Below are positions 1 through 64,000 of a DNA stretch of 64,000 nucleotides, one piece after another (positions within the stretch are counted from its first letter, which is position 1; each line of letters opens with the position of its first letter). The position numbers and the translations under genes are program-made. The stretch comes from Sphaerobacter thermophilus DSM 20745 (lineage in GTDB: Bacteria; Chloroflexota; Chloroflexia; Thermomicrobiales; Thermomicrobiaceae), in the NCBI RefSeq assembly GCF_000024985.1, contig NC_013523.1:1860001-1924000 (forward strand), written 5' to 3'. Under the pieces are notes generated by a model. The model did no database searches. It saw only the letters and a program-made list of their open reading frames with translations, and had not been told where the DNA came from.

Positions 1-2
1 GC

Positions 3-1097
3 TTCATCAAGCAGATGCCGAAGGGCATGCGCAAGAGCCTCTACGTCATGGACGACGACTACCGCTACTCGATGCTCTACGGCAACTTCATCACGCTGAC
101 CAACCTGACCGAGGAGGATTGGCAGCGCATCGAAGAGCAGCGAATCAGCCCGATCAACGTCTCCGTCCACGCTACCAACCCCGAATTGCGGGTCGCGCTG
201 GTCGGGAACCCGCGCGCGGCCCAGATCATGGAGGACCTGGCACGCCTGGAGCGGATCGGAATCGACTACAACGCCCAGCTCGTCCTCTGCCCCGGCATCA
301 ACGACGGGCCGGAGATGGACCGCACGATCCGCGACTTGATTTCGCTCGGCCCGCACCTCCTGTCGATCGCCGCGGTGCCCGTGGGCCTGTCCAAGTTCGG
401 CCAGGAGCGCCAGAGCCGGCGGGTGCGCCTCTCCCGCACCTGCATGCGCTCCCTTCCGGGCGCGCTACTTGACATCCGGCGTTACACCCCGGAGGAGGCC
501 GAAGGCGTCATCGCACAGGCCGAAGGGTGGCAGGTGCGCTTCCGCCGCGAGCGTGGCCGCACCTTCCTCCAGTTGGGCGACGAGTTCTACCTCATGACCG
601 GGAAGCCGGTGCCCCCGGCGTCCCACTACGACGGCTTCCCCCAGGTGGAGGACGGGATCGGCATCACCCGCCTCTTCATCGACGACGCCGAGCGCCTGAT
701 CCGGCGCGGGCGCAAGGCAGCCACCGCCGGCGCGTCCGGCACCATCGCCTGCGGCACGCTGATCGCACCGACAATGCAGAGCCTGGTCGACCGGGTCAAC
801 GACGCGCTCGACACCCGCCTGCGGGTCGTCCCGATCGTGAACACCTTCTTCGGCGCCGAGATCAACGTCTCCGGCCTCCTGACCGGCGGGCTGGTGCGTG
901 ACGCCCTCGCTGGCGAGACGGCAACCGACCCGGTCTTCGTCTCCCACCACATGCTCTCGAAGCGTACGAAGACCTTCCTCGACGACCTCCACCTGGAGGA
1001 CCTGAAAGGGGCGCTCGGCCGGCCGGTGTTCGCCGCTGAGTACCTGACCGACGTCGTTCAGCACCTGGCGGCCGCTCGGCCGCGGATCGCCCTATGA
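3..1097 (+). CDS. DUF512/radical-SAM family protein, C-terminal part
   Basis: The reading frame is open from the first bases, so the start lies upstream and only the C-terminal part is visible. The early stretch with KGMRKSLY, DDDYR and LYGNFITLTNLT is typical of the PDZ-radical SAM-DUF512 family, and the later part (HYDGFPQVEDGIG and the GTLIAPTM segment) fits the DUF512 C-terminal domain. The radical-SAM CX3CX2C cluster would be in the missing upstream part, so it cannot be confirmed here. Members are widespread in Clostridia, cyanobacteria and Chloroflexota, but their substrate is not settled. The stop overlaps the next start (ATGA), which indicates translational coupling with the DUF167 gene. 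Confidence 0.85.
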   Translation, partial: FIKQMPKGMRKSLYVMDDDYRYSMLYGNFITLTNLTEEDWQRIEEQRISPINVSVHATNPELRVALVGNPRAAQIMEDLARLERIGIDYNAQLVLCPGINDGPEMDRTIRDLISLGPHLLSIAAVPVGLSKFGQERQSRRVRLSRTCMRSLPGALLDIRRYTPEEAEGVIAQAEGWQVRFRRERGRTFLQLGDEFYLMTGKPVPPASHYDGFPQVEDGIGITRLFIDDAERLIRRGRKAATAGASGTIACGTLIAPTMQSLVDRVNDALDTRLRVVPIVNTFFGAEINVSGLLTGGLVRDALAGETATDPVFVSHHMLSKRTKTFLDDLHLEDLKGALGRPVFAAEYLTDVVQHLAAARPRIAL

Positions 1098-1402
1098 TCG
1101 ACGAGCTGACTCTCCGGCAGACGGCAGACGGCACGCAGGTGACGGTCCGCGTCACTCCCCGCGCCAGCCGCACGCAGGTGGATGGCGTCGCCGACGGCGC
1201 CCTCCGGGTCCGACTCGCCGCCCCGCCGGTCGAAGGCGCCGCCAACCGCGCCCTCACCGAGTTCCTCGCTAACCTCCTGCGCCTGCCAAAGCGCGACGTC
1301 GAACTCGTCGCCGGAGCGCGCGGCCGCCAGAAGACCGTCCTCCTCCGCGGCCTCACCCCCGCCGACGTCAGCGAGCGCCTCACCGCCGCCCTGGAGCGCT
1401 AG
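1094..1402 (+). CDS. DUF167 (YggU-like) small protein
   Basis: This 102-residue protein has the DUF167 signature: an N-terminal beta segment (TVRVTPRASRTQVDG), the conserved APPVEGAANRAL stretch and a C-terminal VAGARGRQKTVLL segment. Family members are small alpha/beta proteins of unknown molecular function, often encoded next to cell-division or septation genes. It begins inside the stop of the preceding DUF512 gene, so the two are probably one transcript. The length is normal for the family. Confidence 0.88.
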   Translation: MIDELTLRQTADGTQVTVRVTPRASRTQVDGVADGALRVRLAAPPVEGAANRALTEFLANLLRLPKRDVELVAGARGRQKTVLLRGLTPADVSERLTAALER

Positions 1403-1432
1403 GGGGCGACAGGCAGAAAAGGGGCCACGCGG

Positions 1433-1535
1433 CGTGGCGCGTGCCCGGGAGATCGGTGGCGTGAGGAGCCTCGCGCCGTAGCGCGTGCACGGGCATCGGT
1501 GGCGTGAAGGATCCCACGCCGTGGCGTGTGCCCGG
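1433..1535. repeat. ~44-bp degenerate tandem repeat
   Basis: Two full units and one partial unit start at 1433, 1477 and 1520, each beginning CGTGGCGCGTGCCCGG or a close variant and containing GGTGGCGTGA. Similar sequence occurs singly near 19380-19470. The array runs directly into the palindromic element at 1528. No ORF with convincing coding character covers it. Confidence 0.6.
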
Positions 1536-1703
1536 AGCTAAAGCCGCCGGGCTGACAAGGAAAAGCCGGCTGATGCCGGCTGGGATTCAGCACGGTTCAC
1601 ACCCCGGCATTAGGTTCCGCCGCTCACCACCCGGTCGAATCATCGCCCTCAGCCGGCTTTAGCCGGATTCGCCTTGTGAGCCCGGGCGTTTACTCCCGGG
1701 CAC
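1528..1703. repeat. Nested palindromic repeat, class I copy 1
   Basis: The outer arms run from GTGCCCGG at 1528 to CCCGGGCAC at 1703. Inner arms carry AAGCCGGCT and AGCCGGCTTT. The same architecture recurs near 19470-19701, and in partial form at 41271-41340 and 58905-58985. It lies between convergent genes (DUF167 and glycosyltransferase 2), where it could also act as a bidirectional terminator. The rest of the 1403-1808 gap shows no gene. Confidence 0.7.
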
Positions 1704-1808
1704 GAACCGGCCAGTGGACACCCAACACCCAGGTGTAAGCCCAGAGCGCCCCAGCCCCCGTCAGTCAGCGCTGATGGTGTACCTCGGGAATATCCTGGTG
1801 CGCGCCAC

Positions 1809-2636
1809 CTACCGCCTCCCACGCCGAAGCATGACGGCGACGGCGGTCAAGGCGCCGACGATGCCGCCTACGACCCCGGCGAGCCCGTTGGCGACGCGGT
1901 GCGACGGCGGTTCGCCGCTGGTTACCCCGACCGGCGGGGTGTAGTCGCGCAATCGAAGCCAGAGCGCAATCGTCTCCTTCATCGCGCGGAAGACGACACG
2001 CGGGCTGCCGCCGGAGGACTCTCCGGCGGGGCGGGGATAATGGTTGACCCCCACCTCGATCCAGGTGGCCCCGGCTCGCTCCGCCTTGGCAAGGATCTCC
2101 GTGTTGATCAACGCCCCTGGGGACGTCAGGTCGATCGCCCGAAGCAGGTCGGCGCGGAACACCTTGAAGGCGCAGTCCACGTCCCGTAGCCGCACGCCGA
2201 ACAGGATCCGCACGGCCACGTTGAAGATCCAGGCGTAGACGATCCGGTACAGGGCATCCTGGCGGTTGACCCGGTATCCCGCGACGAGGTCGTACTGGCC
2301 GATGAAGGGCGTGAGGAAACTCAGGTCAGCGATGTCGAACTGCTGGTCGCTGTCCATGAACATGATGTAGTCGCCGGTCGCCGCGGAGAAGCCGGAGGTC
2401 AGAGCCGCGCCGTAGCCGCGGTTCCGCGGGTGGTGGACCACGGTGATCCGTTCGTCTGCGGCGGCTAGCTCGTCGGCCAGCGGCCCGGTGCCGTCGCGGC
2501 TGCCGTCGTTGACGATGACGATCTGGAATTCCTCGACCAGTTGGGGGAGGACATCGAGCGCACGGTGGACGACTGCTGACAGATTGTCCACCTCGTTGTG
2601 CGCCGGCAGCACGAGCGAGAGCCTGCCCCGGATCAT
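1809..2636 (-). CDS. Glycosyltransferase family 2 (dolichyl-phosphate mannose synthase-like)
   Basis: This 275-residue protein starts with a GT2 nucleotide-binding fold: LSLVLPAHNE near residue 6, IVNDGSRDGT near 40, and the metal-binding motif as MDSDQQFD near 95. CAFKVFR and a weakly hydrophobic C-terminal helix (about 245-270) suggest a polyprenyl-phosphate glycosyltransferase associated with the inner membrane. Such enzymes transfer a sugar from a nucleotide sugar to a lipid carrier. The ATG at 2636 is preceded by a strong purine-rich site. The gene lies downstream of the secreted glycoside hydrolase on the same strand with a hairpin between. Sugar and acceptor cannot be deduced. Confidence 0.88.
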   Translation of the reverse strand: MIRGRLSLVLPAHNEVDNLSAVVHRALDVLPQLVEEFQIVIVNDGSRDGTGPLADELAAADERITVVHHPRNRGYGAALTSGFSAATGDYIMFMDSDQQFDIADLSFLTPFIGQYDLVAGYRVNRQDALYRIVYAWIFNVAVRILFGVRLRDVDCAFKVFRADLLRAIDLTSPGALINTEILAKAERAGATWIEVGVNHYPRPAGESSGGSPRVVFRAMKETIALWLRLRDYTPPVGVTSGEPPSHRVANGLAGVVGGIVGALTAVAVMLRRGRR

Positions 2637-2655
2637 CCCACCTCCCCCGGGCGAC

Positions 2656-2679
2656 GGCCCGGTCGCGTGCGACCGGGCC
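2656..2679 (-). terminator. Hairpin between glycoside hydrolase and GT2 genes
   Basis: An 11-bp perfect GC-rich stem with a 2-nt loop (GGCCCGGTCGC and its complement) sits just downstream of the glycoside hydrolase stop and upstream of the GT2 ribosome site. There is no clear U tract, so it may act as a weak terminator or an RNA stabiliser. Confidence 0.5.
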
Positions 2680-2726
2680 GCTGCTACACCGTGGGCTTCA
2701 GTATACCCGCTTCGCCGGAGTGCCCC

Positions 2727-4469
2727 CTACTTCGGCATCTGCTGCAATGCCGTGTAGGACGGGCGCGGAGTCCAATCGCTGTACAGCACCGACCACGGGT
2801 GCTTCTCGTCCTCCGGCGGGGTCACGACGCTGAAGTTGAGGTTCCAGACGAACATCACGCCCATCCACGGGTAATACTGGCGCGCCATCTGGAACGCCCG
2901 CACCAGATACTCGGCCTGCGCCTCTTCCGAGATCTGGTTGCCGTACTCGTAGCCCGGCGCCTGGTTGGCCGTGGTCCAGCCGAACTCGGTCAGCCAGATC
3001 TGCTTGCCGGCCTCGCCGTGCTCGATCATTACCTGCCGGAGCTGCTCGATCCGGCGGAAGTAGAACGACTCGTGGTCGCGCCAGTTCGGTCCGGGGCCGG
3101 GCTGCGTCGGCCAGAGGGCATCAGGCGGGTTGTTGTTGCTGCCCGGGTGGGCACCGAGCACGTCGTAGTACTGCTTCACTTCGCCATCGTTGAAGCTGTA
3201 GATCTGCCGGAGATAGCTGACGTCGTCGATCGCGATCGTCGGGTCGTTGACCCCCGTCGGCGTCAGGCCGCCAAACACGACGATCGCCGACGGGTCGCCC
3301 GCCTTCACCCCGGTGTACCCGGCCTTGAGCAGGTTAACGTAGCGCCCGATGTCCACGTACCCGCCCATTTCAAAGGCCAGGTTCTGCTCGTTCCAGATCT
3401 CCCAGGCGTGGACCCGACCGCGGTAACGCTCGGCCAGGAAGCGCATCAGCTCCTCGAAGCGCGCCGGGTCTTCCGGCACGCCCCCATTGGCCCCGGCCCA
3501 TTCAGGCGACTTGACCACACTGACCAGAAGCTTCACCCCGTTGCGGGCGGCACTATCGACGATGCGGTCGAGGCCAGAGGGGTTGTAACTCCCCGGTGCG
3601 GGTTCGAGTTCACGCCACTGCGCCTGAACGCGGACCCAGGAGAACCCCGCGGCCTTCACCATCTCGTGGGCCTTCTGGTTGAGCGCGTCGGACTGGTCGT
3701 CTCCCCACAGGAAGACGTTGAAGCCGTAGCCGACGTGTGGCCCATGCCGCAGGTTCCGAATCGGGTCGGGCGGCGGCAGTGTCGGGTCCTGCCGCGCCAG
3801 CGCGTCCTCAGGCGCGCCGCGCACCTGCAGGTACTCCGTGCCCAGCAGGCCGAGCAACACCTCATAGGGCGTCCCCCGGTACTCGGGGTGCCACTCAAAG
3901 CGTGCCCGCTCGAAGTATTGGACCGTGTGAACCTCGCCGTCCCCGGCGGGCGGCGGCTGGTTCCGCTCATCGAACTCCTGAGATAGCGGGAATCCGAAGT
4001 TCATCAGCCCGCCGTTGGCGTCCCAGTAGTTCTTGAACCCGTAGCTGAGGGAGTGCCCCGTCTCCGCGTAGTAGCGATGATCCGGGTTATCCGGGAACGG
4101 CGGGATGGGCTGGAAGGGCTCCTCGGACTCGCGACCCTCGACCCGGATCGCACCCAGCCGCATCAGCAGCACCTCGTAGGGGGTCCCGGCAAACTCCGGG
4201 TGATACTCAAAGACCGCCCGCTCGAAGTACTGCCGCAGGAAGCCGTCCTGCTCGAAGACTCCAGTGATCGGGTAGCCGAAGATAAACAGCCCGCCGCGCG
4301 TCTCCCAGTACTTCCGGAACGGCCCCTGCACCCAGAAGCCGGTCTCCGCGAAGTAGCGTGGCATCTCGAGGTCCTCCGGCGCGCTCGGGTTCTCCGCACG
4401 CGCGCCGCTGGTCGGCGCCAGCACGGCACCGAGCAGGACAAACAAGAATAGCCAGCGTAGGACGCGCAT
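2727..4469 (-). CDS. Secreted glycoside hydrolase (GH39/GH5-like) with two ETGH/FGYP repeats
   Basis: This 580-residue protein has a Sec signal peptide (about 1-25, ending SGARA). Two copies of a secreted repeat follow, near residues 39-106 and 133-210: YFAETG..., an aromatic FRKYW or FKNYW, FGYPI or FGFPL, then YFERA...FE.HPE and a final LL..LG. Residues 246-580 form a TIM-barrel glycosidase of clan GH-A. IWNEQN contains the likely acid/base Glu361, and TEFGW contains the likely nucleophile Glu495. It should act outside the cell or on the surface; the substrate cannot be read from sequence. The start is ATG with a GAGGGAG site. The same repeat occurs in the genes at 8326 and 59262. Confidence 0.85.
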   Translation of the reverse strand: MRVLRWLFLFVLLGAVLAPTSGARAENPSAPEDLEMPRYFAETGFWVQGPFRKYWETRGGLFIFGYPITGVFEQDGFLRQYFERAVFEYHPEFAGTPYEVLLMRLGAIRVEGRESEEPFQPIPPFPDNPDHRYYAETGHSLSYGFKNYWDANGGLMNFGFPLSQEFDERNQPPPAGDGEVHTVQYFERARFEWHPEYRGTPYEVLLGLLGTEYLQVRGAPEDALARQDPTLPPPDPIRNLRHGPHVGYGFNVFLWGDDQSDALNQKAHEMVKAAGFSWVRVQAQWRELEPAPGSYNPSGLDRIVDSAARNGVKLLVSVVKSPEWAGANGGVPEDPARFEELMRFLAERYRGRVHAWEIWNEQNLAFEMGGYVDIGRYVNLLKAGYTGVKAGDPSAIVVFGGLTPTGVNDPTIAIDDVSYLRQIYSFNDGEVKQYYDVLGAHPGSNNNPPDALWPTQPGPGPNWRDHESFYFRRIEQLRQVMIEHGEAGKQIWLTEFGWTTANQAPGYEYGNQISEEAQAEYLVRAFQMARQYYPWMGVMFVWNLNFSVVTPPEDEKHPWSVLYSDWTPRPSYTALQQMPK

Positions 4470-4804
4470 TACTCCCTCTTCCCGTCACGCGGGCAGCACC
4501 CGCCCAACCGTCGCTGCCGGCCCTCGGGGAGCGGGCCGGGTCACGGCTCTAGCGCGCCTCCCCATCGCGCGCCGTGAAACCGTGGATCAGCCAGCCAGCC
4601 GTAACACCCGCTCCGGGGTACCGCATGTCGCGGCGTCCTGCGGGGTTGTGGACCGGGGCTGGGACCTATGAGAGAGATGCTCGGCTGAGCGACGTACCCT
4701 TCCCATCGCCGGGTCCAGGTGGCCCTGAACCCGTCCCCCGTCGGCCATGCCGTTTCCCCGGCATGGACCATGCCGCCGCCCCGGCCGATCGACCCCGGCG
4801 CGAG
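4470..4804. other. Intergenic gap with no recognised gene
   Basis: These 335 bases separate the FHA gene from the glycoside hydrolase. They contain GC-rich short hairpins, such as CCATGCCG with its complement near 4743-4764, but no convincing small gene. The gap presumably holds the promoter of the hydrolase gene. No clear -35/-10 pair was found. Confidence 0.5.
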
Positions 4805-5257
4805 CTACGGCGCCAACTGGAGTTCCACGTCCCCGATCTGGATCACGTCCCCGTAGCGGAGGCCGGTGGGTACCATGACCCGCTTGCCGTTCACACGTGT
4901 CCCATTCGTGCTACCGAGGTCTGTTACCCACCAACCGTCCTCAGTCCAGGTCACCTGGGCGTGCTCGCCCGAGACGAAGCTGTCATCGATGCGAATCGTC
5001 GCCCGTGGGTGCCGGCCGATGACGGTCACCGGCTCCAACTCCAGCCGCGCTCCGGGACGCAAACCCGAGTTCCCCGGCGCTTTCACGATCAGGTGGCCCG
5101 AGGGCTCCGCGGCGCGGACGGCCTGCGACCCCCGCGCGTACGACTGCATCTCGCGCAGGATAACCCGGATCACCTGGAAGAGGAAGAAGTACAGGAGGAA
5201 AATGAACACGACGCGGAGGAGGAGCAGGAACCACTCGAACGGTAGTGACGCCATCAT
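4805..5257 (-). CDS. FHA-domain membrane protein (FhaB-like)
   Basis: This 150-residue protein has an N-terminal transmembrane helix (about residues 8-32) followed by a basic stretch. The C-terminal forkhead-associated domain has the signatures GRHPRATIRI, S(G)EH and DLGSTNGTRVNG. FHA domains bind phosphothreonine peptides. The arrangement resembles actinobacterial FhaB/FipA, a membrane adaptor read by Ser/Thr kinases controlling cell-wall synthesis and division. Two tandem ATG codons open the gene behind a GGAGAG site. It lies 21 bp downstream of the FhaA-like gene, in the same operon. No kinase, RodA or PBP gene accompanies the pair here. Confidence 0.87.
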   Translation of the reverse strand: MMASLPFEWFLLLLRVVFIFLLYFFLFQVIRVILREMQSYARGSQAVRAAEPSGHLIVKAPGNSGLRPGARLELEPVTVIGRHPRATIRIDDSFVSGEHAQVTWTEDGWWVTDLGSTNGTRVNGKRVMVPTGLRYGDVIQIGDVELQLAP

Positions 5258-5278
5258 TGCTCTCCACGCGCCATGGGA

Positions 5279-6040
5279 CTAACCGCGCCTGTCGCCACGG
5301 TACGGCAGCAGCGTCAAGCGTGCCGTCCCGAGAAGGATCTCGTCACCCACTTGCACCCACTGGCGGTCGACACGCACCCCGTTCACCGAGGTCCCGTTGG
5401 TCGAGTTCAGGTCGACGATCTGGAACTGGCCGTTGACGTACTCCAGCCGCGCATGGTGACGGGAGACCTCGGGCACCTCGACGACGACGTCGTTGTCCAG
5501 TGCCCGGCCGATCGTCGTAACTTGCCGCCGGATGACGAAAACTTGCTCCGGCGATACCGAGGTCGGTGCCACACGCAGCAGCACGGGCTGCACGTTGCCC
5601 GTCCGCTCCACCACGCGGTAGACCTCGGTGCGCTGCACCGCTTCCTGCTGGATCGGGTCGTAGTCGGGTAGCTCGACGATATGGGCCTCGACGCTGATGC
5701 GCCGCCGCGGCACGTTCTCGTCCCCGATCATCTGGACTCGAACCTGATCGATGAACCCGTAGTTGCGTTCCTCGGCCAGGTCGATGAGCCAGTCTTCCAT
5801 CTGCCGGCACAGGCTGGGGACGATGTCCGCGAACTGGACCATGTCTTCAGGGTTGAGGAAGACGACATAGTCGTTGGGGACAACGATCCCATCCACCGTC
5901 GCCAGTTGGTTCCCCTCCATGGCTCGCTCTAGGCGGCGACCGATCTCGGCGGGCTGCACCGGGGTGCGAAATATTCGCCCGACGGATCCTTCCATCAGGC
6001 GCTCGAAGAAGTTCTCGAATCGCTGGAGGCTGTTCACCAC
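5279..6040 (-). CDS. FhaA-like protein (DUF3662 + FHA)
   Basis: The 253-residue protein begins with a DUF3662 domain (about 1-120, including FENFFERLMEGSVGRIF and a PAEIGRRLERAME segment). A linker follows, then a C-terminal FHA domain with IGRALDNDVVVE, SRHHARLEY and DLNSTNGTSVNG. In mycobacteria FhaA binds phosphorylated MviN and regulates peptidoglycan synthesis, so a cell-envelope signalling role is plausible here but inferred. The gene is first in a two-gene operon with the FhaB-like protein. A candidate promoter lies at 6124-6153 on the same strand. The ATG start matches the expected N-terminus of the family. Confidence 0.88.
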   Translation of the reverse strand: MVNSLQRFENFFERLMEGSVGRIFRTPVQPAEIGRRLERAMEGNQLATVDGIVVPNDYVVFLNPEDMVQFADIVPSLCRQMEDWLIDLAEERNYGFIDQVRVQMIGDENVPRRRISVEAHIVELPDYDPIQQEAVQRTEVYRVVERTGNVQPVLLRVAPTSVSPEQVFVIRRQVTTIGRALDNDVVVEVPEVSRHHARLEYVNGQFQIVDLNSTNGTSVNGVRVDRQWVQVGDEILLGTARLTLLPYRGDRRG

Positions 6041-6123
6041 GGCTGCAACTCAATCCCGGTTACTGGCACGGGGTAGGGATCGCGGCCGTTCGCGAGGCAT
6101 CCCCGAAACAGCAGGCCCGGCGA

Positions 6124-6153
6124 ATTATAGGTGTCCCCGCGCGGGAGGGTCAA
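6124..6153 (-). promoter_or_regulatory. Candidate promoter of the fhaA-fhaB operon
   Basis: On the minus strand TTGACC (6153-6148) is separated by 18 nt from a perfect TATAAT (6129-6124). Transcription would begin roughly 80 nt before the FhaA-like start codon. The remaining 6154-6398 region shows no gene and should contain the channel promoter. Confidence 0.6.
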
Positions 6154-6398
6154 ACGGCGGAACACCGGCACCCTCGCGCGGGGTGCTGCGTCTACCACCG
6201 AGATCGCGCGCAAGAGGCCGGCGATTCACCCATCCAAGCAATATGGGCGCGTCTATGTGCCTGCCGATTGTGGTAGTATGCAACTCACAACGACATTCCT
6301 TAGGGGTCCGCAATCGATCATACATTGATTACGATCCTGGTCAAAGCCGAGCGGCTGTCGGCGACACGGATGCTGGCCAGACGGGAAGGGAGCGCACT

Positions 6399-7220
6399 GT
6401 GCTCGAACCCAGCGGCGATCAATCCTACCCCGGCGATCTCGCCGACATGCCCGGCGCACTGTTCTCCGAGTTCGAAGGCACGGTGAAGCGTGCGGCGAGT
6501 GGGACGACCCGCTCACGGCTGGAGCTCGCCGTGATCGGGGCAGCCCTGCTCACCGTGCCCGTAACATTCCTCCAACTAAGCGGCCATTCGGCCCCGTGGC
6601 TCACCGTCGCTGATTGGGCTATTTGGTTCGTCTTTGTCGCTGACTATGCGCATGCCGTGTCAGCAGCACCTGACCGCAGAACCGCCGCGTGCCGCCACTG
6701 GATCAGCGCGGTCGTCGTCGTGCTCAGCTTCCCGATCCTGCCACATGTGCTGGCGTTCACCCGGCTCACCCGCCTCTCCCGGCTGGTACGCCTCGCACGC
6801 CTGGTCCGGCTGATCGTCGCCACCAGCCGCGGTCTCCAGGGCGTACGCGTCGTCTTCGCGCGGCGCGGTCTCCTCTACGTCACGATCGTGACCGGCGTTC
6901 TCAGCGTTGCCGGCGGAGGTCTCCTCTCATTGATCGAGCCGGAGATTGTGGAAGGAAGCTTCCTCGGCGGAATCTGGTGGGCAATCATCTCGGTCATCAC
7001 CGTCGGTTACGACGAAGCCCCAGCCACCATCGCGGGACGAGTCGTTGCGGTGCTGCTGATGCTCTCCGGGATCGGGCTTGCCTCGACGTTGGCGGCCGCC
7101 ACCGCAGCCTATTTCGTCGGCCAGGAGGAGCAAGCCGAACTACGCGACATTGAGGCCCGGCTGGCACGGATCGAGGCGATGCTGGAGGAGGCAACGCGGC
7201 ATCGCCAGGAGGATACGTAG
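6399..7220 (+). CDS. Voltage-gated K+ channel-like ion transporter with atypical filter
   Basis: A GTG start at 6399, behind GGGAAGGGA, gives 273 residues; an in-frame upstream extension is open but lacks family character. S1-S3 helices are followed by an S4-like arginine ladder (RLTRLSRLVRLARLVRLI), then S5, a pore helix and S6, then a short C-terminal coiled coil. This is the layout of bacterial Kv channels. The filter reads TVGYDE at residues 201-206, where the usual motif is TVGYGD, so the second filter glycine is missing. Selectivity is therefore uncertain. The gene is divergent from the FHA pair. The fold assignment is firm; the ion preference is not. Confidence 0.82.
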   Translation: MLEPSGDQSYPGDLADMPGALFSEFEGTVKRAASGTTRSRLELAVIGAALLTVPVTFLQLSGHSAPWLTVADWAIWFVFVADYAHAVSAAPDRRTAACRHWISAVVVVLSFPILPHVLAFTRLTRLSRLVRLARLVRLIVATSRGLQGVRVVFARRGLLYVTIVTGVLSVAGGGLLSLIEPEIVEGSFLGGIWWAIISVITVGYDEAPATIAGRVVAVLLMLSGIGLASTLAAATAAYFVGQEEQAELRDIEARLARIEAMLEEATRHRQEDT

Positions 7221-7292
7221 GGAGGTGCACTCCACCTCACGGTACCGGCTCACCACCGCCCCTCCGGCCGTCGCGCAGCCGGCACCCACCGG

Positions 7293-8021
7293 CTACATCT
7301 CACCCGCGTCCAGCGGTTCGGCCGGGTAAACGGCTGCCTCCGACCCTTCGGCCCATACGATCGAGTGCAGCGCTTTCTCCCACGCGATCGACTGCCACTC
7401 CCCGCCGAGCAGGGCGCCAGGCGAGATCGTGACCTCGGCGTCCTCGATCGGGTAGATCCGCCAGACCGGGTGCGTCACGCGGTAGCGGAAACTCCGTCCC
7501 GCGCGGTCCCGGTCGAACCCCCAGTAGTGCTCTTTCAGGAAGTGTTCCTGGCTGTCCTCCGGCGGGATGAACGGCTCATCGCGGGCGTCTATCCGGATGA
7601 TGCCGCGATGCTGGCGGTGTTCGAACGTGGTGTCCACGCGCACCCGGCCACCGTCCCGGTGGGTGTGATGCGTGATCCGCGCCAGGTAGTACGGCTGGTT
7701 GTAGAGGAGGCGCGCGCCGAGCACGACGAGACGGGTCGGTACGAACTCGCGCAGGAAGACCACGGCGCGCATCGGCCCGCGCCGCACGTAGAAGCGGAGA
7801 TTGATCTCGGGGAAGTTCCGGGCGGTCGGGATGGGTATGCCGCGCACGCGCATGTCGGCGAACTCGAGCGCGACGAGCGAGAGGAGGTGGAGCGACGGGT
7901 CGTCGTCGGGAGTGTCCAGCTCACTGCCGGGTGGCACGTGGGGCAGCAGTAACTCCGGCGGCACCCGGTAGTTGACGAGGACCACGTTCTTCCACTGCGT
8001 CGAGAGAAACGGGCGCACCAT
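7293..8021 (-). CDS. DUF2071 (YqjF-like) family protein
   Basis: This 242-residue protein matches the DUF2071 pattern: an N-terminal QWKNVVLVNYRVPPELL segment, LVALEFADMRVRGIPIP, FPEINLRFYVRR, and the central REFVPTRLVVLGARLLYNQPY. The family is soluble, widespread and of unknown biochemical function; YqjF of Bacillus is linked to nitroaromatic-responsive regulation. The start is ATG with a GAGGA site. It stands alone, convergent with the channel gene and divergent from the excalibur-domain gene. Confidence 0.85.
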   Translation of the reverse strand: MVRPFLSTQWKNVVLVNYRVPPELLLPHVPPGSELDTPDDDPSLHLLSLVALEFADMRVRGIPIPTARNFPEINLRFYVRRGPMRAVVFLREFVPTRLVVLGARLLYNQPYYLARITHHTHRDGGRVRVDTTFEHRQHRGIIRIDARDEPFIPPEDSQEHFLKEHYWGFDRDRAGRSFRYRVTHPVWRIYPIEDAEVTISPGALLGGEWQSIAWEKALHSIVWAEGSEAAVYPAEPLDAGEM

Positions 8022-8325
8022 TCAGTCCTCTCCTCTGCCGTCCACACCCGCTCCTCAGGCTCACACCCGAGGCCGTCACTAGGCTACCTGACTGGGAGGG
8101 ATCGTGGCGTCGCGCTGCATCCAGGAACCGCACAGCAGGGACTCCAAGCCAGCCGCAAGCCGTCACTTGGAGTCGCCCCGACAAGAGGACACGGGTTGCA
8201 GCGATGATGGCACGTGGACGTCCATGGGCAGATTGACTAGTATTGCTTGTTGACAAGATCGATCGGACATGGCCGCGGCTCTGCGAGGACAGTTCCCGCG
8301 CCTGTACGGAAGGGAGTCTCGACCA
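8022..8325. other. Divergent intergenic region
   Basis: About 300 bases lie between the DUF2071 start and the secreted protein start. TTGACT (8233) and TTGACA (8250) occur, but no well-spaced -10 element follows either. No small gene is apparent. Confidence 0.4.
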
Positions 8326-9147
8326 GTGCGTCGTCTGCTGGTGATGGTGCTCATCATCGGCGTCATGGTGCTCGCGCCGGGTGTAGGCGCACAGCAGTTC
8401 GATCTGCTGCGGGTCACGTGCAGCGACTTTCCCTCGCAGGCCGCCGCTCAGGCTGCCTACCGCGCAGACCCGATCGGCCTGAGCAACCTGGACCAGGACA
8501 AGGATGGCATCGCCTGCGAGTCGAACCCCGGGCCGTACGACTACCGGCGGCCTGGTGAAGCGCCCGCACCGCAGCCGCCCGCCCCGCCAGCTCCGAAGCC
8601 GGAGCCGGAGCCGCACTGCACCTTCTATGCGGAGACGGGACACAGCCTCTGCGGCGGGTTCCGGGCGTACTGGCGGCAGTTCGGCGGCCTCGCCGTGTAC
8701 GGGTTCCCGATCACCGACGAGTTCGTGGATCCGGCCACCGGGCGGGTGACCCAGTGGTTCGAGCGGGCACGCTTCGAGTGGCATCCGGGGACCTGGCCGG
8801 AGCGCTTCGACGTGCAACTGGGTCTGCTGGGGAACGAGTTGACGGTCGATCGACGCGGTGAGGAGCCCTTCGCGCCCGCCCAGGCGATCGAGGGGTGCAT
8901 CTACTTCGAAGCGACCGGCCACAATCTCTGCGGTGGCTTCCGCGCCTACTGGGAGCAGTTCGGCGGCCTGGCCGTCTACGGCATGCCGATCAGCGAGGAG
9001 TTCCGGGAGGTCAACCCGGACACCGGCGTCGAGTACACGGTGCAGTACTTCGAACGCCAGCGCTTCGAGTGGCACCCCGGCGAGTGGCCCGAGCGGTACG
9101 ACGTGATGCTCGGCCGCCTCGGCGCGGAACTCTTCATCGCCGAATAG
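8326..9147 (+). CDS. Secreted excalibur-domain protein with two ETGH/FGYP repeats
   Basis: GTG at 8326 with AAGGGAG nine bases upstream is the better start than an in-frame ATG at 8269, because the signal peptide then begins at once (VRRLLVMVLIIGVMVLAPG, cleaved near residue 22). Residues 30-68 form an excalibur-type calcium-binding motif (LDQDKDGIACE). A Pro/Glu-rich linker (78-96) leads to two secreted repeats at about 98-170 and 191-269. Each has ETGH or ATGH, GFRAYW, YGFPI or YGMPI, and WFERARFEWHP or YFERQRFEWHP. Each repeat carries a cysteine pair (C98/C109, C191/C202) that could form a disulfide outside the cell. The protein is 273 residues. It is probably surface-associated; its ligand is unknown. 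Confidence 0.8.
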   Translation: MRRLLVMVLIIGVMVLAPGVGAQQFDLLRVTCSDFPSQAAAQAAYRADPIGLSNLDQDKDGIACESNPGPYDYRRPGEAPAPQPPAPPAPKPEPEPHCTFYAETGHSLCGGFRAYWRQFGGLAVYGFPITDEFVDPATGRVTQWFERARFEWHPGTWPERFDVQLGLLGNELTVDRRGEEPFAPAQAIEGCIYFEATGHNLCGGFRAYWEQFGGLAVYGMPISEEFREVNPDTGVEYTVQYFERQRFEWHPGEWPERYDVMLGRLGAELFIAE

Positions 9148-9173
9148 GCACCCACCAGAGCACAAGACAGCCA

Positions 9174-9203
9174 ACCGCCCAGGTGCCGGAACACCTGGGC
9201 GGT
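9174..9203 (+). terminator. Hairpin terminator after the excalibur-domain gene
   Basis: A perfect 12-bp stem (ACCGCCCAGGTG and its complement) with loop CCGGAA starts 26 bp after the stop. It is extended outside by GCACAAG (9160-9166) pairing with CTTGTGC (9204-9210). It could also end transcripts of the tRNA genes reading toward it. Confidence 0.6.
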
Positions 9204-9251
9204 CTTGTGCCCGAGCGGGAGATGTTGCCCGATCGAATCGGGGTCATACCG

Positions 9252-9328
9252 TGGTACCCCCAGCGGGATTCGAACCCGCGATCTCCACCTTGAGAGGGTG
9301 GCGTCCTAGGCCGCTAGACTATGGGGGC
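9252..9328 (-). tRNA. tRNA-Glu (CUC)
   Basis: The minus strand folds into a full cloverleaf: acceptor GCCCCCA pairing with TGGGGGT, anticodon stem CCACC/GGTGG with loop CTCTCAA (anticodon CUC), and T-loop GGTTCGAAT. The discriminator is A, and the 3' CCA is encoded (9254-9252). Confidence 0.96.
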
Positions 9329-9364
9329 ACGGCCAGGGCGTCGCTCGACGTGCGGCTTGACCGG

Positions 9365-9438
9365 TACCCCCAGCGGGATTCGAACCCGCGATCTCCACCT
9401 TGAAAGGGTGGCGTCCTAGGCCGCTAGACTATGGGGGC
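9365..9438 (-). tRNA. tRNA-Glu (UUC)
   Basis: This is nearly identical to the neighbouring tRNA-Glu, but its anticodon loop is CTTTCAA, giving anticodon UUC. The bases after the discriminator A read CCG, so the terminal CCA is not encoded and would have to be added after transcription. It lies upstream of the CUC gene, and both are probably in one transcript. Confidence 0.96.
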
Positions 9439-9487
9439 ACGACGCCCAGATAGCCGCATTCAAGGATACACTGTCGCGCGCTGACTT

Positions 9488-10894
9488 TCAAACCGTTCCG
9501 GGCAAGCTCGCCCCGCGGGCCGGGCCCCAGCGTGGCCAGCGCCACGATGCCAACACGTACGCCACGGCGAGGAGCAGGTAGACAACCACGACGGCGCTCC
9601 GGTCGAGCGACGGCGCCAGACCGGATGACCACTCGATTCTTGCGCACCACTCGGCCACGGCAACGGTCGCCTGCGCCGGGATCCAGGCAAGGATCCCGGC
9701 TGCGTCGGCAAGGACCGGGTGAACGAGCGACGCGAGCACCACGGCTACCCCACCCGCCATGACCGCGGGGATGAGGGGTGCGACGAGGGCGTTGCCGACG
9801 GGGGCGACCAACGAGTACTGCCCGAAGTGGTGTAGCAGGAGCGGCGTGGCCGCGAGCTGCGCGGCAAGCGGAGTGGCGATCAGCGCCAGCCAGCGCGGCC
9901 CACCTGCCACGCGGGGCATGATCGCCACCAGTGCCGCGGTCGATGCGACCGACAACTGAAACCCGGCGTGGGAGCGGATGGCCGGCTGGACGAGCACCAT
10001 GAGGGCCGCCGACCAGGCGAGGGCGGTGACGACATCGCGCGGCCGCCCGCGCCAGAGGGAAAGCAGCGCCAGCGTCGCCATCAACGCGGCACGCGTCACC
10101 GAGGGCTCCATCCCGACGAGATAGGCGAAAGCCCACACCGCTCCCAGGTTCACCAGGAGCACCCAGCGCCGGGGAAGGCGCCCGCGCCCGGTGAGTACCG
10201 CCACCACGGCGCCGACCACGGTGACGTTCCAGCCGCTGACGGCGGTCAGGTGCGAAAAGCCGGCCGCGCGGAACGCGCGCACGGTCGTTTCGGTCATGCC
10301 GCCGTCGTCACCGGTGAGGACACCCGCGACGAACGGCCCGGCTGGCCGCGGCACGGCTCGCTCGATCCTTGCGACGATCCCCCGGACGAGCCACGTGCGC
10401 AGCCGCTGCCAGGCCGGTGCTTCATTGCCCAGCACGCGAGCCCGCTTCACGACGACTGTCCCGACAGCGCCAGGTTGGGTGTGCGATGGGCGCGGAAGGA
10501 ATCGGCCGGTGAGAGCAACCACGTCGCCCTGCGCCACGCGCTGGTCGCGGGGGAGCTGGGCGACGACGAGCGCCGATACAGGCGTGTCGAGCGCCACCGT
10601 GACGCGCGTGTGGCCGGGGTAGCGACGGGGTATGTCCTGAACGGTCCCCGAGAACTCCCGGGCGGTGACCAATGGCTCAGGCGCAGCGAGACGAGGGATC
10701 GGTGCCGCCCGCCAGAAACCGATCCCCGCGGCGCAGAGCACGAGGGCCAGCGCTACGGCAGTCGCCCGCCCCGGCCGGAGTGCGAGCACCGTGAGGCTCA
10801 CGCAGGCGGCGACCGGCAGCGCGAGCCAGCCGGTGCCCATGTCGCGCAGCAGTACCCCGCCAAGGACCGACGCAGCCAGCAGCGCCCCGAGCAC
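9488..10894 (-). CDS. comEC: ComEC/Rec2 competence channel, lacking the MBL domain
   Basis: This 468-residue multispanning membrane protein has an N-terminal DUF4131-type region (about 1-170) with PRRYPGHTRVTVALD. The competence domain follows (about 190-450), with GMTETTVRAFRAAGFSHLTAVSGWNV and VTRAALMATL. ComEC forms the inner-membrane channel through which single-stranded DNA enters during transformation. Most ComEC proteins carry a C-terminal metallo-beta-lactamase domain, but this one ends in a basic tail soon after the last helix. The start is GTG, two bases after the comEA stop. Confidence 0.87.
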   Translation of the reverse strand: MLGALLAASVLGGVLLRDMGTGWLALPVAACVSLTVLALRPGRATAVALALVLCAAGIGFWRAAPIPRLAAPEPLVTAREFSGTVQDIPRRYPGHTRVTVALDTPVSALVVAQLPRDQRVAQGDVVALTGRFLPRPSHTQPGAVGTVVVKRARVLGNEAPAWQRLRTWLVRGIVARIERAVPRPAGPFVAGVLTGDDGGMTETTVRAFRAAGFSHLTAVSGWNVTVVGAVVAVLTGRGRLPRRWVLLVNLGAVWAFAYLVGMEPSVTRAALMATLALLSLWRGRPRDVVTALAWSAALMVLVQPAIRSHAGFQLSVASTAALVAIMPRVAGGPRWLALIATPLAAQLAATPLLLHHFGQYSLVAPVGNALVAPLIPAVMAGGVAVVLASLVHPVLADAAGILAWIPAQATVAVAEWCARIEWSSGLAPSLDRSAVVVVYLLLAVAYVLASWRWPRWGPARGASLPGTV

Positions 10895-10896
10895 GT

Positions 10897-11487
10897 TCAG
10901 GACTCCGTCGTCGCCAGCCCCCGCAGCGACTCCACCATCCGGGCGGAGATGCCGCGCACGGCTTCGAGGTCATCGAGCGTGGCAAAGGGGCCATGAGTGG
11001 TGCGATAGGCGATGATGCGCTGGGCCAGGACCGGGCCGATCCCGGGCAGGGATTCGAGTTCCGCCTGTGAAGCGGTATTGACGTTCACCAACCCCGGGGG
11101 AGCCACGCCCACCGGGACCGCCGAGGTGATCGCCGATCCATCCCCGCTGGCGACCGGCTGGGACGACATGGCACGGCGCTCGGGCACGATGAGCGTCTGG
11201 CCGTCGCGCAGGTGGTCCGCCATCGGCAGCCCTGCTACGTCGGCCTCGTCGAGCAGATCGGCCTGGGCGATGGCTTCGGCGACCCGGCTGCCGCGCGGGA
11301 GCGTGTAGAGCCCTGGCGCGCGCACGGCACCGCCGACGTAGACGGTGAGCGTGTTGGTATCCCCCACCGGCTCGATCTGCAGCACCAGTTCACGAGAGCG
11401 TTCGGCGCGCAGCACGGCAGTCAGAACGGCCACCGCGATCGCCGCTGCCACACCGAGCAGGATCAACCTCGCCCGAGTCAGCTCCAT
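10897..11487 (-). CDS. comEA: ComEA-family helix-hairpin-helix DNA-binding protein
   Basis: This 196-residue protein has one N-terminal transmembrane anchor (residues 5-25). An SLBB domain (about 45-105, VYVGGAVRAPGLYTLPRGSRV) and a Thr/Pro linker follow. The C-terminal double HhH motif reads VNVNTASQAELESLPGIGP followed by AQRIIAYR. ComEA is the surface DNA receptor that hands double-stranded DNA to the ComEC channel. It is the first gene of the comEA-comEC operon, with a candidate promoter at 11580-11608. The ATG has a GGGAGGGG site. Length and domain order are normal for the family. Confidence 0.92.
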   Translation of the reverse strand: MELTRARLILLGVAAAIAVAVLTAVLRAERSRELVLQIEPVGDTNTLTVYVGGAVRAPGLYTLPRGSRVAEAIAQADLLDEADVAGLPMADHLRDGQTLIVPERRAMSSQPVASGDGSAITSAVPVGVAPPGLVNVNTASQAELESLPGIGPVLAQRIIAYRTTHGPFATLDDLEAVRGISARMVESLRGLATTES

Positions 11488-11579
11488 CCGTCCCCTCCCT
11501 CACGGTATGGAGCAGCCAGGAGTCGGCCTGGCGAAAACAGCCAGCAGAACCTCACTGGAGTCAAGGGATGCGTATGCGC

Positions 11580-11608
11580 ACTATAGCGGGTCTGTGCCAG
11601 CTTGGCAA
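11580..11608 (-). promoter_or_regulatory. Candidate promoter of comEA-comEC
   Basis: On the minus strand TTGCCA (11608-11603) and TATAGT (11585-11580) are separated by 17 nt. It lies back to back with the mfd promoter, about 90 bp upstream of the comEA start. Confidence 0.55.
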
Positions 11609-11617
11609 GAGGGCGCC

Positions 11618-11646
11618 GCGACAGCGCCACTTTCGAATGGTATAAT
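11618..11646 (+). promoter_or_regulatory. Candidate promoter of mfd
   Basis: A perfect TATAAT at 11641 carries an extended -10 (TGG just before it), with GCGACA at 11618-11623 as a weak -35 at 17 nt spacing. The predicted transcript starts near 11653. That is downstream of an in-frame ATG at 11602 and supports the GTG at 11725 as the mfd start. Confidence 0.6.
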
Positions 11647-11724
11647 GGCGGTCTGTCATCCAACCCGGCCGGTCACGCGACCCGCCGGGGTCTGTGCGTG
11701 GGCCGGACCGGAGGAGCCGTCGTC

Positions 11725-14700
11725 GTGGCATTCGAGAACATCATCCCGTTGCTTCACCAGGAGCCAGACCACCGCGCGCTCCTCGACGCCATCCGGCGGC
11801 TGAAGCCAGGCCGCGTTCTGGAGATCGAAGGTCCGCCCACCTCCGCGCGCCTCGCAATCCTCGCAGCGCTGATCGCCGAGGTGTCCCACCCGGTCCTGAT
11901 CGTGACCGACCGGTTGGACAGCGCAGAGGAAGTCACCGCCGGGCTTGCGGAGTACCTGCCCGACGACCGCGATCCGACTCTGTGGCCGGTCTCCGAGACC
12001 CTGCCCTACGAATTGCTACCGGTCGATCGGTCCGTGAGCGCGCTGCGCGTCGAACTCTTGGCCAGGTTGGCGCGGCGGGAGCCGGTCCCGATCGTCGCAC
12101 CCGCACGGGCCCTGACACAGCTCCTCAGCCCGCCGGCGGACGTGTCTGCTCAATCATGGCACCTCGCGGTGGGCGAGCGCCTGCGCTCCGATGCCTTCGT
12201 GGCCAGCCTGCTCGACGCCGGGTACGAAATGGTCCCGGTGGTCCAGGCCCCAGGCCAGGTCGGTCGCAGGGGCGGCATCATCGACGTCTTCCCACCCGTC
12301 GGCGACCACGCGCTCCGCATCGAGTTGTTCGGCGACGAGATCGATTCGCTACGCCTGATCGACCCGAACACCCAGCGCTCGGTCCGGCGCGTCGAGCACT
12401 ACGACATCCTCCCGCCGCTGGAGGTCAGCCTGGCCCAGCGAGATGCGGCCCTCAGCGCGCTGCGGCAGATGGACACGACAACCCTGCGGCCCGAGGTGGC
12501 AGAGGAGTGGGAGCGATCGCTCCAGCGCTTGGAGCGCGGCCAGGTGACGGTCGGCCTCGAGTTGCTTGCCCCCTTGCTGTTGCCTGAGCCGGCCTCGTTG
12601 CTGGACTACCTCACCATGGGCGAGCACCTGTTGGTAGTGGTTGAGCCGGCGTCGGTCCAGCTCTCGATCACGCAGCTCGAAGCGCAGGCGGAGGAGCTAC
12701 GGGACGCACTCGAGGACGCCGGGGAGCTGCCGTCCGGCATGCCCCGCCCGTACCTCGACTGGCAGGCCGTGGCCGACCGACTGAGCGGAGCCCGCCAGAT
12801 CGCCTTCGGGCCGGTTCCGACGCACTGGTCCCCGCCGGTGGCGATCATCCCCGACGCGCGCCCGGTCTACGGGCGGGAATTGCCAGCCTACGCGGGACGC
12901 CTCGACGCGCTCGTCGCCGACGTGCGCGAGCGATTGGCGGACGGCTGGGCGGTCATCCTGGCCAGCGAGCAGAGTGGGCGGCTCACCGAGGTCCTGGAGG
13001 AACACGACATCTTCCCGCGCACGCGCAAGCGCCCCGCCGGGAACGGGCGGATCGCGCCGCCGCCGGAGCCGCCGACGCCGGGCACGGTCGAGGTGGTGTA
13101 CAGCCGGCTCAACGGCGGCTGGGAACACGGCGGGATCAAGGTCCTCCTGCTGACCGATCGCGAGATGTTCGGCTACCGGCGGGTGGCAGCGCCCGCACCG
13201 CGCCGCCGTGCCGCCCGCCGCCCACCGCTCCTCCCGAGCCTCACGCCCGGGCAGTACGTGGTCCACGTTGAGCACGGCATCGCGCGCTACGGTGGCCTCG
13301 TCACCCTCGAAGTGAGCGGCGTCGAGCGGGAGTACCTGCTCCTCGAGTACGCGGCCAACGACCGGCTCTACCTGCCGGTGGACCAGATCGACCGGATCAC
13401 CCCATACGAAGGCGCGGGGATCGAGCCGAAGCTCACGCGCCTCGGTTCGCCGGAGTGGGCACGTGTCAAGCAGCGCGTGCGCAGAGCCGTGCGCGAGATG
13501 GCGTTCGAGCTACTCCAGCTCTACGCCGCGCGTGAAGCCACCGAAGGCGTGGCCTTCGGCCCCGACACGGATTGGGACCGCGAGCTGGAGGAGTCCTTCC
13601 CGTACGTTGAGACGCCCGGCCAGTTGCAGGCGATCCGTGAGGTCAAGGCCGACATGGAGAAGCCACGGCCGATGGATCGCCTGGTCTGCGGCGATGTTGG
13701 CTACGGCAAGACCGAGGTGGCACTACGCGCTGCCTTCAAGGCGGTCAACAACGGCTATCAGGTCGCGATCCTGGTGCCCACCACGATCCTGGCGCTGCAG
13801 CACTACCACACATTCCGCTCCCGCCTGGCTCCTTTTCCGGTGCGGATTGAGATGCTCTCCCGGCTGCGGAGCCGGAAGGAGCAGACCCAGATCCTGCAGC
13901 AGCTCGAGCGTGGTGAGATCGACGTGATCATCGGAACCCACCGGCTGCTCCAGCGCGACGTGCGCTTCAAGAAACTGGGTCTGGTGATCATCGACGAGGA
14001 GCAGCGCTTCGGCGTGGCCCACAAGGAGCACTTCAAGCGCCTCCGCACCAACGTCGACGTGCTGACGATGACGGCGACGCCGATCCCGCGCACGCTCTAC
14101 ATGGCCCTGTCGGGGATCCGCGACCTGTCAGTTATCACCACGCCGCCGCAGGAGCGGACGCCGATCCGCACCTTCGTCACCGCGAGCAATGACTCACTGA
14201 TCCGCGAGGCGATCCTGCGCGAGATCTCCCGAGGCGGGCAGGTCTACTTCGTACACAACCGTGTGCAGAGCATCTACCACGTGCTGGAGCGGCTGGAGAA
14301 GCTGGTGCCGGAGGCCCGCTTCGGCGTCGGCCATGGCCAGATGGATGAGGACGAACTCGAGCAGCTGATGCTCGCGTTCATGCAGCACGAGTTCGACGTC
14401 TTGGTCTGCACCACAATCATTGAGTCGGGCGTCGACATCCCGAACGTCAACACGATCATCATCGACCGCGCTCACCAGCTCGGACTGACCCAGCTCTACC
14501 AGCTCCGCGGGCGTGTCGGACGCAGCCACCACCGCGCCTACGCCTACGTGCTCTACGATGCCAACGTACCCCTCAGCGCCGAGGCAGTGGCCCGGCTCGA
14601 GGCGATCCAGGAGGCGACGGAGCTGGGCGCCGGCTTCCAGATCGCGTTGCGCGACCTGGAGATTCGCGGGGCGGGCAACGTGCTCGGCCCCGAGCAGAGC

Positions 14701-15246
14701 GGCCATGTGGCAGCCGTCGGCCTCGATCTCTACACCCGAATGCTGGCGACGGCGGTCGAGGAGATCAAGCAGGGTCGGCCGATCGAGGAGCCGGAGGCCG
14801 TCACGGTCGACCTCCCGATCGAGGCAACCATCCCTGAGAGCTACGTCGGCGACGAGGGCGTGCGCATCGACCTTTACCGGCGGCTGGCGGCCGTCCGGAC
14901 CTACGCCGAACTGCGCGATCTGCAGGAGGAGATGATCGACCGCTTCGGCCCGATGCCCGACCCGCTACTCCGGCTCGTGGACCTCGCACGGCTGCGCATC
15001 CGCGCCAATGGGCTCGGCATCACCTCGATGGTGGAACGCGAGGGCGAGGTCTACATCCGGCCGGTGCTCGGGTCCCGGCTCAACCAGGCACAGCTTCGGC
15101 GCGAGCTCGGCGACGGGGTCTACGTCACCCCGAACCAGGTCCGCCTGGTCCTCTCCCGCTTACGCGTGAATGTCCGAGAGGCCGTGCAAGGGGTCCTGGA
15201 CGCCGTCGAGGAGGCCGATGCGACCGTCCTCGCCGCGGCCGGATAG
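11725..15246 (+). CDS. mfd: Transcription-repair coupling factor Mfd
   Basis: GTG at 11725, eight bases after GAGGAG, gives 1173 residues, the usual Mfd length. In order: a UvrB-like N-terminal region with GRRGGIIDVFPP, the RNA-polymerase-interacting CarD-like domain (GQYVVHVEHGIARYGGL), the RecG-like translocase with Walker A GDVGYGKTEVALRAAFK (about residue 655) and DEEQ box (about 757), and the TRCF C-terminal domain with YRRLA. Mfd displaces stalled RNA polymerase and recruits UvrA for transcription-coupled repair. The start is placed downstream of the predicted transcription start. All key motifs look intact. Confidence 0.97.
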   Translation: MAFENIIPLLHQEPDHRALLDAIRRLKPGRVLEIEGPPTSARLAILAALIAEVSHPVLIVTDRLDSAEEVTAGLAEYLPDDRDPTLWPVSETLPYELLPVDRSVSALRVELLARLARREPVPIVAPARALTQLLSPPADVSAQSWHLAVGERLRSDAFVASLLDAGYEMVPVVQAPGQVGRRGGIIDVFPPVGDHALRIELFGDEIDSLRLIDPNTQRSVRRVEHYDILPPLEVSLAQRDAALSALRQMDTTTLRPEVAEEWERSLQRLERGQVTVGLELLAPLLLPEPASLLDYLTMGEHLLVVVEPASVQLSITQLEAQAEELRDALEDAGELPSGMPRPYLDWQAVADRLSGARQIAFGPVPTHWSPPVAIIPDARPVYGRELPAYAGRLDALVADVRERLADGWAVILASEQSGRLTEVLEEHDIFPRTRKRPAGNGRIAPPPEPPTPGTVEVVYSRLNGGWEHGGIKVLLLTDREMFGYRRVAAPAPRRRAARRPPLLPSLTPGQYVVHVEHGIARYGGLVTLEVSGVEREYLLLEYAANDRLYLPVDQIDRITPYEGAGIEPKLTRLGSPEWARVKQRVRRAVREMAFELLQLYAAREATEGVAFGPDTDWDRELEESFPYVETPGQLQAIREVKADMEKPRPMDRLVCGDVGYGKTEVALRAAFKAVNNGYQVAILVPTTILALQHYHTFRSRLAPFPVRIEMLSRLRSRKEQTQILQQLERGEIDVIIGTHRLLQRDVRFKKLGLVIIDEEQRFGVAHKEHFKRLRTNVDVLTMTATPIPRTLYMALSGIRDLSVITTPPQERTPIRTFVTASNDSLIREAILREISRGGQVYFVHNRVQSIYHVLERLEKLVPEARFGVGHGQMDEDELEQLMLAFMQHEFDVLVCTTIIESGVDIPNVNTIIIDRAHQLGLTQLYQLRGRVGRSHHRAYAYVLYDANVPLSAEAVARLEAIQEATELGAGFQIALRDLEIRGAGNVLGPEQSGHVAAVGLDLYTRMLATAVEEIKQGRPIEEPEAVTVDLPIEATIPESYVGDEGVRIDLYRRLAAVRTYAELRDLQEEMIDRFGPMPDPLLRLVDLARLRIRANGLGITSMVEREGEVYIRPVLGSRLNQAQLRRELGDGVYVTPNQVRLVLSRLRVNVREAVQGVLDAVEEADATVLAAAG

Positions 15247-15281
15247 GCGCCCCGCCCGAGGGAGCGGCCCTCACCCCCGAC

Positions 15282-15303
15282 CCTCTCCCAAGGTTGGGAG
15301 AGG
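15282..15303. repeat. CCTCTCCC..GGGAGAGG hairpin repeat, copy 1
   Basis: A 10-bp arm CCTCTCCCAA faces TTGGGAGAGG across two bases, between the convergent mfd and mutS2 genes. The same motif, usually next to GGTGAGGGCC or its complement, recurs at 23829 and 36538. Confidence 0.7.
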
Positions 15304-15344
15304 AGAGCTACACAGGATCGACGGGCGAGGCTCTGCGGGACGGC

Positions 15345-17747
15345 TCATCCCTTGAGGAACGCCACGGTGACGCCGTCACCACCGGCATTCGGCTCGGCTG
15401 TCTCGAAGCGCTCCACCAGCGGATGACGCTGCAGCATCTCGTGCACCGCGGCGCGGAGGGCACCCGTTCCCTTGCCGTGGACGATCCGGACCCACGGTAG
15501 TGAGGCCCGCGCCGCCGCGTCGAGGTAGGTTTCCAGTTCCTCTTGAGCCTCGGCGACACGACGCCCGAGGAGGTTGATCTCCTGGTCCACCGACGGGGCG
15601 GCCGGCACGGTGACCCGCGTCGCCTGACGCGGGGCCGGGGCGGACCGAACACGCCGCAGCGCCGACACCGGCTGACGGACCTTGAAGGCGCCGACCTGCA
15701 CGTCGGCCTCCTCGCCGCCGTCAGCAAACCCGACGATCTCCCCCTCCATTCCGAGCGAGGGGATCTCAACCATGTCGCCGACCCGTAGCGGCTCGGCGGG
15801 TGCCGTGCGTGGCCGACGACGCCGGGCGGCCTGTCGCACGCGCTCCTGCGCGCGGCGCAGCTCCTCGCCCAGCTCTTCCACGTCCTGCGACGCGGGCCTC
15901 TCGGCCGGGGTGATCGGGGTAGCCGGCGCCTCGGCACGAGCACGCAGCCGCCGCAGCAGGTCGCGCGCCTCTCGCAGCTCTTCCGCCAGCTCCGCCAGCG
16001 CGTCCTCCCGCGCGGCAGCACGGGCCTGCTCGGCTTCCCGCAGCGCCTCCTCAGCCTGCCGCCGGGCTCGCTCCGCCGCCCGCTGTTGGTCGCGCGCGGC
16101 CGCCAGCGCTTTCTCCGCCTCGGCGCGACGGCGCCGGATCTCGGTCAAGAGTTCGTCCGCCCGCTCGGTGCCGGGGGAAAGGTACGACCGCGCCGCCTCG
16201 ATTACCTCGCGCGGCATCCCCAGCCGCTCGGCGATCGCCAGCGCGTTCGACTGCCCGGCAACCCCCAGGAGCAGCCGGTAGGTCGGCGAGAGGTTTCGCA
16301 GGTCGAACTCGACACTGGCGTTCTCCGTCCCCTCGGTCACGTACGCGAACGCCTTCAGTTCCGAGTAGTGGGTGGTGACCATTGCGATCACGCCGCGCTC
16401 GAGCAACGCGGAGATGATGGCGCGGGCCAGCGCCGAGCCCTCCTGCGGGTCGGTCCCGGCTCCAATCTCGTCGAGCAGCACCAGGCTGTCGGCATCCGCC
16501 GACCGGAGCATGGCGATGATCTTGGTGACGTGCGCGGAGAAGGTCGACAGGCTCTGCTCGATACTCTGCTCATCCCCGATGTCGGCATAGACGGCAGAAA
16601 AGACGCTCAGCGCCGAGCCATCCGCCGCGGGGATAAACAGGCCGGTCTGCGCCATCAGGGTCAGCAGCCCGACCGTCTTGAGCGCGACCGTCTTCCCGCC
16701 GGTGTTCGGCCCGGTCACGACCAGGATGCGGTACGTCTCTCCGATCCGCACGTCGATCGGGACCACCGTATCCGGGTCAAGCAGCGGGTGGCGCGCCTGC
16801 CGGAGGTCGATCCGGTGCCGCGGGTGTCCACCGGGTGCGCCCGGCCCGCTCGCCTCTACCAGAATCGGCTCGACGGCGCGCATGGAGAACGCCAGCCGCG
16901 CCTTCGCCAGCGCCAGGTCTATCGCAGCCACGGCCTCAACCGTTTGATCCAGGTCGTCGGCAGCCGCCGCGATCTGGTCCGACCGTGCCCGGAGGATGGC
17001 CTCGATCTCGTGCTCCTCGGCCATCTGCAGCTCACGCCAGCGGTTGTTCAACTCGACCACGGCCATCGGCTCGACGAACAGCGTCTGCCCGCTGGCCGAA
17101 GTGGCGTGGACCACCCCCGGTATCTGCGCTCGCCGGTCCGCGCGCACCGGGATAACGTATCGCCCCTCGCGCATCGTCACGATGGCGTCCTGGATCGCGC
17201 CGGCGTAGGCGGCGTCGGTCAGCATCCGGTTCAGGCGATCGAGCAGGCGACGGTGCGCGATTCGCACCTCGCGCCGGATCTCCGCCAGACGCTCGGACGC
17301 GGTGTCGAGGATCTCGCCGCGCGGCCCGACGGTCCTTCCCAGGTCGGCCTCCAGCCCCGCGAGGTCTGCGATGGCCTCCACGAATTCCGAGAGGTTCGGG
17401 TACAGCTCGTTCGCGTCTGGGATCTTGAAGAACGTGCGCCGCAGTTCACGCGCCGCCTGGATGGTGTCGAGCGCGTCGCGCAGGTCACCCGCCGACAAGA
17501 GCGACCCGCGGCGTGCCCGCTCCACGAGTGGTCGGATGTCGCGAACCCCGCCCACGGTAAAGGACGGGTAGGTGGTCAGGAGTGTCACCGCTTCCCGCGT
17601 GACGGCCAGCAGGTAGGCCACGCGCGACGCGTCGCCGGTCGGGCCGATCTCACGCGCCCGCTCAGCGGCGACGGAGTACTGGCAGCGTTGGGCGAGGAGT
17701 TCGAGTACGCGATCGAACTCGAGCTGCCTGGATGCTTCATAGCTCAC
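15345..17747 (-). CDS. mutS2: MutS2 (MutS-like ATPase with Smr domain)
   Basis: This 800-residue protein has the MutS2 order: core and lever domains, Walker A GPNTGGKT at 346-353, Walker B and signature segments (VLLDEIGAGTDPQEGSAL), a long charged coiled coil (about 520-620), a KOW-like segment and a C-terminal Smr domain with VRIVHGKGTGALR. MutS2 lacks the mismatch-recognition domain; it is associated with suppressing homologous recombination and rescuing collided ribosomes. The Smr LDLRG-type motif reads INLLG, so the usual acidic residue is missing. The start is GTG. CvpA is just upstream (17 bp), probably in one operon. Confidence 0.94.
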   Translation of the reverse strand: MSYEASRQLEFDRVLELLAQRCQYSVAAERAREIGPTGDASRVAYLLAVTREAVTLLTTYPSFTVGGVRDIRPLVERARRGSLLSAGDLRDALDTIQAARELRRTFFKIPDANELYPNLSEFVEAIADLAGLEADLGRTVGPRGEILDTASERLAEIRREVRIAHRRLLDRLNRMLTDAAYAGAIQDAIVTMREGRYVIPVRADRRAQIPGVVHATSASGQTLFVEPMAVVELNNRWRELQMAEEHEIEAILRARSDQIAAAADDLDQTVEAVAAIDLALAKARLAFSMRAVEPILVEASGPGAPGGHPRHRIDLRQARHPLLDPDTVVPIDVRIGETYRILVVTGPNTGGKTVALKTVGLLTLMAQTGLFIPAADGSALSVFSAVYADIGDEQSIEQSLSTFSAHVTKIIAMLRSADADSLVLLDEIGAGTDPQEGSALARAIISALLERGVIAMVTTHYSELKAFAYVTEGTENASVEFDLRNLSPTYRLLLGVAGQSNALAIAERLGMPREVIEAARSYLSPGTERADELLTEIRRRRAEAEKALAAARDQQRAAERARRQAEEALREAEQARAAAREDALAELAEELREARDLLRRLRARAEAPATPITPAERPASQDVEELGEELRRAQERVRQAARRRRPRTAPAEPLRVGDMVEIPSLGMEGEIVGFADGGEEADVQVGAFKVRQPVSALRRVRSAPAPRQATRVTVPAAPSVDQEINLLGRRVAEAQEELETYLDAAARASLPWVRIVHGKGTGALRAAVHEMLQRHPLVERFETAEPNAGGDGVTVAFLKG

Positions 17748-17764
17748 GAATGTGATCCTCTAAT

Positions 17765-18322
17765 TCAGTCAGGACGCAGAATCGGCGCGTCGGCGACGGG
17801 CGTCCACGACACCACAGCCGTGTACAGGTGCGGCGTCAGGCGCCGCGTATTCCCAGCGATCACCGACCCGTTCAAGTGTCGGGTTATCGCGGCGCGCCGG
17901 TCTCCCTCGGGCAGGTTCTGCACGCTCCAGTCCGCGAGCCGGACGGCGGTGGTCACGACCGTGGCACTGATCACCACCGACACCAGCACCACCACGAGCA
18001 TCCCGAGCCGCCCCCCACGGTCGTTGCTGGCGAGGCGGCTGCGCAGGCGGCTCACCCGGAACGACCAGAGCAGCACGTAGAGCAGCGCACCCCCGACGAC
18101 TACCAGCAGCAGGATGAAGGCCGTCACGGCGCCGATCCACGGCGACATCGGCCAGAAGAGATCCGTCAGGGTACGCCCGAGCGGCTGATAGAACACCGCC
18201 GCGGCCACGAGCCCGCCGTACAGCGAGATCAAGCCGATCACTGCCCGTGCGGGCCCCGCGAAAAATCCTAGCGAAAACACACCCAGGAAGACGAAGGTCA
18301 TGACGATATCGACGACGTTCAT
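17765..18322 (-). CDS. CvpA-family membrane protein
   Basis: This 185-residue protein has four predicted membrane helices and the CvpA pattern (MNVVDIVMTFVFLGVFSLGFFAG, then GLISLYGGLVAAAVFYQPLG). CvpA of E. coli affects colicin V production and envelope tolerance; the molecular role is unclear. A cvpA-mutS2 pairing is common in Firmicutes and related phyla, which supports both assignments. The two genes are 17 bp apart and cotranscribed. The start is ATG with a purine-rich site overlapping it. Confidence 0.88.
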   Translation of the reverse strand: MNVVDIVMTFVFLGVFSLGFFAGPARAVIGLISLYGGLVAAAVFYQPLGRTLTDLFWPMSPWIGAVTAFILLLVVVGGALLYVLLWSFRVSRLRSRLASNDRGGRLGMLVVVLVSVVISATVVTTAVRLADWSVQNLPEGDRRAAITRHLNGSVIAGNTRRLTPHLYTAVVSWTPVADAPILRPD

Positions 18323-18409
18323 CCTCGTCCCCTATCACTCCTCCGACGCAGCCGGCACCCACTTACGCCGCGGCTCACCGCCTGCCGCATCCCTCCGGGC
18401 CTCGTCTAG

Positions 18410-18439
18410 TTGACAAGAACAGATGTTCGCTCCTATAAT
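18410..18439 (+). promoter_or_regulatory. lexA promoter
   Basis: A perfect TTGACA (18410-18415) and perfect TATAAT (18434-18439) are separated by 18 nt. The LexA operator sits in the spacer, so repressor binding would block RNA polymerase directly. Confidence 0.85.
18417..18428. promoter_or_regulatory. LexA operator (SOS box)
   Basis: GAACAGATGTTC matches the GAAC-N4-GTTC box of Bacillus, Actinobacteria and some Chloroflexota, with a G following the right half. Its position inside the lexA promoter indicates autoregulation. Confidence 0.85.
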
Positions 18440-18489
18440 GACACTAAGGTCGTGTCGTTCGCGCGTTCGGCCCGGAGATGAGGTGGAGG

Positions 18490-19131
18490 ATGGGTAAGCC
18501 GCTCTCTCGACGACAGCAGATGATGCTCGAGTATATCGAGCGGTTCCTGGAGGAGAACACCTATCCTCCAACCATTCGCGAGATTCAGCGGGATCTTAAT
18601 ATTTCGTCCACCAGTGTTGTGGACTACAACCTCAACATCCTGGAGCAGCGGAATCTGATCCGCCGCAACCGCAACATCTCGCGCGGGATCGAACTGGTCA
18701 ACCGTCCCGTACCGGTGCGCAATATCGTTCAGGTCCCGGTGATCGGGCAGATCGCCGCCGGTGAGCCGATTCCAGTCCTCGATGACATCGTGATCGACGA
18801 GACGACTGAGACCATCAACATCAGCAGCGATCTGATCGGCTCGCGCACCGATGGGCTCTTTGCGCTGCGGGTCAAGGGGATGTCGATGATCGACGCGCTC
18901 ATCAACGACGGAGACATCGTCATCCTCCGCCATCAGCAGACCTGCGAGAACGGGGAGACGGTGGCGGTGTGGCTCCGAGCCGAGAAGGAGACGACCCTCA
19001 AGCGCTTCTATCACGAAGGCTCCCGCATTCGGTTGCAGCCCGCGAATGCCACGATGTCTCCAATCTATACTACGCCCGATAACGTCGAAATCCAGGGGAA
19101 ATTGGTAACGGTCGTCCGCCCCTACTCGTAA
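18490..19131 (+). CDS. lexA: LexA SOS repressor / autoprotease
   Basis: The N-terminal winged helix (MGKPLSRRQQMMLEYIERFL, then TIREIQRDLNISS) binds the SOS box. The C-terminal S24 peptidase domain has cleavage site Ala90-Gly91 (QIAAGEP), nucleophile Ser132 (GMSMIDALINDGD) and Lys171 (TTLKRF). RecA filaments on single-stranded DNA trigger self-cleavage and SOS induction. ATG 18490 fits the family N-terminus; an in-frame ATG at 18478 is possible and would add four residues. The length of 213 is normal. The operator at 18417 makes it self-repressed. Confidence 0.95.
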   Translation: MGKPLSRRQQMMLEYIERFLEENTYPPTIREIQRDLNISSTSVVDYNLNILEQRNLIRRNRNISRGIELVNRPVPVRNIVQVPVIGQIAAGEPIPVLDDIVIDETTETINISSDLIGSRTDGLFALRVKGMSMIDALINDGDIVILRHQQTCENGETVAVWLRAEKETTLKRFYHEGSRIRLQPANATMSPIYTTPDNVEIQGKLVTVVRPYS

Positions 19132-19950
19132 CCGCCGAACCGAGCGATTTCCCACGCCCACAACCCGGGGCGGCGCGATGCTCCCCCACGCATTGCGCTG
19201 CCGAGGCAGGCAGCACCGCTTCGTTCGACTCCCCTGACGGGTAATCCATTTCGAGTGCGGCGGCCCGAGCCGCCGCCTTGATACGGCGCGGGATGGTTAC
19301 GCGGGTATGCGAACGGATCGCGCCTGTGATCAACGCCCTCCTCCGTACCGGGGGACAGGTAGTGCGAGGGTCCATGCGCCGTGGCGCGTGGCCGCGGATG
19401 GGTTGTGCAAAGGATCCCTCGGTGCTCGGTACCCCGGGGGTGGGTGGTGAGAGTCCCGCGATGTGGCGCGTGCGCGGGGGTAAACCCCCGGGCTGACAAG
19501 ACGAAGCCCGCTGAAGCGGGCTGAAGGGCAATCGGCGTCGATGGTGCACCTCAGGTCCCGACCGCGTGGTTGGTGCCTGGGGTAAGTCCCCGGGCACGGG
19601 CCAGCTGGTGAACACCGTATCACCGGGCCGTGAGCCATGCCCCATCCTCAGCCGGCTTTAGCCGGCTTCCCTTGTTAGCCCGGGGGTTCACCCCCGGACA
19701 CATGCCGGTGCAGCAGACCGAACGCAGGAGTTGGATTCGATCACCCCAGGGCACGTGCCGACCTGCGCCACGCCGCTAGTTCGGCGAGTGCCATGAGCCC
19801 CGTGCCCCACACCACCGCCGTGCCCCATCGTATTCGTCATACTTCATAGACTCCATACCGCCGGGGACGGGCGGCTGTACTCCGGTTGTCGTGCCCCTGG
19901 ACCCGCTGGTAGCATCCGGCTGGGAACGTTGTCGGAGCGTAGGCTGCGCC
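19132..19950. other. Long intergenic region rich in repeats
   Basis: About 820 bases follow lexA. They contain a GTGCGGCGGC..GCCGCCGC motif (19256-19295), sequence related to the 44-bp tandem unit (19380-19470), and a class I palindrome (19470-19701). No open frame here has convincing coding character or similarity. The final 250 bases presumably hold the glycosyltransferase promoter. Confidence 0.6.
19470..19701. repeat. Nested palindromic repeat, class I copy 2
   Basis: The left end reads GTGCGCGGGGGTAAACCCCC and the right end GGGGGTTCACCCCCGGACAC. Inner AAGCCCGCTGAAGCGGGCT and AGCCGGCTTTAGCCGGCTT hairpins lie between. The architecture matches 1528-1703, with a longer centre. Confidence 0.65.
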
Positions 19951-21168
19951 GTGAGCATGACCCCCGAGCCAAACCGTGTCCTGATGCTGGGCACCTTCGG
20001 CTTCCGGCCGAAGGCGACGCTGCGTGCCCGCGCGCTTGGCATCGCTCAGGTACTGGTCGCCCGCGGCTGGTGGGCCGCGATCGGCACCACGCCCTGGGAT
20101 TATCCCGACGACGCCGGCAAGCAATGGGAGGAGGACGGCGTCGAACTCCGCACGACCCGCACGACCCATCCGCTCCTCTGGCCGCTGGCTGTCCGCGAGA
20201 TGCTCGGCTGGGCACGAGCCGACCGGCCGGGTCTGATCCACGTCTTCAAACCCAAGGGCTTCGGCGATCTGGCAGGGCGCCGGCTGCGGAGGTCACTGCC
20301 GGTGGTCATCGACATGGACGATTGGGAGGGGGACGGCGGCTGGAACGATACCGGCCTCTACGGCCCCGTCGAGCGCCGCCTGTTCGACTGGCAGGAGCGT
20401 ACCTGGCCGCGGCAGGCCGCCGCGCTGACTGTCGCCAGCCGTATCCTGGAGCGGCGCGCCCGCGACCTCGGGGCGCCGCCGGAGCGGGTCTTCTACGTTC
20501 CCAACGGCCTCACCGCCGCCCGCTTCGCACAGCTCGCACCCGACGAGGATGCAGTCGCCCGTGCCCGTGCCAGCCTGCCCGGCGACGGGCCACGCATCCT
20601 CCTCTACACGCGCTTCGTCGAGTTCAACCCGGTTGCGCTCGTGACGGTGCTTGCGCGGGTACGTGAGGTACACCCGACCGCCACACTCGTGATCGCAGGT
20701 GCGTCAGCAGACGGCCGTCCGGAGGAAATCCTCGATCAGGCCGCCAAGGAGGCCGGCATCGGTTCCGCCATCACGCGCCTTGGCTGGGTACAAGCCACCG
20801 ACATCGGCGCTATCGCCGCTGCGTGCGACGTCGCGGTCCATCCCTTTGACGACACGCCGCTGAATCGAGCCAAGAGTTCCGTCAAGTTACTGGAGCTGAT
20901 GGCAACCGGCACAGCGGTCGTGACCACGCATGTCGGCGAGAACGCCCAGGTCATCCGGGACGGCGCGACCGGCGCGCTGGTGCCACCCGGCGACCCCGGA
21001 GCCCTGGCCGCGGCCGTCAGCGTGCTGCTGTCCCATCCCGAGCGGCGTCGCCAGATCGGCCAAGCCGCCCGCGCGTTCATCGGTGCCGAACTCCTCTGGG
21101 ATCGCCTGGTCGAACGCGTCCTGGAAGCCTACGCCGTCGCGCTCGACGCGGGGAGCACCCGGACATGA
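19951..21168 (+). CDS. Glycosyltransferase family 4
   Basis: This GT-B enzyme has an N-terminal acceptor half (LMLGTFGFRPKATLRARALG) and a C-terminal nucleotide-sugar half: LLYTRFVEFNPVALVTVLA, VIAGASADGRPEE, and the end motif SSVKLLELMATGTAVVTTHVGE with the usual glutamates. The C-terminal half closely follows the GT4 pattern. GTG 19951 (ATG 19957 is two codons on) is preferred over an upstream in-frame ATG at 19891, because the upstream extension has no family character. About 405 residues. It overlaps the VanZ gene by four bases, so the two are coupled. Donor and acceptor sugars are unknown. Confidence 0.85.
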   Translation: MSMTPEPNRVLMLGTFGFRPKATLRARALGIAQVLVARGWWAAIGTTPWDYPDDAGKQWEEDGVELRTTRTTHPLLWPLAVREMLGWARADRPGLIHVFKPKGFGDLAGRRLRRSLPVVIDMDDWEGDGGWNDTGLYGPVERRLFDWQERTWPRQAAALTVASRILERRARDLGAPPERVFYVPNGLTAARFAQLAPDEDAVARARASLPGDGPRILLYTRFVEFNPVALVTVLARVREVHPTATLVIAGASADGRPEEILDQAAKEAGIGSAITRLGWVQATDIGAIAAACDVAVHPFDDTPLNRAKSSVKLLELMATGTAVVTTHVGENAQVIRDGATGALVPPGDPGALAAAVSVLLSHPERRRQIGQAARAFIGAELLWDRLVERVLEAYAVALDAGSTRT

Positions 21169-21602
21169 ACCGGCGCAGGCGTGTGCGGGTCGCGCGTCGG
21201 TGGGTCGCCGTCGCGCTCTGGGCGACGGTCATCTACATGCTCTCCGACCAATCGCGGATCCCGACCGCTCCGGGGCTCTCGACGCAGTTGACGGCCATCG
21301 CGGGGCACCTTATCGCCTACGGCATCCTCGGTTTTCTGCTCGCCGCGGCTCTGCAGGAGTCCGGCGCCGGCCCACGCCGCGCGGCTCGCCTGGCGCTCGT
21401 CCTGGCGGTGCTCTACGGGATCAGCGACGAGTGGCATCAGTCGTTCGTCCCTGGCCGCGACCCGTCGCTCGGCGACCTGCTTGCCGACGCTATCGGCGCC
21501 GCGCTCGGCGTCACGCTACATGCCGTCAGGATCACCACGGCACTGGTGCGCAGGCAACGCGCTGCGCGTCCCGATGGGTCACCGCCGCGCACGTCGTCCT
21601 GA
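21165..21602 (+). CDS. VanZ-family membrane protein
   Basis: The 145-residue protein has four short membrane helices and the VanZ signature: MLSDQSRIP near the N-terminus, then GISDEWHQSFVPGRDPSLGD and LLADAIGAALG. VanZ proteins confer low-level teicoplanin resistance in enterococci, but the family is broad and its activity unknown. It overlaps the preceding glycosyltransferase stop as ATGA, suggesting a joint envelope function. Confidence 0.88.
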   Translation: MNRRRRVRVARRWVAVALWATVIYMLSDQSRIPTAPGLSTQLTAIAGHLIAYGILGFLLAAALQESGAGPRRAARLALVLAVLYGISDEWHQSFVPGRDPSLGDLLADAIGAALGVTLHAVRITTALVRRQRAARPDGSPPRTSS

Positions 21603-21719
21603 GCCGATCAGAGGCACGCACCGCCACGCGGCCGACTGACCAGGCACGAGCCGGCCCGGCGGTGACTTTGGGGACGTTCGCGGGTACGGGTGGATCGTCA
21701 CTCCAATTCCGCGTAGTAC

Positions 21720-21731
21720 GAACGCGGGTTC
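21720..21731. promoter_or_regulatory. Possible second LexA box
   Basis: CGAACGCGGGTTCG (with both flanks) matches the extended GAAC-N4-GTTC box, about 180 bp upstream of the DUF4013 gene and 29 bp before a TATCAT -10-like element. One such match per window could arise by chance, so this is only a candidate. Confidence 0.35.
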
Positions 21732-21901
21732 GACGATTCCGTGCCTGCACGCTAGCTGGTATCATGCTACTCATAGATCAGGACCGCTGGATCTTGCCAG
21801 CACGCCAATCTCCCCTGAGGATCGGGGCCGAGAGGGGTGGCACAGGTAGGTTCCGGGGGCCGGCGGCATGACCGGCGTACGTAACGTGGGGAGGTCAGCG
21901 A

Positions 21902-22543
21902 GTGGACATCGGACGCGCGTTCACGTTCACGTTCCAGGACTCTCAGTGGATCAAGAAGGTCGCTATCGGGGGTCTCCTCGTCTTAATCCCCATCATCGGC
22001 TGGCTCTTCGTCAGCGGTTACTGGCTCCGGCTGGTCCGGCAGGTGGTGGAGAACGAGGACGTGCCGTTGCCCGAGTGGAATGACTTCGGCGGGGATCTTG
22101 TGCGCGGGCTCAAGTTTATCGTCGTCGCGTTCGTCTGGAGCATCCCGGCCGCTATCGTTTCACTGATGGCCTCCTTCAGCGGGAACGGCAACGACTTGAG
22201 CTCGACGAACCTGGGCCTTCAGTGTCTCATTACCATCCTTTCGTTGGGCGCCGCGTTCGTTCAGCCGCTCTTCGCCACCCGGGTGGCCCTCACCGAGGAC
22301 ATCGGCGCCGGGTTGCAGTTCGGCGCCATCTTCAACGAGATTCGGCCGGTGGCCACTTCGCTGCTGATCGTTCTGCTGATGTCGATCGTAATCGCCCTGC
22401 TGGCCATGGTCGGGGTGGTCCTCTGCATCATCGGCGTGATCTTCACGGTGTTCTTCGCCTACGTCGTTCAGGCGCACCTGTACGGCCAGGTTCGCCGTCA
22501 GCTTCAGGGTGATCCGACCGCCGCTATTCGCCCGCTCGCCTAG
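21902..22543 (+). CDS. DUF4013-family membrane protein
   Basis: This 213-residue protein has an N-terminal amphipathic segment (GRAFTFTFQDSQWIKKV) followed by five or so hydrophobic helices (GGLLVLIPIIGWLFVSGYWLR, then a helix pair near 130-190). This is the DUF4013 pattern, whose function is unknown. The GTG start at 21902 has GGGAGGT eight bases upstream. It appears monocistronic; the region 21603-21901 upstream carries a possible LexA box but no gene. Confidence 0.75.
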   Translation: MDIGRAFTFTFQDSQWIKKVAIGGLLVLIPIIGWLFVSGYWLRLVRQVVENEDVPLPEWNDFGGDLVRGLKFIVVAFVWSIPAAIVSLMASFSGNGNDLSSTNLGLQCLITILSLGAAFVQPLFATRVALTEDIGAGLQFGAIFNEIRPVATSLLIVLLMSIVIALLAMVGVVLCIIGVIFTVFFAYVVQAHLYGQVRRQLQGDPTAAIRPLA

Positions 22544-22654
22544 CGCGCATAGCGGCATTCCTCGTGCACGACGTCCGGCGCCCGCGCGGTGCGAGCGCCG
22601 GACCTCACCTCACGCCCCGGTGCCACCCAGGTCGTGACGGGAGTAGACAAGAAG

Positions 22655-22675
22655 GTTGACACTGATCGACTCAAG
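22655..22675. promoter_or_regulatory. HAIR-like (HspR) operator overlapping the dnaJ -35
   Basis: GTTGACA, seven bases, then ACTCAAG fits the HspR consensus CTTGAGT-N7-ACTCAAG exactly in the right half and spacing, with 4 of 7 in the left half. It overlaps the TTGACA -35 element. Confidence 0.45.
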
Positions 22676-22685
22676 GTCGTATAAT
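22656..22685 (+). promoter_or_regulatory. Promoter of the dnaJ-like gene
   Basis: A perfect TTGACA (22656-22661) and perfect TATAAT (22680-22685) are 18 nt apart, and the predicted start is about 45 nt before the ATG. The strength of both hexamers suggests control by a repressor rather than an alternative sigma factor. Confidence 0.8.
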
Positions 22686-22737
22686 TGGGCGACCAACGGC
22701 GCTGACGTCATGACTCAGGGGTGGAGCTGAGGGTTCG

Positions 22738-23763
22738 ATGGAGTTCAAGGACTACTACAAGATCCTCGGGGTCCCTCGGGACGCCGATGAGAAGACCATC
22801 AAGAGCGCGTACCGCAAGTTGGCGCGGAAGTACCACCCCGACGTCAACAAGGGGGATGCCAGCGCCGAGGAGCGCTTCAAGGAGATCAACGAGGCCTATC
22901 AGGTCTTGAGCGACCCCGAGAAGCGCGCCAAGTACGACCGCTTCGGCGCAGACTGGGAGCGCTACCAGCAGGCGGAGACGGCCGGCACCGGGACGGGTTC
23001 CGGCTGGACCGACTTCTCCGACTGGTTCACCGGTGGCCGGTGGTCCGGCGGGACGCGCCAGTCGAGCGAGAGCCCGTTCTCCGACTTCTTCGAGACGCTG
23101 TTCGGCGACACTATCGGCCGGGCGCGCTCGCGGGTCCGCCAGCAGCCGCAGCGCGGTCAGGACTACGAGTATCCGATCACCATTTCGCTGCGTGACGCCT
23201 ACCACGGGACGACCCGCCGCTTCGAGGTGCAGATCCAGGAGCGCTGCCCCACCTGCGGCGGCACCGGCTTGAACGGCCAGGGCTTCTGCCCCACCTGTGG
23301 CGGCTCGGGCACGCTGAGTCGCACCAAGACGCTGGAGGTCAAGATCCCGGCCGGTGTGCGCGACGGCTCCCGCATCCGGGTGGCCGGCCAGGGCGGGCCT
23401 GGAGTCAACGGCGGTCCGAACGGCGACATCTACCTGCTCGTCTCGCTGGCGCCGCACCCGCGCTTCCAGGTCGATGGGCTGAACCTGCGTACTGAGGTTG
23501 AGGTACCGCTCTACACGGCCATTCTCGGCGGCGAGGTTATGGTGCCCACGCTTGACAACCCGGTGGTGCTCACCATCCCGCCCGAGACGCAGAACGGGCG
23601 CGTCTTCCGCCTGCGGGGCAAGGGCATGCCGGCCCTCAAGGGTGGCGGCAAGGGCGACCTGCTCGCCCGGGTCAAGGTCGTGCTCCCGACCGGGCTGAGC
23701 GACGAGGAGCGCGCTTTGTTCGAGCGCCTGCGCGACGCCCGCAAGGCCCGCGTCCACGCATAG
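22738..23763 (+). CDS. dnaJ: DnaJ-like (J-domain) co-chaperone with a half zinc finger
   Basis: The J domain (1-70) has the HPD triad at 33-35. A Gly/aromatic-rich linker follows. At about 170-190 only two CXXCXG motifs occur (CPTCGGTG and CPTCGGSG), where classical DnaJ has four. The C-terminal substrate-binding domains ([27 protein letters not shown]) complete the 341-residue protein. It should stimulate DnaK ATPase and deliver unfolded clients. Type is between DnaJ and CbpA, so the symbol is provisional. No dnaK or grpE is adjacent. A strong promoter and a candidate HspR site lie upstream. Confidence 0.88.
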
Positions 23764-23828
23764 CGGTAACAAGCCACGCCGTGAGCTCGGACAGCAGACG
23801 AAGCGCCGCCCAAGCCCTGCAAGTACCC

Positions 23829-23854
23829 CCCCTCTCCCTATGTTGGGAGAGGGG
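23829..23854. repeat. CCTCTCCC..GGGAGAGG hairpin repeat, copy 2
   Basis: CCCCTCTCCC (23829-23838) faces GGGAGAGGGG (23845-23854), followed by GGGTAAGGGCCC. It is in the gap between the dnaJ-like gene and purA. The same family occurs at 15282 and 36538. Confidence 0.7.
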
Positions 23855-23954
23855 ACGGGGGTAAGGGCCCGTCTCCCTGTCTGGGACTGGGCGAGCCTCC
23901 GGCCGACACCCACGCCAACCTGTTCTCAAACCCATCCCTGAGATATAGTTGGGC

Positions 23955-23985
23955 ACGGTCCGCGGGCAACTGGTTCGCGGACCGT
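23955..23985 (+). other. Hairpin in the purA leader
   Basis: A perfect 10-bp stem (ACGGTCCGCG with its complement) and an 11-nt loop lie about 30 nt before the purA start, downstream of a TATAGT -10-like element (23944). It is not recognisable as a known purine riboswitch. Confidence 0.5.
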
Positions 23986-24012
23986 TGTGCGTGCCCGGAC
24001 GGGAGGTCGGCG

Positions 24013-25302
24013 ATGCCGGCAACGATCATCATTGGCGGCCAGTGGGGCGACGAGGGCAAGGGGAAGATCACGGACGCGCTCGCCGAGCGGGCGCAGATGG
24101 TGGTCCGCCCCAACGGCAGCACCAACGCCGGCCATACCGTCGTCACGGACCAGGGGGTCTTCAAGTTCCACCTGGTCCCCTCCGGGGTGCTGCACCCCGG
24201 CTGCGACTGCGTCATCGGTGCCGGGGTCGCGGTCGATCCGGTTCAACTCCTCAACGAGATCGACGCGCTGCGGGAGCGCGGGGTCGACCTGAGCCGGCTC
24301 TTCCTGAGCGACCGGGCCAACGTCATCTTCCCGTACCATCCAGCTCTCGACCGCGCCGAGGAAGAACGCCGCGCCACCCAGTCGATCGGCACCACCCTGC
24401 GCGGCAACGGACCCGCCTACAGCGATAAGGTCGGGCGTCGGGGCATCCGCGTGGCGGACCTCCTTGACGAGTCCGCGCTCCGTGACCGGCTCGAACTGAT
24501 CGTGCCGGAAAAGCGCCTGCTGCTCGCCGGGTTCGACAACGGGGAGACGCTTGACGTCGCCGCGCTCGCGGAGCAGTACGCCGCGCTCGGCGAGCGCCTG
24601 GCACCGCTCGTTGTGCAGGCGGAGATGGTGGTGCAGGACGCCCTGGCCGCCGGGAAGCGGGTCATCGTCGAGAGCGCACAGGCCACGATGCTCGACGTCG
24701 ACTACGGCACCTACCCGTACGTCACGTCGAGCATGCCGACCGCCGCAGGCGCCTGCCAGGGTGCGGGCATCGGCCCGACACAGGTCGATACGGTGATCGC
24801 CGTCTACAAGGCGTACACCACCCGTGTCGGCGGCGGGCCGTTCCCGACCGAGCTGCACGACGAGACGGGCCAGATGCTCCGTGACCGGGGTCACGAGTAT
24901 GGGACCACCACGGGCCGGCCACGCCGCACGGGCTGGTTCGACGCCGTCGCCGGGCGCTACGCCGCCCGCCTGAACGGCGTCACTGAGGTCGCCGTCACCA
25001 AGCTCGATGTGCTCGACACGCTGCCGGAGGTGCGCATCTGCGTCGGCTACCGCCTCGACGGGGAGCCGATCGTGGCACCGCCCGCCGTGGCGTCGGTCTA
25101 TGAGCGGGTCGAGCCTGTCTACGAGGTGCTGCCCGGCTGGCAGGCAGACACGTCGAGCGCCACGAGCGTCGATGATCTGCCGCCCAACGCCCGCCGCTAC
25201 CTGGAGCGGATCGAGGAGTTGCTGGGCGTGCCGGTGACGATGGTCGGGGTCGGTCCGGGTCGCCAGCAACTGCTCCATCGCCAGGCTGGGGCGGCCGTTT
25301 AG
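24013..25302 (+). CDS. purA: Adenylosuccinate synthetase
   Basis: The 429-residue enzyme makes adenylosuccinate from IMP, aspartate and GTP in AMP biosynthesis. Motifs are complete: GQWGDEGKGKITD near residue 9 (GTP-binding loop and catalytic Asp), NGSTNAGHTVV with the catalytic His, GTTLRGNGPAYSDK, and GGGPFPTEL. The length is normal. The gene is monocistronic or leads no obvious operon, with a hairpin in its leader. Confidence 0.97.
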   Translation: MPATIIIGGQWGDEGKGKITDALAERAQMVVRPNGSTNAGHTVVTDQGVFKFHLVPSGVLHPGCDCVIGAGVAVDPVQLLNEIDALRERGVDLSRLFLSDRANVIFPYHPALDRAEEERRATQSIGTTLRGNGPAYSDKVGRRGIRVADLLDESALRDRLELIVPEKRLLLAGFDNGETLDVAALAEQYAALGERLAPLVVQAEMVVQDALAAGKRVIVESAQATMLDVDYGTYPYVTSSMPTAAGACQGAGIGPTQVDTVIAVYKAYTTRVGGGPFPTELHDETGQMLRDRGHEYGTTTGRPRRTGWFDAVAGRYAARLNGVTEVAVTKLDVLDTLPEVRICVGYRLDGEPIVAPPAVASVYERVEPVYEVLPGWQADTSSATSVDDLPPNARRYLERIEELLGVPVTMVGVGPGRQQLLHRQAGAAV

Positions 25303-25317
25303 CGCGACACCGCCGCG

Positions 25318-25346
25318 TTGACACCTCGCGCGCGCGTTCGTACGAT
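25318..25346 (+). promoter_or_regulatory. Promoter of the fabZ-glycosyltransferase operon
   Basis: TTGACA (25318-25323) and TACGAT (25341-25346) are separated by 17 nt. The leader to fabZ would be about 170 nt. It is the only clear promoter before the run of overlapping genes from fabZ to the third GT9. Confidence 0.6.
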
Positions 25347-25523
25347 CCGCGCAGACACGGGTTCCGGTGCGCCGGCGACGGACCGGCCGCTGAGTGCGCT
25401 TTCGCGCATCGGCCGGACCGCCGACCTGGTGACTGGACCCACATGTCTCGGTAGCGCCCGGCGGGTGCCCGAGACCGTCCACCGGAGGACCGCTACCCTA
25501 TCGGCAAGGCAGAGGAGCGCGGC

Positions 25524-25964
25524 GTGCTGAACGCACAGCAGATCCAGGAGATCATCCCCCACCGGTTCCCGTTCCTGCTCGTCGATCGCATCATCGAGGT
25601 CGAGTGGGGCCGACGCGCGGTCGGGATCAAGAATGTCAGCATGGGGGAACCGTTCTTCCAGGGACACTTCCCCGGCTACCCGGTCATGCCCGGTGTGCTG
25701 ATCATCGAAGCCCTGGCGCAGGTGGGGGCCGTGGCGCTGCTCGGCAGCGAGGAGTTCCGCGGCAAGATGGCCCTCTTCGCCGGGATCGACAACGTGCGCT
25801 TCAAGCGGCAGGTCGTCCCGGGCGACACGCTGCGCCTTGAGGTTGAGATGGGCAAGATGCGCCGCGGGGTCGGCACCGGCACCGCCGTCGCCACGGTCGA
25901 CGGCGAACTCGCGGCCCGCGGCGAGTTGATGTTCGCGGTGGTCGATGCGCCCACGGGCACGTAG
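25524..25964 (+). CDS. fabZ: 3-hydroxyacyl-ACP dehydratase FabZ
   Basis: The hot-dog fold enzyme removes water from 3-hydroxyacyl-ACP in fatty acid elongation. [11 protein letters not shown] and [20 protein letters not shown] contain the catalytic His and Glu. The GTG start at 25524 is preceded by GAGGAG. At 146 residues it is of normal length. The next gene begins 20 bases before the fabZ stop, so lipid synthesis is translationally linked to the glycosyltransferase genes downstream. Confidence 0.95.
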
Positions 25965-27090
25965 TCACCGGCTGCGCGAGCACGCCGTCGGCGCCGGGGC
26001 ACGCCTGGCGGGGCGGTTGGCGCGTCCCCGGCACATCCCGGAACCACCCGAGCCCGGCACCGCGCCGCGCATCCTGGTGGTCAAACCCTGTTGCCTTGGT
26101 GACGTGCTGATGGCCACGCCTGCGCTCCGCGCGCTTGCCACACACTACCCGGGTGCGGAGATCGACGTCGTCACCACCGACTGGTCGGCGCCCGCGCTCG
26201 CGGGGAACCCACATGTAGCGCGCATCATCCCGTACCCGAATCGCCTCCCGATGGTGGGACTCCACTTCCTCGCCCGCACACTGCGCCGCACGGGCTACGA
26301 CCTGGGAATCGGGCTCGATCCCTCGCCGCTCGTCAACGTGCTCCTCTGGCGCTCGGGCATCCCGGTCCGCGCTGGGATCGACAGCGCCGGTCGCGGCATC
26401 GGCCTGACCCATCCGGTCACGCCCGACCCTGCTCTGCACGAGACGGAGGCGTACCTTGCCGTACTGGCGGCGATCGGTGTGCCGCCCGCAGGGACCGAGC
26501 CGGAGTACCACCCCTCCGCCGAAGCCCGGCGCTCCGCCGCGGTGATCATTCCGGATGACGCGCCTCCCACGGTCGTCATCCACCCCGGCGGCGCGGTGAA
26601 CCCGGGGACCGCCATGCCCGCCAAGCGCTGGCCGCCCGAGCGCTTCGCCGCTCTCGCGGACCGGCTCGCGGGGGAGGCCGGGGCGCGCGTGATCCTGGCC
26701 GGGGCCAGCTCCGACCGCGCGGTGGTCGCGGCGGTTGTCCGCCGGACCCAGGCACCCGTGGTGAACCTCTGCGGGCGGCTGACGCTTGACGAGTTGGCTG
26801 CGGTCGCCGAGCGGGCTGCGCTCTACGTCGGCAACGATAGCGGTACCAGCCACCTGGCAGCGGCGGTGGGTACCCCTACGGTGACGATCTTCGGACCCAC
26901 CAACCCCGGCCGCTACCGCCCGCTCGGTCCACACGCGCGAGTATGCGCACCGCCCGAGAGCTGGAAGGGTGCAGTGATCGATCTTCGCCACGAGCGCGGG
27001 GACGGCCCCTCGGTCGAATCGGTCACGGTCGACATGGTCGCCGCAGCCTGCCTTGAGGTGCTGGGCGCGGCGGGCAAGGGGGCCGCATGA
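25945..27090 (+). CDS. Glycosyltransferase family 9 (first copy)
   Basis: This 381-residue GT-B enzyme shows the GT9/heptosyltransferase pattern: [22 protein letters not shown] near the N-terminal third, [32 protein letters not shown], and [24 protein letters not shown] near the C-terminus, the donor-binding region. GT9 enzymes build lipopolysaccharide cores in Gram-negative bacteria, but no LPS genes occur here, so the acceptor is likely another glycolipid or surface polysaccharide. The ATG lies within fabZ; the N-terminal 35 residues are basic and poorly conserved, so a later start is possible. The stop overlaps the next GT9 start. Confidence 0.85.
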
Positions 27091-28226
27091 TCCTCCATCG
27101 CCTGCGCGATGCCGGCCTGGCGATCGCCTCGCGCGCGCCAGTGACGCCGGCCGTGCCGCGTTCCTATGAGATATTGCTGCTGCGGCCGGACCACCTGGGG
27201 GATCTGCTCTTCGTCACCCCGGCACTGCGCCGCCTACGGAAGGCGCTGCCGGAGGCCACCATCACTGCGGTCGTGGGCCCCTGGGCCGCACCGGTGCTGG
27301 CAGGCAACCCCGACATCGACAAGGTGCTCACGCTGCCGTTCCCCGGCTTCACGCGCCGCCCCTTAAGCCGCCTGCAGCCGTATCGGCTGCTCCAGCAGTG
27401 GGCCGCGCTGATCCGCGAGCGGGCGCCCGCGGCGGTCGTGGTTCTACGCGACGACCACTGGTGGGGTGCACTCCTGGCCCAGCGCGCCGGGGTTCCGCTG
27501 CGCATCGGGGCCGACCACCCGGCAGTGAGGCGCTATTTGACCCACGCCATCCCGCTGCGTGAGCCGCACTGGGTCCAGCGCAACGCCGCCCTGCTCGACG
27601 CGACCGCCCGCATCCTCGGTGGCACCCCACCGGACGAGCCGGTCACGCCGGCCACCGCGCCGCTACGCCTGCCATCGGTAGCGAGCGAGTCGGCTGCCAT
27701 TACGCTCGCCGGGGCGGGGATCGCCGGGTCGTATCTGGCCGTCATCCCCGGCGCCGGAGCACGCGTCAAGCACTGGCTCCCGGACCGCTGGGCGACCGTC
27801 GCCACGACACTTGCGCGCGAGCTTGGTTGTATGGTGGTCCTTACCGGGAGCATGAGCGAGGCGGCGATGATCGACCAGATCCGGGCACGTATCCAGGCGC
27901 CGGCCGCCTCCCTCGCCGGGCAGACCGACCTCCCGACGCTCACCGCCGTACTGCAGGGTGCACGCTTGGCGGTCGGGGTGGATTGCGGACCAATGCACCT
28001 CGCCGTCGCCGCCGGGACACCGACGGTCCACCTCTTTGGCCCGAGTTCCGCCGCACAGTTCGGCCCCTGGGGTAATCCGGCGCGCCACCGCGTGGTGAGC
28101 GCCGGATGGTGCTGCTCCCGCTGTGGCGACCTCTCGCCGGAGCGGCCCGAGGGCGCGGGGTGCATGGTGGCGATCACCGCGGACGCGGTCCTGGCAGCCG
28201 CGCGAGAGGTGCTGGCCGATGGCTGA
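27087..28226 (+). CDS. Glycosyltransferase family 9 (second copy)
   Basis: The 379-residue protein has YEILLLRPDHLGDLLFVTPALRRLR, YLAVIPGAGARVKHWLPDRW and VGVDCGPMHLAVAAGTPTVHLFGPSS, the same donor-binding elements as its neighbour. CCSRCGDLSPERPEGAGCM near the C-terminus supplies a Cys cluster, seen in many GT9 proteins. It overlaps both neighbours by a few bases (ATGA at the start), consistent with a single multi-enzyme operon building one glycan. Donor and acceptor are unknown. Confidence 0.87.
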   Translation: MILHRLRDAGLAIASRAPVTPAVPRSYEILLLRPDHLGDLLFVTPALRRLRKALPEATITAVVGPWAAPVLAGNPDIDKVLTLPFPGFTRRPLSRLQPYRLLQQWAALIRERAPAAVVVLRDDHWWGALLAQRAGVPLRIGADHPAVRRYLTHAIPLREPHWVQRNAALLDATARILGGTPPDEPVTPATAPLRLPSVASESAAITLAGAGIAGSYLAVIPGAGARVKHWLPDRWATVATTLARELGCMVVLTGSMSEAAMIDQIRARIQAPAASLAGQTDLPTLTAVLQGARLAVGVDCGPMHLAVAAGTPTVHLFGPSSAAQFGPWGNPARHRVVSAGWCCSRCGDLSPERPEGAGCMVAITADAVLAAAREVLADG

Positions 28227-29358
28227 GTCGCGGCCGTTGACGATCGGGATCGACGCCAGCCGCGTCAGCGAGCGCCAAACCGGCACCGAGCGGTACTCGC
28301 GCCACATCATCGAGGCGCTGACGGCCGCCGGGCCGCACCACCGCTACCGGCTGTACCGCAACGCGACCGAGCCGATTCCGCTGCGCGTTCCCGCCGGGAC
28401 CGAGCAGCGCCTGATTCCCTTCCCGCGTCTCTGGACACACCTGCGGCTCTCAGCCGAGTTGGCGCGGCACCGGGTGGACGCGCTCTTCGTCCCGGCGCAC
28501 GTCATCCCGCCGGTACACCCGCGCGCCAGCGTGGTCACCATCCATGACCTCGGCTACCTGTACGAAGCCGATGCACACACGCCCTCGGCGCGACGCTACC
28601 TGGACTGGTCCACCCGCTGGAGCGCCCGCGTCGCCGCCCGTGTCATCGCGATCTCTCGCGCCACGCGCGACGACCTCATCCGGCACTACCACGTGCCGGC
28701 GGAGAAGATTGGCGTCATCCCGCACGGCATCGACGAGACGTTTACACCGCGCCCGCCGGACGAAGTCGACCGCTGGCTTGCCAATCTGGGACTGCGCCGC
28801 CCCTATCTGCTCTATGTCGGCACGCTGCAACCGCGGAAGAATCTTGCCCGGCTCATCGCGGCTTTCGACCGGCTGGCGGCCGAACACCCGGATCTGCGTC
28901 TGGTGCTGGCGGGGAAGCGTGGGTGGCTGGCGGAGGAGATCGACGCCGCGCTCGCCCGCAGCCCGAACCGCAGCCGCATCGACCTGCCCGGCCACGTGCC
29001 CGACGCCGCGCTCCCGGCGCTCTACACGGGCTGCGAGGCCCTGGCGCTCCCGTCGCTCTACGAGGGCTTCGGCCTGCCGGTCCTCGAGGCCATGGCCTGC
29101 GGCGCACCGGTGGTGATTTCGAACCGCGGGGCGCTGCCGGAGGTCGGCGGCGACGCGGCGATCGTCGTCGACCCGCTCGACACGGACGCCATCGCCGCCG
29201 GGCTGGCTCGCGCGCTCGACCCTGCCGAGCGGGAGCGCCGGGTCGCGGCGGGACGCGCCCACGCCGCACGCTTCCGCTGGGACGATGCCGGTCGCGCCAC
29301 GCTGGCAGTGATCGAGGAGGCCGTCGCCGTCACCGGGGGGAGCCATGGCCGTCGCTGA
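28219..29358 (+). CDS. Glycosyltransferase family 4
   Basis: This 379-residue GT-B enzyme opens with TIGIDASRVSERQTGTERYSRHI and VVTIHDLGYL. The retaining-GT4 C-terminal half has LLYVGTLQPRKNLARLIAAF, HVPDAALPALYTGCEALALPS and the EX7E-like YEGFGLPVLEAMACGAPVV. It is the mannosyltransferase-like GT4 type. ATG 28219 sits eight bases inside the upstream stop. With inositol-phosphate synthase close by, a mannosyl-inositol lipid role is conceivable, but that is an inference from context only. Confidence 0.88.
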   Translation: MAESRPLTIGIDASRVSERQTGTERYSRHIIEALTAAGPHHRYRLYRNATEPIPLRVPAGTEQRLIPFPRLWTHLRLSAELARHRVDALFVPAHVIPPVHPRASVVTIHDLGYLYEADAHTPSARRYLDWSTRWSARVAARVIAISRATRDDLIRHYHVPAEKIGVIPHGIDETFTPRPPDEVDRWLANLGLRRPYLLYVGTLQPRKNLARLIAAFDRLAAEHPDLRLVLAGKRGWLAEEIDAALARSPNRSRIDLPGHVPDAALPALYTGCEALALPSLYEGFGLPVLEAMACGAPVVISNRGALPEVGGDAAIVVDPLDTDAIAAGLARALDPAERERRVAAGRAHAARFRWDDAGRATLAVIEEAVAVTGGSHGRR

Positions 29359-30508
29359 CGTGGTTGCACCGCGCCGCATCCTGGTCGTCAAACTCGCCGA
29401 CCTGGGCGACGCCGTGCTGGCGACGCCGGCCATCGACGCGCTGCGCCGCGCCTTCCCCACGGCCCGCATCGACGCGCTGACCACGCCTGCTGCCCGGGCG
29501 GTGCTCGCCCTGTGCCCCGCGGTCGACCGTACCATCGGTTTCCCCAAGGCGCTCTTCGATCGGCCCACCGACCTGGCACACCCCGGGCGGCTCGTCACAA
29601 TGGCACGGCTGGCCGCACACCTGCGCGCGCAGCGCTACGACGCAGTCGTGTTGCTCCACCACCTGACAACCGGCTTCGGTGCGCTGAAGTTCCGCGCCCT
29701 GGCGCGGGCGACCGGCGCTCCGGTCGTCGCCGGGCTGGACAACGGGCGAGGGACGTTCCTCACCCACCGGGCGACCGACCTGGGATTCGGCGGACGGACA
29801 GAGTGGGAGTACGGCCTGGACATCGTCGCCGCGCTCGGGGTGCCCACCGACGGCGCCCGCGCGAACCTCGCGGTCCCGGATAGCGCCCGGGCGGCGGCCG
29901 ACCGCCTCCTCGGGCAAGCTGGCATCGCGGAGCCGTTCATCGTCGTCCACCCGGGCGTCGGGTCGTATAGCCAGGCCCGTGCCTGGCCGGCCGACCGCTT
30001 CGCTGCCGTCGCGCGCGATCTCCGCGCTAGCACCGGTTTGCCGATCGTAGCGGTCGGCACACGGGACGAGGCGGCCGGCGCCGGACCACTGTTGGCGGAA
30101 GACGGGGTTGTCAACCTGCTCGGGCGGACCACGATCGCGGAGCTGGCGGCGGTGCTGGCACGCGCTGCCCTGGTCATCGGTGCGGACAGTGGCGTGGCGC
30201 ATCTCACGGCCGCGCTCCGGCGCCCGACACTGGCCATCTTCGGCCCATCGAACCACGACGCCTGGCGCCCCATGGGTGCGGCCCTCCACTACGTGGGAAC
30301 TCGTCCCTTCCCCGATGCCGGGGCACTGGTTGTGCGAGCGCCCATCCCGTGTGCGCCGTGCCTCTACACGGGCTACACTCTCGGGCAGCGGCAGGGGTGC
30401 ACGCTACGGACCTGCCTCGACTGGGTTGCCGCAACCGAGGTCGTCGAGGCGGCGCTGCACATGCTCCGCAACTCGGGCGTAATTGACGCACCCGAGAAGC
30501 TACCGTAG
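29345..30508 (+). CDS. Glycosyltransferase family 9 (third copy)
   Basis: This 387-residue protein has [46 protein letters not shown] and [24 protein letters not shown]. Near the C-terminus [22 protein letters not shown] gives four cysteines, typical of GT9 enzymes that may bind a metal. It overlaps the preceding GT4 stop by 14 bases. It is the last of four consecutive, overlapping glycosyltransferases. Confidence 0.87.
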
Positions 30509-30614
30509 AATCGCGATCATGCGCGCTGACTGTCGGCCGCGCGCGCAGGGAGTCGCCTGCATCGGAAGCGCTGGGCGGCGGGCGCGGCGGCAAGGAGTGG
30601 AGGACCCGGCACAA

Positions 30615-31742
30615 GTGAGTAGCAGAAAGATCCGTGTCGCGATCATCGGCGTGGGGAACTGCGCGTCATCCCTGGTTCAGGGGGTCGAGTACTACCGCCA
30701 CGCTGACCCGAACGACTTTGTGCCCGGCCTGATGCACGTTGATCTCGGCGGCTACCACGTCGGGGACATCGAGTTCAGCGCCGCGATCGACATCGACAAG
30801 AACAAGGTGGGCAAGGACCTCTCCGAGGCAATCTTCACGTCGCCCAACAACACCTATAAGTTCTCCGATGTGCCGCACCTGGGCGTCCCCGTCCACCGCG
30901 GCATGACGCACGACGGCCTCGGCAAGTACCTCTCACAGATCATTGAGAAGGCGCCAGGCTCCACTGCCGACATCGTCGGCATCCTCAAGGAGACCGGCAC
31001 CGACGTCGTCGTCAACTTCCTGCCCGTCGGCTCCGAGATGGCCACCAAGTGGTACGTCGAGCAGGTACTGGAGGCCGGCTGCGCCTTCGTCAACTGCATC
31101 CCGGTCTTCATCGCCCGCGAGGAGTACTGGCAGAACCGCTTCCGCGAGCGGGGTCTGCCGATCATCGGCGACGACATCAAGAGCCAGGTCGGCGCGACCA
31201 TCACCCACCGCGTGCTGACCCGCCTCTTCGCCGACCGCGGTGTCCGCATCGACCGCACCTACCAGCTCAACTTCGGCGGCAACACCGACTTCCTCAACAT
31301 GCTGGAGCGCGAGCGGCTGGAGTCAAAGAAGATCTCCAAGACGAACGCCGTCACCAGCCAGATCGACTACCCGGTGGATCCGGAGAACGTGCACGTCGGC
31401 CCGAGCGACTATGTGCCGTGGCTCCAGGACCGCAAGTGGTGCCACATCCGCATGGAGGGAACGACCTTTGGCGATGTGCCGCTCAACATCGAGCTAAAGC
31501 TCGAGGTGTGGGACTCGCCGAACTCGGCCGGCGTCGTGATCGACGCCATCCGCTGCGCGAAGCTCGCGCTCGATACCGGCATCAGCGGCGCGCTGCTCGG
31601 ACCGTCGGCCTACTTCATGAAGTCGCCGCCCGTCCAGTACCACGACGACCAGGCCCGCGAGATGGTTGAGAGCTTCATCCGCGAGACCGTCGCGCATCGC
31701 GAGGCTGCCGAGGCTGCCGCTACCCCGGCCGAGCAGGGGTGA
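30615..31742 (+). CDS. ino1: Inositol-3-phosphate synthase (actinobacterial-type)
   Basis: The enzyme converts glucose 6-phosphate to 1L-myo-inositol 1-phosphate with [22 protein letters not shown] is the Rossmann loop, followed by the substrate-site runs [36 protein letters not shown] and [17 protein letters not shown], and [17 protein letters not shown] 30615, behind GGAGTGGAGG, gives 375 residues; an upstream in-frame extension has no family character. Thermomicrobia contain phosphoinositol lipids, so this is a plausible first committed step. A hairpin terminator follows. It lies directly after the glycosyltransferases. Confidence 0.92.
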
Positions 31743-31816
31743 TCCCAGCGGGGAAGGTCTGACGCTCGACTGTCGAGTGTCGAGCTGCCCCTGACACGTC
31801 GTCTGTCGAAGACGAA

Positions 31817-31846
31817 GCAGCCGGCCGGATTGCCCCGGCCGGCTGC
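31817..31846 (+). terminator. Hairpin terminator after the inositol-phosphate synthase gene
   Basis: A perfect 12-bp stem GCAGCCGGCCGG with its complement and loop ATTGCC lies 74 bp after the stop. The T-poor tail (ACTGTTCC) makes it a weaker intrinsic terminator. Confidence 0.6.
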
Positions 31847-31883
31847 ACTGTTCCTCCGAAATCGGACAAAGCGGAGGCCGCCC

Positions 31884-32513
31884 GTGGACCTCGCGCCTCG
31901 TCGCCTCAACCTCTCGTACGTGCTGCATGAACCATCGACCAGTGCCATGGTTCGCGACGTCGCCGAGCGCGGCGTAGCCGAAGCGCGGCGCCTGCACCGG
32001 GCAACTGCTACCCTCGCGGCCCTCCCCAACCCCGTCCTCCGCGAGCGCGTCGTCGTGCTGTCCACCTCCCCACTGGACGCGTTCGCCAAACGGGCCACGC
32101 CTTCCGCGATCGCGTCCATCCACCTCGGTCCCTGGTGGCTCCTGCCGCGCATCCTCGGCCTGAGTGCATCGGACGGCACTCCCCAGCCGGTGCACTTCAT
32201 CGACCAGCCCGCCGCGGCGGCCACCCGGATGGTGCCGTTTTTCCGCGCCCCGGCGCGACTCGCCCTGCCGGAGGCGTCGGCCCCGGACTACCCGGCCTGG
32301 TTCGCCGCGCTCGTGCTGCGGCCGGGCGGCGACACGCTCCTGCTCCGACTGGATGCGATCCCCGGGCCCGAGGTATCCCCTGGTGAGCGCGACGCGGCAC
32401 TCCTCGGCGCCGCCGAGCGCGCCATCCGCGCCCATGTGGAACAATGGTCGTGCCCTGGTCCACTGTGGGATGCGCCCGCGGAGTTGAGCCTGCCTGAGTT
32501 TGCACCGGGCTAG
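31884..32513 (+). CDS. LpxL-like protein, probable degenerate acyltransferase
   Basis: GTG 31884, six bases after GGAGG, gives 209 residues. The sequence is not clearly recognisable on its own, but its layout parallels the next gene. SIHLGPWWLLP aligns with the HX4D/E region of LpxL/PatA acyltransferases, and AHVEQWSCPGPLWD with the C-terminal QWAVLQPVWD of its neighbour. The usual acid after the His is a Trp, and the central GDRD...PLFGEPARLP region is absent. It is therefore probably an inactive or divergent relative. It ends 21 bp before the full-length neighbour, suggesting the two act together. Confidence 0.6.
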   Translation: MDLAPRRLNLSYVLHEPSTSAMVRDVAERGVAEARRLHRATATLAALPNPVLRERVVVLSTSPLDAFAKRATPSAIASIHLGPWWLLPRILGLSASDGTPQPVHFIDQPAAAATRMVPFFRAPARLALPEASAPDYPAWFAALVLRPGGDTLLLRLDAIPGPEVSPGERDAALLGAAERAIRAHVEQWSCPGPLWDAPAELSLPEFAPG

Positions 32514-32534
32514 TCGGGGTGAGTGGAGGTCGCG

Positions 32535-33488
32535 ATGTGGACCCTGCGCGTGCTCCAGGTCGTCGCCTTCCTGACGCCGTATGTCCCGGCCGCGATCGGC
32601 TACACGATCTGCTGGTTCATCGGGGTCATTCTCGGTGGGCTCAACGTCCGCGCCCGCCGGAACGTGCTGTGTAACCTGCGCCGGGTTCTCCCCACAGCCG
32701 GCCCGATCCGGCTCCGGTGGCAGGCGCTGCGCGTCTTCGTCAGTGTCGTCACCAACTATTACGACCTGATCCGCCTCGGCCACATGGATCGCGACCGCGT
32801 GCTGGCGATGTTCGAGACCGAGGGCATCGAACACCTGACGGCCGCGCTGACGCGTGGCCGCGGAGTCATCATTCTGGCTGCCCATGTCGGTAACTACAAC
32901 GTCGTCCCCAGTCTGCCGGTGGCCCGCGGCTACCCGACCGCGGTCGTGGCCGAGCGGGTGCATCCGGAGGAGCTCTACACCTATGTCAACGAGCTGCGGG
33001 CCAGCCTCGGGGTTCAGGTGATTCCGCCCGGCTCCGAATCCCTGCGGCCGATCATCCGCCTGCTGCGTCGCAACGGCATCCTCATCCTCGCCGGGGACCG
33101 CGACGTGGTCGGGAGCGGCATGCCGGTGCCGCTCTTCGGCGAACCGGCCCGCCTGCCGACGGGCCCGGTGCTCCTCGCCATGCGCACCGGCGCGGCGCTC
33201 ATCCCGGCCGGCACGGTACGCAAGGGCAGCCGGCGGTCGCTTGCCTTCGTCGAGCCGGCGATCGAGATGGTCGACACCGGCGACTGGGATGTCGACCTGC
33301 GAGTGAACATGATCCGGATGGCCGAGGCACTGGAGCGGATGATCAGACGCGATCCGGGCCAGTGGGCCGTGCTCCAGCCTGTCTGGGACACCACCACGCC
33401 CGCGGACGAGGGCGCGCCACGAGCGCCACGCCGCAGGACCCGCGGGCGTCAGGAACCGGCCGAGCCTTCAGCGTCCACCACGCGATAG
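32535..33488 (+). CDS. LpxL/PatA-type acyltransferase
   Basis: This 317-residue protein belongs to the lysophospholipid/lipid A acyltransferase superfamily. It has an N-terminal membrane helix, the block LAAHVGNYNVVP, GDRDVVGSGMPVPLFGEPARLPTGP, and QWAVLQPVWD at the end. PatA of mycobacteria, of this family, acylates phosphatidylinositol mannosides, and the inositol-phosphate synthase nearby makes that comparison attractive. The catalytic HX4D/E reads H-V-G-N-Y-N, with Asn for the usual acid. ATG 32535 follows GGAGG by five bases; an upstream GTG at 32523 is weaker. The 3' end overlaps the convergent XPB gene by 40 bases. Confidence 0.83.
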   Translation: MWTLRVLQVVAFLTPYVPAAIGYTICWFIGVILGGLNVRARRNVLCNLRRVLPTAGPIRLRWQALRVFVSVVTNYYDLIRLGHMDRDRVLAMFETEGIEHLTAALTRGRGVIILAAHVGNYNVVPSLPVARGYPTAVVAERVHPEELYTYVNELRASLGVQVIPPGSESLRPIIRLLRRNGILILAGDRDVVGSGMPVPLFGEPARLPTGPVLLAMRTGAALIPAGTVRKGSRRSLAFVEPAIEMVDTGDWDVDLRVNMIRMAEALERMIRRDPGQWAVLQPVWDTTTPADEGAPRAPRRRTRGRQEPAEPSASTTR

Positions 33489-35041
33489 CGATACCCCTGG
33501 TCGACCAGGAAGCGCTGACGGCGGGCCGCGAACTCGACCTCGCGCGTCCCGGGCACGACCAGCGAGTAGAACACCGCCCGCCGCCCGGACTCCTTCGGCC
33601 GCAGCAGCCGCCCCAGCCGCTGGGCCTCTTCCTGCCGCGACCCGAACGCACCGGAGATCTGGATCAGCACGGCGGCATCGGGCAGGTCCACCCCGACGTT
33701 CGCCACGCGCGACAGCGCCAGGCAGCGGATCTCGCCACGCCGAAACGCGTCGTACAGCGCCCGTCGCTCCGCTGCCGGGGTCTGGCCGGTCACCATGGGC
33801 ACACCCAGGGCACGCGCTGCGGCGGCCACCTCGATCAACCGGTGCGCCACCACCAGCGTCGGCTCACCCGCATGCCGCCGCGCCAGACGCCGCACCACCC
33901 GCAGCTTGGCCGCGAGGATGCGATCCGCGCTGGCCGCGCCCGTAGCCGGAGGCCGAACGCGCACCTCGACACAATCGACCGGGGAGATCCACCCGCGGCG
34001 CTCCAAGTCGCGCCACGGCACAGAGAAGACCGTCGGCCCGACCAGTGAAAAGACGTCGCGCTCCCGTCCGTCCTCCCGCACCAGTGTCGCCGTCAGCCCC
34101 AGTCGCCGCCGCGACTGGAGGCTGGCGCTCTGCCGGAAGATCTCGGCGGGCAGGGCATGGACCTCGTCGTAGATGACCAGCCCCCACGGCCAGTCGAGCA
34201 GGGCGCCCAGCGTGGCCTGTCGCCCGTTTGCGCGAGCAGTCAGGCGCTGGTAGGTGACCACCGTCACCGGAGGAGGCTCCCGCCCGGGGACGTACTCTCC
34301 GACCGAATCCGGAGGTAGGGTCGTCATCTCCCGCAGGTGACGCTGCCACTGCTCTCCAATCGTCCGGCTGGGTGTCACGATCAGCGTGGCCGACTGGAGC
34401 ACCGCGGCGATCGCCACGCCGACGACCGTCTTGCCCGCACCGCAGGGCAGTAGCACCACCCCGCCGGTCACTGCCCGCTCAACAAAGCGCCGCACCGCCT
34501 CGGCCTGGTAGGGACGGAGCCGGACGTCCGGTCGGAGCGCGAACGCCACCGGCGCCGAGGCTGCCAGCACCGCCTCGTCTACGACCGGGTAGCCCTCATC
34601 GGCCAGCGCACGCTTGATCGCGCCCCGCTGGGAGTCCGGCACCACCAGCGCGTCGCCGTCCCACGCCAGCCCGTGCGCATCAGCCACGCGCGCCAGAAGC
34701 CCTCGGTCGGGCCCCGTCAGCCGCAGCCCCCCCAGTGGGCCGGTCAGCCGCAGCAGCCCGTAGCGTCCGATGACCTCCTGGATGAAGGCGACCAGGGTGA
34801 GCGGCGGAGGATGCTCGCCATACCGCTCCAGGAACGCGATGATCTCCTCAGCCGTCAGCCCACCGGCCGCGGCTGACCAGAGCGCCAGCTCAGTGATGCG
34901 GTAGGTGTGGTACGCCCCCGCCGCGTGTACGAGTTCTGCGAACTGGCGAATACCGTCCCGAGCCTCGGGGTAGGTGGCGGCGCCGGTCGACACCAGCACC
35001 GTCCGGTCCCGTTGAAAGATCAAGCAGCGGTCGCTTCGCAC
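33449..35041 (-). CDS. XPB-type DEVH helicase
   Basis: The 530-residue superfamily 2 helicase resembles eukaryotic and archaeal XPB. After an N-terminal region, Walker A is LLPCGAGKTVVG (about residue 200), Walker B DEVH, motif III LTATLVREDGRERD including the RED motif typical of XPB, and motif VI QEEAQRLGRLLRP. Bacterial XPB proteins occur in Actinobacteria, Chloroflexota and others and are presumed DNA-repair helicases. The start is GTG with a purine-rich run upstream. The gene stands alone, with its 3' end overlapping the acyltransferase gene. No LexA box was seen in its upstream region. Confidence 0.92.
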   Translation of the reverse strand: MRSDRCLIFQRDRTVLVSTGAATYPEARDGIRQFAELVHAAGAYHTYRITELALWSAAAGGLTAEEIIAFLERYGEHPPPLTLVAFIQEVIGRYGLLRLTGPLGGLRLTGPDRGLLARVADAHGLAWDGDALVVPDSQRGAIKRALADEGYPVVDEAVLAASAPVAFALRPDVRLRPYQAEAVRRFVERAVTGGVVLLPCGAGKTVVGVAIAAVLQSATLIVTPSRTIGEQWQRHLREMTTLPPDSVGEYVPGREPPPVTVVTYQRLTARANGRQATLGALLDWPWGLVIYDEVHALPAEIFRQSASLQSRRRLGLTATLVREDGRERDVFSLVGPTVFSVPWRDLERRGWISPVDCVEVRVRPPATGAASADRILAAKLRVVRRLARRHAGEPTLVVAHRLIEVAAAARALGVPMVTGQTPAAERRALYDAFRRGEIRCLALSRVANVGVDLPDAAVLIQISGAFGSRQEEAQRLGRLLRPKESGRRAVFYSLVVPGTREVEFAARRQRFLVDQGYRYRVVDAEGSAGS

Positions 35042-35178
35042 CCCGCCCCCTCACCGGCATCGGATCGACTCGAGCTCGGCATGCAGGTGCACGTACACCC
35101 GGCCGCACGCGAGATAATACACAGCCAGGCCGGTACGCTGGCAGGGTGGGCCAGACGCGTTGCGAGAGAGGAGTTTCA

Positions 35179-36462
35179 ATGCGGATCATGGACGCGGCAG
35201 CAGCCGTCGAGCTGGTCGAACCCGGCAACAGGGTCTACGTCCATGAAGCGGCGATGGTCCCAACCACTCTCCTCGACGCCCTGGTTGAGCGCGCCCCGGA
35301 GCTGCGCGACGTCGAGATCGTCCACCTGCACACCGAAGCGCCGGCTCCCTATGTGGCGCCCGAGATGGAGGGCCACCTGCGCCACAATGCCTTCTTCATC
35401 GGCGCCAACGTCCGGGCCGCCGTCAACGAAGGCCGCGCCGACTACACTCCCGTTTTCCTCTCCGAGATCCCTGCTCTGATCGCCGACGGCACGCTCCCGA
35501 TCGACGTCGCCTTCATCCAGGTCTCCCCGCCCGACCGGCACGGCTTCTGCCGGCTGGGTGCCTCGGTGGCCTGCGCCCGCGCCGCGGTCGACCACGCCCG
35601 CATCGTCATCGCCGAGTTCAACCCCCGGGTGCCGCGCACGCTCGGCAACTCCGCCGTCCACGTGAGCCGCATTACTGCCGCCGTAGAGGTGGACCGCCCG
35701 CTCCCATCCCACCCGATCCGGCCCTTCGGCCCGATCGAGCAGGCGATCGGCGAGCACGTCGCGGCGCTGGTCCCCAACGGCGCCACTCTTCAGATGGGCA
35801 TCGGCACGATCCCGAACGCCGTCCTGGCCGCACTGCGCCATCACGAGGATCTGGGCGTCCATACGGAGATGTTCACCGACGGCCTGATCGACCTTATCGA
35901 GGCGGGCGTGATCACCAACCGCGCCAAGTCGCGCTTTCGCGGCCGCGTCGTCACGTCCTTCGCCGTCGGGACAGACCGGCTGTTCTCCTTCGTCGATGGC
36001 AACCCCTTCGTCGAATTCCACCCCAGCGACATCGTCAACGATCCCAGGGAGATCCGGCAGCAGTCGAAGATGGTGGCGATCAACTCCGCCATCCAGATCG
36101 ACCTGACCGGTCAGGTCTGTGCCGACTCCATCGGCGAGCAGATGTACAGCGGCATCGGCGGGCAGATGGACTTCGTGCAGGGCGCGCTGCGCTCCCCCGG
36201 CGGGAAGGCCATCATCGCGCTTCCCTCCACGGCCAAGGGCGGCACCATCTCCCGCATCGTGCCCCGGCTCGACCCCGGCGCCGGGGTCGTCACCACCCGC
36301 GGGCATGTGCAGTGGGTCGTGACCGAGTACGGCGCGGTGAACCTGCGTGGGCGCACCCTGCGCGAACGGGCCGAGTTGCTCATCAGCATCGCGCACCCGG
36401 ACTTCCGCCCGGACCTCCGCGCGGCGGCCGTCGCCCGGCGCCTGTTCGCGGTGTCTGAGTAA
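35179..36462 (+). CDS. Acetyl-CoA hydrolase/CoA-transferase family protein
   Basis: The 427-residue protein matches the acetyl-CoA hydrolase/4-hydroxybutyrate CoA-transferase family: EPGNRVYVHEAA near the start, VDVAFIQVSPPDRHGFCRLG, LQMGIGTIPNAVLAAL, and HTEMFTDG containing the catalytic Glu that forms a glutamyl-CoA thioester. GIGGQMDFVQGA near residue 325 is the typical CoA-site segment. Likely reactions are acetyl-CoA:carboxylate CoA exchange or hydrolysis; the exact acid is unknown. ATG 35179 follows GAGAGGAG. It stands alone, divergent from XPB. Confidence 0.9.
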   Translation: MRIMDAAAAVELVEPGNRVYVHEAAMVPTTLLDALVERAPELRDVEIVHLHTEAPAPYVAPEMEGHLRHNAFFIGANVRAAVNEGRADYTPVFLSEIPALIADGTLPIDVAFIQVSPPDRHGFCRLGASVACARAAVDHARIVIAEFNPRVPRTLGNSAVHVSRITAAVEVDRPLPSHPIRPFGPIEQAIGEHVAALVPNGATLQMGIGTIPNAVLAALRHHEDLGVHTEMFTDGLIDLIEAGVITNRAKSRFRGRVVTSFAVGTDRLFSFVDGNPFVEFHPSDIVNDPREIRQQSKMVAINSAIQIDLTGQVCADSIGEQMYSGIGGQMDFVQGALRSPGGKAIIALPSTAKGGTISRIVPRLDPGAGVVTTRGHVQWVVTEYGAVNLRGRTLRERAELLISIAHPDFRPDLRAAAVARRLFAVSE

Positions 36463-36537
36463 GTCGTCGGCCGCCCTCGCCGACGCCTCACGAGCGCGGG
36501 CGTAGCACGGAGCCTCGCGCGTTGCTCGTGTGTCGCT

Positions 36538-36562
36538 CCCCTCTCTCAATGTTGGGAGATGG
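36538..36562. repeat. CCTCTCCC..GGGAGAGG hairpin repeat, copy 3 (degenerate)
   Basis: CCCCTCTCTCAA faces TTGGGAGATGGG, followed by GGTGAGGGCC, the tail also present beside copies 1 and 2. Confidence 0.6.
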
Positions 36563-36654
36563 GCGGGGTGAGGGCCGCTCCCACCGGGTCAAGCGAGGAC
36601 GCCCGTGCTCCGCTGAGATCAGCTCGCCCCAAACCGGCCGCGGGCAAGCATGTT

Positions 36655-36735
36655 CCGTGTCATCCGGAGCGAAGCGAAGGATCTCGTGCTGGGGCCGAAG
36701 CACTCACCGGAGATCCTTCCCTCTGCGCAGGCTGA
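36655..36735. repeat. CATCC-GGATCT palindromic repeat, copy 1
   Basis: GTGTCATCCGGAGCG and GAAGGATCTCG on the left face GAGATCCTTCC and GCTGACAC on the right, making an imperfect inverted repeat. Related copies are near 43879-43994, 49455-49518 and 59083-59203. Confidence 0.65.
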
Positions 36736-36895
36736 CACCAAGACAAGCGATCCCCCGCATTTGGCATGACGACGGCCCCGTTTCCGCCAATCCCTCCCGC
36801 ACGGGGATGCCGGTCCGGCGCTCAGGGGTACGAAAATGGTAGACTTGTGGCGGAAACTAGCTTGCTCCGAGTGACCCCAGGGAGGCCGACCACCC

Positions 36896-39406
<2,511 letters not shown>

Positions 39407-39413
39407 CCCGCGC

Positions 39414-40328
39414 CTAGCGCCAGCGCTCCGACGTCGGCCCGACCTCCGCCACGTCGCTCCGCTCTTCAACCGCCGGGCGTCGGCGTGCCCGCGCGCGCCG
39501 CGGCCAGTGCGGTCGCGGGCCAGACACCGCCGGTCGACCCCGGACCCCGAAGAGAGGCGCCGCCGCCACCAGCACCAGGCCGAACGCGATCAGCAGCGGG
39601 TGAAAGCCGCTCACCGGCGCCGGGCGCTGCGTCAGCGCGCCCAGCCCTGGCCCTAAGAGCAGCACGATCAGGTAGACCACCGCCGCCAGCGGCGCGAGCC
39701 AGAGACGCCACACCGACGGCGCCAGCCAGGCGGCGCCAGTCGCCAGCGCGGACAGCAGATACACCCCGGCCAGTGCGACGAAGACCGTCGCATCCCGGTA
39801 ATCGGTCAGCGCGGGAACCAGCGCCGGCGCCTGGAGCACCGCCGGGAGCAACAGGATCCCGGCCAACCCCACCCGGCGGCCCCCGATCCAGCCCGCCACC
39901 CCGCCGAGAAGCACCAGCAGCACGAACGCGGCCAGTATGGTCTCCAGGTACGCCCGCCGCTCGGCGGCCATCATGCGCGCCGGGCCGGACGCGACGAATC
40001 CGTTCCAGACCAGGACCGGTGTCAGCAGGGTCAGGGTCGCGAAGTCCATCAGCCAGACGGTGCCCCACGCGGGCCAACCCGTCCGCCACGCACGGAAGGT
40101 CCCCAGGAGCAGAGCCAGGAGCACGACGACCGACAGCCCGGCCTGGACCAGCGCCGGCAGGGGCACGACGCGGCTGCCGATCAGCGCGAGGCCGATCCCC
40201 GCGCGGCCGCCGGCGGCGAGGATGGCATTCGCCCAGACGGCCCGGCGATCCCCAGCGGGCCGCACCACGCGCGGCGGCGCGACGCGCGCTCTCTCCTGTG
40301 TGCTGGTCGATGGCTCCCAGCGCTCCAA
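39414..40328 (-). CDS. Multispanning membrane protein of unknown function
   Basis: This 304-residue protein has about seven hydrophobic helices between residues 32 and 265 (for example LPALVQAGLSVVVLLALLLG and FVLLVLLGGVAGWIGG). It also has an Arg-rich C-terminal tail. No recognisable catalytic motif was seen. TTG start at 40328, with an AGGGAG site. It is transcribed away from nadD and toward gyrA, ending eight bases from the gyrA stop. Confidence 0.7.
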   Translation of the reverse strand: MERWEPSTSTQERARVAPPRVVRPAGDRRAVWANAILAAGGRAGIGLALIGSRVVPLPALVQAGLSVVVLLALLLGTFRAWRTGWPAWGTVWLMDFATLTLLTPVLVWNGFVASGPARMMAAERRAYLETILAAFVLLVLLGGVAGWIGGRRVGLAGILLLPAVLQAPALVPALTDYRDATVFVALAGVYLLSALATGAAWLAPSVWRLWLAPLAAVVYLIVLLLGPGLGALTQRPAPVSGFHPLLIAFGLVLVAAAPLFGVRGRPAVSGPRPHWPRRARARRRPAVEERSDVAEVGPTSERWR

Positions 40329-40496
40329 TACACTCCCTCCCCGAGACCCTCAGCGGGCGAGTATAACACGCACCTCGGGCGGCCCCGCGTCCTGGCCGTC
40401 GCGTCCCGAGGCAGCGTGCCCGCGAAATGCTACGATATGCGTATGCCGCCACGGGGCCGGCGCGTCGTGGGAGGAGTAGGGAGGATTAGAACGGAC

Positions 40497-41114
40497 ATGG
40501 CCAGGCGCCAGAGCGCACGGCTCGGGGTCTTCGGCGGCACGTTCGACCCGATCCACCTGGGTCACCTCATCATCGCGGAGGAACTCCGCGTCCGCCTCGG
40601 GCTGGAGCGCATCCTCTTCCTCCCGGCCGCGCGCCCTCCCCACAAGACCGACCGCCACATCAGCCCGGACGAGGACCGCGCCCTGATGGTCGAGATGGCC
40701 ATCGCCGGGAACCCGCACTTCGGCGTCTCCTACGTCGACCTCCAGCGCGGCGGCCTGTCCTACACCGCCGACAGCCTCGAGATCTTGACCCAAGAGTACC
40801 CCTGCCACACGCTCTACTTCCTGATGGGCCAGGACTCGCTGCGGGACTTCCCCAACTGGCACGACCCCAACCGCATCGCACGTCAGGCTCTCCTCGGCGT
40901 CGCCCTACGCCCCGGCGTCACCGTGGACATCGACGCCATCGTGTCACGCGTCCCCGAGGCCGCGGGCCGCATCACCCTCGTCGACGTGCCGCTGATCCAG
41001 ATCGCCTCCCGCGTCATCCGCCAGCGCGTCCACGACGGCCTCCCCATCACCTACCAGGTCCCCCGCGAGGTCGAGCAGTACATCCTCCGCCGAGGGCTGT
41101 ATAAGGACAGGTAG
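40497..41114 (+). CDS. nadD: Nicotinate-nucleotide adenylyltransferase
   Basis: This 205-residue nucleotidyltransferase converts NaMN and ATP to NaAD in NAD biosynthesis. GGTFDPIHLGHLIIAEEL contains the ATP-binding HXGH motif, YFLMGQDSLRDFPNW follows, and the C-terminus reads IASRVIRQRV (the usual ISSTxIR is altered to ASRVIR). ATG 40497 is chosen, as an upstream in-frame ATG at 40416 adds a low-quality extension. An extended -10 TGCTACGAT lies at 40428-40436. Confidence 0.93.
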   Translation: MARRQSARLGVFGGTFDPIHLGHLIIAEELRVRLGLERILFLPAARPPHKTDRHISPDEDRALMVEMAIAGNPHFGVSYVDLQRGGLSYTADSLEILTQEYPCHTLYFLMGQDSLRDFPNWHDPNRIARQALLGVALRPGVTVDIDAIVSRVPEAAGRITLVDVPLIQIASRVIRQRVHDGLPITYQVPREVEQYILRRGLYKDR

Positions 41115-41439
41115 CGCATCACTGGCGAGTGCTGGCTCTCCGTCGGAGTCATTCGCGGGGGTGGGGTGGCAAACGTGGGTGGCGACGTGGATCCTGGACA
41201 GGTGGTGAGAAGATCCCACGTCGTGGTCTGACCCGAAGGTGGGTGGCGCGAACGTTTCTGCGCGGGGCCCGTGCCCGGGGCTCAAGCCCCGGGCTGACAA
41301 CGAAAGCCGGCTCAAGCCGGCTTTGGAGTGCGGCGGCCAGAGCCGCCGCTTTGGTATGGCGCGGCACGAGCCGCGCGCAGGGGATTGTTTCGTACCCGGT
41401 TGTATGGGTGTACGTGGTCGGCACGTGCCCGGGGCTAAA
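41115..41439. repeat. Repeat-rich intergenic region left of the IS element
   Basis: This holds a class I palindrome fragment (about 41271-41340, CGGGGCTCAAGCCCCGGG and AAGCCGGCTCAAGCCGGCTT) and a GTGCGGCGGCCAGAGCCGCC segment (41330-41352). It ends with the left half of the class II palindrome (GTGCCCGGGGCTAAA), split by the IS. No gene is seen. Confidence 0.65.
41436..41439. repeat. Left 4-bp target duplication of the IS
   Basis: TAAA here is repeated at 42500-42503 on the other side of the element. Joining the flanks restores GGGGCTAAAGCCGCCGGGCT, the sequence of the uninterrupted class II palindrome. Confidence 0.75.
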
Positions 41440-42499
41440 ACGCTTGGTGTGAGTTAGCCGGGGCATGCTGTGCCCTCTTGACACAGGAAGGTGCCCACTT
41501 CCATACGGGAGATAGCTCGTATCCGTCTCCCACGAAAGGAGCACCCGATGGATGTGGACACCTTCCTGATTACAGTCTATGTCCTGGTCGACACCTTCTG
41601 CCAGACCCACCTGCCCCCGGAGCCCCACCGCCCCGGCCCCGCGCCGGCCCTGAGCCGCAGCGAGGTCTTGACCCTGGCCATCTTCGGGCAGTGGATGAGG
41701 TTCTCCAGTGAGCAGGACTTCTACCGCTACGCCGAGCGCCACCTGCGCCCCTACTTCCCGACCCTGCCCCACCGCAGCCAATACAACCGGCTGCTGCGGC
41801 GGCATCAGGTCGCCCTGGCCCAGTTCGCCCTCTACCTGGCAGACCAACTTGGCCGGGGGCCAGTGGCGGTGGATGTGCTCGATGTGGCGCCGGCTCCGGT
41901 GCGCAACGCCAAGCGCCGCGGGCGGGGCTGGCTGGCCGGCGAGGCCAACATCGGCTTCAGCTTGCGCCTGGGCTGGTTTGCCGGCTTCCGCGTGCTGACC
42001 GCCGTCAGCCTGGAGGGGGCGATCACCGGCTGGGGCGTGGCCCCGGCCAGCACCAATGAGCGGTCCCTCGCCGAGACCCTGATTGCCTGTCGGGCCCACC
42101 CCGATCCCCGCCTGCCCAGTGTCGGCACGCCGGTGGCGACCTATCTGGCCGACAGTGGCTTTGCCGGCGAGGACTACAAGGCGCACCTGGCGGCCACCTA
42201 TGGCGTGACGCTGGTGGCCACCCCGCAGCGGGGCAGTCGGCGGCGCTGGCCCAAGGCGGTCCGCCGCTGGGTGGCCCGCCATCGCCAGATCGTGGAGACG
42301 GTCGTTGGACGACTGCTGCACACCTTCGGCCTCGAGCGGGAGCGCCCGCACACCCTGGCGGGCTTCCAGGCGCGACTGGCGGCCAAGGTGGCGCTGCACA
42401 ACCTCTGTTGCTGGCTGAATCGGCAGCAGGGGCGGCCGCTGCTGGCCGTGGCGAACCTGATCACCTGGTAGCCACGGCGCCCTAACTCACACCAAGCGT
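41440..42499. mobile_element. IS982-like insertion sequence, 1060 bp
   Basis: The ends are perfect 18-bp inverted repeats: ACGCTTGGTGTGAGTTAG at 41440-41457 and its complement at 42482-42499. They start with AC, as in the IS982 family. A single transposase gene fills the element, and a 4-bp TAAA duplication flanks it. The element sits inside a class II palindromic repeat. It looks complete and recently inserted. Confidence 0.85.
41548..42471 (+). CDS. IS982-like DDE transposase
   Basis: This 307-residue transposase shows the family blocks: LSRSEVLTLAIFGQW near the start, FPTLPHRSQYNRLLRR, the first catalytic Asp in VAVDVLDVAPAPV, the second in TYLADSGFAGEDYK, and the Glu in RHRQIVETVVGRLLHTFGLER. 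The C-terminal AAKVALHNLCCWLNR is also typical. ATG 41548 follows AAAGGA by seven bases. The gene is intact, so the element may be active. IS5 or IS4 membership is the alternative. Confidence 0.85.
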   Translation: MDVDTFLITVYVLVDTFCQTHLPPEPHRPGPAPALSRSEVLTLAIFGQWMRFSSEQDFYRYAERHLRPYFPTLPHRSQYNRLLRRHQVALAQFALYLADQLGRGPVAVDVLDVAPAPVRNAKRRGRGWLAGEANIGFSLRLGWFAGFRVLTAVSLEGAITGWGVAPASTNERSLAETLIACRAHPDPRLPSVGTPVATYLADSGFAGEDYKAHLAATYGVTLVATPQRGSRRRWPKAVRRWVARHRQIVETVVGRLLHTFGLERERPHTLAGFQARLAAKVALHNLCCWLNRQQGRPLLAVANLITW

Positions 42500-42503
42500 T
42501 AAA
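42500..42503. repeat. Right 4-bp target duplication of the IS
   Basis: TAAA matches 41436-41439 and is followed by GCCGCCGGGCTGACA, the continuation of the interrupted palindrome. Confidence 0.75.
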
Positions 42504-42650
42504 GCCGCCGGGCTGACATTGGGTAAGCCCACTGAAGGGGCTACGATGGCCACGCACGGGCGAATCCGATCCGGCAACCAACTGGGCGCTGATTCCCCAG
42601 CCCCTTCAGTGGGCTTCGCTTCCTAGCCCGGCGGCTTTAGCCCCGGGCAC
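42504..42650. repeat. Class II palindromic repeat, right part (interrupted copy 1)
   Basis: Together with 41425-41439 this makes a 162-bp element. Outer arms are GTGCCCGGGGCTAAAGCCGC and its complement at 42630-42650. Inner arms are AGCCCACTGAAGGGGCT and AGCCCCTTCAGTGGGCT. Its folded RNA would be a long nested hairpin. Intact relatives lie at 44132-44295 and 58655-58804. Confidence 0.75.
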
Positions 42651-42820
42651 GCGCCGACCGGTGGATACCCTACCGGGTGGTCCGTGATGACGAGAACTTT
42701 CAGGGAACCTTCTCCTCCGACACTGAGCGCGCCCGCGAACCAGGCGGTTCGGCTCGCGGGCGCGGCGAGCTGTCTCACCTCGCCGCTAGAGTAGACTGGT
42801 GACCGAGAAGGAGGGAGAGC

Positions 42821-43753
42821 GTGAGGCTGAGACGCATCCTCGGCGCGGCCATGATCGGGGCGGCGCTGGTCGCGCAGGCGGTGGCCCCGGTGTCGGCAGG
42901 ACTGTCAGATGCCGACATCGCGTTTGGTGAGTGGTGGTACTATTGGGACCGGCCGGTTGCCCGGGGAGACGTGAAACGGTCGTGGGTCTGGGGCACGCCG
43001 ATTCTTGAGGATCCGGACACCGAGCCCTATGTCGAGGGGCAGGTATGGCCTGGTAGGGGGACAGGCGAGCGGCGCGTGGAGTACTACGACAAGGCCCGCA
43101 TGGAGTATTGGCCTGGCGCGGCGGGGCGCCCGCACCCCGATGAGGATCTGTGGCGGATCACGACCGGTCTCTTGGCGACCGAACTGATGACCGGGCGGTT
43201 GCAGTTGGGGCATGACACGTTCGAGCCGCACACCCCCTCGGCGGCGCCGGTGGCGGGCGACCCTGACAGCGGGGACATCACCCCCAGCTATGCCGCGATG
43301 GGCAAGGTGATGGGCTACCAGCCGATCCCGGCGGGGTGGACGATCATCCAGACGATCGACGCGCACGGCAACGTCGGGGCGGATCAGCGGTTCGCGCAGT
43401 ATGGCGTGACGGCGTTGGACGTGGGGGCGCCGACGAATCACACGGTCGCCTCGGTGTTCTGGGAGTGGATGACCCAGGATGGCGTCACGTATCGGTACGA
43501 TGGTGAGCTGGTGTCCGGCCCGCTCTTCCCGAACCCGTTCTATGCAACGGGGTATCCGACGACCGAGGCGTATTGGACGCGGGCACGCGTCGCGGGCGTC
43601 GAGACGGACGTGTTGGTGCAGTGTTTCGAGCGGCGGTGCATGACATACACCCCGAGCAACCCCGAGGGGTGGCGCGTCGAGATGGGGAACATCGGCCGGC
43701 ACTATTACCACTGGCGCTACACCGAGATCCCGGCCGAGACGCAGGAGCCGTAG
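42821..43753 (+). CDS. Secreted protein of a Chloroflexota-type family
   Basis: This 310-residue protein has a signal peptide (LGAAMIGAALVAQAVAPVSAG, cleaved near residue 27). The N-terminal half contains WVWGTPILEDPDTEPYVEG, VEYYDKARMEYWPG and LLATELMTGRLQLG. The C-terminal half contains LVQCFERRCMTYTPSNPEGW and VEMGNIGRHYYHWRY. I recall similar families in Chloroflexota but cannot confirm. The YYDKARMEYWPG block echoes YFERARFEWHPG of the ETGH/FGYP repeat, so a distant relation is possible. It is secreted, of unknown function. The GTG start has an AAGGAGGGAG site. Confidence 0.7.
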   Translation: MRLRRILGAAMIGAALVAQAVAPVSAGLSDADIAFGEWWYYWDRPVARGDVKRSWVWGTPILEDPDTEPYVEGQVWPGRGTGERRVEYYDKARMEYWPGAAGRPHPDEDLWRITTGLLATELMTGRLQLGHDTFEPHTPSAAPVAGDPDSGDITPSYAAMGKVMGYQPIPAGWTIIQTIDAHGNVGADQRFAQYGVTALDVGAPTNHTVASVFWEWMTQDGVTYRYDGELVSGPLFPNPFYATGYPTTEAYWTRARVAGVETDVLVQCFERRCMTYTPSNPEGWRVEMGNIGRHYYHWRYTEIPAETQEP

Positions 43754-43821
43754 GCTGCCCCAGGCCCGGGACGGCTTGCTCCGTGGCCCGATCTACGCCA
43801 GGAGTCGTGCCCAGCCGGCTT

Positions 43822-44060
43822 ATGGAGTTTGACGAATGAGCGTGATCCACCGGAGCCCACCCCGGCGCTCGGTCGCGGTCATCCTTCGCTGCGCCGGGGG
43901 CGGCGGCCAGCCGCCCCCGGCGCAGCGAAGGATCTCGCGCGGGAGCGGCCACGCACCGGAGAGATCCTTCGCTGCGCTCAGGATGACATGGCGCTCAGGA
44001 TGACATGCGCGCGGGAGCGGGTTGCTGGCGGGTAGACCAGGGTAATTCGTCAAAGTTCAT
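43822..44060. mobile_element. MITE-like element A (239 bp)
   Basis: Ends are ATGGAGTTTGACGAAT (43822-43837) and ATTCGTCAAAGTTCAT (44045-44060), which match in 14 of 16 positions as inverted repeats. The interior contains two CATCC-GGATCT repeats and a GGCGGCGGCCAGCCGCC hairpin. There is no transposase gene. It appears to sit within a larger palindrome, because AGCCGGCTT lies just left and CAGCGGGCTT just right. Confidence 0.55.
43879..43994. repeat. CATCC-GGATCT palindromic repeats, copies 2 and 3
   Basis: GTCATCCTTCGCTGCGCC, the GC-rich 25-base hairpin insertion (43894-43922), and GGCGCAGCGAAGGATCTCGCG form an inverted pair. A second copy follows (GAGATCCTTCGCTGCGCTCAGGATGACA). Confidence 0.65.
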
Positions 44061-44090
44061 CAGCGGGCTTTCGTTGTGAGCCCGGGGGTC

Positions 44091-44415
44091 ATGGAGTGTG
44101 ATGAATGATTTGGGTGTCCGCCGGGCGGCGCGTGCCCGGGGCTAAAGCCACCGGGCTGACAATGAAAAGCCCACTGAAGGGGCTAGGGACGCTGGGCCCG
44201 GTGGGAGGCCGGATCGGCTCTGCCTGCGTGTCGCCATCGCAGCCCCTTCAGTGGGCTTACCAAGCTATCAGCCCGATGGCTTTAGCCCCGGGCACCGACC
44301 ACGGCACGGGGTCTTTCCACCACCCATCGCGGCAACGGTCGGCAACTGCCCGAGCCGGCGGACGCGGTCGGGAGACGGCGCGGCCGGTATGCAGGATTAA
44401 TTCGTCAAACTCCAT
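44091..44415. mobile_element. MITE-like element B (325 bp)
   Basis: Ends are ATGGAGTGTGATGAAT (44091-44106) and ATTCGTCAAACTCCAT (44400-44415), 14 of 16 positions matched. It contains an intact class II palindrome. The flanks are AGCCCGGGGGTC on the left and CACCCCCGGGCA on the right, which would rejoin into a class I type palindrome if the element were removed. There is no ORF. Confidence 0.55.
44132..44295. repeat. Class II palindromic repeat, copy 2
   Basis: Outer arms GTGCCCGGGGCTAAAGCCAC and GGCTTTAGCCCCGGGCAC. Inner arms AAGCCCACTGAAGGGGCT and AGCCCCTTCAGTGGGCTT. At 164 bp it is close in length to the IS-interrupted copy (162 bp). Confidence 0.75.
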
Positions 44416-44502
44416 CACCCCCGGGCAGCTGGCGCGCTGGCAGGACCGATCCCCGTGCCGCTGCTGGCCACACACCGGAGTGACGCGGGGTTTTTGAGCC
44501 TT

Positions 44503-44531
44503 TTGACACACTGGCAGGCGAGGTCTATAAT
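44503..44531 (+). promoter_or_regulatory. secD promoter
   Basis: A perfect TTGACA (44503-44508) and perfect TATAAT (44526-44531) are 17 nt apart, with a start about 80 nt before the secD GTG. Confidence 0.85.
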
Positions 44532-44621
44532 GCGAAGCGCCCGCCGGTCCGGCGGGCTCACTTATGAATGCATGGAATGCCGGGGCCGGACCGCGGTGCC
44601 CAGCCACGAGGAGTTTTCACC

Positions 44622-46091
44622 GTGCGGATCAAACCGGGTTTCGCGTTGATCCTCATCGTCCTGCTCACGCTGGGCGCGGTCTGGGTTGACCTCCCCGACG
44701 GGGTACTCGACCCCTTCAACTGGAAGGGCGACCGCATCTCCGTCCATCAGGGGCTCGACCTCCAGGGCGGCCTGCAAGTGATCCTCCAGGCCCAGCCGCC
44801 GGCCGGGCAGTCGGTCAGCCGCGACGCACTCCTCGGCACCCGTGACACGATCGAGCGCCGCGTCAACGCGCTCGGCGTGAGCGAGCCGCTGATCCAGACC
44901 CGGGGTGACGACCAGATCGTGGTCGAGTTGCCCGGCATCGAGGACCCCGAAGCCGCCGTCAATATCCTCAAGGAGACGGCGCTCCTGGAGATCATCAACC
45001 CCAACGGGCAGTACCTCCCCGAGGGCATGCTGGTTAACACGACGCTGGGGCCGGCGGACTCGGTCGGCACGGGCAGCCCGGCAGCGACGCCCAGCGCCAC
45101 GCCGAGTGCAACGCCGGAAGCCACCCCCGGCGCCGACGGCGCGGCCGGGACCGAGGCCGAAGCCACGCCGGAGCCGAGTGGTCCAGTCTACGAGACGATC
45201 GTCACCGGGGCGGACCTGAAGGACGCCTACCCGACCACCGACCCCCAGACCGGCGTCCTGGTCGTCGGCTTCGAGCTGAAGCCCGAGGCCGCGCAGAAGT
45301 TCTACGACTTCACCAGCACCCACATCGGCCAGCCGATGTCGATCGTGGTCGACAAGCGGGTCATCAGCACTGCCGAGATCCGGAACCCCATCCGAGACTC
45401 GGGGGTGATCCAGGGGATGCCGGCCGCCGAGGTCAACGCGCTGGCGCTGCAGCTCAAGTCGGGCGCGCTGGCCGTGCCGCTGGAAGTGGTGCAGAGCCGC
45501 ACCGTCGGCCCGACCCTGGGTCAGGACTCGATCGACAAGAGCATCGTGGCCGGCGCGGTGGGACTGGCGCTCGTCGCCCTCTTCATGATCCTCTTCTACC
45601 GCGTGCCGGGCGTCCTCTCGGTCGTCGCCCTGATGGTCTACAGCGCGATCGTCTTCGCCCTTTTCAAGTTGATCCCGGTCGTGCTGACGCTGGCCGGCAT
45701 CGCGGGGTTCATCTTGTCGATCGGGATGGCGGTCGACGCCAATGTACTGATCTTCTCGCGCATGAAAGAGGAGTTGCGCCGGGGTAACCCGGTGCGGCGC
45801 GCCATCGAGGCCGGTTTCGACCACGCCTGGCCGTCGATCCGCGACTCGAACGTCTCGACGATGATCACCTGCGTGATCCTGTACTGGTTCGGGCGGTATA
45901 CGGGCGCCAGCATCATCCAGGGATTCGCCCTCACGCTCTTCATCGGGGTGGCGGTCAGCATGTTCAGCGCCATTACCGTCACCCGCACCCTGCTGCGCGT
46001 CATGCTGACCCGTGGGTTCTTCCACAACGAATGGTGGTTCGGGGTCGAGTCGGCGCCCATCCCGCCGGCCGGGCGGGCGGCCAGCCGATGA
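44622..46091 (+). CDS. secD: Protein translocase subunit SecD
   Basis: GTG 44622, eight bases after GAGGAG, gives 489 residues; an upstream in-frame ATG is not supported. An N-terminal helix is followed by LDLQGGLQVILQAQ, the P1 domain with ERRVNALGVSEPLIQ, and the C-terminal six helices with ALFMILFYRVPGVLS and GMAVDANVLIFSRMKEEL. With SecF it uses the proton gradient to pull exported proteins through SecYEG. A Thr/Pro/Ala-rich insert (GSPAATPSATPSATPEATP, about residues 153-185) interrupts the periplasmic domain. Strong promoter upstream. Confidence 0.95.
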   Translation: MRIKPGFALILIVLLTLGAVWVDLPDGVLDPFNWKGDRISVHQGLDLQGGLQVILQAQPPAGQSVSRDALLGTRDTIERRVNALGVSEPLIQTRGDDQIVVELPGIEDPEAAVNILKETALLEIINPNGQYLPEGMLVNTTLGPADSVGTGSPAATPSATPSATPEATPGADGAAGTEAEATPEPSGPVYETIVTGADLKDAYPTTDPQTGVLVVGFELKPEAAQKFYDFTSTHIGQPMSIVVDKRVISTAEIRNPIRDSGVIQGMPAAEVNALALQLKSGALAVPLEVVQSRTVGPTLGQDSIDKSIVAGAVGLALVALFMILFYRVPGVLSVVALMVYSAIVFALFKLIPVVLTLAGIAGFILSIGMAVDANVLIFSRMKEELRRGNPVRRAIEAGFDHAWPSIRDSNVSTMITCVILYWFGRYTGASIIQGFALTLFIGVAVSMFSAITVTRTLLRVMLTRGFFHNEWWFGVESAPIPPAGRAASR

Positions 46092-46143
46092 TGAGCACCA
46101 GCGGCCCGATCGATGCCCCTGGGCGCACCGGGGCACGGCGAGG

Positions 46144-47106
46144 ATGCAGTTGCCCATGATCGATATCGTTGGTAAGCGCTACTGGTGGTTCCTGCTCTCG
46201 GTGCTGGTGATCCTGCCGGGGCTGGTCTCGCTGGCCGTCAACGGCCTGCGCGTGAGCATCGACTTTACGGGCGGCACCCTGTGGGAGCTCCAGATGAGCC
46301 GCACGGTGCAGCCGGGCGAGGTTCAGCGGGTGCTCGCCGCCAACGGCTACGACGGCTCCATGGTGCAGACTTCGGAGGACAACGTCGTCCTGATCCGCAC
46401 CAAGGAGATCCAGGAGGGCTCCGAGGCAAAGAACCAGTTGCTCACCGCCCTGCAGGACGAGTTCGGGCAGGTGACCGAGTTGCGCCTGGAGTCGGTCGGC
46501 CCCACGCTCGGCACGGAGATCCGCAACCGGGCCATCATCGCGGTAGCCCTGGCGTCCATCGGGATCTTGCTCTACATCGCGTTCGCCTTCCGCAACACCC
46601 AGAATCCGTTCCTCTACGGCACCGCCGCGATCATCGCCATGCTGCACGATGTCGCCATCCTGCTTGGTCTGGTCTCGATCCTCGGCTGGCTGCGGGGTGT
46701 CGAGGTCGATGCCCTCTTCATCACGGCCGTGCTGACTGTCATCGGCTTCTCCGTCCACGACACCATCGTCGTGTTCGACCGGATCCGCGAGAACCTGGCG
46801 CACAAGGTGGGCGAGACCTTCGAGGAGACGGTCAACTACAGCGTGGTGCAGACTCTGGTCCGGTCGCTGAACACCTCGATCACCACGATCCTGCCTCTCG
46901 CCGCGCTCTATCTCTTCGGCGGGGAGACCACCAAGACCTTCGTGCTCGTGCTGCTCGTCGGGATCATTGCCGGCACCTACTCGTCGATCTTCAACGCCAG
47001 CCAGATCGTGGTCGCCTGGGAGAACGGCGAGATCCAGCGCTTCTTCGCGCGGCTGCGCGGTCAGGGGCGGCAGAGCGTTCCGGCCGGGAAAGGGTCGCGG
47101 CCATGA
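46144..47106 (+). CDS. secF: Protein translocase subunit SecF
   Basis: The 320-residue partner of SecD has IDFTGGTLWELQMS near residue 38, VGPTLGTEIRNRAIIAVAL, and the conserved DTIVVFDRIRENL, with six membrane helices. ATG 46144 is chosen; the in-frame sequence before it lacks SecF character. ATG 46156 four codons on is equally possible. secD, secF and the FAD gene form one operon: 52 bp after secD, and its stop overlaps the next start. Confidence 0.94.
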   Translation: MQLPMIDIVGKRYWWFLLSVLVILPGLVSLAVNGLRVSIDFTGGTLWELQMSRTVQPGEVQRVLAANGYDGSMVQTSEDNVVLIRTKEIQEGSEAKNQLLTALQDEFGQVTELRLESVGPTLGTEIRNRAIIAVALASIGILLYIAFAFRNTQNPFLYGTAAIIAMLHDVAILLGLVSILGWLRGVEVDALFITAVLTVIGFSVHDTIVVFDRIRENLAHKVGETFEETVNYSVVQTLVRSLNTSITTILPLAALYLFGGETTKTFVLVLLVGIIAGTYSSIFNASQIVVAWENGEIQRFFARLRGQGRQSVPAGKGSRP

Positions 47107-48479
47107 CCCCGGCCGCCGGTCCGCCCCGCCTCCGCGTCGGTGTGATCGGCGGCGGCATCGCCGGCCTGACCGCGGCCTACCGCTTCGCCCAGCGCGGCCA
47201 CCAGGTCACCCTCTGGGAGCGCGGGCCACGCCTCGGCGGGCAGGCGGCTGCCTTCCCGGTGCTCGATACCGCGATTGAGTACTTCTACCACCACCTCTTC
47301 ATGAGCGATCACGATATCGTGCAGCTCATGAACGAGATCGGCATCGGCGACGACCTCATCTGGCTGCCATCCCCAGTGGGATTCTTCGCCGACGGGAAGA
47401 TCTACCCGCTCTCCGGCGCCTTCGACCTGCTCCGCCTGGGGTGCGTCCCGCTGATCGACCGGCTGCGCATCGGATTCACGACCCTGTACCTGCAGAAGCT
47501 GCGCAACTGGCGCCACTTCGAGCAGGTGACCGCCGCCGAATGGCTGCGGCGTGCCGTCGGCCAGCGCGCGTTCGACCGGGTGTGGGGCGCGCAGCTTCGG
47601 GCCAAGTTCGGCCCCCGGTACGATCAGGTGGCGATGGTCTGGTTCTGGAACAAGATCTACCTCCGCACCCAGTCCCGCCCCTCGCTCCTGGCTAAGGAGA
47701 AGCTGGGCTACATCCGGGGCAGCTTCAACACCTTGATCGACCGACTTGCGGAGGTCATCGCCGAGCAGGGGGCGACGATCAAGGTCGGCGTCGGCACCGA
47801 CCGGCTGGAGCGCCGCGGCAACGAGTGGCTGGTGCGGACGAGCGAGGGCGAGGAGGTCACCTGCGACGTGATCGTGGCGACCGTCCCGTCGCCGATCCTG
47901 GCCAAGCTCTTCCCCGACCTACCGGAGGACTACAAGGCCAAGCTGACGGGCGCCGTCTACCAGGCAGCGGTCACCATGCTGCTCCAGACCACCCGTTCGC
48001 TGTCGCATATTTACTGGCTGAACATCGGGGACCCCTCGGTCCCCTTTACCGGCATCATCGAGCACACCAACTTCATCGGACCCGAGCACTACCAGGGGCG
48101 CCACTTCATCTACGTGAGCAAGTACGTCGAGCACGACCACCCGTACCTCACCACGCCCGACGACCAGCTCTTCGCGGAGTACGTCCCCTACCTGCAGCGG
48201 ATCAACCCCGCGTTCAGCCCCGACTGGGTCGAGCAATACTGGGTCTTCCGCGAGTACGCGGCCCAGCCGATCATCACCAAGAACTACTCCGCCCGTATCC
48301 CGGAGCACCGCACACCGTTGCCCGGCCTCTACCTGGCCAACACGGCCCAGATCTACCCGGAGGACCGCGGCACCAACTACAGCGTCCGCATCGGCAATGT
48401 GGTCGCCGACCTCGTCGAGCAGGATCTCCGCTCCGGCCTCCTGCGCCCCGGTTCCCCCGCCCCTGCCGGCGGCTCTTGA
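47103..48479 (+). CDS. FAD-dependent oxidoreductase (amine oxidase / protoporphyrinogen oxidase-like)
   Basis: This 458-residue flavoprotein opens with the Rossmann motif VGVIGGGIAGLTAAYRFAQRG and the GG-doublet-like LGGQ. Conserved features further on include IVATVPSPIL, the substrate half with WGAQLRAKFG, and the C-terminal LYLANTAQIYPEDRGTNYS flavin-binding block. The pattern resembles a family of NAD(P)/FAD-dependent oxidoreductases in polysaccharide and carotenoid contexts; the substrate is unknown. ATG 47103 overlaps the secF stop. A long in-frame open stretch upstream is the shadow of secF. Confidence 0.82.
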   Translation: MTPAAGPPRLRVGVIGGGIAGLTAAYRFAQRGHQVTLWERGPRLGGQAAAFPVLDTAIEYFYHHLFMSDHDIVQLMNEIGIGDDLIWLPSPVGFFADGKIYPLSGAFDLLRLGCVPLIDRLRIGFTTLYLQKLRNWRHFEQVTAAEWLRRAVGQRAFDRVWGAQLRAKFGPRYDQVAMVWFWNKIYLRTQSRPSLLAKEKLGYIRGSFNTLIDRLAEVIAEQGATIKVGVGTDRLERRGNEWLVRTSEGEEVTCDVIVATVPSPILAKLFPDLPEDYKAKLTGAVYQAAVTMLLQTTRSLSHIYWLNIGDPSVPFTGIIEHTNFIGPEHYQGRHFIYVSKYVEHDHPYLTTPDDQLFAEYVPYLQRINPAFSPDWVEQYWVFREYAAQPIITKNYSARIPEHRTPLPGLYLANTAQIYPEDRGTNYSVRIGNVVADLVEQDLRSGLLRPGSPAPAGGS

Positions 48480-48738
48480 TCCAAACGCCGACTTCCATCC
48501 CCTGACGGTCCTGTCAGAATCATCGCGATAATTAGCCTGTCGCTATACACTGTGCCCGTCGGAACGCGGAGCGGCACGCGCGGCGGCCGGCGCGATGCGG
48601 TGGGCCGTCGCACGGAAACCCTCGCGAGCACCTGCCGGCCGGCGGGAATGATGCTCCTCACCGGCCACCGCGTCAGTTCCTGGGAGCGGTTTCGTGGGGC
48701 GCATCACGGGCGCCCCAATCGCACGAGGGAGGCGCAGC

Positions 48739-49104
48739 ATGTTCGGGACAGTCGCCCGCATCCGGCCGAAGCCGGGTGGGATCCAGGCACTCCTCGACAT
48801 GAGCCACGAGTTCGACCGCGAACACGCCAAGCGGGTGAAGGGGTACGTCGCCGACTACATACTCGAGTCCGAGAAGCACCCTGGGGAGTACATCCTGGTC
48901 GCGATATTCGAGGACCGCGAGAGCTATATGGCCAACGCCGATTCCCCGGAGCAGGATGCCTTCTATCGCCGCTTTCGCCAGCACCTCACCGAGGACCCGA
49001 TTTGGGAAGACGGCGAGATCATCTACGCCTCGCATGGCTCCACCATGCCCACGTGGGACGACGCCAGCGGGATGATGGGCACCGAGCCGGCATCCCCTGA
49101 GTAG
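48739..49104 (+). CDS. Antibiotic biosynthesis monooxygenase (ABM)-like protein
   Basis: This 121-residue protein has a ferredoxin-like dimeric alpha/beta-barrel pattern: VARIRPKPGGIQALLDMSHEF, GYVADYILESEKHPGEYILV, and FYRRFRQHLTEDPIWEDGE. ABM proteins include small monooxygenases and heme-degrading enzymes, but no diagnostic residues are seen. The function may be stress related; that is a guess. ATG 48739 follows GAGGGAGG by about six bases. It is preceded by a 260-bp gap (48480-48738) without a gene. Confidence 0.7.
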   Translation: MFGTVARIRPKPGGIQALLDMSHEFDREHAKRVKGYVADYILESEKHPGEYILVAIFEDRESYMANADSPEQDAFYRRFRQHLTEDPIWEDGEIIYASHGSTMPTWDDASGMMGTEPASPE

Positions 49105-49270
49105 GGGCGAGCCATGCAGTCGCGGAGGATCAGGGATTGATTCCCCCCGACCCGCCGCGGCGAGCAATGACCGTACATGTGGGGCGACGCCCCCGACGAC
49201 CAGCGGGCGCCGTACGCGGCCGATTGCCGCCCAGGCGCCCGCCGTGGTATACTCACTGCTGCATTGGCAG

Positions 49271-49346
49271 GCGCCCGTAGCTCAGTGGATAGAGCGTTTG
49301 CCTCCGGAGCAAAAGGCCGCAGGTTCGAATCCTGCCGGGCGTACCA
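49271..49346 (+). tRNA. tRNA-Arg (CCG)
   Basis: The cloverleaf is complete: acceptor GCGCCCG/CGGGCGT, anticodon stem TTTGC/GCAAA with loop CTCCGGA (anticodon CCG), T-loop GGTTCGAAT and an encoded CCA (49344-49346). Confidence 0.96.
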
Positions 49347-49361
49347 CCCGATGAGGAGACG

Positions 49362-49393
49362 AACAGCCCGAGGGTCAATACCCTCGGGCTGTT
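49362..49393 (+). terminator. Terminator after tRNA-Arg
   Basis: A perfect 14-bp stem AACAGCCCGAGGGT with its complement and loop CAAT begins 15 bp after the tRNA. The tail (GCGTTCC) is T-poor. Termination is likely. Confidence 0.75.
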
Positions 49394-49454
49394 GCGTTCC
49401 AGGCGTCCTCCGGTCGCGACCCCTTTGTCTCGAATCCGAATCCGCCCTTGCCTC

Positions 49455-49518
49455 GATGTCATCCTGAGCGGAGCGAAGGATCTCGCTTCGGACCCACCCC
49501 ACAGCAGGGAGATCCTTC
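49455..49518. repeat. CATCC-GGATCT palindromic repeat, copy 4
   Basis: ATGTCATCCTGAGCGGAGCG, AAGGATCTCGC, then GGGAGATCCTTCGACTCCGC. Related to those at 36655, 43879 and 59083. Confidence 0.65.
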
Positions 49519-49534
49519 GACTCCGCGGCGTGGA

Positions 49535-49822
49535 CTAGTGCCGAGTCCGCTGGGTGTCCTCGACTTCCCACTCGGCTCGCTGCAACTCTCGCCGGCGACG
49601 GCGCATCCGAATGAGCCGGTACCACAGGAGCGCGGGTCCCCAGAGTGCCACCATGCCCACCATGATCCACAGGACGTGGGTAGCAGCCAGGAAACCCACT
49701 GTGCCCCACGACGTGGCGACCAGCAGGATCAGCAGCAGTGTCCAGAGCTTGAAGCCCACCAGGATCGCGATGAAAGCTCCTGCTCCCGGCCCGTCGTCAC
49801 TCCCTGAGTGCCCGTGATCCAT
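49535..49822 (-). CDS. Small two-helix membrane protein, function unknown
   Basis: This 95-residue protein has two hydrophobic helices (AFIAILVGFKLWTLLLILLVATSW and VLWIMVGMVALWGPALLWY) followed by an Arg-rich cytoplasmic tail. No family is recognised. The His/Gly/Asp-rich N-terminus (MDHGHSGSDDGPGAG) is notable. The start is ATG. It is convergent with the tRNA. Moderate confidence that it is real, based on length, hydrophobic pattern and an intact frame. Confidence 0.6.
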   Translation of the reverse strand: MDHGHSGSDDGPGAGAFIAILVGFKLWTLLLILLVATSWGTVGFLAATHVLWIMVGMVALWGPALLWYRLIRMRRRRRELQRAEWEVEDTQRTRH

Positions 49823-50349
49823 GCGCCTCGCCTACCCGCTCCCGCACGGCTAGAGCCCGGCTGCCCATCCACCGGGCGCACGGCTACCAAGCATACCTGA
49901 TATACGTGGCAGCCCTCCTCTCGGGCGGTGCGACGCCCGGTCTCAACGCGCCCGGACGCTTCATCGCCGCACAACGCACGCCGTGCCTGCTAGACAAGTG
50001 TGTACGTACACTATATACTGTGGCCAACAACCGTCGTCCGGCGCCCACCATGGCCGCGCTGTGCGGCCTTTGAGCGCCCATAGTACAATCGTTGGGAGTG
50101 GGGCCGATGGTAGTTCGACCGAGAAGCGAGATCTGGCGCAGTGTTGCGCACACGTTCGGCCACGACCCGGATTCGGACCTTTTCGTTTCACGATGGATAC
50201 GGCATCTCCGTGGGTGGTGGTTCCGAACGCGCGATCCGCAGCCCGGCATCGACGCACCCCATCCCGGATGGCTGTGGACGACGACGGTTGCGCCCACGTC
50301 CCGCCTTGTAACCGCGACGCTCGACTGGCTGATGCCGGGAGGAAGGGCC
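49823..50349. other. Intergenic region upstream of bactofilin 1
   Basis: It contains a promoter at 49991-50019 and a 12-bp palindrome. From 50107 an in-frame ATG extends the bactofilin frame upstream (including WWFRTRDPQPG), with less GC-rich third positions than its neighbours. It may be translated as an N-terminal extension, but a strong site supports 50350 as the start. Confidence 0.55.
49991..50019 (+). promoter_or_regulatory. Promoter with a palindromic operator, upstream of bactofilins
   Basis: TAGACA (49991-49996) and TATACT (50014-50019) are 17 nt apart. GTGTACGTACAC (50000-50011) is a perfect palindrome between them, well placed for a repressor dimer. The repressor is not identified. 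Confidence 0.6.
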
Positions 50350-51000
50350 ATGATCTTCCGGAAAGAGAACCGTAGCGAGTCGTTCCAGCGGCAAATCTCC
50401 AGCCTGCGCCAGCAGTTGCAGACGGAGACCGAGTCGCAGACCGACGAGTTCCGCCACAGCGAGTCTCAGGACACCTCACAGTTCAGCGCGTCCGCCCGCG
50501 AGGGGCGGGAGACGGCGGACGTCACGATCGCCGCGTCCCGACCAACCGATACCAGCGGTACGACCCAGATCACGACCGCCACGACTGCGGGGACGACCCC
50601 ACGCGGGACGTGGCAGACGCCAGACACCAACACCAGCGTGATCGCCGGGAACGCGCACTGGAACGGCACGCTGCGCACCGAGGGGTCGCTCCACGTCCAT
50701 GGGCGAGCCGAAGGCGAGCTGCATGCGACCCACGACCTCTACGTGGCCGAAGGCGCCCAGGTGGACGCCGGGATCTTCGCCGACAACGTGGTCGTTGCCG
50801 GGTTGGTTCGCGGCACGATCGAGGCGCGTACCCGGCTTGAGGTTCTGCCACAGGGCCACGTGTCCGGTGACGTCAAGGCACCCAAGCTCGTCGTGCACGA
50901 GGGTGCCCGGCTGAGCGGGAAGCTGACGATGGAGGGCACGGGCGCCGTCCAGTACTCGACGTCCAGTCAGAGCACGAAGTCGCGCCGCTCGGGCCGTTAG
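50350..51000 (+). CDS. Bactofilin-family cytoskeletal protein 1
   Basis: A long polar, Gln/Ser/Thr-rich N-terminus (about residues 1-95) precedes a right-handed beta-helix bactofilin (DUF583) domain at about 95-195. It has the repeats SVIAGNAHWNGTLRTEGSLHVHGRAEGEL and VAEGAQVDAGIFADNVVVAG. Bactofilins polymerise without nucleotide and scaffold envelope enzymes. ATG 50350 is chosen because GGAGGAAGG lies seven bases upstream; ATG 50107 in frame would add 81 residues. A second bactofilin follows 35 bp on, so two subunits may co-assemble. Confidence 0.85.
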   Translation: MIFRKENRSESFQRQISSLRQQLQTETESQTDEFRHSESQDTSQFSASAREGRETADVTIAASRPTDTSGTTQITTATTAGTTPRGTWQTPDTNTSVIAGNAHWNGTLRTEGSLHVHGRAEGELHATHDLYVAEGAQVDAGIFADNVVVAGLVRGTIEARTRLEVLPQGHVSGDVKAPKLVVHEGARLSGKLTMEGTGAVQYSTSSQSTKSRRSGR

Positions 51001-51035
51001 GCCCGCCGGACCACCCTGTTGGGAGGAGGAGGCCG

Positions 51036-51551
51036 ATGTCGTATCGTCCAGGCGGGTCAAGCTCCGGCTTTGGCGAGGCGGGGAACGCCCAGATGCCCGA
51101 GGCCTACAGCCTCATCGACCGACACTCGACCGTCGAGGGTACCTTCACCTCCGAACGCGACCTCCGCATTGAAGGGCAGATGCGGGGTACCCTGCGCTGC
51201 CAGGGGCTGGTCTACATCGCCGAGGGAGCCGACGTCGACGCCACCGTTGAGGCCGCCCACGTCACCGTCGCCGGAGACCTGCAGGGTCAGGTCAACTGCC
51301 GCGGCAAACTACAGATCATGCCGACCGGCCGCGTCCGCGCCACCGTCACGACCCAATCTCTGGTCATCAACGAGGGTGCCCTCTTCGAGGGCGAGCTGCA
51401 CATGGAGGTCGGCTCGGTGGCCACGAGCACGGTGGGCGAGGCTGCCGCGGACGACTCGGTTCCGAGCGTCCTTCGACGCTTCGCCGGCGAGGCCGGGGAG
51501 TCCTCGGATGCCGAGACATCCCCGGGTGCCCAGCGAGCGAAGGAAGAGTGA
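51036..51551 (+). CDS. Bactofilin-family cytoskeletal protein 2
   Basis: This 171-residue protein has a short N-terminus and a bactofilin core: HSTVEGTFTSERDLRIEGQMRG, LVYIAEGADVDATVEAAHVTVAG, and GQVNCRGKLQIMPTGRVRATV. A charged, Ser-rich C-terminal tail follows (about 135-171). ATG start with GGGAGGAGGAGG just upstream. It is 35 bp after bactofilin 1, on the same transcript. Differing tails suggest the two subunits have different partners. Confidence 0.88.
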   Translation: MSYRPGGSSSGFGEAGNAQMPEAYSLIDRHSTVEGTFTSERDLRIEGQMRGTLRCQGLVYIAEGADVDATVEAAHVTVAGDLQGQVNCRGKLQIMPTGRVRATVTTQSLVINEGALFEGELHMEVGSVATSTVGEAAADDSVPSVLRRFAGEAGESSDAETSPGAQRAKEE

Positions 51552-51576
51552 CGCCCTCGCGGCCCATATCGGCACT

Positions 51577-51604
51577 GCGACACCACGAAAGCCCGTGCTA
51601 TAAT
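51577..51604 (+). promoter_or_regulatory. Promoter of the SH3b protein gene
   Basis: A perfect TATAAT (51599-51604) preceded by TGC (extended -10) has GCGACA (51577-51582) at 16 nt spacing. It leaves a leader of about 115 nt containing GC-rich hairpins. Confidence 0.65.
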
Positions 51605-51728
51605 GGCCCCGCCGGCTGGGGGTAACTCAGGAGCAGCCTCGGCCAGGGTAAGGTTTTCCCTGCGCGCTCTCTGTTTGTGCCTCACGCCCCTGGCGGTTCC
51701 GTGACGACACCCGGCACAAGGGGGGGCC

Positions 51729-52655
51729 ATGACCGTACGGAAGTGCAGCACATGCAAGCACTACGAGCCGGCGCCGATTTGGCGCAAGGGTTGGTGCCGG
51801 AACCCACTGCTCTACTCGCCCCAGCAGAGCCACCTCGTCGGTGAGGACGACCTGGACTGCGATCGGGGCATGGGTAACTACTGGGAGCCGATCGACGCAC
51901 CGCCAGGCGTCGCCGGTGTCACCCCGCCCCCGGATACCGAAGCAGACCTGACCAACCCCAATCCCACGCCCGCGTTCGAACCCCAAGTCGCACCCTTGAA
52001 CTTCGTGCCGCCGCCCGGCGGCGGCGCCCGTTCCGGTAGAGGAGGCGAGATGCATCAGTACCCCGGCAGCGGACGGCCCGGCGACTTCGACGACGATGAT
52101 GAGTTCCAGCGCCCCTCCACCCACGATCGCTCCCGATCGCCCTTCGCCAGTGGGAGCGAGCGCCAGTTCACCTATTACAGCGAGGAGCGCTACTGGACCG
52201 ACTACCTGCGGATCGCCGTCCCGGTCGTCGGCGTCATCCTCATGCTCGGATTCGTCTGGTTCCTCCTCCAGTCGCTTCTGGGTGGTGAGGACGAGGCCGG
52301 GAACAACACGAACGGGATCACCGGCCCAACGGTCGTGATGGGTGCCACCCCCGGTGGCGGGGTCGGCCCGGTCAGCACGCCGCGGCCGCTGCCGACGACC
52401 GAGACGACCCCTGCCCCGTCCAGCGGGTCGATCGGCCAGGGCGCGACCGTCGTGGTCGCCAACACTGACGGCGCAGGCGTGAACCTGCGCAGCAGCCCCA
52501 GCACCAGCGGCGAACTCGTCATGACGCTCGAAGAGGGGACCGAGCTGACCATCACCGGTGAGTCGGTCACGGCCGATGGCTACACCTGGTGGCCTGTCGA
52601 GGGGGACGGCGTCGAGGGGTACGTCGTCGAGGACTTCCTGGAGCTGGCCCAGTAG
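51729..52655 (+). CDS. Single-pass membrane protein with Cys cluster and SH3b domain
   Basis: The 308-residue protein has four regions. An N-terminal Cys-rich segment (CSTCKHYEPAPIWRKGWC, then C at about residue 44) could bind a metal. A disordered linker (50-155) leads to a membrane helix (about 158-180, VPVVGVILMLGFVWFLLQSLL). A Thr/Pro linker carries a C-terminal SH3b domain (about 235-308, GVNLRSSPSTSGELVMTLEEG) facing outside, which usually binds peptidoglycan or other wall polymers. The frame is intact, with no similarity I can name. The start is ATG. Confidence 0.75.
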   Translation: MTVRKCSTCKHYEPAPIWRKGWCRNPLLYSPQQSHLVGEDDLDCDRGMGNYWEPIDAPPGVAGVTPPPDTEADLTNPNPTPAFEPQVAPLNFVPPPGGGARSGRGGEMHQYPGSGRPGDFDDDDEFQRPSTHDRSRSPFASGSERQFTYYSEERYWTDYLRIAVPVVGVILMLGFVWFLLQSLLGGEDEAGNNTNGITGPTVVMGATPGGGVGPVSTPRPLPTTETTPAPSSGSIGQGATVVVANTDGAGVNLRSSPSTSGELVMTLEEGTELTITGESVTADGYTWWPVEGDGVEGYVVEDFLELAQ

Positions 52656-52691
52656 CTGACCCAAATCACCTGGATGGCCGGGCGCAGCCGA

Positions 52692-52721
52692 TTGAGGGCG
52701 GAAATCGGCCTGTGCTATACT
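52692..52721 (+). promoter_or_regulatory. rpsB operon promoter
   Basis: TTGAGG (52692-52697) and TATACT (52716-52721) are separated by 18 nt. The predicted transcript starts near 52728, giving a leader of about 115 nt. Confidence 0.65.
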
Positions 52722-52753
52722 GAGCGTCGGCGGTATCAGCCGCCAAATTCACA

Positions 52754-52835
52754 CGTGCCCGGACCGACCCTGGTGTGCCGCGTATGCGGTCCTCGGTCGG
52801 GATGAAGGGCACGGACGCTCTAACACCAGGAAGGA
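52754..52835 (+). promoter_or_regulatory. Structured rpsB leader (candidate autoregulatory element)
   Basis: Three stacked helices are visible: P1 CGTGCCC/GGGCACG (52754-52760/52807-52813), P2 CCGACC/GGTCGG (52764-52769/52795-52800) and P3 CCGC/GCGG (52778-52781/52786-52789). In addition CCTGGTGT (52769-52776) can pair perfectly with ACACCAGG (52823-52830), which overlaps the start of the ribosome-binding site. This would form a pseudoknot or an alternative fold controlling translation. A test against S2 leader models is needed. Confidence 0.55.
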
Positions 52836-52842
52836 TAGACCA

Positions 52843-53691
52843 TTGGTCACCGCAGCCGATACCGAAGCCACCCGAGTCAGTATGAAGGCGCTGCTGGAGG
52901 CAGGGGTCCACTTCGGACACCAGACCAAGCGCTGGAACCCGAAGATGCGCCCTTACATCTTCACCGAGCGCCACGGGATCCACATCATCGACCTCCAGCA
53001 GACGGTCCGTCTGCTCGCCGAGGCTCAGGATTTCGCCCGCGACCTCGCCGCCCGCGGCGGGCGCGTCATCTTCGTCGGCACCAAGAAGCAAGCGCAGGAA
53101 GCCGTCAAGAATGCGGCCGAGCGCAGCGGCATGTTCTACGTCAACCGCCGCTGGCTGGGTGGCACCCTGACCAACTTCGTCACCATCCGTTCGCGGCTCC
53201 GGTACCTGAAGGAGCTCGAGCGCCAGGCTGCTGCCGGTGAGCTCGACACCCTGCCCAAGCAGGAGGGGATCCGCAAGCGCCGCGAACTCGAGAAGCTCCG
53301 CCAGACCCTCGGCGGCATGCGTGATATGACGCAGCTCCCCGCCGCGATCTTCGTCGTCGACCCGAAGCGGGAGAGCATCGCCGTCGCCGAGGCCCGGCGT
53401 CTGGGCATCCCCATCATCGCGATGGTGGACACCAACTGTGATCCTGATCTGATCGACTATGTCATCCCCGCCAACGATGATGCGATCCGCTCAGTCCGGC
53501 TGATCACCTCTCGCATCGCGGACGCCCTGATCGAGGGCCGCACCGAGCTCGAAAGCACGATGGCCGGGGAGCCGGGCGTCGGTGAGGAGCCGGAGGAGGA
53601 TCTGCCCGACTACTCCATCGACGAGGAGGAGCCGCTGGAGGACGAAGAGGAGTTGGAGGCCGAGACCGAGGCTCCCTCTTCGCGCCGCTGA
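52843..53691 (+). CDS. rpsB: Ribosomal protein S2
   Basis: The 282-residue small-subunit protein S2 starts at TTG 52843 behind GGAAGGA. Motifs: [48 protein letters not shown], and [20 protein letters not shown]. An acidic tail ([20 protein letters not shown]) extends the C-terminus by about 50 residues past the core. It leads the conserved rpsB-tsf-pyrH-frr-uppS-cdsA-dxr order. The structured leader upstream may give feedback by S2. Confidence 0.97.
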
Positions 53692-53782
53692 GGTTGCTGT
53701 TTCCGTCGGCCGGCGCGTGCGCCGGCCGAGTCATGTCTTGCGCCGAACACCGGACGCCACGTTACATCCACGAGGAGGACCT

Positions 53783-54343
53783 GTGCAGATCACCACTCAG
53801 ATGGTCAAGGAGCTGCGGGAGCGCACGGGGGCTGGCATCATGGATGCCAAGCGCGCGCTCGAAGAGTCCGAGGGGGACATGGACAAGGCCGCCGCGCTCT
53901 TGCGACAGCGCGGGCTCGACCGTGCCGAGAAGAAAGCGAGCCGCGCGGCGTCGCAGGGTCTGGTCAAGGCCTATATCCATGGCGGCGGACGGATCGGCGC
54001 ACTCGTCGAGGTGAACTGCGAGACCGACTTCGTGGCCCGCACCCAGGAGTTCCAGGATCTGGCCCACGACATCGCCATGCAGGTCGCGGCCATGGACCCG
54101 CGCTACGTCAGCGTCGAGGACGTCCCGGCCGAGGTGCTCGAAGAGGGCGAGCGCGAGTACGGCGATCGCGAGCTCTTCCTGAAGCAGGCAGTCCTGCTGG
54201 AGCAGGCCTTCATCAAGGACCCGAAGCGGACCATCAAGGATCTCGTCAAGGACCACATCGCTCGGCTGGGCGAGAACATCGTGGTGCGCCGCTTCGCGCG
54301 GTTCGAGCTGGGCGTCGGCACTGGGGCGGCCGACGAAGAGTAG
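53783..54343 (+). CDS. tsf: Elongation factor Ts
   Basis: GTG 53783, behind GAGGAGG, gives 186 residues. The UBA-like N-terminus (VKELRERTGAGIMDAKRALEE) and core GALVEVNCETDFVARTQEF are intact. EF-Ts exchanges nucleotide on EF-Tu. At under 200 residues it is of the short type (as in Thermus and cyanobacteria), lacking part of the C-terminal subdomain of the E. coli protein. The frame is open upstream into the rpsB tail region, but that has no EF-Ts character. Confidence 0.95.
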   Translation: MQITTQMVKELRERTGAGIMDAKRALEESEGDMDKAAALLRQRGLDRAEKKASRAASQGLVKAYIHGGGRIGALVEVNCETDFVARTQEFQDLAHDIAMQVAAMDPRYVSVEDVPAEVLEEGEREYGDRELFLKQAVLLEQAFIKDPKRTIKDLVKDHIARLGENIVVRRFARFELGVGTGAADEE

Positions 54344-55102
<759 letters not shown>

Positions 55103-55169
55103 GCGCGGTGCGCACGCCAATCGCGCGCCGCCACGGGGCGGGCATGGTCACACAACGCAGGAGGCCAGC

Positions 55170-55727
55170 GTGATCGAGGATGTACTTGCCGATGCCGAAG
55201 GCCGCATGACGAAGACCCTCGACAACCTCCAGCGCGAACTGGCCGGTATCCGAACCGGCCGCGCCTCGCCTGGCTTGATCGAGCGCCTGGAGGTCGATTA
55301 CTACGGCACGCCGACCCCGCTGAATCAGGTGGCAGGGATCAGTGCGCCCGAGCCCCGGCTCCTCGTCGTGCAGCCGTGGGATCGGAGCGCCATGTCCGCC
55401 ATCGAGAAGGCCATCCGTAGCTCCGACCTCGGGCTCAACCCGACCAACGACGGCCAGGTTATCCGCATCGCCATCCCGCCGTTGACCGAAGAGCGTCGCA
55501 AGGCTCTGGTCCGGGTTGTGCGGCAAAAGGTGGAGGAGAGCCGCGTCGCGATCCGGAACATCCGGCGCGATGCCCTGGCACAGGTCAAGGAGATGCTCCA
55601 GGAGAAGCTCATCGGCGAAGACGATGAGCGCCGCGCCGAGCAACAGGTCCAGGAGCTCACCAACCGCTACATCAACGAGGCGGACAAGATTGGCAAGAAC
55701 AAAGAGGCCGAGGTCCTCGAAGTCTGA
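55170..55727 (+). CDS. frr: Ribosome recycling factor
   Basis: The 185-residue protein has the RRF signature: MTKTLDNLQRELAGIRTGRASPGLIERLEVDYYGT, PLNQVAGISAPEPRLLVVQPWD, and the C-terminal EEQVQELTNRYINEADKIGKNKEAEVLEV region. It splits post-termination ribosomes with EF-G. GTG start at 55170. Slightly acidic tail. It is 67 bp after pyrH and 13 bp before uppS. Confidence 0.96.
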   Translation: MIEDVLADAEGRMTKTLDNLQRELAGIRTGRASPGLIERLEVDYYGTPTPLNQVAGISAPEPRLLVVQPWDRSAMSAIEKAIRSSDLGLNPTNDGQVIRIAIPPLTEERRKALVRVVRQKVEESRVAIRNIRRDALAQVKEMLQEKLIGEDDERRAEQQVQELTNRYINEADKIGKNKEAEVLEV

Positions 55728-55740
55728 CAACGGCGCAGCC

Positions 55741-56499
55741 GTGGCGCCCACGACAGATCCGGCGGCGTCCGCGTCGCCGGAACGTGTCGTGCCGCGCCAC
55801 GTCGCCATCATCATGGACGGCAACGGTCGCTGGGCGACGCGCCGCGGCCTGCCCCGCATCGCGGGCCACGAGGCCGGGACCGAGAACATCCGCCGCATCA
55901 CCACCCATGCGGCCGAACTCGGCATCAAGTACCTCACGCTCTGGGCCTTCTCCACCGAGAACTGGCGGCGCCCCAAGGAGGAGGTCGAGGGCATCCTCCA
56001 GATCCTGGCCCGCTCCATCGAGCGCGAGACTGCCGAGTTGCACCGCAACGGGGCGCAGCTCCGCCACATCGGCAGCCTCGACGGCCTCGACCCCGACCTC
56101 CAGCAGGCCGTGCGCGAGGCCATCGCCCTCACCCGCAACAATGACCGCATCGTCCTCACGCTGGCCTTCAACTACGGAGGGCGCGCCGAAATCATCCAGG
56201 CGATCCGCCGGATGATCGCCGACGGCGTCCGCCCGGAGGAGGTGACCGAGGAGCTGGTCGATCGTTACCTCTACACCGCCGACCTCCCGGAACCGGACCT
56301 CATCATCCGTACCTCCGGCGAGCAGCGCACCAGCAACTTCCTCCTCTGGCAGGCAGCCTACGCCGAGTACCATTTCACACCGGTGCTCTGGCCGGACTTT
56401 GGCCCCGAAGACCTCGAGCGCGCCGTCGACGACTACTGTCATCGCGAGCGGCGGTTCGGTGGCATCACACCGGCCACCCCCGGCCGCGCTGCCGGCTAG
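55741..56499 (+). CDS. uppS: Isoprenyl transferase (undecaprenyl diphosphate synthase)
   Basis: This 252-residue cis-prenyltransferase has RHVAIIMDGNGRWATRRGLPR with the catalytic Asp, LTLWAFSTENWRRP, and PDLIIRTSGEQRTSNFLLWQ. It makes the polyprenyl diphosphate lipid carrier for peptidoglycan and other glycans. GTG 55741 has no strong site but starts at the right place for the family; the upstream open frame is the shadow of frr. The chain length is not predictable from sequence. Confidence 0.94.
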   Translation: MAPTTDPAASASPERVVPRHVAIIMDGNGRWATRRGLPRIAGHEAGTENIRRITTHAAELGIKYLTLWAFSTENWRRPKEEVEGILQILARSIERETAELHRNGAQLRHIGSLDGLDPDLQQAVREAIALTRNNDRIVLTLAFNYGGRAEIIQAIRRMIADGVRPEEVTEELVDRYLYTADLPEPDLIIRTSGEQRTSNFLLWQAAYAEYHFTPVLWPDFGPEDLERAVDDYCHRERRFGGITPATPGRAAG

Positions 56500-56514
56500 T
56501 CCGGGCAGGCGGCC

Positions 56515-57369
56515 ATGTTGCGGCAGCGCTCTCGTAGTGCCGTCCTCATCGTCCTGGTCGCCGCCGTCCCCGCGTTCGTCGGCGGGTACGTCTTCGCGGC
56601 GGTCATGCTGCTCCTCGGCCTTTTCTCCGTCGCCGAGCTGACGCGCGCCCTGGAGGCGAACGGCACCCGACCGCTCCGCACGGGCGCCCTCACGTTCACA
56701 GCCCTCCTCATCGCCGCCGTAGCGCTCGACGCCTCGCCCGCCGTCTTGGCAGGGCTGCTCACTGCCGCCGTACTCGGCACCCTGGCCATGGCCGTCTTTC
56801 GCCCCCAGCCCATCCCGGGACTCCAGGACTGGGCACTGACCCTGGCCGGCACGCTCTATGTGGCGATCCCGATCGCCCACTTCGTCGCCCTGCGGGCGCT
56901 GCCGGGCGACGCCACGCGCGGCTGGGTCAACGAGCTCGTCGACCTGCTCGGCTCGGACGGCACCGGCCTGGGGCTCGCATGGTTCGGCCTCGCCCTCTCC
57001 GTCACCTGGCTGACGGACACCGCGGCCTATCTGATCGGCCGCGCCTACGGGACGACGAAGCTCATCCCGTCGGTCAGCCCCGGCAAGACGCGCGTCGGCG
57101 CCGCGGCCGGCCTCGCTGCGGGCGCCCTGACCGGCATCGCTGCCGCCGCACTGTTCGGTGTGCCGGTGGCGTGGTACACGGCGGTCGGGGTGGGCCTCGT
57201 GCTCGCCGCCGTCGGCCAGGTCGGCGACCTGAGTGAGTCACTGATCAAGCGCAGCCTGGGCATCAAGGACATGGGGCACCTGATCCCCGGACACGGCGGC
57301 CTCCTCGATCGCATCGACGCCCTCCTCTTCGCGCTCCCGGTCGCGTACTATCTGGCCCGGCTGCTGTAG
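56515..57369 (+). CDS. cdsA: Phosphatidate cytidylyltransferase
   Basis: The 284-residue membrane enzyme makes CDP-diacylglycerol from phosphatidic acid and CTP. Eight helices precede the signature SLIKRSLGIKDMGHLIPGHGGLLDRIDAL near the C-terminus, containing the metal-binding Asp residues. It supplies phosphatidylinositol and phosphatidylglycerol synthesis, which relates to the inositol-phosphate synthase in the window. ATG start, 15 bp after uppS. Confidence 0.94.
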   Translation: MLRQRSRSAVLIVLVAAVPAFVGGYVFAAVMLLLGLFSVAELTRALEANGTRPLRTGALTFTALLIAAVALDASPAVLAGLLTAAVLGTLAMAVFRPQPIPGLQDWALTLAGTLYVAIPIAHFVALRALPGDATRGWVNELVDLLGSDGTGLGLAWFGLALSVTWLTDTAAYLIGRAYGTTKLIPSVSPGKTRVGAAAGLAAGALTGIAAAALFGVPVAWYTAVGVGLVLAAVGQVGDLSESLIKRSLGIKDMGHLIPGHGGLLDRIDALLFALPVAYYLARLL

Positions 57370-57384
57370 AGAGGTTCTGTCGGT

Positions 57385-58536
57385 ATGCGACAACGCCTCG
57401 CGATCCTCGGCTCTACCGGTTCCATCGGCCGCCAGACACTGGGCGTCGTCGACCACCTGCCCGACCGATTCGAGGTGGTGGCGCTGGCCGCCGGACACAA
57501 CGCCGAACTGCTCCAGGAACAGGTGGACCGCTACCGCCCTCGCCTCGTCTCGGTGGCCGACGGCTGCGACCCGCGCACCATTCAGGCACCGGAGGTATTG
57601 TCCGGCGCCGAGGGGCTGGAGGCCGTCGCGACCATGCCCGAGGCCGACATCGTGGTCGTGGCCACCTCGGGCCACAGCGCCATCCGCCCCACGCTGGAGG
57701 CCATCCGGCGCGGCAAGACGATCGCGCTGGCCAACAAGGAAGCCATCGTCTGCGCCGGCGAGATCCTGGTCGGAGAAGCCCGCCGCCGCGGCGTCGAGAT
57801 CCGTCCCGTCGACAGCGAGCACAGCGCCGTCTGGCAGTGCCTCAGCGTTCGGCACCAGGAGTCCGAGGTCGATCGGGTCACCCTGACCGCCTCCGGCGGC
57901 CCCTTCCGCGACACCCCGGCGGCCGAGCTGGCAACAGTCACCGTCGAACAGGCGATGGCGCACCCGACGTGGCGCATGGGGAGCAAAGTCACCGTCGACT
58001 CCGCCACCTTGATGAACAAGGGCCTGGAGGTCATCGAGGCCCATTGGCTCTTCGACCTGCCCTACGAGCGGATCGACACCGTGATCCACCCCCAGAGCAT
58101 CGTCCACGCGCTCGTCAGCTTTGCCGACGGCTCGGTCGTCGCCCACCTCGCCGTGCCCGACATGCGGCTGCCGATCCAGTACGCCCTGACCTACCCGGAA
58201 CGCCCACCCGCTCCACACCTGCGTCTCGATATCGCGGCCCTGGGCCGGCTGGAGTTCAGCCCACCCGACCCCGAGCGCTTCCCAGCACTCGAGCTGGCCC
58301 GCGCTGCGGGTGAGGCCGGCAGCACCTACCCCACCGTGCTCAGCAGCGCCGACGAAGTCGCCGTGGCCGCCTTCATCGCTGGGCGCCTTGGGTTCACCGG
58401 CATCGTGGACGTGGTCCGCGCGGTGCTCGACCGCCACCAACCCGCGCCCGGTCCCCTCACCCTCGAAGCGATCGCCGAAGCCGACGCCTGGGCCCGCCGC
58501 GAGGCCGAAACCCTCATCGCCGCCACCGCCCGCTAG
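57385..58536 (+). CDS. dxr: 1-deoxy-D-xylulose 5-phosphate reductoisomerase
   Basis: The 383-residue enzyme is the second step of the MEP isoprenoid pathway and uses NADPH. ILGSTGSIGRQTLGVV is the Rossmann loop, followed by LANKEAIVCAG, PVDSEHSAVWQC (metal ligands) and TVDSATLMNKGLEVIEAHWLF. It shares an operon with uppS, which uses the resulting isoprenoids. The start is ATG. This is the last gene of the cluster; class II palindromes follow. Confidence 0.96.
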   Translation: MRQRLAILGSTGSIGRQTLGVVDHLPDRFEVVALAAGHNAELLQEQVDRYRPRLVSVADGCDPRTIQAPEVLSGAEGLEAVATMPEADIVVVATSGHSAIRPTLEAIRRGKTIALANKEAIVCAGEILVGEARRRGVEIRPVDSEHSAVWQCLSVRHQESEVDRVTLTASGGPFRDTPAAELATVTVEQAMAHPTWRMGSKVTVDSATLMNKGLEVIEAHWLFDLPYERIDTVIHPQSIVHALVSFADGSVVAHLAVPDMRLPIQYALTYPERPPAPHLRLDIAALGRLEFSPPDPERFPALELARAAGEAGSTYPTVLSSADEVAVAAFIAGRLGFTGIVDVVRAVLDRHQPAPGPLTLEAIAEADAWARREAETLIAATAR

Positions 58537-58654
58537 ACCCACAGCCCCATGCGATGCCCCCCCGCCACCGGGGCAGCGGTGACCCAGGGCTCATGGAGTT
58601 TGACGAACACGATGGAGTTACTCCGGCGGTAAGGTGGGTCTTCGGCGCTGTCGT

Positions 58655-58804
58655 GTGCCCAGCGCGAAAACCGCCGGGCTGACAACATGAGGTTCACTGA
58701 AGGGACTGGGAAAGCTCCGCCCCGTGGGAGGCCGCCTTCATGGCGGCACCACAGCCCCTTCAGTGGGCTTGCCCATACTCAGCCCGGCGGCTTCCGCCCC
58801 GGGC
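58655..58804. repeat. Class II palindromic repeat, copy 3
   Basis: Left outer arm GTGCCCAGCGCGAAAACCGC and right AGCCCGGCGGCTTCCGCCCC. Inner arms TTCACTGAAGGGACT and AGCCCCTTCAGTGGGCTT. The left arm is more degenerate than in the other copies. Confidence 0.7.
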
Positions 58805-58887
58805 CTATACGTTGGCGCGTGGATCCGCACGCCACCCATCAGCGTCTCGACGACGGCACGACACAAACCTCGGCGCGGCGTGAGGCC

Positions 58888-58985
58888 GCACCATACCAAA
58901 GCGGCGGCTCTGGCCGCCGCACTCCAAAGCCGGCTAAAGCCGGCTTCGCATTGTGAGCCCGGGGGTTTACCCCCGGGTACAGGTC
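58888..58985. repeat. Class I palindrome fragment, reverse orientation
   Basis: CAAAGCGGCGGCTCTGGCCGCCG, AAGCCGGCTAAAGCCGGCTT and CCCGGGGGTTTACCCCCGGG occur in a row. The order is the reverse complement of 41290-41370. Confidence 0.65.
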
Positions 58986-59082
58986 CGCCAGCGGGCACCC
59001 AATCACCTGGGGGTCGGCCCTGGTTCGCTCCCGCCGGCTGCCGCAGGCTTGGTCTTGTCAGCAGTCGACTGCCGCGCTCCTG

Positions 59083-59203
59083 TCATCCTGAGCGGAGCCG
59101 GGGGCGGCGGCCAGCCGCCCCCGGCGACTCCGTCCGAGCCGAAGGATCCCTCCGGTGCGTCGCCGGTCCGACGCGAGATCCTTCGCTTCGCTCAGGATGG
59201 CAG
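59083..59203. repeat. CATCC-GGATCT palindromic repeat, copy 5, with hairpin insert
   Basis: GTCATCCTGAGCGGAGCC is followed by the GGGGGCGGCGGCCAGCCGCC hairpin (59099-59124) and ends with GATCCTTCGCTTCGCTCAGG. The GC hairpin is identical to that at 43894-43922. Confidence 0.7.
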
Positions 59204-59261
59204 TGAACGAGCGCCGGTTCTGGACTAGGGATCGTGAGCCGGTCGGTTCTGCGAACTCCTC

Positions 59262-60389
59262 TCAGACCCCGACGCGGCGCGCGGCGTAGAAGCGCGGGCC
59301 CCAGTAGCCGTCCCACAAGTCGCTGATGGTGACGCCGACGCCGGGCATGGAGGCGTGGATGAACTTCCCGTCGCCGATGTAGATCCCGGCGTGCGAGAGC
59401 CCCCACTGGTAGGTGTTCTGCTGGAACACCAGATCACCCGGGTGCAGATCCTTCGGATCGACCGGGACACCGCTGGCGACCTGCGCGTCCATGTTCCGCG
59501 GGAAGCCGCCGCCGAGGACCTGGTTGACCACGTAGTAGACGAAGCCCGAGCAGTCGAACCCAGCAGGGGTCGTCCCTCCCCAGACATAGGGGGCTCCGAG
59601 ATGCCGCAGCGCCTCCTCCTTGATCAGCTCGCCGACGGGTGGGGCCTGCAGCGGCGCGGCAACCGCAGTCGGCTCTGCCGCTGCCCAGGCCGGGTACCCC
59701 ACCAGCCCGAGGAGGGTGTCGTGCGCGGCGCCCGTTCCCGGGTGGTACTCGAACCGTGCGCGCTCGAAGTACTGCACGGTGACGCCGTTCTCGACGAACT
59801 CCTCGCTGATCGGGTAGCCGAACAGCGCCAGCGACTCCCGGAACGAGACGCCAGGATCGCCCAGTTCGACGCCGTGGGACTTCCAGTAGTGCCGGAAGCC
59901 GTTGCACAGCCAGTGTCCGGTCTCGGCGAAGTAATCGCAGCCGGGCGCACTGCCGCCGGGTTGCGGTGCGAAGGGGGCCGTCTCGAGCAACCCGCGCCGA
60001 GCTGCCTCATCGGCGCCCAGCCGGCCGAGCTCCACCTCGTACGCGGTTCCCGCTTTCTCGGGGTGGTGCTCCAAGCGCTGGCGCTCGAAGTACTGGACGC
60101 GCAGCCCGTTCTCGAGCACCGGCATGCTGATGGCGTAGCCGAAGATCGGCACGCCGCCGCTCCGGTCGTAGAAGCGTTTGAACTCCCAGGAAATGGGAAT
60201 CGTACCGGGTGCCGCTGGCGTCGCGGTCCCTCCGCCGGCGCCCGCCAGGGCTGCAGATGAGGGGTTGTACGTCGGATCGTTCGCGTCGTGAAGCGTATCC
60301 GCGGCAACCGACACCGGCCCCAACAGTGTCACGGCCGCGGCCACAAGGCAGCCGCCCAAGAGGCGGCTCCACGCCGCTCGCGTGGTCAA
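59262..60389 (-). CDS. Secreted NlpC/P60 endopeptidase with two ETGH/FGYP repeats
   Basis: TTG at 60389, behind GGAAGGGAAGGG, gives 375 residues with a signal peptide (about 1-29, LGGCLVAAAVTLLGPVSVAA). Two repeats span about 68-126 and 150-232 (FAETGHWLCNGFRHYW, FGYPISEEF, YFERARFEYHP), the second with a C151/C162 cysteine pair. The C-terminal NlpC/P60 domain (about 255-375) has catalytic Cys280 (FDCSGF), His333 (LSHAGIYIGDG) and His345. It should cut peptidoglycan stem peptides. An upstream in-frame ATG at 60599 would bury the signal peptide, so it is rejected. Confidence 0.87.
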   Translation of the reverse strand: MTTRAAWSRLLGGCLVAAAVTLLGPVSVAADTLHDANDPTYNPSSAALAGAGGGTATPAAPGTIPISWEFKRFYDRSGGVPIFGYAISMPVLENGLRVQYFERQRLEHHPEKAGTAYEVELGRLGADEAARRGLLETAPFAPQPGGSAPGCDYFAETGHWLCNGFRHYWKSHGVELGDPGVSFRESLALFGYPISEEFVENGVTVQYFERARFEYHPGTGAAHDTLLGLVGYPAWAAAEPTAVAAPLQAPPVGELIKEEALRHLGAPYVWGGTTPAGFDCSGFVYYVVNQVLGGGFPRNMDAQVASGVPVDPKDLHPGDLVFQQNTYQWGLSHAGIYIGDGKFIHASMPGVGVTISDLWDGYWGPRFYAARRVGV

Positions 60390-60474
60390 AGGCCCTTCCC
60401 TTCCTACGTCCCATGGCCGGCAATGCCATAGCCCCGTCCCCGCGGGGCGCTCGTGCCAGGCCTCCTCTGCTAAC

Positions 60475-60526
60475 GCTCGGGTGCGCAGGCTCTCCCCTGC
60501 CGCCCCGGACCGAGTCCGGCCCGAGC
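60475..60526 (-). promoter_or_regulatory. Three-way-junction RNA leader of the NlpC/P60 gene (candidate)
   Basis: On the minus strand a 7-bp helix GCTCGGG/CCCGAGC (60526-60520 with 60481-60475) encloses two hairpins, CCGGAC/GTCCGG and GCAGG/CCTGC with loop GGAGAG. It is about 90 nt before the start codon. NlpC/P60 genes are often under the c-di-AMP riboswitch (ydaO/yuaA), but the match here is weak. Confidence 0.35.
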
Positions 60527-60681
60527 AACGCTCAGTAAACGACTGCGATTCTCGTCGGTTGCGCGAGTTGCATCGCTGCACGCCCACCGTTGCAGACATC
60601 TGCTGCGCAACAAGCTGCCACTTGCCTCAAGATGCCGCGTCCGAACGCACCCTTTTCGCAGGCTCGGTACGAAAGTACTAA

Positions 60682-60704
60682 TTCGGCGAATCCCCCGCCG
60701 AATC
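60682..60704. other. Hairpin in the divergent region before the VPS10-type gene
   Basis: An 8-bp stem ATTCGGCG with its complement and a 7-nt loop. The 60390-60909 region otherwise holds the NlpC leader and presumably both promoters; no gene is seen. Confidence 0.45.
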
Positions 60705-60909
60705 CCCAAACCCCGCGGTGTGTATCCCTGCTGCCGTGTACCGGTGGGGACGGCGATACCGTGGTTGCCCGCTATTGAGCGATCGGGCTGGCGACGGGGT
60801 CGTGCGCCTCAAGTTGGTGGCCGATTTGGGCTAATTCCCAAACCCGGGAAGACGTGGGACACTATCCGGCGTTCGATCCGGCCTGAGAGCAGGGAGGAAT
60901 GGGAGCACC

Positions 60910-63900
60910 ATGCAGACCCAGCCAACCCGCGAGACCGGGTTGCCCTTGCGCCCGGCAGCGGTCCACACCATGCGGTGGCGCTGCATCGGCCCGCACCGCG
61001 GCGGCCGTGTCGTGGCCGTGGCGGGCGACCCCAGCGACCCCGCGGTGTTCTACTTTGGCGCCTGCGCGGGCGGCGTGTGGAAGACAACCGACGGCGGGCA
61101 GTACTGGCGCAACGTCTCCGATGGCTTCTTCACCACTGCCGCGGTCGGCGCGATCGCCGTCTCGGAGTCCGACCCCAATGTGATCTACGTGGGCACCGGG
61201 GAGACCTGCATCCGCGGGAACGTCTCCCACGGCGACGGGGTCTACAAGTCGACCGACGGGGGGAAGACCTGGACGAACGTCGGGCTCCGCGACACCCGCC
61301 ACATCGGCAAGATCCGCATCCACCCCCAGAACCCGGACATCGTCTACGTCGCCGCGCTCGGCCACGCCTTCGGTCCCAACGAGGAGCGGGGCGTCTTCCG
61401 CTCCACCGATGGCGGAAAGACCTGGGAGAAGGTGCTCTACCGCAGCCCAAACACCGGCGCCGTTGACCTCTCGATGGACCCGAACAACCCGCGCATCCTC
61501 TATGCGACCATGTGGCAGGCGCGCCGCACCTTCTGGAGCCTCTCCAGCGGCGGCCCCGAGTGCGGCATCTTCAAGTCCACCGACGGCGGCGACACCTGGG
61601 TCGACATCAGCCGGAACGAGGGGTTACCCAAGGGCATCCTGGGCAAGATCGGCGTGGCCGTCTCGCCGGCGCAGCCCGACCGCGTCTACGCCATCGTCGA
61701 GGCCGAGGACGGCGCCCTCTTCCGCTCCGACGACGGGGGACAGACGTGGCAGCGGCTCTCCGAGCAGCCCGGGTTGCGCTGGCGTGCCTGGTACTACATG
61801 CACATTTACGCCGACCCGCTCGACCCCGACACCGTCTGGGTGCTCAACGGCGAGTGCTGGAAGTCGATCGACGGCGGCAAGACGTTCGTCTCCGTCCCCA
61901 CCCCGCACGGGGACAACCACGACCTGTGGATCGACCCCAAGAACCCGCTGCGGATGATCGAGGGGAACGACGGTGGCGCCTGCGTCACCTACAACGGGGG
62001 GCGGTCCTGGTCCACCCTCTACAACCAGCCGACGGCGCAGATGTACCACGTCACCGCCGACAACCAGATCCCCTACCGGGTTTACGGTTCGCAGCAGGAC
62101 AATACCGCCATCAGCATCCCCAGCATGTCGGTGCTCGGCGCGATCACCCCGAGCGAGTGGTACGAGCCGGGCGGCGGCGAGAGCGGATACATCGCGGTCC
62201 GCCCCGACGACCCCAACATCGTCTTCGGCGGCGCCATCGGCAGCGGTGAGGGGAACGGGCGGCTGACCCGCTACGACCATCGCACCGGCCACATCCGCAA
62301 CATTACCGTCTGGCCGGTAGACCAGGGCATGGGCGACGGCGCCGAGACGCTGAAGTATCGCTTCCAGTGGACCTTCCCGATCGTCATCTCGCCGCACGAC
62401 CCGAACGTGCTCTATGTCTGCTCCAACGTGGTGCACCGCAGCACCGATGAGGGGATGAGCTGGGAGGTCATCAGCCCGGATCTCACCCGCAACGACAAGA
62501 CGAAGCAGCAGGCCTCGGGCGGGCCGATCACCAAGGACAACACCGGTGCCGAGGTCTACGACACCATCTTCGCCTTCGTCGAGTCGCCGCACGAGCCGGG
62601 CGTCTTCTGGGTCGGGACCGACGACGGCCTGGTGCACCTCTCGCGCGACGGCGGCAAGACGTGGCAGGACATCACCCCGCCGGACCTTGAGCCATGGACC
62701 CTGGTCAGCGTGCTGGAGGTGTCCCCGCACGACCCGGCTACGGCGTACATCGCCGCGACTCGCTACAAACACGACGACTACCGGCCGTACCTCTACAAGA
62801 CGAACGACTACGGGAAAACCTGGACCAAGATCGTCGACGGCATCCCCGAGGATGACTTCACCCGGGTCATCCGGGAAGACCCCAACCGGCGCGGCCTGCT
62901 CTATGCCGGGACCGAGACGGGGATCTACATCTCCTTCGACGACGGCGGCCACTGGCAGCGCTTCCAGTTGAACCTGCCGGTCTGCCCGATTCACGACCTG
63001 ATGGTGAAGGGGACCGACCTGATCGCCGCGACGCACGGCCGCTCCTTCTGGATCCTGGACGACCTCACCCCGCTCCACCAGATGGCGGACGGCCTCGCGG
63101 ACATGCCGGTACACCTCTTCACGCCGCGCGACACCACGCGCTTCAAGGTCTACAAGGGGTACGGCTCCGAGTCGAAAACCGAGACGAGCTACCGCATGGC
63201 CGGTCCGCTCGTCTTCGGCTATCGCAAGCGCGAGACGCCGACCGGCACAACGGTCGAGGAACTGCTCGACGCGGGCGAGAACCCGCCTAACGGCGTGATC
63301 ATCACCTACTGGCTGAAGGAGCAGCCAGAGGGCGAGGTCACCCTGACCATCCTCGATGAAGCGGGCAACGAGATTCGCACCTTCTCGAGCGAGCCGCCCA
63401 AGCCGGCGCAGCTCGCCGACGGCAGCGCTCCGAGCCCGCGCGAGCGCGCCATGATCGAGGGCGGCGAGGCGCCGGGGAGCGAAGAGAAGAAGGAGCCGCG
63501 TGTCCCGAAGGATGCCGGGCTCAACCGCTTCGTCTGGGATATGCGCGTCCCGGGGCCGACGATGGTGCCCGGCGACAAGACGACCGAGGACTACCGGGAC
63601 GGGCCGGTCGTGGTTCCCGGCACCTATCAGGTGCGCCTGACGGTCGGGGAAGAGAGCCAGACCGCGACCTTCCGCATCCTGAAGGACCCGCGCATCGCCG
63701 CCACGGATGAGGACCTGGCGGAGCAGTTCCAACTCCTCCTCGCCATCCGCGACAAGGTGAGCGAGGTGCACGAGGCGGTGAACACGATCCGCGACGTCCG
63801 GCGGCAGGTCGACGACTGGGCGCGCCGGGCCGGGGAGCGCGATGGTGGCAGCGCCGTCGTCGACGCGGCCAAGAGCCTGAGGGAGAAGCTCACTGCGATC

Positions 63901-64000
63901 GAGGAGGAGCTGATCCAGGTCAAGGGCGACGACCCGCGCCAGTTCCCGAGCAAGCTCAACTGGAAGCTGGCGGTGCTAACGGTGTTCGTCGACTCCGACG
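60910..64000 (+). CDS. VPS10/BNR-repeat (sortilin-like, YVTN/WD40-type) protein, 3' partial
   Basis: The frame opens at ATG 60910 behind GCAGGGAGGA and runs through the window edge, giving over 1030 residues. It contains repeated beta-propeller blades of the BNR/Asp-box type: GVWKTTDGGQYWRNV, GVYKSTDGGKTWTNVG, GVFRSTDGGKTWEKV and GIFKSTDGGDTWVD. This is the architecture of the VPS10/sortilin-type glycosyl hydrolase-like family. The later part includes an LTVGEESQTATFRI domain and the closing KLNWKLAVLTVFVDSD run. No signal peptide is evident at the start. The ligand or enzymatic function is unknown. Confidence 0.85.
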   Translation, partial: MQTQPTRETGLPLRPAAVHTMRWRCIGPHRGGRVVAVAGDPSDPAVFYFGACAGGVWKTTDGGQYWRNVSDGFFTTAAVGAIAVSESDPNVIYVGTGETCIRGNVSHGDGVYKSTDGGKTWTNVGLRDTRHIGKIRIHPQNPDIVYVAALGHAFGPNEERGVFRSTDGGKTWEKVLYRSPNTGAVDLSMDPNNPRILYATMWQARRTFWSLSSGGPECGIFKSTDGGDTWVDISRNEGLPKGILGKIGVAVSPAQPDRVYAIVEAEDGALFRSDDGGQTWQRLSEQPGLRWRAWYYMHIYADPLDPDTVWVLNGECWKSIDGGKTFVSVPTPHGDNHDLWIDPKNPLRMIEGNDGGACVTYNGGRSWSTLYNQPTAQMYHVTADNQIPYRVYGSQQDNTAISIPSMSVLGAITPSEWYEPGGGESGYIAVRPDDPNIVFGGAIGSGEGNGRLTRYDHRTGHIRNITVWPVDQGMGDGAETLKYRFQWTFPIVISPHDPNVLYVCSNVVHRSTDEGMSWEVISPDLTRNDKTKQQASGGPITKDNTGAEVYDTIFAFVESPHEPGVFWVGTDDGLVHLSRDGGKTWQDITPPDLEPWTLVSVLEVSPHDPATAYIAATRYKHDDYRPYLYKTNDYGKTWTKIVDGIPEDDFTRVIREDPNRRGLLYAGTETGIYISFDDGGHWQRFQLNLPVCPIHDLMVKGTDLIAATHGRSFWILDDLTPLHQMADGLADMPVHLFTPRDTTRFKVYKGYGSESKTETSYRMAGPLVFGYRKRETPTGTTVEELLDAGENPPNGVIITYWLKEQPEGEVTLTILDEAGNEIRTFSSEPPKPAQLADGSAPSPRERAMIEGGEAPGSEEKKEPRVPKDAGLNRFVWDMRVPGPTMVPGDKTTEDYRDGPVVVPGTYQVRLTVGEESQTATFRILKDPRIAATDEDLAEQFQLLLAIRDKVSEVHEAVNTIRDVRRQVDDWARRAGERDGGSAVVDAAKSLREKLTAIEEELIQVKGDDPRQFPSKLNWKLAVLTVFVDSD

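Follow-up and report, generated by a model that had tools for sequence, protein, structure and literature searches.

The closest solved relative of the long protein considered here is PatA of mycobacteria. Its general base, His126, forms a pair with the block-3 residue Glu200, while Asp131, the aspartate of the HX4D motif, is structural and non-essential (PMC4792965). The H126A and E200A mutants are inactive and D131A keeps 37% activity, and HtrB, MsbB and PatA all seem to rely on a Glu/Asp in block 3 (PMC4792965). For LpxM, however, the title of PDB 5knk (E127A) presents the HX4E glutamate as catalytic, so that the block-3 rule may fail in parts of the family.

The analysed window is a stretch of 64,000 nucleotides from Sphaerobacter thermophilus, the genome of which comprises two replicons (3,993,764 bases in total); its closest named relative is a Sphaerobacter MAG, in which the corresponding protein is 90% identical. 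On the forward strand, a block of three GT9 genes and one GT4 glycosyltransferase gene (25945-30508), kept in families f1 and f3, is followed by the gene for myo-inositol-phosphate synthase (MIPS/INO1; 30483-31742), a short gene (31884-32513) and a long gene (32523-33488). The open reading frames of the pair reported by the initial annotation were both recovered, as were the motifs HVGNYN (His121, Asn126) in the long gene and HLGPWW (His80) in the short one, and the neighbouring MIPS and four glycosyltransferase genes lie upstream. MIPS matches PF01658 with 131 bits and the NCBIfam inositol-3-phosphate synthase model with 546 bits, short of its cut-off of 638; it is present as a single copy in the genome and its real start is probably near 30591. 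The short gene encodes 209 amino acids from a GTG start with GGAGG at 31873-31877. The long gene encodes 321 amino acids counted from GTG; its translation more probably begins at the ATG of 32535, which is preceded by GGAGG (32525-32529). A hairpin of 13 pairs between MIPS and the short gene (31817-31846) is terminator-like on the minus strand only, and the last 40 or so bases of the long gene (33449-33488) are shared with a convergent gene for an XPB-type helicase.

Family and catalytic residues of the long protein

The long gene passes PF03279 (Lip_A_acyltrans) with 132.9 bits against a curated cut-off of 22.3. The best solved relative of its product is PatA (5f2t, 2e-27 in phmmer), followed by LpxM (2e-7), and its AlphaFold model (pLDDT 91.2) matches PatA with a Z-score of 29.4 (rmsd 2.2, 244 residues) and LpxM with one of 28.4. 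The best of 17 NCBIfam models was that of the PIM acyltransferase (NF005919; 166.6 bits, under the equivalog cut-off of 209). The long gene is PatA2, a PatA-type acyltransferase gene and the second member of a PatA1-PatA2 tandem.

Both catalytic elements of PatA are present in the long protein. His121 (codon 32883-32885) is equivalent to the catalytic base His126, and Asp192 (33096-33098) aligns with the block-3 acid Glu200; together with Arg159, these residues are invariant in a 52-row homologue alignment, and the class survey found the His and the block-3 Asp in 108/108 full-length proteins. The HX4D aspartate is not kept, its position (PatA Asp131) being taken by Asn126 (32898-32900). The claim of the initial annotation that neither protein of the pair retains the usual acid does not hold, since the acid pairing with the catalytic His of PatA is that of block 3, to which Asp192 of the long protein and, by alignment, Asp107 of the short one correspond. 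By homology, the acid of the long protein is thus supplied by a residue outside the HX4 motif, an outcome which the initial annotation had itself envisaged. The suggested new catalytic type loses its footing, as loss of the catalytic acid is unsupported when Asp192 is invariant in 52 homologues. Close homologues do not keep Asp/Glu at the HX4 position but carry Asn, Ser or Thr, so the substitution is lineage-wide and not an isolated event.

All 39 proteins of one clade in the class, drawn from eight families, carry Asn, Ser or Thr at this position (SH support 0.97); the paralogous clade A of the same class has Asp. By manual count outside the class, all first tandem members have D or E there, while second members have D/E in 20/33 cases and A/S/N/V/G in 13/33. 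On the phylum tree, the position switched between acid and non-acid at least four times; this was a rapidly built LG+G4 tree whose branches are long, and its clade contents, not its deep order, were used. The long protein appears to be an enzyme of a known kind whose HX4 position is relaxed and not essential. Loss of the HX4 acid alone does not mean an inactive enzyme in this family, which corrects an easy misreading, and the variation across Chloroflexota offers natural tests of which residue the enzyme can do without.

Among the acceptor-site residues of PatA, Glu149 and Arg164 are kept as Glu144 and Arg159, while Tyr83, Tyr163 and His284 are not conserved, the last being replaced by Ala; given these changes, acceptor details may differ from PatA. 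Glu144 was also considered as a compensating acid. Within the class, N/S/T at HX4 is combined with the Glu149-equivalent Glu in 39 proteins and D with Glu in only 2, a pattern that resembled compensation but stems from clade A having lost Glu149. As D at HX4 and E at the Glu149 position occur together in 33 proteins outside the class and in PatA itself, compensation by Glu144 was rejected.

The short gene as a degenerate PatA1 relative

The short gene has no Pfam match at E 1, PF03279 included. An HMM built from full-length proteins only nevertheless recovers it, at 8e-13 when searched by itself and at about 1e-8 in a set of 7,509 ORFs, and its AlphaFold model (pLDDT 92.8) matches PatA with a Z-score of 16.0 over 193 residues. 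PatA and LpxM are its only strong fold matches, the next best being PlsC (Z 5.5). A search of PDB sequences with the short-family profile did not find PatA, so that the kinship is shown by the fold and the custom HMM only. In hhalign, the profile scores 102 against PatA1, 66 against PatA2 and 68 against clade A, and the gene occupies the slot of PatA1 in other loci. The HMM, the structural model, the profile and dN/dS describe 31884-32513 as the gene of a degenerate protein of PatA fold that takes the place of PatA1. A chance ORF was ruled out by synteny in f1 and f3, dN/dS, the Shine-Dalgarno site and the confident PatA-fold model.

As the initial annotation had noted, the central part is missing: the spacing from the His to the block-3 acid is 27 residues in the short protein (His80-Asp107) and 71 in the long one (His121-Asp192), a cut that removes the acceptor-binding block (block 2). 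The position of His80 (codon 32121-32123) holds His in 5/21 orthologues, namely Sphaerobacter and two relatives, while that of Asp107 (32202-32204), which alignment and strand order equate with the block-3 acid, holds D or E in 21/21. With the His so rarely kept and block 2 deleted, catalytic residues are not conserved among the orthologues, as expected of a pseudoenzyme, and the earlier pseudoenzyme reading fits the predicted protein. The dN/dS of the gene between Sphaerobacter species (0.29-0.33, compared with 0.16-0.29 for PatA2) shows that it is held by selection, probably not for acyl transfer. On these sequence data, the short protein is probably a shrunken, inactive relative of PatA1.

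A phylum-wide inositol-lipid operon and the proposed function

Tandems of PF03279 genes were found across Chloroflexota. In 20 loci from other classes, picked for the tandem and not for its neighbours, PimA-like and PIPS-like genes adjoin it in every case (20/20) and MIPS in 16/20; the commonest order in the fetched loci is MIPS-PatA1-PatA2-(PHP)-PimA-PIPS. The genome of the window has MIPS and PatA2 at the present locus and a PIPS-like and PimA-like pair apart from it, at C1 ~317-319 kb, with PIP synthases (2e-22) and PimA (1e-69) as best solved matches. The PIM pathway genes MIPS, PIP synthase-like and PimA-like are thus all present in this genome. Together with the phylum-wide operon, they make an inositol-mannoside-type lipid the likeliest acceptor, as judged from context. 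The earlier suggestion of a PatA-type inositol-lipid acyltransferase fits the closest structure and this operon, while the closest NCBIfam model agrees with it below its cut-off. The pair traces back to an ancient PatA1-PatA2 tandem.

The main interest lies in the operon and the probable pseudoenzyme. No description of the operon in Chloroflexota was found in the open-licence papers searched. The operon points to a lipid pathway of PIM type beyond the Actinobacteria, in Chloroflexota, whose membranes are unusual. We tentatively suggest, as an idea that we hold to be rather doubtful in its entirety, that MIPS-PatA1-PatA2-(PHP)-PimA-PIPS was the ancestral Chloroflexota operon, that its tandem acyltransferases add successive chains, that the PHP phosphoesterase it often includes is the PIP phosphatase, and that PatA1 of Thermomicrobiaceae and a sister family became a PatA-fold pseudoenzyme with a lipid-binding or regulatory role independent of PatA2.

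A gene for a PHP-domain phosphoesterase lies between PatA2 and PimA at L176:3899-4666 (minus strand), and many of the other Chloroflexota loci examined have such a gene in this slot; it has no clear orthologue in the genome of the window. The PIP phosphatase has been termed unidentified (PMC6506517, PMC4634129), and the operon PHP gene is a candidate for it. Proteins of about 600 amino acids that fuse a divergent PF03279 domain with a C-terminal PHP domain (L099:8201-9979, L100:12148-13992, L057:700-2493 and L060:655-2433) link the two functions. A second PF03279 gene, of clade A and with intact HX4D, lies at C1 ~1.587-1.590 Mb (L101:9153-11611) in an operon with HAD phosphatase and PgsA-like genes; the pairing of clade A with PgsA-like genes recurs across the order. 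In genome G099, a clade A-like gene split into three ORFs (L124:3893-4853) precedes an intact copy and is likely a pseudogene.

For the pair itself, the evidence consists of homology, fold prediction, residue conservation, gene order and the presence of pathway genes. From this evidence we consider it probable that PatA2 acylates an inositol-mannoside lipid by means of His121 and Asp192, and that the short gene encodes a PatA1-derived, non-acylating protein of PatA fold. PatA2 would be a membrane-associated acyltransferase of the PatA/LpxL family, with His121 as the putative general base, Asp192 of block 3 as its partner and Asn126 at what would be the structural position that is non-essential in PatA. 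It would move an acyl chain onto the mannose of an inositol-phosphate mannoside lipid made by MIPS, the PIP-synthase-like enzyme and the PimA-like mannosyltransferase, the acceptor backbone in Thermomicrobia probably being a 1,2-diol or diacylglycerol. Diol-phosphoinositol-acylmannoside lipids are known from the Thermomicrobia. The short gene would have arisen from PatA1, with the acceptor-binding block and, in most cases, the catalytic His lost in this taxonomic order; its product would not transfer acyl chains and may bind lipid or membrane, or regulate MIPS or PatA2.

That the long protein is instead dead, or of a new catalytic type, is highly improbable: the Asn at HX4 and the naming of LpxM E127A as a catalytic substitution speak for it, and they are outweighed by the invariant His and block-3 Asp, the activity left in PatA D131A (PMC4792965) and the purifying selection on PatA2 between Sphaerobacter species (dN/dS 0.16-0.29). 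The choice of acceptor is open to a more serious objection, the chief competitor of this assignment: the proposed reaction could be shared with, or carried out instead by, the HX4D paralogue at C1 1.587 Mb. The paralogue would then acylate the mannoside and the long protein another acceptor, such as a glycolipid made by GT9/GT4 or a long-chain 1,2-diol at its 2-OH. The GT9/GT4 block is conserved beside MIPS, the short gene and PatA2 in f1, Thermomicrobium roseum has long-chain diol membranes and no plsB, and the PIM-acyltransferase model is the best match of the paralogue as well (149 bits). Its neighbours, however, are PgsA-like and HAD genes and not PimA or MIPS, whereas PatA2 orthologues across the phylum adjoin MIPS, PimA-like and PIPS-like genes, which leaves this alternative unlikely.

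The two proteins might also be a catalytic subunit with a pseudoenzyme partner, as the initial annotation had proposed, and work as an obligate heterodimer. Pseudoenzyme partners are common among enzyme families, the two genes are adjacent and co-oriented in f1, and both are under purifying selection in Sphaerobacter. Against this, each of the five f3 genomes has a single PF03279 match, which falls in clade A, and yet keeps the short gene, while in families f7 and f8 MIPS-PatA2 occurs without an adjoining short or PatA1 gene. Within f3, the short gene lies directly beside MIPS in G102 and G103, is represented by partial ORFs only in G100 and G101, has no adjoining MIPS in G100 and meets contig edges in G101 and G104; most of the compared genomes are drafts, in which absence is less certain than presence. 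As f3 keeps the short gene without PatA2 and f7 and f8 show the reverse, an obligate complex is quite unlikely; the pseudoenzyme half of the earlier proposal fits the short gene, and a complex of the obligate kind is weakened. The short protein perhaps has a looser role, with MIPS or the membrane.

Comparison with LpxJ, LpxL/LpxM and PatA

LpxJ (DUF374), like the long protein, has no HX4D/E motif and a block-3 Asp has been proposed for it (PMC6148475); it is nonetheless a separate family, for which the searches of this analysis found no match. With LpxL/LpxM (PDB 5KN7), the long protein shares its fold (Z 28.4) and Pfam family, but it is only 17% identical and falls far below the cut-offs of the NCBIfam lipid A models. 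PatA of Mycobacterium smegmatis (PDB 5F2T/5F2Z/5F34) is 30% identical to the long protein, which keeps its His, the equivalents of Arg164 and Glu149, and an acid in block 3. The two differ in that the long protein has Asn instead of Asp at HX4 and Asp instead of Glu in block 3, lacks Tyr83, Tyr163 and His284, and is encoded in tandem with a second homologue. Unlike for PatA, the PimA-like and PIPS-like genes of the window's genome are at a separate locus; in other Chloroflexota classes, relatives of the long gene lie in operons with PimA-like and PIPS-like genes, a context which resembles that of PatA.
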